Below are positions 1 through 26,305 of a DNA stretch of 26,305 bases, piece by piece; within the stretch, counting starts at the first letter, position 1, and each line of letters begins with the position of its first letter. The stretch is from the IMG/VR virus record IMGVR_UViG_3300010371_000104, positions 1 to 26,305 of that record; one strand, 5' to 3'. The notes beneath the pieces are model-generated. The model worked only from the letters and a program-made list of their open reading frames with translations, was not told the DNA's origin and made no database searches. The position numbers were made by a program, and so were the translations under genes. Source of the DNA: a virus.

Positions 1-10
1 GGAGTAGCCC

Positions 11-502
11 ATGAAGCTCAAGACCCTGATCGTGGCGCTGGTCGCCACGTGCCTCGCCGTGCTCGCCGGTTGCGCCGGCAACGCCCCGAAGCCGCTTACC
101 CCGCAGCAGATCGCCGCGATCGCGTGCCCGCAACTGAACCTGGTCCATACCCAGCTGGTCGCGCTGAACGCCGCACTGGAAGCCGATCCAGCCACTGCCG
201 GCACTGGCGCGCAGGCACAGATCCAGCTCGCAGCCATCCATCCCATTGTGGTGGCGGTATGCAACGGCGCTGCCGCCGCGCCGGCCGTGGACGTCTCCAA
301 CATCCAGGCGCTGGTGCAGACCGGTTTGCCGGCGCTCGCGCATCTGGCCGGAGCGCTTCCGCTGACTCCCGCACAGCAGGCGCAGGTTCAGGCCGCGCTG
401 GTGGTGGCAGAAACCGCGGCCGGCGTCGTCGGTGTGGTGGAGCAGCAGATCAAGGCGGCGCAGGCAGTCCCGGCTCCCGCGGCGAGTACGGCCAAGCCGT
501 GA
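11..502 (+). CDS. Small phage lipoprotein of unknown role
   Basis: This is a 163-residue protein with a classic lipoprotein signal: basic start MKLK, a hydrophobic stretch, then the lipobox LAGC with the lipidated cysteine near residue 21. The rest is rich in Ala, Gln, Pro and Val with little recognisable fold, so it is probably a surface- or periplasm-facing anchor protein. GGAG at positions 1-4 is the likely ribosome binding site. Its stop overlaps the GTG start of the lipase gene (GTGA), so the two are translationally coupled. The place just before the terminase genes, where many phages keep lysis genes, suggests a lysis or envelope role. It is too long for a typical Rz1 outer-membrane spanin, and no function is claimed. 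Confidence 0.75.
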   Translation: MKLKTLIVALVATCLAVLAGCAGNAPKPLTPQQIAAIACPQLNLVHTQLVALNAALEADPATAGTGAQAQIQLAAIHPIVVAVCNGAAAAPAVDVSNIQALVQTGLPALAHLAGALPLTPAQQAQVQAALVVAETAAGVVGVVEQQIKAAQAVPAPAASTAKP

Positions 503-1095
503 AGCCGCTCGACTACGCCCTGTTGGCCCAGCGCGCATACAGGGACGCGCCGACCATCGGGAAGCCCGACAGCGCCTCCCGGATGCACGTCTACGGCGAC
601 GTGCACGTCTTTCGCTGCACGGATGACCTCGCGTCATGGCTGGCCGACTTCAACTGCGATGTGATCGCGGTGGAGGGCTTGGGCAAGATCCACAAAGGTT
701 TCTACGGCGCGGTGGCGGCGATCCTGCCGGAGTGCCTCGACCTGCCGCGGCCGTCTGCCGTCGTGGGCCACAGCCTGGGAGGCGCCATGGCGATCATCTA
801 CGCCGCGGTGCTGGCGCAGCTGGGCCATGTCGTGCCGGTGTACGCGTTCGAGCCGCCACGGCTCTGCGCCGATGCCGCGATGCAAGACCTGCTGGCGGCC
901 AACAAGGTGCCGTGGTTCGCCACGCGCAACGGCCTAGACATCGTCACGCAGGTTCCGCCAGAACTGTCGCTGCCCGGACCGCTGACGAAGATCGGCACGC
1001 CGTCTTTCTCGCTCGACAACGTGACCGATCACAGCATGGGGCGCGTGATCGAGGCACTTGTTCTTGCCCAATCCATACAGGCCATCTCGCGATGA
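499..1095 (+). CDS. Lipase-fold (class 3 lipase-like) alpha/beta hydrolase
   Basis: This 198-residue protein starts at GTG 499, chosen because it overlaps the preceding stop as GTGA; an upstream in-frame extension would only read through the lipoprotein gene. It has the nucleophile elbow GHSLGG with Ser92, followed at the expected spacing by Asp147 (NGLDIV) and His178 (TDHSM), a complete Ser-Asp-His triad. The order and spacing fit the class 3 lipase family. There is no signal peptide, so it is cytoplasmic unless released by a holin. Its neighbours are a lipoprotein upstream and, overlapping by ATGA, a small unknown gene. It could attack host membrane lipid at lysis or act on another ester. 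The fold call is firm, the substrate is unknown. Confidence 0.85.
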   Translation: MKPLDYALLAQRAYRDAPTIGKPDSASRMHVYGDVHVFRCTDDLASWLADFNCDVIAVEGLGKIHKGFYGAVAAILPECLDLPRPSAVVGHSLGGAMAIIYAAVLAQLGHVVPVYAFEPPRLCADAAMQDLLAANKVPWFATRNGLDIVTQVPPELSLPGPLTKIGTPSFSLDNVTDHSMGRVIEALVLAQSIQAISR

Positions 1096-1289
1096 ACGAC
1101 GAATTCGAACATCAATTGGGCGATGCGCAGACCGCGCCGCCTCCATTGCCGGCTGTCCAAGAACCGCCCGCTGCCGAAATCGATGCACGGGCGAAGCTGG
1201 AAGCCATTCGCATCGAACTGTCCAAGGTCAACACGACCGCCAACCACACGCCCGATGCCTTCGTGTCTTGGCTCAGGAGCAAACTGTGA
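1092..1289 (+). CDS. Small hypothetical protein (65 aa)
   Basis: This gene starts at ATG 1092, overlapping the lipase stop by ATGA, and ends inside the GTG start of the next gene, so it belongs to one coupled operon. The protein has an acidic, proline-rich N-terminal half (PPPLPAVQEPP) and a helical C-terminal half ending VSWLRSKL. No membrane segment or known domain is visible. Such small genes before a terminase often encode lysis accessories or packaging partners, but nothing in the sequence decides this. Confidence 0.65.
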   Translation: MNDEFEHQLGDAQTAPPPLPAVQEPPAAEIDARAKLEAIRIELSKVNTTANHTPDAFVSWLRSKL

Positions 1290-1612
1290 AACGTGATTTC
1301 AGCCAGCCGCTCGCGGCATTGGGCCAGCCGTTGCCGGAGCCCGCAAGCACGCTCGGCGCGGTCAGTATTGCCGCCCTGCTGGGCTCCTACGCCGATGAGC
1401 AAGGCTTGTCCGGCGAGGAGAAGTTCCGGCGCTACCAGTTGGCCGAACGTATCCATGCCGGCAACGTGCAGGACGTGAGCGCCGAAGAGGTCGCGCTGCT
1501 CAAGAAGCTGATCGGCAAGAACTGGCCGCCTGCGGTGCTTGGGCCGGCGTACGAGGCGCTGGAACGGGAGTTTTCGCCCGAAGTTGCCGCTCAGGATGCG
1601 GCTTCTGCCTGA
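1286..1612 (+). CDS. Hypothetical protein upstream of terminase (108 aa)
   Basis: The start is GTG 1286, overlapping the previous stop (GTGA), giving MKRDFSQPLA at the N terminus. The protein looks helical and soluble: an N-terminal segment with GSYADEQGLSGEEKFRRYQLAERI, shown here only in part as GEEKFRRYQLAERI, then EEVALLKKLIGKNW and an alanine-rich end. I do not recognise the family. It is the last gene of the coupled group 11-1612 and sits 22 nt before the small terminase gene, so it may be a structural or packaging accessory. Confidence 0.65.
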   Translation: MKRDFSQPLAALGQPLPEPASTLGAVSIAALLGSYADEQGLSGEEKFRRYQLAERIHAGNVQDVSAEEVALLKKLIGKNWPPAVLGPAYEALEREFSPEVAAQDAASA

Positions 1613-1634
1613 TCGCAAAGTGCGATGAAGTGCC

Positions 1635-1946
1635 ATGGCTAAAGGAAAGAAAACAGGCGGTGGCTCGCGGATAGGCAGGCCTAATAAAGCCACCTCCGAC
1701 ATCAAGGCCATTGCGCAGGAATATGGCCCAATTGCTATTTCAGTACTTGCCGGGATCATGCGTGATGCGAGGGCGCCCCATGCTTCGCGCGTGGCTGCTG
1801 CGGACAAACTACTCGACCGTGGTTTCGGCAAAGCGCCTCAAGCGATTGCAGTGTCAGGTGGTGAAAAGCCTGTGGAGATCCGCCAGTTAAGCAGGGACGA
1901 ACTTCGCGCCTCGCTTCAACTGGCGATCCCCAAGCTGTCGGGATGA
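1635..1946 (+). CDS. terS: Putative terminase small subunit (DUF5681-like)
   Basis: This 103-residue protein has a basic, glycine-rich N terminus (MAKGKKTGGGSRIGRPNKAT) followed by a helical core ending with ADKLLDRGFGKAPQ, a signature I associate with DUF5681-type proteins found as the DNA-recognising small terminase subunit or its partner. The gene lies 3 nt before the start of the large terminase gene, the normal place for terS. It would bind the pac or cos site and recruit the large subunit. The helix-turn-helix is not obvious by eye, so the role rests on position and the GRP/DRGFGK pattern. Confidence 0.65.
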   Translation: MAKGKKTGGGSRIGRPNKATSDIKAIAQEYGPIAISVLAGIMRDARAPHASRVAAADKLLDRGFGKAPQAIAVSGGEKPVEIRQLSRDELRASLQLAIPKLSG

Positions 1947-1949
1947 GCC

Positions 1950-2288
1950 GTGGAGTTCACGGACTCCGAAATCCAGGCCATCCGGCAGGTTGCGCCGGCT
2001 GACCTGTTGACGTTCAGCCAGTGGCTGTTCCTGAATCGCAAGGGCTATGCGTGGCGGATGGGTGACCATCACCGCGTCATGGCCGATGCGCTGATGCGGG
2101 TGTTCGATGGCGACTGCAAGCGGCTGATCATCAATATCCCGCCGCGGTACTCCAAGACGGAGTTGGCCGTGGTGAATTTCATGGCCTGGGCACTGGGCAA
2201 TGTGCCGGATGCGGAGTTCATCCACACCAGTTACAGCGCCGACTTAGCTGCGAACAATGCTTGGCAAGCGCGAGCTGGTGCAGCATGA
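1950..2288 (+). CDS. terL: Terminase large subunit, N-terminal fragment (frame-disrupted)
   Basis: This frame starts at GTG 1950 and carries the ATPase start of a large terminase: LIINIPPRYSKTE (about residues 59-71) is the deviant Walker A loop of this family. Homology runs to about residue 105 (NNAWQA), then the frame goes off and stops at 2288 after a few meaningless residues. The next motif expected in the family, RELVQ, is in the frame 1 nt away at about 2268. Restoring two bases (GC) in the GCGCGAG run near 2265-2271 would give an aligned ARELVQ. So this is one half of a broken gene whose other half is 2257-3330. As it stands it cannot work alone. Confidence 0.85.
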   Translation: MEFTDSEIQAIRQVAPADLLTFSQWLFLNRKGYAWRMGDHHRVMADALMRVFDGDCKRLIINIPPRYSKTELAVVNFMAWALGNVPDAEFIHTSYSADLAANNAWQARAGAA

Positions 2289-3330
2289 CGAGTTCCGGGC
2301 AATCTTTCCGGGCATCCTGTTGCGTTCCGACAGCACTGCGCGCAATCACTGGCGCACGGACTCTGACGGTTGTGTCTATGCAGTCGGTTCGGGCGGAACG
2401 ATTACAGGCTTTGGTGCAGGCAAGCATAGGCCCGGGTTCGGTGGCGCGATCATCATCGACGATCCCCATAAGGCGGATGAAGCGCGAAGCGACATCAAGC
2501 GAAAGAACGTGATCGAGTGGTTTCAGAACACGCTGGAATCGCGCAAGAACGGACCCGAAACACCGATCATCCTGATCATGCAGCGGCTGCATGAGGATGA
2601 CTTGGCGGGTTGGTTGCTACGTGGTGGAAATGGCGAAACGTGGGAGCATGTCTGCCTGCCGGCGATTCGGGATGACGGGAAGCCGCTCTGGCCAGCAAAG
2701 CATGATTTGCCGGAACTTCGCCGCATGGAGCAGGCGAGCCCCTACGTGTTCGCCGGGCAGTACATGCAACGACCGGCACCGCTGGAGGGTGGTCTGTTCA
2801 AGCCGGATCAGCTGCAGGTAATCGATGCAGTTCCCGCTGGCGAGATTCGTTGGTGTCGCGGCTGGGACTTGGCAAGCGTGACTGAGGACGGCGACTGGAC
2901 GGCGGGTGGCAAGCTGGGTCGCTTGGCGGACGGGCGCTACATCATCGCCGACATGACGCGACTGCAGCGCGGCCCGGACGAGCGCGATGCAGCCATCGTC
3001 AACACAACGGCACTTGACGGCAAGTCAGTCGTAGTGAGCTATCCGCAAGACCCTGGACAGGCCGGCAAGACGCAGGCCTTGTACATGACGCGCGCCCTTG
3101 CCGGCTATCGCGTCAAGACAAGCCCAGAGACGGGCGACAAGGTGACACGTGCCGAACCACTCGCCGCTCAGGTGAACGTCGGCAACGTGATGATGCTGCG
3201 TGGACCGTGGAATGAGGCACTTGTGAACGAAATGCGGATGTTCCCCAACGGCAGTCATGACGATCAGATCGATGCGCTAAGCCGCGCGTTCGCTGAAGTC
3301 ATGGCGCCGCGCCGCAGTTGGTTCGGCTAA
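2257..3330 (+). CDS. terL: Terminase large subunit, C-terminal fragment (ATPase end plus nuclease)
   Basis: This open frame supplies the rest of the large terminase: GSGGTITGFGAG, the Walker B and catalytic region AIIIDDPHKADEA, the coupling-like segment LIMQRLHEDD, then the RNase H-like nuclease with acidic positions in RGWDLASVTEDGDWT and at the end SHDDQIDALSRAF. With the upstream half the total is about 460 residues, normal for a terminase. The apparent ATG 2257 is probably not a true start, because it lies inside the conserved region shared with the other half. The enzyme would pump DNA into the prohead and cut concatemers. The split is a frameshift caused by mutation or by sequencing error. 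Confidence 0.85.
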   Translation: MLGKRELVQHDEFRAIFPGILLRSDSTARNHWRTDSDGCVYAVGSGGTITGFGAGKHRPGFGGAIIIDDPHKADEARSDIKRKNVIEWFQNTLESRKNGPETPIILIMQRLHEDDLAGWLLRGGNGETWEHVCLPAIRDDGKPLWPAKHDLPELRRMEQASPYVFAGQYMQRPAPLEGGLFKPDQLQVIDAVPAGEIRWCRGWDLASVTEDGDWTAGGKLGRLADGRYIIADMTRLQRGPDERDAAIVNTTALDGKSVVVSYPQDPGQAGKTQALYMTRALAGYRVKTSPETGDKVTRAEPLAAQVNVGNVMMLRGPWNEALVNEMRMFPNGSHDDQIDALSRAFAEVMAPRRSWFG

Positions 3331-3340
3331 CAGGACATTC

Positions 3341-3898
3341 ATGGCTTTCTGGCGCAAGACCAAAACCGAGGCTCCTGCGCCATCGGTGACGAAGCGTGTA
3401 TCCAGCTGGTTCAGCACGCATGCGTTCGATGGGGAACCTCGCCGCGTGTCCATGCTGGAATATATGCGCGCGTTGCCGAAGCCGCAGACGGATGGCTCAG
3501 TGAGCGCCATGGATAGCTGGGACGATGACAGCTTCAAGCTGTTCGGCGACATGCAGACGATCCTTTCCGGTCCAATCATGGACTGGTATGGCGCGCAGTC
3601 GTTCATCGGTCACCAACTCGCCGGCATCGTGGCGCAGCACTGGCTGGTCAACAAGGCCTGCTCCGTGCCGGCGCGTGATGCGGTGCGCAAGGGCTATAAC
3701 ATCGTCACGGAAGACGGCGACGACCTCGACGAGGAAGCTGTCAAGCTGTTCAAGCGATTCGACCGCAAGTTCCGCATTCAGCGGCAATTGTGGACTTCGT
3801 GCGCAAGGGCCGGATCTTCGGTGTGCGCGTGGCGATGTTCAAGGTCGAGTCCACCGACAAGGACTATTACGAAAAGCCGTTTAACCTCGACGGCGTGA
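3341..3898 (+). CDS. Portal protein, N-terminal fragment (frame-disrupted)
   Basis: This frame begins 10 nt after the terminase stop with [14 protein letters not shown] and contains the N-terminal part of an HI1409/DUF1073-type portal: [27 protein letters not shown], here cited in part as [15 protein letters not shown], followed by [12 protein letters not shown] and [15 protein letters not shown]. After RQL (about 3789) the frame becomes arginine- and serine-rich nonsense and stops at 3898. The conserved continuation is in the next frame. One missing base in CAATTGTGGAC, for example a third G making TTGGTGG, would join RQL directly to [11 protein letters not shown]. No slippery sequence is present here. 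Confidence 0.85.
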
Positions 3899-4809
3899 CG
3901 AAGGGAAGCTACAAGGGCATCGTTCAGGTCGATCCCTACTGGACGGCGCCGCAGCTCGATCAAGCCGCCGCCGCCAGTCCCGACACGCTGCACTTCTACG
4001 AGCCGACGTGGTGGATCATCAACGGCAAGAAGGTGCATCGCTCACATCTGTGCATCTATCGCCACGAAGAAGTGGTCGATGTGCTGAAACCGCAGTATCT
4101 GTACGGCGGTGTGCCGCTCCCGCAGCAGATCATGGAGCGCATCTATGCGGCGGAGCGCACAGCGAATGAAGCGCCCGAACTCGCCATGACCAAGCGCACG
4201 AATGTCTGGCTGACGGACATGGAAAAGGTCATGGCGAACAGCCAGGATGCCGTGGATCGCCTGAACCTTTGGACGCAGTTCCGCAACAACTACGGCGTGA
4301 AGTTGGGCGACAAGGATAGTGACGAATTCCAGCAATTCGACACCACGCTAGCCGATTTCGACGCGCTGATCATGACGCAGTACCAGTTGGTGGCGGCCAT
4401 CGCCTGCATGCCCGCCACGAAGCTGCTCGGCACGAGTCCGAAAGGCTTCGGCGCTTCGGGCGAGTACGAGGAATCGAGCTATCACGAAATGCTGGAGTCG
4501 ATCCAGGACGACGCCTTGACACCGTTGCTGGAACGCCACCATGCGCTCGTGATGCGGTCCTTCATCGCCCCCAAAGGCATCGATCCAGTTGCAACGACGA
4601 TCGTCTGGAACCCGCTGGATACGCCGACCGCGAAGGAGTTGGCCGATACGAACCTGGTCAAGGCGCAGGCTGGTCAGGCGCTGATCCAATCCGGCGCGAT
4701 CACGTCCGAGGACGAACGCAAACGCGTGGCGACCGACAAGGAAAGCGGCTACCACTCCATGGGCTTGAGCGACACCGATGTCGATGAAGCCGAACCGGAA
4801 GCCGATTGA
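3790..4809 (+). CDS. Portal protein, C-terminal fragment (HI1409/DUF1073 type)
   Basis: This frame continues the portal from [17 protein letters not shown] through the body of the protein: [38 protein letters not shown] and [20 protein letters not shown] are typical of this portal family. Together with residues from 3341 onward the joined protein is about 490 residues, as expected. The portal ring sits at the unique vertex, passes DNA during packaging and holds the neck. GTG 3790 is an accidental start candidate within a conserved segment, so independent translation is unlikely to give a working protein. The end overlaps the MuF gene by 32 nt. Confidence 0.85.
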
Positions 4810-5635
4810 CGCTCGAGGCGCCGTCGGCGGCGAGTTGCGCCCGGCCGTTGGCATCGGCGCAGATGTGTTCCACGAATTGCGGGCCGCGCTGGAGAGGATG
4901 GCCAAGGAGATCAAACGGGACATGATCGCCACCTTGTCCAAGACGGGATTCGATGGACCGAAGTACGGGCAGGACGCCGCGGACGGCTCCTACCAAGCGC
5001 GCGTTCGGCTCAATGCGCTGGCGAAGAAGTGGGAGCCAGCGTTTGGCAAGCTGGCGACGAAGCTGTCGGATCGCCTGGTGAAGCGCAGCCTCAAGCATTC
5101 GGCGGTCACGCTAGGCATGTCGTTGCGGCAGATCAGCAAGGATTTCGAAGTCAATACGCGCTACCTCGACGCGCGGTTGAAACAGGTCATCAATGCCAGC
5201 ACACAGGAAGCGGCGAATCTGATCAAGCTGATCCCTTCGCAGTACCTAGGCGACGTGCAGGGCGCTGTGATGCGCTCGATCACGACGGGTCACGGCTTGA
5301 AAGACCTGGTTCCGACGTTGAATCGCCTCTATGACGGCCGGATCAAGCACGCTCGCATGGTGGCGCTGGATCAGACGCGCAAGACGACAATGAACATCAA
5401 TGCCGCCCGGTTGCAAAAACTGGGCTGCGAGACCTTCGTATGGGTCCACACGGGCGGCGGCGTGCACCCGCGCAAGGATCACATCGCGCTGTCGGGCAAG
5501 GAGTTTCGGTTCGACGATCCGCCTGTGATCGGCGTGATGTACGGAGAAACAGTGCGCGGCCTACCTGCACAGATGCCCAACTGCCGGTGTGTGTGCAAGC
5601 CGGTGTTCAACTTCGAGAAAGACCATGCCGCTTAA
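4778..5635 (+). CDS. Head morphogenesis protein, MuF/SPP1 gp7-like
   Basis: This 285-residue protein starts at ATG 4778 inside the 3' end of the portal gene. It is mostly helical in the N-terminal two thirds. The C-terminal part has the MuF signature region: [34 protein letters not shown] and the ending [11 protein letters not shown]. In Mu and SPP1 this minor head protein goes into the prohead with the portal and helps DNA ejection or assembly. Portal-then-MuF order is standard. It overlaps the next gene by 11 nt (5625-5635), so the packaging and head genes look co-translated. Confidence 0.85.
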
Positions 5636-7322
5636 ATCCGGGTCCAGCCGAGCAACGATCTCGGCCAACATCGCCGAGCTCGTGAAATCAGGCCGCCCGC
5701 AAGCCCAGGCAGTTGCCATTGCCTACAACGAAGCCCGCAAGTCGCACGGCGTGGACAAAGGCGATGGCAACCCAAACAACGACCATCAGCGCGACCTAAA
5801 GACGGAGCCAGATACCAAGGTCGTCGCCTTCATCGTCTACACCGACGACGAGAAGATTCTGTGGATGCGCCGCACGAAAGACAACTCGTGGGGCTTCCCG
5901 GGAGGCCATGTCGAGGAAGGCGAAAGCCCGATCGAAGGCGCGATCCGCGAAAGCCGCGAGGAAACGGCCTATGTGCCGCGCACCGGGCTGGCTGAGATTT
6001 ACGTGGAAGGCGACGTTCACCTGTTCCACTGCAACGATGGGCGCTTCGACCCCGAGCTCAACGACGAACACGACGCTTTCGTGTGGGCACCGTTCGACGA
6101 TGCGCCGGAACCATTGTTCCCCAAGATCGCCGAGAACGCGGAAGAAATCGCGGACGAGGCGAAGGCGGCATTGGACCGCCGCGAGTACGACACGAACGGT
6201 TGGTTCGAGGTCAAGGACAACCCGCTGTCGCTGGTGGGCGTCTTTCCGTATCTCGGTCGCTCCATCGATCCGAACGCCGACCCGGACAAACTCTTCAATG
6301 TGCTGCGACCGGCTGAAGAACTCGCCGATCCCGAATGCATCGATTCGTTCAAATTGCTGCCGTGGATCGACGATCACACGATGCTTGGCAGTGAGGATGA
6401 CGGACTGGTGCCCGCCGAGCAAAAGGGCATCCAGGGTGTCATTGGGCAAGACGTCTATTTCGACGACGCCGACGCCGATGGCACGCTGAAAGGCAACATC
6501 AAGGTTTTCTCAGAGGCGATGGCTTCCCTCATCGCCAACGGGAAGAAAGAGCTCTCGTGCGGATACCGCTGCCGCTACGAGTACAAGCCGGGCACGTTCA
6601 AGGGCCAGGCCTACGACTACGTCCAGCGGGACATCCGCGGCAACCATCTCGCACTCGTCGATAACGGGCGCATGGGGCCGGACGTCGCGGTTCTCGACCA
6701 TTTCGTTTTCACCATCGACTCCAAGGAATTCACTCCCATGGCCGACAAGACCAACACCAAGGCTTCCGACGAGGAAGCGATCAAGCAGTATCAGGCTCTG
6801 CGCCCCGCGCTGGTGCAGATGATGGCCGCCATGGATGCGGCTTCCAAGGACAAGGATGACGACGAAGAGCACAAGGACGACGAAGAGGAGGAAGAGGAAG
6901 CCTCCGACAAGAAGGGCAAGGACGAGTCCGAAGAGAAGGAAGACAAGGACGAAGCCAAGGACAAGGCGCGCGACGAGGAAGAAGAGGAGGAAAAGAAGGA
7001 CAAGAAAGGCGAAGGCATGGATGCGGCGGCGTTCGCTCGCGAAGTCGAGAAGAACCTGGCGATCAAGGGCAAGCTGTACGACTCCCTGTCGCGCCGGATC
7101 GGTGCCTTCGACCACGCCGATATGTCGCTCGCCAAGATGGCCAAGTACGGCTGTCGCCAGTTGGGCGTCGATGCGCCCAAGGGCCAGCGTGTGTCCTTCC
7201 TGCAAGCCTTCCTGCAGGGCATGGATTCGCACGTCGGCACCACCACGCATGCCACGGATGCCGCTCCCAAGCGCCGTCCCGGCAACTTCCTCGATCGTCA
7301 CTTCGCCAAGAAGGAGGCCTAA
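5625..7322 (+). CDS. Nudix domain - DUF2213 prohead protease - acidic scaffold fusion protein
   Basis: ATG 5625 is chosen because it begins a recognisable N-terminal module ([19 protein letters not shown], like DUF6496) and lies in the usual overlap with the previous gene. The 565 residues then give: a Nudix hydrolase domain with box G94, E100, R108-E109, E112-E113 (the usual final Gly is Ala115); a DUF2213 domain from about 187 to 362, with DDH, the ELSCGYR serine and GNHLALV, the arrangement expected of a herpes-type prohead protease; a very acidic Lys/Glu/Asp segment at about 405-465, likely scaffold; and a conserved-looking C-terminal domain. It would organise and mature the capsid. What the Nudix part does is unknown. 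AAGGAGG near its 3' end serves the next gene. Confidence 0.85.
6738..7322 (+). CDS. Possible nested in-frame scaffold protein (internal start)
   Basis: ATG 6738 lies in frame within the fusion gene right after the DUF2213 domain, and AAGGA at 6723-6727 sits 10 nt upstream as a usable ribosome binding site. Translation from here would give a 194-residue protein starting [13 protein letters not shown] that contains only the acidic segment and the C-terminal domain. This is the same design as lambda C/Nu3, where the scaffold is made separately from the 3' part of the protease gene. The evidence is only the start codon, the binding site and the domain boundary, so this is a proposal. Confidence 0.35.
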
Positions 7323-7325
7323 GCC

Positions 7326-7835
7326 ATGACCTCGGCAGTTTTCCAGTCCACCGTCAACATCAATCTCGGCTTCGGCATCATCGGCGAGCTGATCGCCAAG
7401 ACGCCGCATCGCGCCGATTCCCTCACCCTCGACGCCAATGGCGGCACGGTCGGAAACTTCTTCACCAAGAGCAACACCACGGGTGTCGCGACGCAGGGTG
7501 GCACCATCGGTGCTGGTGTCGTGGAGGCAGGTTTCCTCGTCAATCCGAAGGTGTACGCCTCGGCCGGCGCGGCCAGCGGCACGCTCGATCCGACGCTGAT
7601 CCTGCCGGGCAATGCGCAGGGTGAATTCCTGGTCGAGGGCGACATCGTCGTCGCGCTGACCGGCGCCGGCAACATCGGCGACCAGGTGCAGTACAGCCAA
7701 ACCACGGGCGTTCTCAGCGCCGTGGCCCCGGGCGGTTCGGCCACCGCCGGCAATGCCCTCATTGCTGGCGCGGTCGTCAAGACGCCCACGGCCGCCGCGG
7801 GTCTGGTGGCCATCCACGTCAACCTGAACGCGTAA
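7326..7835 (+). CDS. Head decoration / structural cement protein (Gp24-like)
   Basis: This 169-residue protein is preceded by a strong AAGGAGG (7313-7319). It is rich in Gly, Ala, Thr and Val with alternating beta-strand pattern (KTPHRADSLTLDANGG, VEGDIVVALTGAGNIGDQV), and lies directly before the major capsid gene. This is the composition and place of the small cement proteins that lock the expanded capsid lattice. It has no membrane segment and no catalytic motif. Ten bases separate it from the capsid gene, so both are probably made in large amounts from the same transcript. Confidence 0.75.
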   Translation: MTSAVFQSTVNINLGFGIIGELIAKTPHRADSLTLDANGGTVGNFFTKSNTTGVATQGGTIGAGVVEAGFLVNPKVYASAGAASGTLDPTLILPGNAQGEFLVEGDIVVALTGAGNIGDQVQYSQTTGVLSAVAPGGSATAGNALIAGAVVKTPTAAAGLVAIHVNLNA

Positions 7836-7844
7836 GGACGAACC

Positions 7845-8954
7845 ATGAACGCATCCCGTGAACTTTCCTACATCGGTCCGCGCGAGGTTCGCCCGATCGA
7901 GATGACCGCGCAGGACGTGAAGGATTACGCCCTGCTTTCGCAGCTCGGCATCAACTTCAGCCCGCGCCATCTGGCCATGATGGCCGCGCAAGACGGCTTC
8001 GGCATGGACGCGCAGTCGCCCGTCACGTCGCCGAGCATTTCCGTGCCGATCCAGTTCCTGCAGAACTGGCTTCCCGGCTTCGTGCGCATCAACACTGCTG
8101 CGCGCAAGGCCGACGAACTCATGGGCATCAGCACCATGGGCTCGTGGGAAGACGAGGAGATCGTCCAGGGCATCCTGGAGCCGATCGGCGGCGCCGTGCC
8201 CTACGGCGACTACACGAACGTCCCGCTGTCCAGCTGGAACACGAACTTCGTGCGCCGCACCGTGGTGCGCATGGAGAAAGGCCTGAAGGTAGGCTCGTTG
8301 GAAGCGGCTCGCGCGGCTCGCATCCGTGTCGATTCGGCATCGGAGAAGCGTGGTTCGGCGGCACTGGCACTCGAAATCCAGCGCAACCTGATCGGCTTCA
8401 ACGGCTTCAACTCGGGCGCCGATCGCACCTATGGCTTCCTCAACGACCCGAGCCTGCCGGCTTACGTCACTGTGGCGGCCACTGGCACCGGCAGTTCCAC
8501 GACCTGGGCCAGCAAAACCATGCTGCAGATCATCACCGATATCCAGGTGGCGGCCGCGCAGCTGCAGATCCAGTCGCAGGACACCATCAACCCGCAGGAC
8601 ACCGATACCACCCTCGCTGTGGCGACGGCGGTGTACCAGTACCTGTCCACCCCGAGCGACCTCGGCTATTCGGTCATCAAGTGGATGAAGGACACGTACC
8701 CGCGGATGCGCGTGGTGTCGGCGCCGCAGCTGAACGCGGCGAACGGCGGTGCGAACGTGTTCTACCTGTACGCCGAGAAGGTGGACGACGGCGCGTCGGA
8801 CGACTCGCGCGTCTGGCTGCAGTGCGTGCCGGCGAAGTTCCAGGCGTTGGGCGTGGAGAAGCTCTCCAAGGCCTACGTCGAGGACTACACCAACGCGACG
8901 GCCGGCGCGATGTGCAAGCGTCCCTACGCGGTGGTGCGCTACTCCGGCGTGTGA
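7845..8954 (+). CDS. Major capsid protein, DUF2184 type
   Basis: This 369-residue protein starts at ATG 7845 with AAGGA just upstream. It has the pattern I know from DUF2184 capsid proteins: SVPIQFLQNWLPGFVRI, then TAARKADELMGI, GSWEDEEIVQGILEP, the VRRTVVRMEKGLKVG strand region and NLIGFNGFN. Its size suits an HK97-fold capsid subunit without a large delta domain; a self-encoded scaffold is supplied by the gene at 5625-7322. It ends 24 nt before a strong terminator, which would set apart high-level head gene transcription from the genes after it. Confidence 0.85.
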   Translation: MNASRELSYIGPREVRPIEMTAQDVKDYALLSQLGINFSPRHLAMMAAQDGFGMDAQSPVTSPSISVPIQFLQNWLPGFVRINTAARKADELMGISTMGSWEDEEIVQGILEPIGGAVPYGDYTNVPLSSWNTNFVRRTVVRMEKGLKVGSLEAARAARIRVDSASEKRGSAALALEIQRNLIGFNGFNSGADRTYGFLNDPSLPAYVTVAATGTGSSTTWASKTMLQIITDIQVAAAQLQIQSQDTINPQDTDTTLAVATAVYQYLSTPSDLGYSVIKWMKDTYPRMRVVSAPQLNAANGGANVFYLYAEKVDDGASDDSRVWLQCVPAKFQALGVEKLSKAYVEDYTNATAGAMCKRPYAVVRYSGV

Positions 8955-8978
8955 TCGAACACCGCAAGCAGTGACCGG

Positions 8979-8999
8979 GCCGCGCAAGCGGCTTTTTTT
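8979..8999 (+). terminator. Intrinsic terminator after the capsid gene
   Basis: The stem GCCGC / GCGGC encloses a GCAA tetraloop and is followed by seven T residues (8993-8999). This is a compact rho-independent terminator placed 24 nt after the capsid stop codon. Confidence 0.85.
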
Positions 9000-9001
9000 A
9001 T

Positions 9002-9024
9002 GGGCGCCCATCGTGGCGCCCTTT
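9002..9024 (+). terminator. Second GC-rich hairpin in tandem with the first terminator
   Basis: A perfect 7-bp inverted repeat GGGCGCC / GGCGCCC with a six-base loop follows two bases after the first T run and is itself followed by TTTCTCTTT. It may be a back-up terminator or an RNA structure at the 5' end of the next transcript. Confidence 0.6.
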
Positions 9025-9052
9025 CTCTTTCCGCTCTCCGGAGATCAAAACC

Positions 9053-9451
9053 ATGGGCAAGACCGTGCATGTGTTTTCCACGCTGGCCAACGATCAGCTG
9101 TACGTCAACTACGCCACCAACCCCGAAGGCATTCCGTTGCCGACGAGCAGCATCCTCATCAAGGGTGGGGCAGGCGTGGCGAATGACCGACTGATCACGC
9201 CGCTGGGCGTGGCCACGGAAGTCCCCGAAGAGCATGTCGCGGAACTGGAGAAGAATCCGGTCTTCGCCAAGCACAAGGCCGGTGGCTACATCGTCATCCG
9301 CGATCGCCGCTCCGATCCGGAGAAGGTCGCCACCGACATGAACGCCAAGGACAAGTCGCGTCCGTTGACGCCTGCCGACTACCTCGACAAGCAGGTCGAT
9401 GCCGTAGTGTCGGGCGGCAAGGACGTGGTTGATCTGGACGACGCGGCCTAA
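9053..9451 (+). CDS. Hypothetical phage head/neck-region protein (132 aa)
   Basis: The gene follows the tandem hairpins and has CGGAG at 9038-9042 region as ribosome binding site before ATG 9053. The protein begins with MGKTVHVFSTLANDQLY, includes a GGAGVANDRLIT segment and ends with a charged helix DYLDKQVDAVV and DVVDLDDAA. I do not recognise a domain. Its place between capsid and the DUF4054 adaptor, and its even, beta-like first half, point to a small virion component or a head-vertex protein. It is 3 nt from the following gene. Confidence 0.7.
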   Translation: MGKTVHVFSTLANDQLYVNYATNPEGIPLPTSSILIKGGAGVANDRLITPLGVATEVPEEHVAELEKNPVFAKHKAGGYIVIRDRRSDPEKVATDMNAKDKSRPLTPADYLDKQVDAVVSGGKDVVDLDDAA

Positions 9452-9454
9452 GCC

Positions 9455-9904
9455 ATGTCCTGGGTGCCGCCGTCCTACAACGATGCGAACTTCCGGGCGC
9501 AGTTCCCGGCGTTCGCGAACTCCACAGCGTTTCCGCAGGCGGTGTTGTCTGCAACGTGGACGACCGGAACAGCCTACATCAGCCCGAATGCGAATCCGGG
9601 TTGGACGTCCAATCCGGCGCAATTGCAGCGGGCTTTAGATCTGATGTGTGCCCACCTGACGCAACTCGCGCAGCAGATCGCCAATGGGCAGCCGATGGGC
9701 ATCATGACGGCGGCCACGGAAGGTTCCGTCTCGATCACCTTGCAACCGCCTCCTGTGAAGTCGGCCTTCAGCTACTGGCTGTCCACGACGCCTTACGGCA
9801 ACGAACTTCGCATGCTGCTGGACGTGGTGGCCGGCGTCGGGTTCTATGTGGGCGGCTCGCTGGAGCGCGCCGGCTTCCGCAAGGCAGGCGGGGTGTTCTG
9901 CTGA
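9455..9904 (+). CDS. Head-tail adaptor, DUF4054 type
   Basis: This 149-residue protein starts MSWVPPSYNDANFRAQFPAF, the typical beginning of DUF4054 proteins, where the segment FRAQFPAFAN marks the first helix. A helical region LQRALDLMCAHLTQLA and the ending YWLSTTPYGNELRML are also typical; the Tyr-Trp-Gly segment is shared with gp6-like connectors. DUF4054 proteins form the ring below the portal. It overlaps the next gene by one base (TGATG). The family call is good; the exact ring position is inference. Confidence 0.8.
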   Translation: MSWVPPSYNDANFRAQFPAFANSTAFPQAVLSATWTTGTAYISPNANPGWTSNPAQLQRALDLMCAHLTQLAQQIANGQPMGIMTAATEGSVSITLQPPPVKSAFSYWLSTTPYGNELRMLLDVVAGVGFYVGGSLERAGFRKAGGVFC

Positions 9905-10458
9905 TGACGTTCGACCTCTCCAAGCTTCGCGTCTCGCTGGATCGCCTGCCGGCGCAGTTCGCGAACCGGGAGATGAAAGTCGGCTGGCCCAAGGGCAAGG
10001 AATATCCGGACGGGACGCCGGTAGCCTACGTGGCCGCCATTCAGAATTTCGGAGCGCCGGAGCGTGCCATTCCGCCGCGCCCCATGCTCAAGCCGACGAT
10101 TGCGGAGAACAAGGATCGCTGGGCCAAAGTGGCTGATCACCTGGTGGGGCAGGTAGCGCGCGGGCAATTGAGCGCAGTGGACGCACTGGACGGCATCGGG
10201 CGTGTCGCCGCGATGGACTTGCAGGCGTTCATCGGGCAACTGAGCGAGCCCGAGCTTTCGGCTGTGACGGTGTTGCTGCGCAAGTGGCGCAAGGAAGGAC
10301 GCACGATCACGGGCAAGACCGTGGGCGAGGCTGCACAGGCGATTAAGGATGGCGTTGATCCTGGCAGCGACAACAAGCCGCTGAACGATACCGGCTATCT
10401 GATCGCCAGCGTGGCACATGGCGTTGGCGCCAAGGGCAAGACGTTCGAGGTGGGCTGA
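9904..10458 (+). CDS. Tail-completion / virion morphogenesis protein (HK97 gp10-like)
   Basis: ATG 9904 overlaps the previous stop and gives a 184-residue protein. Features are MKVGWPKGKEYPDGTPVAYVA, cited here as KEYPDGTPVAYVAAIQNFG, the motif AIPPRPMLKPT, and the ending PLNDTGYLIASVAHGV. The arrangement 'xxxRPMLxxx...PLxDTGxLxxS' is what I associate with gp10-like tail-completion proteins that close the neck. A longer frame upstream reads only through the adaptor gene. It overlaps the next gene by one base. Family assignment is moderately sure. Confidence 0.65.
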   Translation: MTFDLSKLRVSLDRLPAQFANREMKVGWPKGKEYPDGTPVAYVAAIQNFGAPERAIPPRPMLKPTIAENKDRWAKVADHLVGQVARGQLSAVDALDGIGRVAAMDLQAFIGQLSEPELSAVTVLLRKWRKEGRTITGKTVGEAAQAIKDGVDPGSDNKPLNDTGYLIASVAHGVGAKGKTFEVG

Positions 10459-10829
10459 TGAACCTCCATGGCATTGCGGCGCCCATGGTCGGGATCGTCA
10501 ATCCTTTCGTGTCGGCCCAACTGATCGCCAGCACGGGCGACACGGTGAACGCGGATGGTTCCACCACGCCGGGTTATGCCGCGCCTGTGACACTGCAGGT
10601 TCAGGCGCAGGAATTGAGTTTCAAGGATCTTCAGCACGCCAATAACCTCAACTTGCAAGGCATCCTGAAGTCCATCTATTGCCCTGGCATGGTGCAGGCA
10701 GTGAACCGTGTTTCGGGCACGGGCGGCGACAAAATCGTGATCGGCGCCAGCACCTATCTGGCCATGGCCATCAGTGAGCAATGGCCGGACTGGTGTCGCG
10801 TGATCGGCCAGTTGCAGGTTAACCCATGA
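10458..10829 (+). CDS. Hypothetical neck/tail-completion protein (123 aa)
   Basis: This protein starts MNLHGIAAPMVGIVNPF at the overlapping TGATG junction. It looks like a beta-rich small virion protein with a short loop DTVNADGSTTPG and a typical middle QAQELSFKDLQHANNLN. The ending VIGQLQVNP overlaps the next gene by ATGA. From memory, proteins of this look lie between gp10-like and neck-terminator genes in related myophages; they are usually uncharacterised. No enzyme motif is present. Confidence 0.7.
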   Translation: MNLHGIAAPMVGIVNPFVSAQLIASTGDTVNADGSTTPGYAAPVTLQVQAQELSFKDLQHANNLNLQGILKSIYCPGMVQAVNRVSGTGGDKIVIGASTYLAMAISEQWPDWCRVIGQLQVNP

Positions 10830-11359
10830 GCGGCGCGACGATCAGCGTCACGCAGTCGATGCTTTACACGGTGTTGCGCGCTTTCTTGCTCGGCCTCGTG
10901 ACATGTCCCGTCATGCAATCCCAGCAGAACCGCACGGCGATGCCAACGGGCGACTTCATTCTGATGACGGGCCTTGGCACGTCAGGACTGTCCACCGACA
11001 AGACAGCCTTCATTCCGGGCGGCTCGAACCCGGGCAACGAAACGCACTCTCGCTCGACGCAATGGAACGTGCAGCTGGATTGCTATGGCCCGGATGCGGC
11101 TGACATGGCGGCACTGATCGCTACCACGTTCAAGACCGATTACGCCGCGCAGCAATTCGCGCTGGCCGCCATCGAGATCCAACCGCTTTATGCGAACGAT
11201 CCGCGCCAGATGACCATCGTCGATTCGGAGCAGCAATACGAACCGCGCTGGATTGTTGAACTGATCTTGCAATACAACCCCGTCGTGACGTTGCCGCAGG
11301 ACTACGCCATGTCCCTTTCCGTCATTCCTGCCGAAGTGGACGCCGTTTTCCCGCCGTAA
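10826..11359 (+). CDS. Phage neck terminator protein (gp12-like / LIC_12616 family)
   Basis: This 177-residue protein starts at ATG 10826 (ATGA overlap). It has SMLYTVLRAFLLGLVTCPV at the N terminus, then RTAMPTGDFILMT, QWNVQLDCYGPDAADMA and YEPRWIVELILQYNP, all typical of the neck terminator family that caps the head-proximal end of the tail tube. It is the last gene before a terminator and hence the last of the connector group. The role in ending tube growth and joining head to tail is from the family. Confidence 0.75.
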   Translation: MSGATISVTQSMLYTVLRAFLLGLVTCPVMQSQQNRTAMPTGDFILMTGLGTSGLSTDKTAFIPGGSNPGNETHSRSTQWNVQLDCYGPDAADMAALIATTFKTDYAAQQFALAAIEIQPLYANDPRQMTIVDSEQQYEPRWIVELILQYNPVVTLPQDYAMSLSVIPAEVDAVFPP

Positions 11360-11384
11360 TCCACGCCTACCGATTCACCTCTCC

Positions 11385-11410
11385 AAGCCGCCTCGCAAGG
11401 GCGGCTTTTT
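11385..11410 (+). terminator. Intrinsic terminator between neck genes and tail sheath
   Basis: The stem AAGCCGCC / GGCGGCTT (8 bp, seven-base loop) ends in a run of five T (11406-11410), 26 nt after the neck terminator gene. The sheath gene starts 26 nt further on with its own CGGAG binding site. Confidence 0.8.
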
Positions 11411-11435
11411 CGTTTCCGTCATCCGGAGCATTCCC

Positions 11436-12929
11436 ATGGCAATTCCCGCCAAGCGCATCGCCAACGTTATCCCGAGCGTGCTTTCGGCGGCAGGTTCGGC
11501 GCTCGATCTCAACGGCCTGATCCTGTCGCAGAACGCGCAGATTCCTTCCAGTTCCCTGTTGCCGTTCGAAAGTGCGGCAGACGTGGGAGCGTTCTTCGGC
11601 CTGGCCTCAACCGAATACGCCATGGCGCAGGTCTACTTCCAAGGTCCGAACGGCGCCACCACCACGCCGGGCAAGCTCTATTTCGGTGCCTACAGCACGA
11701 CTGCAGTGGGCGCATGGCTTCGCTCCGGCTCGCTGGCCAGCATGACGCTCACGCAACTGCAGGCGCTGACCGGCACGCTCACGATCACGATCAATGGCAC
11801 GGCGGAAACCTCCGCTTCCATCGTGCTTTCCGGGGCAAGCAGCTTCACCGCCGCCGCTGCGACGATCCAGGCAGCTTTCACGTCGCCGGACTTCACGGTC
11901 AGCTTCGACACGCAGATCAGCGCGTTCGTGTTCACCAGCTCGACCACAGGCGCCGCCTCGACCTCGACCTATGCCACTGGCGCGTTGGCGGCCAGTCTGA
12001 ACCTCACGCAGGCCACGGGTGCAGTGCTGTCGCAGGGCGTTGTCGCATCCACACCGGCCACGTCCATGCCGGTCTATGCCGCCGCGGCAGGCGATTGGGC
12101 GGGCTTCGCCACGGCATGGGAACCGGTCATGTCCGACAAGCTGGCCTTCAGCCAATGGACGGGTCTGCAGAATCGCCGCTACTTCTTCGCCGGCTATGAC
12201 ACGGATGTCAACGCACTGACTGCCGGAAGCACCGAAACCTGGCTTTCGCAGGTCATCGCAGCGAACGAAGACGGCACCATCGGCATATGGGCTGCGAATG
12301 ACGCCGAAGCGGCCATGGAGGCGGCGGCGGTGTTGGGTTGGGCAGCTTCGCTCAACTTCATCCAGACCAACGGCCGCAGCACGCTTGCCGAACGATCGTT
12401 CTCGGGCCTGACGCCGACCGTCACCACCGATGCGCAGGCCGGCGCCCTGCAGACGAACGGCTACAACTACTACGGCGACTTCGCCACCAGCTCGACGCAG
12501 TGGCAATTCTTCTATCCGGGCTCGATCACGGGCGAGTACGACTGGGCCGATTCCTACGTCGGTCAGATCAAGCTCAATGCCGACCTGCAGGACGCCATGA
12601 TGGCGCTGCTGACCTCGGTGGGCTCGATCCCGTACAACGCCGCCGGGTACGCGATGATCCACGCCGCGCTCACCGGACCAGTGTCCGCCGCGGTGAACTT
12701 CGGCACGATCCGCACGGGTGTGACGCTTTCCGCCCTGCAGGTGCAGGAGCTCTACAACGCCATCGGCGTTGATGTGTCGCAGCCGCTCAACGCGTCGGGT
12801 TACTACCTCGACATCAAGGATGCCGCGCCGTCCACGCGTGTTGCGCGCCAGTCCCCGCCCATGACCCTGTACTACACCGATGGCGGTTCGGTGCAGGCCC
12901 TTTCGCTTGCCAGCATCGAGGTGCAGTGA
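11436..12929 (+). CDS. Contractile tail sheath protein, DUF3383 type
   Basis: This 497-residue protein begins MAIPAKRIANVIPSVLSA, the typical start of DUF3383 sheath proteins, and continues with DVGAFFGLASTEYAMA, an Ig-like insertion LTITINGTAETSASI, the middle SQWTGLQNRRYFFAGYDTD, shown in part as RRYFFAGYDTD, and the C-terminal NFGTIRTGVTLSALQVQELY. The ending SIEVQ suits a sheath strand-exchange arm. It forms the contractile outer tail and so marks this phage as a myovirus. CGGAG lies 10 nt before ATG. The tube gene follows with an overlap. Confidence 0.9.
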   Translation: MAIPAKRIANVIPSVLSAAGSALDLNGLILSQNAQIPSSSLLPFESAADVGAFFGLASTEYAMAQVYFQGPNGATTTPGKLYFGAYSTTAVGAWLRSGSLASMTLTQLQALTGTLTITINGTAETSASIVLSGASSFTAAAATIQAAFTSPDFTVSFDTQISAFVFTSSTTGAASTSTYATGALAASLNLTQATGAVLSQGVVASTPATSMPVYAAAAGDWAGFATAWEPVMSDKLAFSQWTGLQNRRYFFAGYDTDVNALTAGSTETWLSQVIAANEDGTIGIWAANDAEAAMEAAAVLGWAASLNFIQTNGRSTLAERSFSGLTPTVTTDAQAGALQTNGYNYYGDFATSSTQWQFFYPGSITGEYDWADSYVGQIKLNADLQDAMMALLTSVGSIPYNAAGYAMIHAALTGPVSAAVNFGTIRTGVTLSALQVQELYNAIGVDVSQPLNASGYYLDIKDAAPSTRVARQSPPMTLYYTDGGSVQALSLASIEVQ

Positions 12930-13363
12930 TGAGCACGATCACGTCGGCCAACTCTTCGTTCGCCATCATCATCCCCGGCGTCTATTCCGCCCCGCAGCAG
13001 GTGCAGGGTTATGCCACGGACGACGCCTTCCTGGTGGAAGCCGTGGAGAAGGTGGAAACCCGCATCGGCATCGACGGCAAGCTGTCTGCGGGCTACATCT
13101 TCAACCCGTACAAGCAGACCGTGACGCTGCAGGGCGATTCGTCGTCCTTCGACCTCTTCAACAACTGGCAGCTGGCACAGGATGCCGTGCGCGAGGTGAT
13201 CGCCTGTGCGGCCACGATCATCCATCCGGCGATCGGTTACCGCTACGCGCTGACGAACGGCTACCTGTCGAAGTTCAAGCCCATGCCGGACGCCAAGAAG
13301 ACCCTGCAGACGGTCCAGTTCGAGATCACATGGGAAAAGATCGTCGGCGCAAAGGTGTCCTGA
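12929..13363 (+). CDS. Tail tube protein
   Basis: I choose ATG 12929 (overlapping the sheath TGA) over the GTG three bases upstream. The 144-residue protein follows the sheath directly, the standard place of the tube. It is beta-rich, with FAIIIPGVYSAPQQVQGYA, GYIFNPYKQTVTLQGDSSS, the YRYALTNGYLSKFKPMP turn and the ending QTVQFEITWEKIVGAKVS. That last strand pattern is the one I associate with tube proteins of DUF3383-sheath phages. It would stack in hexameric rings around the tape measure. One base separates its stop from the chaperone start. Confidence 0.8.
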   Translation: MSTITSANSSFAIIIPGVYSAPQQVQGYATDDAFLVEAVEKVETRIGIDGKLSAGYIFNPYKQTVTLQGDSSSFDLFNNWQLAQDAVREVIACAATIIHPAIGYRYALTNGYLSKFKPMPDAKKTLQTVQFEITWEKIVGAKVS

Positions 13364-13364
13364 C

Positions 13365-13808
13365 ATGGCGCGCAAAACATGTCGCCTGACCATCGATGCC
13401 GATGGCCGGGACAAGGGCAAGACCTTCGTCATCACCGAACTTCCGGCGCTCGACATCGAGCGCTGGACGGTGCGCCTGGTGTTGGCGCTCGGCAAGAACG
13501 GCGTATCCCTGCCGAACGTGCAGGCCGATTCCGGGTTCGCAGGCATTGCCGGCATCGTGTGGGTGCTGATCGCGCAGATCACGGCCGCCGATGCCGAACT
13601 ACTGCTGGCGACGATGATGGACGGCCTCAAGATCGACGAGGGCAAGATCACGCGCGACCTCGTGCCGGATGACATCGAAGAGGCCGAAACCCTCCTGCAG
13701 ATCCGCATGGCCTGGGTGGACCTGCATGCGGGTTTTTTCGCGAAAGGCGGTCGCTTGATCTGGGGCCGCCTGACCTCTTCGACGAACGCAAATACGCCCG
13801 CGTCCTGA
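13365..13808 (+). CDS. Tail assembly chaperone, short (zero-frame) form
   Basis: This 147-residue product reads ARKTCRLTIDADGRDKGKTF at the start, then ITELPALDIERWTVRLVLAL and a helical body LVPDDIEEAETLLQIRM. Small proteins between tube and tape measure in long-tailed phages are the gpG-type chaperones that coat the tape measure during tail assembly. After the frameshift site (13733-13739) the zero frame continues for about 23 low-information codons (RLIWGRLTSSTNANTPAS) and stops, as usual for the G form. The longer form is listed separately. Confidence 0.85.
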   Translation: MARKTCRLTIDADGRDKGKTFVITELPALDIERWTVRLVLALGKNGVSLPNVQADSGFAGIAGIVWVLIAQITAADAELLLATMMDGLKIDEGKITRDLVPDDIEEAETLLQIRMAWVDLHAGFFAKGGRLIWGRLTSSTNANTPAS

Positions 13809-13969
13809 ACGTGCCGCCGACCGTCGCAGCGGCGGTTTCATCCGAACTCGTGACGCTGGCCGATCTGGCGGTTTCGCTGTCCCTGCAAGACCTCTGGGAC
13901 GTGCTCGAAATCCACGCCGTCAACCGACACAACGAATCCATTCTCTCCCGTGAGGCTTCTCGCGCATGA
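13365..13969 (+). CDS. Tail assembly chaperone, -1 frameshift (GT-type) long form
   Basis: Ribosomes that slip by -1 at TTTTTTC (13733-13739) leave the short frame and read the frame that ends at TGA 13967-13969. This gives about 201 residues: 125 shared, then 76 more including DLFDERKYARVLNVPP, VTLADLAVSLSLQDLWDVLE and NRHNESILSREASRA. The extension has no own convincing start, has a clear coding pattern, and fills the 13809-13965 gap exactly up to the ATGA overlap with the tape measure gene. This is the lambda G/GT design. The T part would bind tail tube subunits. Confidence 0.8.
13733..13771 (+). promoter_or_regulatory. Programmed -1 frameshift signal
   Basis: The heptamer T TTT TTC (13733-13739) is in the correct phase (X XXY YYZ) with the zero frame GGT TTT TTC; the overlapping G GGT TTT is a second acceptable site. 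Five bases later, 13745-13752 (AGGCGGTC) can pair with 13764-13771 (GGCCGCCT) in an 8-bp stem with one G-T pair and an 11-nt loop. Slip site, spacer and stem fit a stimulatory hairpin. Confidence 0.8.
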
Positions 13970-15831
13970 ACGTCATTGAGGCCCTGTTCATCACTCTTTC
14001 GCTCGATACCAGCGATTACGAGAAGAAGCAGAAAGGCGTTATCACGTCGCTCACCAAGATGGGCGAGGCGTCGGACAAGCAGACGAAGCTGATCGCGGAG
14101 AGTGGGAAGAAAGCCGCCCAAACGTTCTCGCTGCTCAAAGTGGAAGTGCTGGGCGCACTGGCGGCATTCGGCATGTCCACAGGGTTCAAGAGCTTCATCG
14201 AGTCGAGCATGAACGGCCAAGCGGCGTTGGGACGCCTCTCCGGCTCCCTCGGCATGTCCACTCAAAGCCTGCAAGCATGGAAGCTAATGGCGAAAGAGAT
14301 GGGAGGTTCCGGCGAGGAAGCCATCGGAACCCTGCAGAAGGTGGCGTCAGGACTGGCAAGTGCCCGTCGTGGGGACATGTCGTTCCTGACGGTCGCGAAT
14401 AAGTATGGTGCCGGTCTAGACATCACCAAAGACACCACGCAGTCAGCGATGGGCAAGATCAACAAGATGGCTTCGGCGATCCGCCAGAAGTACGGCGAGC
14501 AGCAAGCCATGGGCGTGCTGAACGAGATGGGGATCAGTGGCTTCGTCCAGCAACAGCGGCTAATGGAAGACCCGAACAAGTTCGCCGCCGACTATGCGCA
14601 CGCGATGAGCCTCACCGGCGCAGCCACAAAAGCCAGTACCGAACAGGCCGCCAAGCTGCAAATGCAGTGGGCCGATCTTCAGGAGCGTTTTCGTCAGGTG
14701 GGCGAACGGGTATTCAACAAGTTGGAACCCATTCTGGCTCGGCTCGGTGAGCGACTCGCGAATTGGTTGGACTCGATTAACTGGCAGGACGTCATCAACA
14801 AGATCGGACGCTTCATCGATAAGGTGCAGGAAGTCGTGAAAGAACTGGGCGGCTGGAAAACCATTGCCGAAGTTCTTGGCGGCGTGCTGGCGCTCAAGCT
14901 GCTGTCGCCATTGCTTGGACTGATCGGCGGCTTCATGCGCCTGATCCCTTTGCTGGGAAGTGCAACAGCCGGCTTCGCGGGTTTGGGGGCTGCGGCCGGT
15001 CCGGCGCTCGCCATCCTGATCGGCGGCGCTGGCGGATGGGCTATCGGAAAGCAGATCGACAAGCATCTTTCGGCAGGCACGAAAGACGCCATTGGCAGTG
15101 CCGTGGCGCATATGCTCGCCTTCTTCGGCAACGACGAGGCCAAGGCTGCCATCCAGGACACGCACCTTGGTGAATTGCGTGCGATGGCTTCGCAGAACGC
15201 GCCCAAGATCGGCAGCGATTTCCTCGGCAAGTACGACCCGCAGCATTCGCGTCAATTTGGCGGCAACAACGCAGGCATGTTCGCCATCCTGGAAAAGGAA
15301 TATGGCCTGCCGCCCGGCACGCTCGCCCGCAAGTTCCAGGTCGAATCGGCGAACGGGACGCGGCTTGTCTCCAAGGCTGGCGCACTCGGACCGATGCAGT
15401 TCATGCCGGCGACAGCGGCAGCGATGGGTCTCGGTGACAACGTCATGGACCTTGACGCCAGCGCCAAGGCGGCAGCGCAATACCTGCAACAGCTGCACAG
15501 TCAGTTCGGTGATTGGGACAAGGCGAACGCGGCCTATAACTGGGGGCCGGGCAACCTCAAAAAGGACGTCGCTGCACATGGCGCCCAATGGCTCAACTTC
15601 GCACCCGGTGAAACGCAGAAGTACGTGGCCATGCATCGCTTGCTGCAATCGGCCTCACCGTCATCGAGCTTCGCAAAGCGGCAGGGACCGACCACGAATA
15701 CCAGCACCGTCAGCATCAACACGCTGAACGTCAACACCAAGGCCACCGACGCGAACGGCGTCGCGAAAGGCATGAAAACGGCCATGCAGGCCAATCCGCT
15801 GATCGCGGGCTCTGTGACGAGCCTCGCCTGA
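13966..15831 (+). CDS. Tape measure protein with C-terminal lytic transglycosylase (SLT) domain
   Basis: ATG 13966 overlaps the chaperone stop (ATGA). The 621 residues give: a helical N-terminal region beginning VIEALFITLSLDTSDYEKK and a MGEASDKQTKLI segment; hydrophobic stretches at about 304-365 (VLGGVLALKLLSPLLGLIGG and following), likely membrane-inserting; then a lysozyme-like SLT domain with catalytic Glu at about 460 in QVESANG, GPMQFMPATA and AAYNWGPGN at about 523-530. It measures tail length, leaves first on infection, and can cut peptidoglycan for DNA entry. At about 1.5 angstrom per residue the whole protein would span roughly 93 nm, less if the SLT domain does not count. Confidence 0.9.
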   Translation: MNVIEALFITLSLDTSDYEKKQKGVITSLTKMGEASDKQTKLIAESGKKAAQTFSLLKVEVLGALAAFGMSTGFKSFIESSMNGQAALGRLSGSLGMSTQSLQAWKLMAKEMGGSGEEAIGTLQKVASGLASARRGDMSFLTVANKYGAGLDITKDTTQSAMGKINKMASAIRQKYGEQQAMGVLNEMGISGFVQQQRLMEDPNKFAADYAHAMSLTGAATKASTEQAAKLQMQWADLQERFRQVGERVFNKLEPILARLGERLANWLDSINWQDVINKIGRFIDKVQEVVKELGGWKTIAEVLGGVLALKLLSPLLGLIGGFMRLIPLLGSATAGFAGLGAAAGPALAILIGGAGGWAIGKQIDKHLSAGTKDAIGSAVAHMLAFFGNDEAKAAIQDTHLGELRAMASQNAPKIGSDFLGKYDPQHSRQFGGNNAGMFAILEKEYGLPPGTLARKFQVESANGTRLVSKAGALGPMQFMPATAAAMGLGDNVMDLDASAKAAAQYLQQLHSQFGDWDKANAAYNWGPGNLKKDVAAHGAQWLNFAPGETQKYVAMHRLLQSASPSSSFAKRQGPTTNTSTVSINTLNVNTKATDANGVAKGMKTAMQANPLIAGSVTSLA

Positions 15832-15832
15832 C

Positions 15833-16558
15833 ATGTCCGTCCCAGCCACCTTCTTTCTCGGCGCCTCGCAGGCTATAGGCATCGACCTGCTCAACACGGG
15901 CGCACCGACCTATGCCATCGTGACGGCCGCCTCCACGGCGACCGCGGGCGGCTTCATGGCGGCCGTCGTGGGCCAGATCGGTGGGATCAATGGCGGAACT
16001 CCTGTGCTCACGCCCGACAACGTGCTATCGCTGGAATGGCGCGGCGAGGAACGCATCAGCGACTTTCCCGTCCAGAACGGCCAGTTCGTCTCGTTCAACA
16101 AGGTGGCCGTGCCCTATGACCTGCGCATGGTGGTGACGTGCCAAGGATTGAACCTCGTGCAGGAAGCCTTATCGTCCGTCACGCAGATCCTTGACCAGGC
16201 GTTGGGACAGCTGGGCTTGGCCTTCGGGCAACCGATGAGCCGTGACGCCTTCCTGCGGCAACTGGACGCCATGCTGGCCAGCACGGACCTGTACAACGTG
16301 GTCACGCCCGACAAGGTGTACCAGAACGTCAATCTGGTGAGCTACAACCACGCCAAGAAATCGGACGAGGGCGGAACGCTCATCATCGCGGAGTTGCTAT
16401 TTCGGGAAGTGCGCGAGTCGGTAAGCGCGAACTACAGCAGCCCCATCGCCTCGGCTTCGGGAACCGCCGCCAGTCCGGTGAACGTTGGAACGGTCAGCGG
16501 ATCGCAAGGCTCGGCCTCGCAGGTCGCCACCTTCAACAACGCCTTCCCATCGCCATGA
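15833..16558 (+). CDS. Putative baseplate/tail-tip protein following tape measure (241 aa)
   Basis: This protein starts one base after the tape measure stop. It reads SVPATFFLGASQAIGIDLL, then an Ala/Thr/Gly-rich segment, WRGEERISDFPVQNGQFVSFNKVAVPYDLRM in part as FPVQNGQFVSFNKV, and a helical region. The 'FPVxxGxFVSFNKV' pattern together with the position right after the tape measure suits a distal tail or baseplate hub adaptor of the LysM/gp53 or Dit kind. The C-terminal 40 residues are Ser/Ala/Gly-rich linker. I do not assign a firm family. Confidence 0.65.
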   Translation: MSVPATFFLGASQAIGIDLLNTGAPTYAIVTAASTATAGGFMAAVVGQIGGINGGTPVLTPDNVLSLEWRGEERISDFPVQNGQFVSFNKVAVPYDLRMVVTCQGLNLVQEALSSVTQILDQALGQLGLAFGQPMSRDAFLRQLDAMLASTDLYNVVTPDKVYQNVNLVSYNHAKKSDEGGTLIIAELLFREVRESVSANYSSPIASASGTAASPVNVGTVSGSQGSASQVATFNNAFPSP

Positions 16559-16875
16559 TCGTCATACCTCTGCAGGCCATCCCGGCGCAGGCCTTCAACG
16601 TCTCGCTGGGTGGGCAGACGTGCCGCATCGCGCTGTATCAGAAGGGCGGTGATTTCTTCATCGACCTATCGGTGAACGGCTCGCCCATCCGGCAGTGCGG
16701 CATGGTGCTCAACGGCGTCTGGATCGTGCGCTATGCCTATCTCGGTTTCGTCGGTGACCTGGTGATGTTCGACACGCAGGGAACGAATGATGGGCCGACC
16801 TATGACGGACTCGGAACGCGCTACCAGCTCTACTACCTGACGCCGGCAGAGATTGCAGCGAAGGCGGCGGCATGA
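16555..16875 (+). CDS. Baseplate plug protein (DUF6983-like)
   Basis: This 106-residue protein starts at ATG 16555 (ATGA overlap). MIVIPLQAIPAQAFNVSLGGQ, cited as IPLQAIPAQAFNVSL, then CRIALYQKGGDFFIDLSVNG and GTRYQLYYLTPAEI follow the plug-protein pattern of a single beta-sandwich. It would close the tail tube at the baseplate between tube and spike. It overlaps the hub gene by ATGA. Confidence 0.75.
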   Translation: MIVIPLQAIPAQAFNVSLGGQTCRIALYQKGGDFFIDLSVNGSPIRQCGMVLNGVWIVRYAYLGFVGDLVMFDTQGTNDGPTYDGLGTRYQLYYLTPAEIAAKAAA

Positions 16876-17807
16876 GCTTCACCAAGAGAAATCTCCAGTA
16901 TGTGATCCAGTTGAACAGCGGAAGCTTTCAACTGCCTGGTGCCGCCAATGAAACGTTCGACAACGGGGCGAGTACGTTGACCATCGACGGCATCCGCAGC
17001 GTCGCGACGATTCAAACGGCGGCAGGTGGCATGTCGCCTTTCGTAGGTCGTGGAGTTTTCCAGATGTTCGGCATGAAGCCTGCCGACATGGCGAAGCTCT
17101 CAACGCTCGGTCTGGATATTTCGCGCATCAACAAGAACGCCATCTGGTGCTTCGCCTACGACGAAGGAAACTCAGCGAATGCCATCCAGGTGTTTGCGGG
17201 GACGATCCGGCAAGCGCGTATCAACTACAACGCCATGCCGGACGTCTCACTTGAATTGGACTGCTACGGGGCCGGTGATCAGCAAACGCAAGCAATCCCG
17301 GCAACGAGCGTGCAAGGTGTGGGCGATGTGACCGGCATGCTGCAGGGCATTTGTGCGGCCTGCAATCCGCCCGTGACTTTCGTCAATCACGGCGTGACAG
17401 CGAAGCTGGCGAACCCCGCCTATGCAGGATCACCCGAACAGCAGATTCGCAACATCTGCCTCGATACCGGCATTGCCTACACACTGCAAGGCGGGACGCT
17501 CACGATTTGGAATAGTGATCAGAACATCGACGGGGTAGTAGTGAGCGTGGGAAGCGAAACCGGCATGGTTGGCTACCCCGAGTACAGCATGATGGGGTAC
17601 GACGTCACGACGGAGTTCAACCCGGAAATCCAGGTCGGGCGTCAGCTCGCGATGGAAGCGTCCAGATCTCCCGATGTCCCGCCTATTCCGGGCATTCCTG
17701 GAACCTACCTTATCCGCATGGTGGAACACGAACTGTCTTCGCAGCTTCCTGGCGGCCCATGGTTTACCCATGCACACGTCACAACTGGCGTGTCGGCGCG
17801 AAGCTGA
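16872..17807 (+). CDS. Baseplate hub protein (gp27/gpD-like)
   Basis: This 311-residue protein reads SFTKRNLQYVIQLNSGSF, then a beta-rich body FAGTIRQARINYNAMPDVSLELDCYG (in part TIRQARINYNAMP), NPAYAGSPEQQIRNICLDTGI and LQGGTLTIWNS, ending with YLIRMVEHELSSQLPGGPWF. The 'dvtGml..ic..a' helix and 'qi..ic.....y...gg.l.iw' hub pattern are those of the gp27/gpD hubs that hold the central spike. Its stop overlaps the spike start (TGATG), so hub and spike are made together. Substrate-free structural role. Confidence 0.75.
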   Translation: MSFTKRNLQYVIQLNSGSFQLPGAANETFDNGASTLTIDGIRSVATIQTAAGGMSPFVGRGVFQMFGMKPADMAKLSTLGLDISRINKNAIWCFAYDEGNSANAIQVFAGTIRQARINYNAMPDVSLELDCYGAGDQQTQAIPATSVQGVGDVTGMLQGICAACNPPVTFVNHGVTAKLANPAYAGSPEQQIRNICLDTGIAYTLQGGTLTIWNSDQNIDGVVVSVGSETGMVGYPEYSMMGYDVTTEFNPEIQVGRQLAMEASRSPDVPPIPGIPGTYLIRMVEHELSSQLPGGPWFTHAHVTTGVSARS

Positions 17808-18541
17808 TGGTCTCCGACAGCTCCTTCATTGACAGCACGGCCGAAACCAATCCATTCACAGCGTGGGCATTCGCCTTTCGTGCCGCGATGGCGCAAGTGC
17901 GCACGACAGTTCCCGTGAAGGTAGTGGCTGTGCATGGCGGAGGATTGGCGCCCGTGGGTCGCATTGATGTGCAGCCGCTGATCCAGCAAACGGACAGCAG
18001 CGGCAACATCATGGCGTTATCGGTGTTGTATGGCTTGCCCTATCTACGCTGGCAGGGTGGCGCGAGCGCGGTGATCCTCGATCCCGCCGTGGGCGACATC
18101 GGACTGGCATGCTTCGCGGATCGCGACGTGTCTGCCGTGGTCGCCAGCGGACAGCAGTCACCGCCTGGATCGAATCGCCGTTTCAGCCTTGCAGATGGCT
18201 TCTACATGGGCGCGACACTCAATGCGCAGCCCACGCAATACCTGCAATTCGATCCAACGAATGGCATCACGCTGAATTCACCAATCGCGATCAAGGCGCA
18301 GATCGGCACGGATGCCAATGCCGCGCGCATCGTGATGAACGGCTCCGGCATCGTCCTGAGCTTCGGCGGTCACAGCATCACGATCAACAGCAGCGGCATT
18401 GCGATAAGCGGCGCGGTGACGGGCGACAACACGGCGACGTTCACGGGCGAGGGCACGTTCAACGGTGGCCATACCGTCAGCCAGCACAAGCATGGCGGGG
18501 TGCAGTCGGGCGCGAGCCAGACGGCGACGCCTACGGGTTAG
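17807..18541 (+). CDS. Membrane-puncturing spike, gp138-type, with HxH tip
   Basis: ATG 17807 (TGATG junction) gives 244 residues; an alternative start further upstream would only read through the hub gene. The N-terminal half has the OB-fold pattern of gp138: KVVAVHGGGLAPVGRIDVQPL, LPYLRWQGGASAVILDPAVGD (in part PYLRWQGG) and GDIGLACFADRD. The C-terminal half is a repetitive beta-helix (NGSGIVLSFGGHSITINSSG in part) ending in HTVSQHKHGG with His227 and His229, the HxH pair that in this family binds an iron ion at the tip. Its stop codon overlaps the stop of the opposite-strand gene. Confidence 0.85.
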   Translation: MVSDSSFIDSTAETNPFTAWAFAFRAAMAQVRTTVPVKVVAVHGGGLAPVGRIDVQPLIQQTDSSGNIMALSVLYGLPYLRWQGGASAVILDPAVGDIGLACFADRDVSAVVASGQQSPPGSNRRFSLADGFYMGATLNAQPTQYLQFDPTNGITLNSPIAIKAQIGTDANAARIVMNGSGIVLSFGGHSITINSSGIAISGAVTGDNTATFTGEGTFNGGHTVSQHKHGGVQSGASQTATPTG

Positions 18542-19275
18542 CCTGAAACTTGGTTAAGTCTGAATGTCACAGGAGTTCCCATGTGCGTTCCGGCCGGCAG
18601 GTTACACACAATGCTTGCCACGGCCTGCGCGGCGGATGCATCAAGCTCCGGGAAGCCGGAGGACTTATAAACATGGATATCGGTAGGGTGCTCATTGGCG
18701 CCTACCGTCAGCGTCACATAAACGACCCCCTGATGGCCTTGGCGAATGGCTTGGACGGGATAGACGGCATTTGGGGTAGAGCATGGTTTAGATGTGGAAT
18801 GTGACATTGTTTCCACAATGGGCGCACGAACCATCTTGCATGCGTGCTGTACGGCAACAGCCAGATTCGTGTCCGGAATAAGCCTGACCGTTGGGCCCCC
18901 GGCATCACCGGCAATAGGACCATGTTCATCAAATGATTCCGACATACCCATTTGCACATAGTTGGGAGGTGTTCCGGTCGCTCCGCAGACTGCATTGACG
19001 CTCACGATGCTGATGTTTGTAATGCTTCCATCAACGCCTTTTTCTGCCGTTTTAAGCGAAACAACGATTCCGAGTTGCGGTTTTTTTACCAGCACGAAAG
19101 TAGTCCAAAGCCTATATTGATCGGTGTCGGACAACTCCTTCCATCCTTGAGGCGAAACGGCACTGGCATACATGGATGGTGTCCAGTTTGCGACATCGCT
19201 TATCGACTGGCCTGCGCTCGCCCCGCTTGATACCGATAGCAAAAGTATTGCGAGATAGACAATCGATCGTTTCAT
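18538..19275 (-). CDS. Secreted TonB_C-domain protein, probable lysogenic-conversion (moron) gene
   Basis: On the minus strand, ATG at 19275 (reverse complement of 19273-19275) has GGGGGA six to eight bases upstream; a start 39 nt earlier lacks this. The 245-residue protein begins with a signal peptide (MKRSIVYLAILLLSVSSGASA, shown in part as SIVYLAILLLSVSS) and ends with a TonB C-terminal domain: YPVQAIRQGHQGVVYVTLTV, FPELDASAAQAVASIVCNLP. There is no N-terminal anchor or proline-rich spacer, so it is not a full TonB. At least four cysteines could form disulfides. The base composition is clearly lower in GC (near 50% in lines counted) than the neighbours. Oppositely oriented and nested between spike and gp25, it looks like an acquired host-modifying gene. 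Confidence 0.75.
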   Translation of the reverse strand: MKRSIVYLAILLLSVSSGASAGQSISDVANWTPSMYASAVSPQGWKELSDTDQYRLWTTFVLVKKPQLGIVVSLKTAEKGVDGSITNISIVSVNAVCGATGTPPNYVQMGMSESFDEHGPIAGDAGGPTVRLIPDTNLAVAVQHACKMVRAPIVETMSHSTSKPCSTPNAVYPVQAIRQGHQGVVYVTLTVGANEHPTDIHVYKSSGFPELDASAAQAVASIVCNLPAGTHMGTPVTFRLNQVSG

Positions 19276-19295
19276 AAATCCCCCAGGCGTTGGAA

Positions 19296-19655
19296 ATGGC
19301 CCAAACACTACCACTGAACCCCGCCACGTGGGATCTCCAGCTCGACAGCAACGGCAACCTGTCGCTGTCAGGCAAGGACTACAGCATTGCGCAGGATGTT
19401 GCGTCGGCCATCCGGACGTTCAAGGGTGAGTGCTGGTATGACGTGACGCTGGGCCTCCCGTACTTCCAGTCCCTGCTGGGCCAGTATCCGCCGCCGTCCT
19501 ACATCATCTCCATGATCGAAAAGGCCGCGTTCACCGTGGCTGGCGTCCTGGCGGTCACCGTCATGCGCCTTGCGCTCAACGCCAATCGCCAGCTGACCGG
19601 CTCCGTGGTCGTCGTCAGTGCGGATTCCGAAACCCCTCTCATCGTGAGCTTCTGA
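19296..19655 (+). CDS. Baseplate wedge protein, gp25-like
   Basis: I choose ATG 19296 over the TTG at 19290. The 119-residue protein has NPATWDLQLDSNGNLSLSGK, ASAIRTFKGECWYDVTLGLPYF and SLLGQYPPPSYIISMIEKAA, the gp25 pattern with the aspartate- and tyrosine-containing helix and the 'GE..yd...G.py' loop. In T4 and relatives it is part of the wedge that starts sheath assembly. It begins again the tail operon after the inserted minus-strand gene and is one base from the J-like gene. Confidence 0.8.
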   Translation: MAQTLPLNPATWDLQLDSNGNLSLSGKDYSIAQDVASAIRTFKGECWYDVTLGLPYFQSLLGQYPPPSYIISMIEKAAFTVAGVLAVTVMRLALNANRQLTGSVVVVSADSETPLIVSF

Positions 19656-19656
19656 C

Positions 19657-20874
19657 ATGTCCGGAACCGCTGTCCCCGCGATCCAATTCACGCCGACCGG
19701 CCTTGTCCTGCCAACCGATGCCGCGATCCTTTCCGGCGTCCAGACGGATCAGCAGGCCGCGTTCGGCGGCAACATGTCGCTCTCGCTGTCGTCGCCGCAG
19801 GGCCAACTTGCTCAGGCGTTGTCCGCCATCGTGAGCGACAAGAACGCGCAGATCGCCGAGATGGTAAACCAGGTCGATCCCGCGAACGCCTCAGGCGTGA
19901 TGCAGGATGCCATTGGCGCGATCTACTTCATGCAGCGCATCGCCGCCTCCGGAACACTCGTCGCGGGCACCTGCAATGGCCTCGCTGGCACGGTCATCCC
20001 GGTGGGCGCCATCGCGCAGGACACGGCAGGGAACCAGTACGCGCTGCTTTCCGCCGTCACCATCGCTTCGGGCGGGAGCGTCGTCGGTCAGTTCCAGTGC
20101 TTGGCCACGGGGCCGATTGCTTGTCCGATCGGTGCGCTGAACGTGATCTACAAGGCCATTATCGGGTGGGAGTCAGTTACCAACCTGACCGCAGGCGTTC
20201 CCGGCGTGAATGAGGAATCGCGGGCGGACTTCGAGTTTCGCCGTCAGAACTCCGTCGCGGTGAACGCATTGAACTCGATCCAGTCGGTGCTGGCGGCGGT
20301 GTTGGCCGTGCCGAACGTGATCGACGCCTACGTGACAGATAACTCTACGAACGCCACGGTCAACACGGGGCCGACGAACTACCCCGTCGCGGGGAACTCG
20401 ATCTATGTCGCGGTGGCGGGAGGCGCGGCCTCGGCCGTGGCGCAAGCCATCTGGCAGAAGAAGTCGCTAGGCTGCGCCTACAACGGCAGCACGACCTATT
20501 CCTATACCGACACCTCGGCAGGTATCACGCCATACCCCACTTACACAGTGAAATGGGTCACGCCGACCTCGGTTCCGGTGTACTTCGCCGTCGATCTCGT
20601 CAACAACGCTAACCTTCCATCTAACATCACCACGCTGGTGCAGAACGCCATCCTGGCGTCGTTCAATGGGCAGGATGGTGGATCGCGCGCCAGGATCGGC
20701 TCGACCTTGTACGCAGGACGCTATTTCGCCGGGATCTCCGCTATCGGCAACGGCGTCGAATTGTTGTCGATCGGCATCGGCACCGCGCCAAGCCCGTCGG
20801 CCACGTCGCTGCCGCTAGGCATCGATCAGTTGCCAACGCTCAGCGCGAGCAATATCGCGGTGACACTGACATGA
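19657..20874 (+). CDS. Baseplate J/gp6-like wedge protein (gp47 family)
   Basis: This 405-residue protein has the baseplate J look: an N-terminal segment LPTDAAILSGVQTDQQAAFG, a helix DANASGVMQDAIGAIYFMQRI in part as GVMQDAIGAIYFM, a beta-domain GTVIPVGAIAQDTAGNQY, the conserved core GVPGVNEESRADFEFRRQN and a region ALNSIQSVLAAVLAVPNVID. The C-terminal half has a repeat 'GNSIYVAVAGGAASAVAQAIWQ'-like element, shown here as VAVAGGAASAVAQAIW. It forms the wedge ring that joins hub and fibres. The DUF2612 gene overlaps its stop by ATGA. Confidence 0.85.
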   Translation: MSGTAVPAIQFTPTGLVLPTDAAILSGVQTDQQAAFGGNMSLSLSSPQGQLAQALSAIVSDKNAQIAEMVNQVDPANASGVMQDAIGAIYFMQRIAASGTLVAGTCNGLAGTVIPVGAIAQDTAGNQYALLSAVTIASGGSVVGQFQCLATGPIACPIGALNVIYKAIIGWESVTNLTAGVPGVNEESRADFEFRRQNSVAVNALNSIQSVLAAVLAVPNVIDAYVTDNSTNATVNTGPTNYPVAGNSIYVAVAGGAASAVAQAIWQKKSLGCAYNGSTTYSYTDTSAGITPYPTYTVKWVTPTSVPVYFAVDLVNNANLPSNITTLVQNAILASFNGQDGGSRARIGSTLYAGRYFAGISAIGNGVELLSIGIGTAPSPSATSLPLGIDQLPTLSASNIAVTLT

Positions 20875-21470
20875 GGAACGCTGCTGGCGCCGTCGATGCT
20901 TCGGCGACCTTCCTCGCTCAGTACGCACAATCGCCGATCATCACGGCGTTGATCCAGGCGGCGAACGAGGCGGTCGATCCTACTGCCGACTTCGACAACT
21001 TCCTTTCCGTGGTGTGGAACGTCTACACCGCGCAGGGATTCGGCCTCGATATCTGGGGCCGCATCGTCAACGTTCCGCGCACGATCAATATCCCGGCATC
21101 GTCGGCGTACTTCGGTTTTGAGGAAGGCTCGGTCTACTACCCCTTCAATCAGGAACCGTTCTATAGCGGTCCACAAGCCGGCACGCTCTATACGTTGTCG
21201 GATGACGCCTATCGCGTCTTGATCCTGACGAAAGCCCTCGCCAACATTTCCAGCTTCACCGCGCAATCGATGAACGCTCTTCTGAACTTCATGTTCAACG
21301 GGCAGGGTTCGAAGCGCGGAAGCTGCTACGTGCTCGAAACGGGTACGCCGATGCAGATCCAGTACGTCTTCAACTTCGCCCTCCAGTCATGGGAAGCGGC
21401 GATCCTTGAACAAGCGTCGCTCATGCCACGCCCCGCAGGCGTGGGCGTCACCATCACCGTGAATCCGTAA
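20871..21470 (+). CDS. DUF2612 baseplate / tail protein I-like protein
   Basis: This 199-residue protein starts at ATG 20871. FLAQYAQSPIITALIQAANEAVD, NFLSVVWNVYTAQGFGLDIWG (in part GFGLDIWGRIVNV), DDAYRVLILTKALANISSF and LNFMFNGQGS are the DUF2612 signature: long helices, a W-G-R-I-V-N motif, and a beta C terminus. In such phages it links baseplate wedges to the tail fibres, doing the job of P2 gpI. It is 12 nt before the fibre gene. Confidence 0.85.
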   Translation: MRNAAGAVDASATFLAQYAQSPIITALIQAANEAVDPTADFDNFLSVVWNVYTAQGFGLDIWGRIVNVPRTINIPASSAYFGFEEGSVYYPFNQEPFYSGPQAGTLYTLSDDAYRVLILTKALANISSFTAQSMNALLNFMFNGQGSKRGSCYVLETGTPMQIQYVFNFALQSWEAAILEQASLMPRPAGVGVTITVNP

Positions 21471-21482
21471 AGGCATCGCGTC

Positions 21483-23246
21483 ATGCAGAAATCCAATGCA
21501 CCGATCAAGCTCACCGTCGCCTTTGCCTCTGGCTCGGGCGCGGGACCGGTCAACACGATTCCCTTGACGACAAACCCGACAACGGGAGGCGCCAGCTATC
21601 AGACCGGCTTCACCTCGGTGAACATGGAGCCCATCGCCTCGGGCGGCGTACCGCCTTACGGCGCGGACGTGAACGGCTTGTTCCAGAATCAGACCAAGGC
21701 GCAAATCTGGCAACAGGCTGGGTATATGTACCCCTTCGATGCCACCTTCGCAGGCAACGCGAACATCGGCGGCTATCCGGCCGGTTCGGTCCTGATGATG
21801 GGGAGCGGCAAGGGTGTCTGGCTCAACCAGTCAGACAACAACACGACCAGTCCCGATACGACAGGTTCGGTTGGCTGGTTGGGTATGGCGGCGGCAGGCA
21901 CGTCCACGATCACCACCACGGGCGGAACGACCACGCCTGATCCTTCCGTGCTCGGCGTCACTACGCTAATCGTCACGGGCGCGCTGACTTCCAATGCAAC
22001 GTTGGTCCTCCCTCTCACCGGGGGCGCCCGCTGGATCGTGGTCAACAACACCACGGGCAGTTATACGCTCACTGTACAGGGGTCTTCTGGGTCGGGAGTG
22101 TCTATCACCTCCGGCGCGCCGATTTCCGTGTTCACGGATGGGACGAACTATTACGGCGTTTCGGCGAATCTGTCTGGCGCTTACCTCCCTATCGGCGGCA
22201 CGGCCGTTGCTGCGACGAAGCTTGCTACGGCGCGCACGATTTCCATGACAGGCGATGTGTCCTGGACAAGTCCGGTTTTCGACGGGACGGCCAACGTGAC
22301 CGCCGCAGGCACCATTGCGGCTGGCGCCGTGAATCTTGCCAAGATGGCAAACTTCCAGGCCAACAGCTTGATGGGTAACCCCACCGGCAGCGCAGCCACT
22401 CCCTCCGCCATCACCCTCCAAAACGGCTTGATCTTCAGCGGGACGAACCTCGGCCTTGGCTCCATCACGCCGAGTAGCGTAGCGGCTACCGGAAACAGTT
22501 CCTTCGCGGCGTACCTCGCGGTCAATCAAGCCATTGCGGCTGCATCACCCCTGGACGTGCAAACGGGATCAGGTCGAGTTTTTATCGGGGCCCTATCTTC
22601 GGTTAATTCAATTATTTCGGTCAACTCAGCGAATAGCAGCTACACGCCGCTCACCATTCAAGCCAGCGCATACAACTTCACGGGTGCGGGAACAGCAGCA
22701 TTCTCAGGACCTGTGACAACAACAACTTTGACTTCGTCAAACAACGTAGTAGCGAATACCAATTTTCTCTCTTCTAATAATTTCTGGCTAGGAGCGACAA
22801 GCACAGCTGGAACGATGCTTCTCCGCCCGAACGGCGTGGGATCAACTAGCGGGCAGCTTGAGCTGGACAGTACAGGTAATGTGACGATCAATGGCAGCCT
22901 TGTGGTAACCGGAACGATCAACTTCGGTACTTCGGATGCCACGCTCAAGGAACTGGGCGCACCGGTCGAGCCGCAACCCTTCCACCGGGTGCCGTACTAT
23001 GCCTATGCCCGCCGCGACACGGGCGAGCTCGGCTGGGGGCCAACGGCGCAGGATGTGGCGACCATCGCCCCGGAGTACACGCGCCTACAGCGCCTGAGTG
23101 TGAATGGCAACGACCGAGACGTGCTGCTGCTGGCCAAGGAGCAGATCACGATGGACACGGCCTTCTGGGCCGGTCGGCAGGTGGACTTGCTCTGGGGGGA
23201 AGTTGCCAACCTGCGCCGGCAGTTGATTGACGCGGGGGCACACTGA
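21483..23246 (+). CDS. Tail fibre with C-terminal S74 self-cleaving chaperone domain
   Basis: The N-terminal part (about residues 1-135) is the baseplate-attachment type: TTGGASYQTGFTSVNMEPIA (in part ASYQTGFTSVNM), SGGVPPYGADVNGLFQNQT and GKGVWLNQSDNNTTSPD. The middle is Ser/Thr/Gly-rich repeating beta-structure. The end (about 482-587) fits the peptidase S74 intramolecular chaperone: TSDATLKEL with Ser484 and Lys489 at the family's usual spacing, GWGPTAQDVATIAPEY and a closing coiled helix. The fibre trimer folds, then cuts off this chaperone. Positions about 22570-22790 have clearly lower GC than the rest, suggesting module exchange in the receptor-binding shaft. Confidence 0.85.
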   Translation: MQKSNAPIKLTVAFASGSGAGPVNTIPLTTNPTTGGASYQTGFTSVNMEPIASGGVPPYGADVNGLFQNQTKAQIWQQAGYMYPFDATFAGNANIGGYPAGSVLMMGSGKGVWLNQSDNNTTSPDTTGSVGWLGMAAAGTSTITTTGGTTTPDPSVLGVTTLIVTGALTSNATLVLPLTGGARWIVVNNTTGSYTLTVQGSSGSGVSITSGAPISVFTDGTNYYGVSANLSGAYLPIGGTAVAATKLATARTISMTGDVSWTSPVFDGTANVTAAGTIAAGAVNLAKMANFQANSLMGNPTGSAATPSAITLQNGLIFSGTNLGLGSITPSSVAATGNSSFAAYLAVNQAIAAASPLDVQTGSGRVFIGALSSVNSIISVNSANSSYTPLTIQASAYNFTGAGTAAFSGPVTTTTLTSSNNVVANTNFLSSNNFWLGATSTAGTMLLRPNGVGSTSGQLELDSTGNVTINGSLVVTGTINFGTSDATLKELGAPVEPQPFHRVPYYAYARRDTGELGWGPTAQDVATIAPEYTRLQRLSVNGNDRDVLLLAKEQITMDTAFWAGRQVDLLWGEVANLRRQLIDAGAH

Positions 23247-23869
23247 TGGCGCTTTCGATCCTGCGCAACGGCGTGCCGCTCGATCAGCTCTACGGCACCA
23301 AGGGCGCATCGACGGCAGCGGCCACGGGTTGCCTGCAGAACGGCGTCGATGTCAACCAGTACCTGCTAGCCCTGGCGGACGGCAAGGCACTGGGATTCAA
23401 CGCTGGCCTCAGCAAGAACGGCACGGACTTCAGTGCCATCTTCGGCATTCCAACGGGCAACACGCCACTGCCCATCAACGGCGGAACTTACAATGCAGTT
23501 CTGACGCGTAACGGATCATCCGGTGCCCGTTGCACCATTACCTTCACCGCGAACGCATCTACATGGGTTCTGGCGCCTTCTGGCGCAGCCGGAACGATCA
23601 GCCCTTCCGGCAACTTCGCCAGTGGAAGCATTCCATCTGGAGCCACCAGTGTCAGTTACACATGGTCGAATATCAGTGGGAGTGTATCGCCGTCCAACAC
23701 GCCGCTAACTGCGCTTACAAGCAGCCCATCCGCGATCGTTCAATGCACATCGGCGGGGACCATCGGCACCAGTTCCGGAAGTGCCACCTTGACCATCGTG
23801 TTCTACAACAGCGGGGGTACGGCTATAAGCACCACGACTTGTAACCTTGGTGTGTCTATTACCAATTGA
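23246..23869 (+). CDS. Tail-fibre-linked protein with NG repeats and beta-rich C-terminal domain
   Basis: This 207-residue protein starts at the overlapping TGATG. The first 75 residues contain three similar units: RNGVPLDQLYG, QNGVDVNQYLL and KNGTDFSAIFG, each with N-G and an acidic or small residue followed by aromatic or hydrophobic positions. The rest is a Ser/Thr/Gly/Ile-rich beta-domain (ITFTANASTWVL, ATSVSYTWSNISGSVS, ATLTIVFYNSGG), perhaps Ig-like or fibre-tip. It is the last gene before attP and may be a receptor-binding or fibre-assembly partner. Family not recognised. Confidence 0.7.
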   Translation: MALSILRNGVPLDQLYGTKGASTAAATGCLQNGVDVNQYLLALADGKALGFNAGLSKNGTDFSAIFGIPTGNTPLPINGGTYNAVLTRNGSSGARCTITFTANASTWVLAPSGAAGTISPSGNFASGSIPSGATSVSYTWSNISGSVSPSNTPLTALTSSPSAIVQCTSAGTIGTSSGSATLTIVFYNSGGTAISTTTCNLGVSITN

Positions 23870-23925
23870 ACCGTCAGGCACCGATCATAGTCCATGCGCG
23901 GTCTGATGGTCGAGGCACTTCCCGA

Positions 23926-23936
23926 AATAATGGACA
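23926..23936 (+). repeat. Putative arm-type integrase site 1
   Basis: AATAATGGACA. The exact reverse complement occurs on the other side of the core at 24094-24104. Confidence 0.55.
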
Positions 23937-23944
23937 GACCTCGG

Positions 23945-23955
23945 TTTAATGGACA
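23945..23955 (+). repeat. Putative arm-type integrase site 2
   Basis: TTTAATGGACA, matching site 1 at 9 of 11 bases and in the same direction, 19 bases away from it start to start. Confidence 0.5.
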
Positions 23956-23976
23956 ATGAGACTTGCACGACGCTCG

Positions 23977-23989
23977 CAAGTGATTGATT
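23977..23989 (-). promoter_or_regulatory. IHF-consensus site beside the att core
   Basis: Read on the minus strand this is AATCAATCACTTG, a full match to the IHF consensus WATCAANNNNTTR. It lies between the arm repeats and the core, where IHF bends DNA in lambda-type attP. Confidence 0.6.
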
Positions 23990-23994
23990 CTGAA

Positions 23995-24041
23995 TGCCGG
24001 CAGCAGGAATCGAACCCGCGACCTACTGATTACAAATCAGT
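23995..24041 (-). other. attP core: 3' half of a tRNA-Thr(TGT) gene
   Basis: On the minus strand these 47 bases read from the anticodon stem (ACTGA TTTGTAA TCAGT, anticodon TGT) through the T arm (GCGGG TTCGATT CCTGC) to the acceptor strand TGCCGGC and discriminator A. The 5' half of the tRNA is absent: the bases further upstream on that strand do not form a D arm or acceptor. A phage that keeps the 3' part of its target tRNA rebuilds the gene on integration. So tRNA-Thr(TGT) is the likely attB, and crossover should occur in the anticodon-stem-loop segment. Confidence 0.85.
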
Positions 24042-24052
24042 CCTCGAAAATC

Positions 24053-24065
24053 GCTCAAAGCCTTA
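24053..24065 (+). promoter_or_regulatory. Weak IHF-like site on the other side of the core
   Basis: GCTCAAAGCCTTA matches 7 of the 9 specified positions of the IHF consensus. It is noted because of its symmetrical place, not for its strength. Confidence 0.25.
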
Positions 24066-24093
24066 TGTGGCGCGGCCTGCGAGCGATTGACGG

Positions 24094-24104
24094 TGTCCAT
24101 TATT
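24094..24104 (-). repeat. Putative arm-type integrase site 3 (inverted)
   Basis: TGTCCATTATT is the exact reverse complement of site 1 (11 of 11 bases). Confidence 0.55.
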
Positions 24105-24154
24105 GGTGCGTTTCGTGCCTCGGGAAACCGCATTCCTGCGTGGGCGTCGCGCCG

Positions 24155-24163
24155 ATAATGGAC
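24155..24163 (+). repeat. Putative arm-type integrase site 4
   Basis: ATAATGGAC shares nine bases with sites 1 and 3. It ends two bases before the integrase stop codon. Confidence 0.45.
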
Positions 24164-24165
24164 GC

Positions 24166-25122
24166 TCAGCGGGTCGGTTTCGCCGGATCGGCCAGGACGT
24201 GATACCGGCGCTTCGTGATGCGCGCATCGGCGTGCCCGAGCAGTTCCTGGGCCCGAGCCAGCGGCACATCCGAGCCTGCCTTGCGCCGCAGATCGTGCAT
24301 TGTCACGTTGACCACCCCTGAGCGCTCGCGTACGCGCGCCCACGTCGATTCCGCGCCGTCGAGCGTGTAGGGGCCGCGGCGCCCACGGAACAGCGCCTGA
24401 GCGCCAATGCGGCCGGCTGCCGCCGCCTTCCACACCGTGCGCAACTCATCGCTCCATTCCACGAACTGCGGTTCCTGCGTCTTGCCCATCGTCCAGCCGA
24501 TCCCGGCATCCGTCGCCGCCGTAAGCGGCAGGGCGATCGCATCACCCACGCGCATGCCGGTGAGGTACAGGAACCGGATCAGCAGGTCGAAGGGGTGCCG
24601 CGCGGCCAGCACCAGGGCGGCCAGCTCGTCGTCGGTGACGTAGCGTCGCCGCGGCTTCTCCGTGTTGCGCACGCGCATGCCCTTGGCCGGGTTGCCCCCC
24701 TTGTAGCCGATGTTCGCCGCGAAACCGTAGACGGCGCGCAACAGATCACGCTCGCGATTACCCGCCACGTTGCCGCGCTTCTTGAGATAGGTGTAGACGT
24801 GCGCCTGCGTCACATCCTCCAGGCGCATCGTGCCGAACACTGCGCCCAGCGTCGTGGCCTGCCGGCGGTAGTCGGCCAGCGTCTTGCTGGCCAGCTTCCC
24901 AGCGCGGTCGTCCAGGTAATGCGCGATGGCATCCGCCACGGTCAGCACGGGCTTGCTGGCCTGCCCTTCGAACTGGGCCCACTGGCGCAGGGCTTCGCTG
25001 TAGTCGCGACCCAGCGGCTTCCACGCCTGTACTCCGTCCACGCTCGCGAGGTAGTAGAACGCCCCTCTCCGCATGACCATGCGGCGCGGGAGGTGCGTAT
25101 TGTGCTGGCGCTTGCGGCCCAT
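24166..25122 (-). CDS. int: Tyrosine recombinase integrase
   Basis: This 318-residue protein has an N-terminal arm-binding part (basic GRKRQHNTHLPRRMVMRRG in part), a core-binding SAM-like domain around 60-155 (TVADAIAHYLDDRAGK, RNRERDLLRAVYGFA), and a catalytic domain with all six signature residues: Arg191 (TGMRVGDAI), Lys214 (GKTQEP), His276 and Arg279 (MHDLRRKAGSD), His297 (LLGHADA) and the nucleophile Tyr307 (KRRYHV). It catalyses site-specific integration at the adjacent attP core. The gene runs toward attP and overlaps the DUF4224 gene start by TGATG, so they are co-expressed. Complete and apparently active. Confidence 0.95.
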   Translation of the reverse strand: MGRKRQHNTHLPRRMVMRRGAFYYLASVDGVQAWKPLGRDYSEALRQWAQFEGQASKPVLTVADAIAHYLDDRAGKLASKTLADYRRQATTLGAVFGTMRLEDVTQAHVYTYLKKRGNVAGNRERDLLRAVYGFAANIGYKGGNPAKGMRVRNTEKPRRRYVTDDELAALVLAARHPFDLLIRFLYLTGMRVGDAIALPLTAATDAGIGWTMGKTQEPQFVEWSDELRTVWKAAAAGRIGAQALFRGRRGPYTLDGAESTWARVRERSGVVNVTMHDLRRKAGSDVPLARAQELLGHADARITKRRYHVLADPAKPTR

Positions 25123-25334
25123 CAGGCGGCGTCCAGAGCCTTCCAGTTCGGCTCGGCGCGGGTGCGTTCGGGAGCGTCACGGTAGCGCAGGACCGCGGCG
25201 CGTTCCACCAGGGGTCGCCCCGTGCCGTTGGGGCGGAAGGGAACGCCCATCGCCGCGAGGCGCGCACACTGCGTGCTGCGCCGCTTGGCTCCGGTCAGGT
25301 CGGCCACTTCGTCGGGAGTGAGCCAAGGGGTCAC
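25122..25334 (-). CDS. DUF4224 protein, probable excisionase/recombination directionality factor
   Basis: This 70-residue protein uses GTG at 25334, chosen because it overlaps the preceding stop (GTGA). The sequence TPWLTPDEVADLTGAKRRSTQCARL (in part WLTPDEVADLTGAKRRS) is the DUF4224 helix-turn-helix, with GVPFRPNGTGRPLVERAAVL and the ending EPNWKALDAA. DUF4224 genes usually precede integrase genes, and the winged-helix look makes an excisionase role likely. It overlaps the integrase start, which supports this. Confidence 0.8.
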   Translation of the reverse strand: MTPWLTPDEVADLTGAKRRSTQCARLAAMGVPFRPNGTGRPLVERAAVLRYRDAPERTRAEPNWKALDAA

Positions 25335-25906
25335 GACGTCGCCTCCTCGTAGGCCTTGGTGATGCGGTGGAACTGCTCGGCGTCGCCGCCGCGGTCCGGG
25401 TGGTGCTGGGAGCGTAGGCGCCGGTAGGCCGATTCGATCTCGTCGCGGCCGGCCGTCGCTGCCAGCCCGAGCACGTCGCTCCAGTGCTCGCTACCGCCTG
25501 CGCCAGGGAGTGCGGTGAAGCCGGTGAATGCCCGTTCCAGCATGTCACTGGCGCCCCACCGAGTAATGCCGCGCAACGCCGCGATGGTCAGCTCGATCGC
25601 GCGCATGTTGGCCTCCAGCGACGTGTATCGGTCGCAGGCGAAGCACATCGGCTTGCCCTTGCGTTCAAAGTAGACCGCGATGCCCTTGTCATCGATGGCG
25701 CCCTGTTGTGCGTAGGGGAGGCCATCGCGACGCAGCTGCATGTTGCTGCTCATTACGATGCGGCGACCACCCATGCGTCCGATCTCGGCAAGCAGACCGT
25801 CACGCGCACGGCCGAGCGGCATCTTGAACGCGCCGGTCTCTCGGCGATACGATGGCGTGCGTTCCCAGCCAGCCGGCCAGGTGAGGGGATAGGCTTCGAC
25901 CGCCAT
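25331..25906 (-). CDS. J-domain (DnaJ-like) phage protein
   Basis: ATG at 25906 overlaps the stop of the previous gene (TGATG) and has GGGAGGGGGA just upstream; the longer frame from 25966 lacks both. The 191-residue protein has an N-terminal region of unknown fold containing one CxxC (CFACDRY), a helical middle (LEANMRAIELTIAALRG), and a C-terminal J domain at about 141-191 with the HPD loop at 169-171 (QHHPDRGG) and the final helix HRITKAYEEA. There is no Gly/Phe or zinc region of true DnaJ. It likely recruits host DnaK for phage replication or for changing a protein complex. Confidence 0.8.
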   Translation of the reverse strand: MAVEAYPLTWPAGWERTPSYRRETGAFKMPLGRARDGLLAEIGRMGGRRIVMSSNMQLRRDGLPYAQQGAIDDKGIAVYFERKGKPMCFACDRYTSLEANMRAIELTIAALRGITRWGASDMLERAFTGFTALPGAGGSEHWSDVLGLAATAGRDEIESAYRRLRSQHHPDRGGDAEQFHRITKAYEEATS

Positions 25907-26214
25907 CACTCCCCCTCCCGCATCGCGGCGTCGATGGCCTGATCCAATTCGTCCCAGTAAGTCCATTCAGGACCTTCGCCACGATCACGACCAATCATCT
26001 GATCGCCATTTTCTCGCAGCCACCGATACCTCTCCGCGTCCTTCCTTAATGCCTCGACCTCGGCGTCTCGGGAGGCGTGGGCGGCTTGGTAAGCGTTCCA
26101 TGCGAGATCGATTTCGAAATAAGCGTAATCCGTGACAATGCCATCACGATGGATAGGCAGGTTATGATCGCGCGCCCACGCATCAAACTTCGCCCGCAGT
26201 TCGTCGGTGGTCAT
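25906..26214 (-). CDS. Small phage early protein with RYRWLRE motif (102 aa)
   Basis: This protein reads TTDELRAKFDAWARDHNLP, then EIDLAWNAYQAAHASRDAEVE and the helix RKDAERYRWLRENG, a phrase common in small phage proteins of unknown function. It is acidic and likely helical, with no membrane part. It overlaps both neighbours: ATGA at its start with the preceding gene and TGATG at its end with the J-domain gene. Confidence 0.75.
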   Translation of the reverse strand: MTTDELRAKFDAWARDHNLPIHRDGIVTDYAYFEIDLAWNAYQAAHASRDAEVEALRKDAERYRWLRENGDQMIGRDRGEGPEWTYWDELDQAIDAAMREGE

Positions 26215-26305
26215 GGCTTCGCCTCACGAGCACGGAGCATCCCGTCTGCCACTTCGTAAGACAGCTTTGCGATTGCTTCTGAAACAGACAATTGACCTTC
26301 ATCGA
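26211..26305 (-). CDS. Partial early gene cut by the window end
   Basis: On the minus strand an open frame enters from beyond the window and reads DEGQLSVSEAIAKLSYEVAD GMLRAREAKP (30 residues, shown with a break) to a TGA at 26213-26211, overlapping the next start by ATGA. It is probably the C-terminal end of another small phage protein of the same early operon. Its start is not in the window. Confidence 0.6.
   Translation of the reverse strand, partial: DEGQLSVSEAIAKLSYEVADGMLRAREAKP

Follow-up and report, generated by a model that had tools for sequence, protein, structure and literature searches.

A tail assembly chaperone pair very probably made by programmed -1 ribosomal frameshifting in a contractile-tail phage and its relatives

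The Chaperone Locus and Its Genomic Setting

The window (the whole stretch of DNA analysed, 26,305 nt) is a 26.3-kb viral contig that carries, by Pfam and PHROGs profile matches, the head and tail genes of a contractile-tail phage. It encodes a terminase, a portal, a head maturation protease, a major head protein, a tail sheath (DUF3383), a tail tube, a chaperone, a tape measure protein with an SLT domain, a baseplate hub, baseplate J, a tail fibre and an integrase. Around the chaperone, the same profiles give the order sheath, tube, chaperone, tape measure, which is the position of a G/GT-type gene. The features of the locus are collected in Table 1.

Table 1. Features at and around the chaperone gene, in window coordinates.
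Feature	Position	Strand	Basis
Tail sheath (DUF3383)	11436..12929	+	Pfam DUF3383, E 1.4e-123; phrog_205 tail sheath
Probable tail tube protein, immediately 5' of chaperone	12926..13363	+	Pfam E217_Gp32, E 2.7e-16; phrog_1964; position after sheath
Tail assembly chaperone, short form (TAC-N), 147 aa, zero frame	13365..13808	+	phrog_1932, E 1.7e-32
Tandem slippery site G GGT TTT TTC	13730..13739	+	GGGTTTT 13730-13736 and TTTTTTC 13733-13739, both in phase
-1 frame extension, 76 aa + TGA; predicted C-terminal part of long chaperone (TAC-NC, 201 aa)	13739..13969	+	
Spacer GCGAA, 5 nt	13740..13744	+	Sequence
Stem-loop, 8 bp (13745-13752 with 13764-13771, one G-U), 11-nt loop	13745..13771	+	Fold
Tape measure protein with SLT transglycosylase domain	13966..15831	+	Pfam SLT, E 1.4e-17; PHROGs tape measure and lytic tail protein families

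The zero-frame product, TAC-N, ends at the stop codon 13806-13808, and its match to the tail assembly chaperone profile phrog_1932 spans residues 1-129. With Pfam PF21822 (Phage_TAC_15) it scores 16.8 bits, below the curated 22, and TAC-N is not counted as a member of that family, as the gathering cut-off is missed. The same profile matches 16 of 56 members of the TAC-N family at E up to 0.01, with a best E of 2e-5. TAC-N is modelled with confidence by AlphaFold2 (pLDDT 82.8), and its dN/dS is 0.18 in nine close sequences.

The Slip Site and the Downstream Structure

Near the end of the chaperone gene, the initial annotation had described all parts of a -1 recoding signal, namely a slip site, a spacer, a stem and an open -1 frame, and each of these is found where it had been placed. 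The heptamer TTTTTTC is in phase, as the reading frame that starts at 13365 divides it into T TTT TTC; it is followed by the 5-base gap GCGAA, and then by the 8-bp stem, in which AGGCGGTC pairs with GGCCGCCT, one G-U included. TTTTTTC occurs once on the + strand of the window, at this slip site. To this can be added a second in-phase heptamer, GGGTTTT, which makes the site a double one. A shift on either heptamer would give the identical protein, ...GFFRERR... (...GFFRERRSLDLGPPDLF...). Heptamers of the form X XXY YYZ with Y = A or T number 17, in any phase, on the + strand of the 26.3 kb, so that, by a rough estimate, chance would place about 0.02 of them in phase within the final ~75 nt of the gene. 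Of the 143 Phe codons in 11 genes of the window, 14 (~10%) are TTT.

The site is well conserved nearby. GGT TTT TTC is identical in all nine close sequences, and in the 360 nt upstream third positions vary at 89 of 120. A comparison of the stem among relatives had been proposed at the outset, and all pairs hold in 9/9 of these sequences: seven of the eight are invariant, and the remaining one changes from U-G to C-G. No compensatory change is seen in the stem in these nine nearly invariant sequences. The region codes in two frames, however, and therefore conservation of the stem is by itself no proof that the stem forms.

The evidence for structure comes instead from more distant loci. The fold in the window, with -18.4 kcal/mol and z -1.97 over 46 nt and z -0.73 over 60 nt, is unremarkable when taken alone; the family-wide signal is what counts. 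Over the 60 nt past the slip, 64 diverged loci have a mean z of -1.03, with 14 below -2, as compared with mean z values of -0.55 to +0.11 and 0-8 loci below -2 in 12 control windows taken upstream and downstream. The first helix starts at most 8 nt from the slip in 61 of the 64, mostly at 0-6 nt. From this signal, a stimulatory role for the downstream structure is likely, if not certain. A search of the window with Rfam gave no match.

The -1 Frame Extension

As first described, an open -1 frame, which runs from 13739 to the TGA at 13967-13969, gives 76 residues and closes in an ATGA overlap with the tape measure ATG at 13966. That the extension is coding had also been proposed, and this is borne out in the nine close sequences, where past the zero-frame stop the -1 frame has a dN/dS of 0.22; pN is higher than pS in each of the other two frames (ratios 1.25 and 2.41). 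Where the two reading frames overlap, synonymous change is lowered in both. Conserved residues of the extension start three codons past the slip, with an Arg there that is near-invariant. The extension matches phrog_3976 (E 2e-15), as do 50 of 50 family members tested, and 48 of 50 also match phrog_4625. Its AlphaFold2 model has three helices and a pLDDT of 91.5. A weak Pfam match to the WDR41 propeller was discarded as noise (17.5 bits, as against a cut-off of 50). The predicted tryptic peptides are MAWVDLHAGFFR at the shifted junction, MAWVDLHAGFFAK as its unshifted counterpart and, further, SLDLGPPDLFDER.

The extension could instead be an independent small gene that has its own start codon and is coupled in translation to the chaperone stop, and several GenBank submitters have annotated it so (Pantoea PA-1 ORF070, Pseudomonas Amjad_SA 00032, Aeromonas 56 gp68, Edwardsiella GF-2 ORF-17); other records of relatives leave a gap at this place. 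In the window, the only ATG, GTG or TTG past the slip in the -1 frame that leaves at least 50 residues is GTG 13811, which is near the zero-frame stop. However, no Shine-Dalgarno-like sequence precedes it, which agrees with the earlier claim that the extension lacks a start of its own. Moreover, protein-level conservation in the -1 frame already sets in at the slip, before any start codon is reached, as seen from the Arg and from dN/dS, and 32 of 91 distinct loci have no ATG, GTG or TTG in that frame within 100 nt past the slip. Conservation of the slip site would also be left without a reason. Homologues that encode the extension as a separate gene, which the initial annotation had named as evidence against recoding, are indeed annotated in some phages, but their starts lie inside the conserved -1 frame. 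We consider a separate gene very improbable, and read the GenBank entries as annotation artefacts. Gene callers were expected to miss the long form and to leave 13809-13965 empty; the first part of this expectation stands, whereas the second may not, as a caller might give a 52-residue orphan from GTG 13811, much like the short genes that submitters reported in relatives.

Conservation of the Layout among Relatives

Relatives were collected in several ways. With the chaperone as query, 29 loci were found in viral contigs; an alignment as query gave at least 576, and the 80 best of these were used. Annotated phages yielded 95 records. Three relatives, in Bordetella, Xenorhabdus and Acetobacter contigs, came from a contig scan with the single chaperone protein. 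The layout of chaperone, -1 extension and tape measure is retained in relatives down to about 25-40% identity. With an iterative profile, the extension was found in 111 of 113 loci examined; of the other two, one reaches the record edge (L037) and the other has less than 150 nt remaining past the chaperone stop (L022). Of the 111 extensions, 110 are in the -1 frame, none is in the +1 frame and one is in the same frame (L030), where the zero-frame ORF is cut short in a way that looks like an indel.

These counts bear on whether the frame change in the window could itself be an indel introduced by sequencing or assembly. Apparent single-copy frame breaks do occur in this contig, in the portal and terminase genes, but those breaks are absent from their relatives, while the -1 relation of chaperone and extension is shared by 110 of 111. 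An indel in the contig is refuted by the relatives, and we give it the least credence of the alternatives, next to none.

After removal of duplicates, an in-phase X XXY YYZ heptamer is present near the chaperone end in 71 of 92 distinct loci. The remaining 21 mostly have GGA TTT TTC followed by C, T or G; 20 of them have only a T4 or T5 run, and one (L050) has neither. Sites of the GGATTTTTC type, without a standard heptamer and with the same -1 extension, occur in about 20 distinct relatives (e.g., L064, L066, L074, L080, L103). At such sites the slipping tRNA must differ, and tandem slippage is not the exact event. In seven loci the -1 frame opens at most 3 nt from the slip; in L020 to L025, for instance, a -1-frame TGA lies directly 5' of TTT TTT A, which leaves ribosomes only the slip or a later start as a way into the frame.

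RNA polymerase might slip on the T run and yield some mRNAs with a changed number of U, so that no shift by the ribosome would be needed. The run at the slip is 7 T in 13 and 9 T in 3 of 91 distinct loci (e.g., L018:1596-2021), and the longest of these would in principle be long enough. However, the run in the window is of only six T and 39 of the 91 loci have five or fewer; T runs this short seldom slip in bacteria. In addition, the combination of an in-phase heptamer and a stem behind it at ribosomal spacing speaks for the ribosome. As the general explanation, transcriptional slippage thus has a very slight chance, comparable to that of a separate gene, although it could contribute in the relatives with nine T.

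The slip sites are of several kinds: the double heptamer GGGTTTTTTC, single TTTTTTN or GGGTTTT, runs of T7-T9, and GGATTTTTC sites. A tentative interpretation, to which we would give somewhat less than an even chance, is that one homologous chaperone family has switched several times between types of slip site, the frame and position of the product staying fixed. If so, the family would provide a natural series in which to follow changes in a recoding signal whose product is retained.

Proposed Mechanism and Comparison with Known Systems

Taken together, the layout in relatives, the conservation, the coding of the -1 frame and the family-wide structure signal support the reading first proposed, that of -1 recoding. 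Almost certainly, the locus encodes two forms of a tail assembly chaperone, the longer one arising from programmed -1 ribosomal frameshifting, where we infer the slippage itself from the sequences. Most ribosomes would stop at 13808 and yield the 147-residue TAC-N. In a minority, tRNAs on GGT-TTT or TTT-TTC would slip back one base and the ribosome would go on to read CGC GAA AGG... to 13969, yielding the 201-residue TAC-NC with the junction GFF-RERR. The downstream stem-loop probably delays ribosomes at this point and may thereby be stimulatory. If lambda gpG/gpGT is a guide, the tape measure protein would be coated by many copies of TAC-N and few of TAC-NC, the extension may recruit the tail tube subunit, and both proteins would leave before the tail is completed; chaperones are normally missing from virions.

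The slip sequence of lambda is GGGAAAG. The lambda system resembles the present one in having two overlapping products, a -1 shift near the end of the chaperone gene and a location directly before the tape measure gene (Levin, 1993; Xu, Hendrix, and Duda, 2004, 2013, 2014; reviewed in PMC5009743). Unlike the myovirus-type locus of the window, lambda is a siphovirus, and the roles assigned above to TAC-N and TAC-NC are borrowed from it with neither sequence nor fold similarity to lambda detected. Frameshifted chaperones before the tape measure gene are described as widely conserved in long-tailed phages (PMC5009743, citing Xu et al., 2004), and a prediction tool has been trained on such genes (PMC10885494). 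The mechanism is textbook knowledge, and the locus is a further example of a frameshifted chaperone.

A closer parallel is found in the Vandenendeviridae, for which a frameshifted chaperone with a GTTTTT slip motif was concluded from 56 alleles in 2025 (PMC12846349). Vandenendeviridae/Andersonviridae (Pseudomonas phage Adele) also have a myovirus chaperone, a -1 extension, a poly-T slip and the tape measure gene downstream; the extension is likewise routinely annotated as a separate hypothetical gene, and the comparative argument is the same (PMC12846349). They are a different phage group, likened here by locus layout, and a downstream stem is without mention in the available part of that report (PMC12846349).

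The two frames of the window match phrog_1932 and phrog_3976 directly, the latter being listed in PHROGs as of unknown function, apart from the chaperone. Searches with Foldseek of the TAC-N and extension models against solved structures gave no match with E below 0.001, and a sequence search of solved structures found no relative. In a viral fold library, where likewise no E fell below 0.001, the best matches were short uncharacterised phage proteins of 51-84 aa and one of 172 aa. For the extension, the best fold matches being mostly of 51-84 aa fits an artefact of separate-gene annotation. For four families of unknown function, phrog_3976, phrog_4625, phrog_18181 and phrog_4774, the best interpretation is that they represent the C-terminal chaperone portion produced by frameshifting. 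The same holds for the small "hypothetical protein" that precedes the tape measure gene in DUF3383-sheath myoviruses, a reading that corrects the annotation; the link of phrog_3976 and phrog_4625 to the chaperone is a modest addition.

Other Features of the Contig

The portal gene (3341-4809) is in two frames, with a break near 3790; it is one continuous frame in relatives (e.g., L115, L117, L118), and the break is either an assembly error or the mark of a broken copy. The large terminase gene (1950-3330) is also in two frames, with a break near 2250, and is continuous in L117 and L125. Before the terminase region lies an esterase/lipase-like gene (49-1095; phrog_21992, E 8e-40). At 5589-7322, the head maturation protease (DUF2213) is fused to a NUDIX domain (E 3e-17); phrog_3778 covers both, and the fusion is therefore common to known phages.

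Follow-up and report, generated by a model that had tools for sequence, protein, structure and literature searches.

The window analysed here, the whole 26,305-base stretch of an IMG/VR virus record, carries a non-coding stretch between its tail genes and an integrase gene (int), which raises two questions: whether this stretch is a complete attachment site (attP) for that integrase, and what decides the arm-type sites that the enzyme would hold. Arm-type sites are experimentally known for few integrases and footprinting is the usual method. A conserved layout makes such sites readable from sequence. The rightward genes of the window encode terminase, portal, tail and baseplate proteins; a tail-fibre-like gene ends at 23246 and a further ORF at 23869, after which the non-coding stretch leads to int and the adjoining xis-like gene (Table 1). 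The DUF4224 protein encoded by the latter is likely an excisionase. The sequence features together supported a complete lambda-like attP at 23926–24164, between the tail genes and int/xis.

Table 1. Predicted attP features and the adjoining int and xis-like genes, in window coordinates.
Feature	Position	Strand	Detail
Arm-type site d (outer member of 19-bp pair)	23926–23936	+	AATAATGGACA
Arm-type site c (inner member of 19-bp pair)	23945–23955	+	TTTAATGGACA
Full IHF consensus	23977–23989	−	AATCAATCACTTG; begins 34 bp from site c, on its core side
attP core (3′ half of tRNA-Thr(TGT), without CCA)	23995–24041	−	47 bp
Anticodon loop, putative crossover	24030–24036		inside attP core
Partial IHF-like site, H′-like place	24053–24065	+	2 mismatches; 38 bp from site b
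Arm-type site b (inverted)	24094–24104	−	TGTCCATTATT on + strand
Arm-type site a	24155–24164	+	adjoining int stop codon
int, lambda-like tyrosine recombinase	24166–25122	−	318 aa; R18/R19, proposed arm-reading residues
xis-like gene	25122–25334	−	DUF4224; PHROG excisionase families

A first-pass annotation had read from this stretch the 3′ half of a tRNA-Thr(TGT), an exact 11-base inverted pair, two further related copies, and one full and one partial IHF site, and all these coordinates hold. The sequence AATAATGGACA occurs at 23926–23936 (+) and 24094–24104 (−) as the inverted pair, and the related copies lie at 23945–23955 and 24155–24163 (both +). Exact ATAATGGAC was found three times in the whole window, always inside the 240-bp attP stretch; allowing up to one mismatch gave seven copies against 2.17 expected, and the one-mismatch copies comprised one in the stretch and three elsewhere. 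The geometry of the four sites scored 54, the maximum among 300 dinucleotide shuffles of the region being 42. The IHF consensus WATCAANNNNTTR is matched in full twice within the 26.3 kb, where shuffled sequence gives 0.16 on average; the first-pass annotation had put the chance of a full match in 240 bases at under about 1%. One match is that beside the core, and the other, at 22524–22536 within the tail-fibre gene, is probably a chance match. The partial IHF site is present with its two mismatches, and this predicted P′-side site is weak. Sites b and a also make up a 16-nt inverted repeat of 88% identity (24095–24110 and 24148–24163, 37 nt between) near the int stop codon.

The tRNA nature of the core was indicated by an Rfam tRNA model match at 24001–24067 (−) with 25.4 bits, under the gathering score of 29, and by the anticodon TGT (Thr) of the half gene; ARAGORN returned no complete tRNA. 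An exact copy of the 47-bp core is present in another IMG/VR phage (L003), and a 46-bp stretch 91% identical to it was found in P. aeruginosa phages, where some copies are annotated as tRNA-Thr; Pseudomonas phages JBD88b and DO4 carry such a stretch. The identical core in L003 (14579–14625) belongs to a different phage and is followed by CCA; a related Int is absent from that record, and the arm motif was not above chance in the part examined. The route to attB proposed in the first-pass annotation, a search of host genomes with the 47-bp core, gave no exact match in 398 Pseudomonadota genomes.

The closest INPHARED relative of the window Int was 33% identical, and a single-protein search gave no relative in IMG/VR and one distant relative in GTDB genomes. 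Using a profile made from distant phage integrases, relatives of up to 51% identity were recovered, and a middle-domain profile added one at 58%. A profile built from 16 integrases, among them that of the window, matched lambda Int over residues 1 to 341 (2.8e-28) with the arm domain covered, and full-length lambda Int was also the best fold match of the predicted structure (mean pLDDT 86.6). The N-terminal domain is modelled with strands at 15–18, 21–28 and 31–38 and a helix at 41–51; Pfam gave no named arm domain at this terminus, and PF00589 matched the protein at 1.1e-11. The catalytic R-K-H-R-H-Y set was present, with R191, K214, R279 and H297 invariant, H276 nearly so, and Y307 read from the alignment. 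By sequence and structure model, the protein qualifies as a lambda-type (heterobivalent) tyrosine integrase with a separate predicted N-terminal arm-binding domain.

The first-pass annotation had proposed a search for clusters of the motif near related integrase genes. IMG/VR profile scans (the best loci of each scan, at most 80, among the matches listed), together with the window and five named phages, gave at least 395 loci with 247 different integrases, many contigs being repeated. The regions behind int stop codons were searched blindly, with no motif supplied, for four mutually similar 10-mers in the arrangement of the window and in both orientations; the limits on pair spacing (19), b–a distance (50–75) and c–b distance (130–185) partly fix the spacings observed. 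The search was passed by 24 of 166 regions that were long enough and by 0 of 830 shuffled regions, the full layout not being reached at threshold in 142 of the 166. Three units were added by hand, L018, L189 (score 46) and L048 (20-bp pair), making 27, in which L375/L380/L383 and L396/L398 are near-duplicates of more than 90% identity. The b–a spacing was 60–69 bp in 26 of the 27 units and 52 in L219, and the c–b spacing was 142–157 in 19, 164–175 in seven and 123 in one; the two main c–b classes, about 20 bp apart, would keep helical phase. The outer site also adjoins the int stop codon in several relatives. L021 had no motif copies, and L024 and L025 had part of the set only.

Although the tRNA was not used in finding the units, all 27 have a tRNA 3′ half between b and c, always in the same polarity, and by reading, its identity begins at the anticodon arm. 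The targets are tRNA-Asn in eight units and Thr (TGT, CGT), Pro, His, Arg, Lys and more in the others. The IHF consensus was found between b and c as a perfect match in 8 of 27 units and with at most one mismatch in 14, against means of 0.085 and 2.1 and maxima of 2 and 7 in 200 rounds of plain letter shuffles. The IHF start was 32–36 bp from site c in seven units (window, L018, L180, L188, L189, L252 and L350), and matches with 0 or 1 mismatch also stand at b+35 in L018 and L180. The phage tRNA-Thr copy of the window stops at the discriminator base (23992–23995) and is followed by TTC and no CCA; CCA is present in 25 of the 26 other units and is also missing from L189. A tRNA-Thr gene rebuilt without CCA would require CCA addition by a host enzyme.

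Across the relatives the layout is kept and the motif varies with the integrase, which agrees with the first-pass suggestion that the motif is a candidate arm-site code of this enzyme. That annotation had also pointed to homologues using the same tRNA as the place where the repeats should be found: in L194 (Int 50.6% identical, tRNA-Thr(TGT)), two exact copies of TAATGGAC and a mismatched one, TTATGGAC, are spaced as expected, and the outermost site is degenerate. L175 (Int 58%), a user of tRNA-Thr(CGT), has the different motif CTTCYCCTAT. In G400, the contig of L181, the site is split: a 45-bp tRNA-Asn core is present twice, one end having a complete tRNA-Asn followed by the 19-bp pair and then int, and the other having sites a and b before the tRNA 3′ copy, with a different sequence beyond the core. 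This arrangement supports these ends as the attL and attR expected of an integrated phage. The 5′ limit of tRNA identity and the attL/attR of G400 together place the probable crossover at the anticodon loop. The L186 contig has overlapping ends and carries the whole attP, consistent with a circular genome.

The orientation of attP against int was found to vary. Site a adjoins the int stop codon in the window; among the 27 units the pair side faces int in 17 and the remainder are mirrored, and on a quick tree of 30 integrases with open forks the orientation changes at least seven times. L181 and L186, whose Int proteins are 88% identical, are colinear at 81% DNA identity through the xis-like gene and int up to the stop codon; immediately beyond it, 112 bp that contain the pair arm and the core align in reverse at 94%. 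As read from these alignments, attP turns over as one block relative to int, with the break at the int stop codon in L181/L186. Such an inversion would reverse the polarity of the prophage at the tRNA, so that site and enzyme behave as separable modules.

When the sites were ordered by integrase, the residues aligned to R18 and R19 of the window Int were found to vary together with bases 5 and 2, respectively, in the motif T-G-T-C-C/T-A. Arginine at residue 18 goes with TGTCC and lysine mostly with TGTCT; among integrases with K or R at this position, H or R at residue 19 goes with TGTC and a small residue with TTTC/CTTC, and exceptions exist to both. Users of tRNA-Asn differ in motif, with TGTCT in L022, L018, L180 and L188, TGTCC in L017, L020, L023, L181 and L186, and CTTCT in L189; these comparisons support an arm motif that goes with the Int N-domain and not with the tRNA. 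Integrases that are more distant and lack K or R at residue 18 (L344, L350, L354, L367, L375, L380, L383, L389, L394 and L395) keep the four-site layout with motifs quite unlike these.

Of the 143 integrases carrying K or R at residue 18, 67 had sites that could be called; in these, K stood with T at base 5 in 43, C in 5, A in 4 and G in 3, and R with C in 12. The isolated phages phiAH14a and PHB09 both combine K-H at residues 18 and 19 with TGTCTAA beside int. Fourteen rows without a second copy were dropped, six of them fitting (K-T 5, R-C 1) and eight contrary (K-A 4, K-G 3, K-C 1), with four contrary H/R cases for base 2 among the dropped rows (H-T 2, H-A 1, R-T 1). L018, L048 and L175 were added by hand, L175 being entered as C although base 5 is C in some and T in others of its four sites. 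The resulting 56-row set has R-C 11, K-T 40, K-C 5 and R-T 0, and for residue 19 against base 2 all 52 rows with H, R, S, G or A are consistent. Among 316 Int columns, residue 18 was the best predictor of base 5 both in the K/R-filtered scan (z 19.9, next 6.6), where filtering restricts what column 18 can contain and so inflates its z, and without the filter (z 10.0, next 4.9; 34 thinned of 45 rows). Residue 19 was the best predictor of base 2 in the filtered scan and not in the unfiltered one.

The residue rule had been fixed before the last three scans, its residue-19 part being worded for all integrases and not for the K/R ones alone. For the new loci detected blind whose residue 18 is K or R, the rule gave the correct base 5 in 7 of 10 readable cases (wrong in L203, L396 and L398; L213 was unreadable) and the correct base 2 in all 9 cases for which it made a prediction. 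Among the readable new loci with another residue 18, the residue-19 rule was correct in 1 of 12 (L332) and was contradicted by L225, L346, L353, L367, L381, L384, L386, L391, L395, L399 and L402, loci in which the frame is unsure and the motifs look unrelated. The wider residue-19 rule failed, and this lowers the odds of a two-residue code. L036, L203, L396 and L398 have K at residue 18 yet C at base 5 (TGTCCAATA, TTTCCAAAA, TGTCCCATA); L396 and L398 also alter base 6, and the residue alignment of L203 is doubtful.

The attP may be real and the residue-18/19 pattern a product of phylogenetic hitch-hiking, not of a reading code, which we consider a substantial possibility but a somewhat doubtful one. 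Phylogenetically independent pairs are few: for residue 18 against base 5, five pairs gave 2–4 in the same direction, 0 opposite and 1–3 without difference, and for residue 19 against base 2 three of three agreed, numbers with which neither test can reach 0.05. The four K-with-C loci, the failure of the residue-19 rule outside K/R and the lower rank of that residue in the unfiltered scan speak for hitch-hiking as well. Against it, residue 18 stands far above other columns for base 5 in both scans, residue 18 and base 5 change seven times each on a quick tree built without the N-domain (open forks), and the new K/R loci mostly followed the rule. On balance we lean slightly towards a single attP blueprint in a large family of lambda-like integrases (arm pair, IHF site, tRNA anticodon core, inverted arm site, outer site), a self-contained cassette that would invert as a unit and change its tRNA target freely, with the motif of the K/R branch set by residue 18 (R with C, K with T at base 5) and residue 19 (H/R with G, small with T at base 2). 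If true, arm sites would be predictable from integrase sequence, and the residue-to-base correspondence allows arm choice by Int to be tested directly.

The repeats could alternatively be excisionase (Xis) or repressor operator sites. Lambda Xis sites are spaced like direct repeats about 20 bp apart, much as the pair on one arm here, and the excisionase-like DUF4224 gene adjoins int; but both arms carry copies, whose placement relative to the core is fixed, and base 5 is best predicted by a residue of the Int N-domain, in scans that scored Int sequences only, which leaves this explanation improbable. That the repeats arose by chance beside a decayed tRNA fragment with no attachment site is barely credible, for although short repeats arise randomly and three one-mismatch ATAATGGAC copies lie elsewhere in the window, the geometry score was reached by 0 of 300 shuffles, the layout recurs in 24/166 regions against 0/830, and a natural attL/attR pair exists in G400.

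We hold it very probable that 23926–24164 is the attP of a temperate phage with a heterobivalent lambda-like Int and predicted arm and IHF sites. The catalytic and core-binding part of Int would work on the tRNA-Thr core and most likely cleave it in the region of the anticodon loop, while its N-terminal domain would hold sites a and b on the int side and c and d, 19 bp apart, on the far side. An IHF bend at 23977–23989, and perhaps also at 24053–24065, would join arms and core. Integration would split attP such that the c/d arm and the tRNA 3′ half rebuild the tRNA and the a/b arm goes to the other junction, and the DUF4224 protein, as the likely excisionase, may bear on direction control.

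In lambda, xis adjoins int, as the xis-like gene does in the window. Like lambda Int, the window Int would be heterobivalent, with its domains in the same order and a three-strand arm domain predicted at the N terminus; it is about 20% identical to lambda Int in a fold alignment. The label of lambda-type attP in the first-pass annotation fits the protein family and the likely mechanism and does not fit the layout, which has four arm sites, one of them inverted and two forming a pair 19 bp apart, in place of the five of lambda (P1, P2, P′1–P′3) and a core in the tRNA anticodon arm. According to the part of the account available, the att site of lambda measures about 240 bp, with arm and IHF sites to either side of its core (PMC4880445), an arrangement resembling the window, where IHF sites are predicted from sequence. 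For mycobacteriophages of cluster K (CrimD, Adephagia, Anaya) and cluster J (Omega, BAKA), excerpts likewise describe arm sites that were predicted from repeats flanking a tmRNA or tRNA core. Unlike the window, CrimD and cluster J have two site pairs and Pixie has six sites, with other motifs; those excerpts mention neither IHF nor inversion of attP against int (PMC3203893, PMC3706429). The cluster K authors, in the same excerpts, linked arm-site differences to residues 17 and 19 of the Int N-domain (PMC3203893), so the idea of residue-set specificity has a precedent. For cluster J, the available text puts attP 3′ of int and the end of attB in the anticodon loop, and it reports no systematic site difference with N-domain changes (PMC3706429).

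The Pseudomonas plasmid pHS87b uses the same kind of target, with 45-bp identity to a tRNA-Thr 3′ end; unlike the window, its integrase is P4-related and its site lies upstream of int, and the part of that account available does not describe arm sites (PMC4739549). KplE1 IntS of E. coli resembles the window in its tRNA (argW) core, arm-type P′ sites, IHF and RDF, as far as the excerpt goes, but attL there overlaps the intS promoter (PMC2951348), whereas the window attP lies behind the int stop codon. Searches of open-licence PMC papers gave, among the matches listed, nothing relevant for the lambda arm consensus string, the cluster K paper as the sole relevant one on arm-domain residues, and no description of the layout, its inversion or the residue pair 18/19.

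Some minor features of the window were also recorded. An ORF of 258 aa on the opposite strand inside the tail module (18538–19314, −) has no PHROG match and is presumably akin to a secreted cargo gene with a TonB-C-like end. The ORF adjoining xis (25331–25966, −) encodes a C-terminal DnaJ domain and matches PHROG 9210 (function unknown). The terminase large subunit is spread over two overlapping ORFs in different frames, 1950–2288 (PHROG match) and 2257–3330 (Pfam match), which may reflect a sequencing error or a real frameshift. The portal is possibly split too, 3790–4809 matching Pfam next to a neighbouring ORF at 3341–3898.
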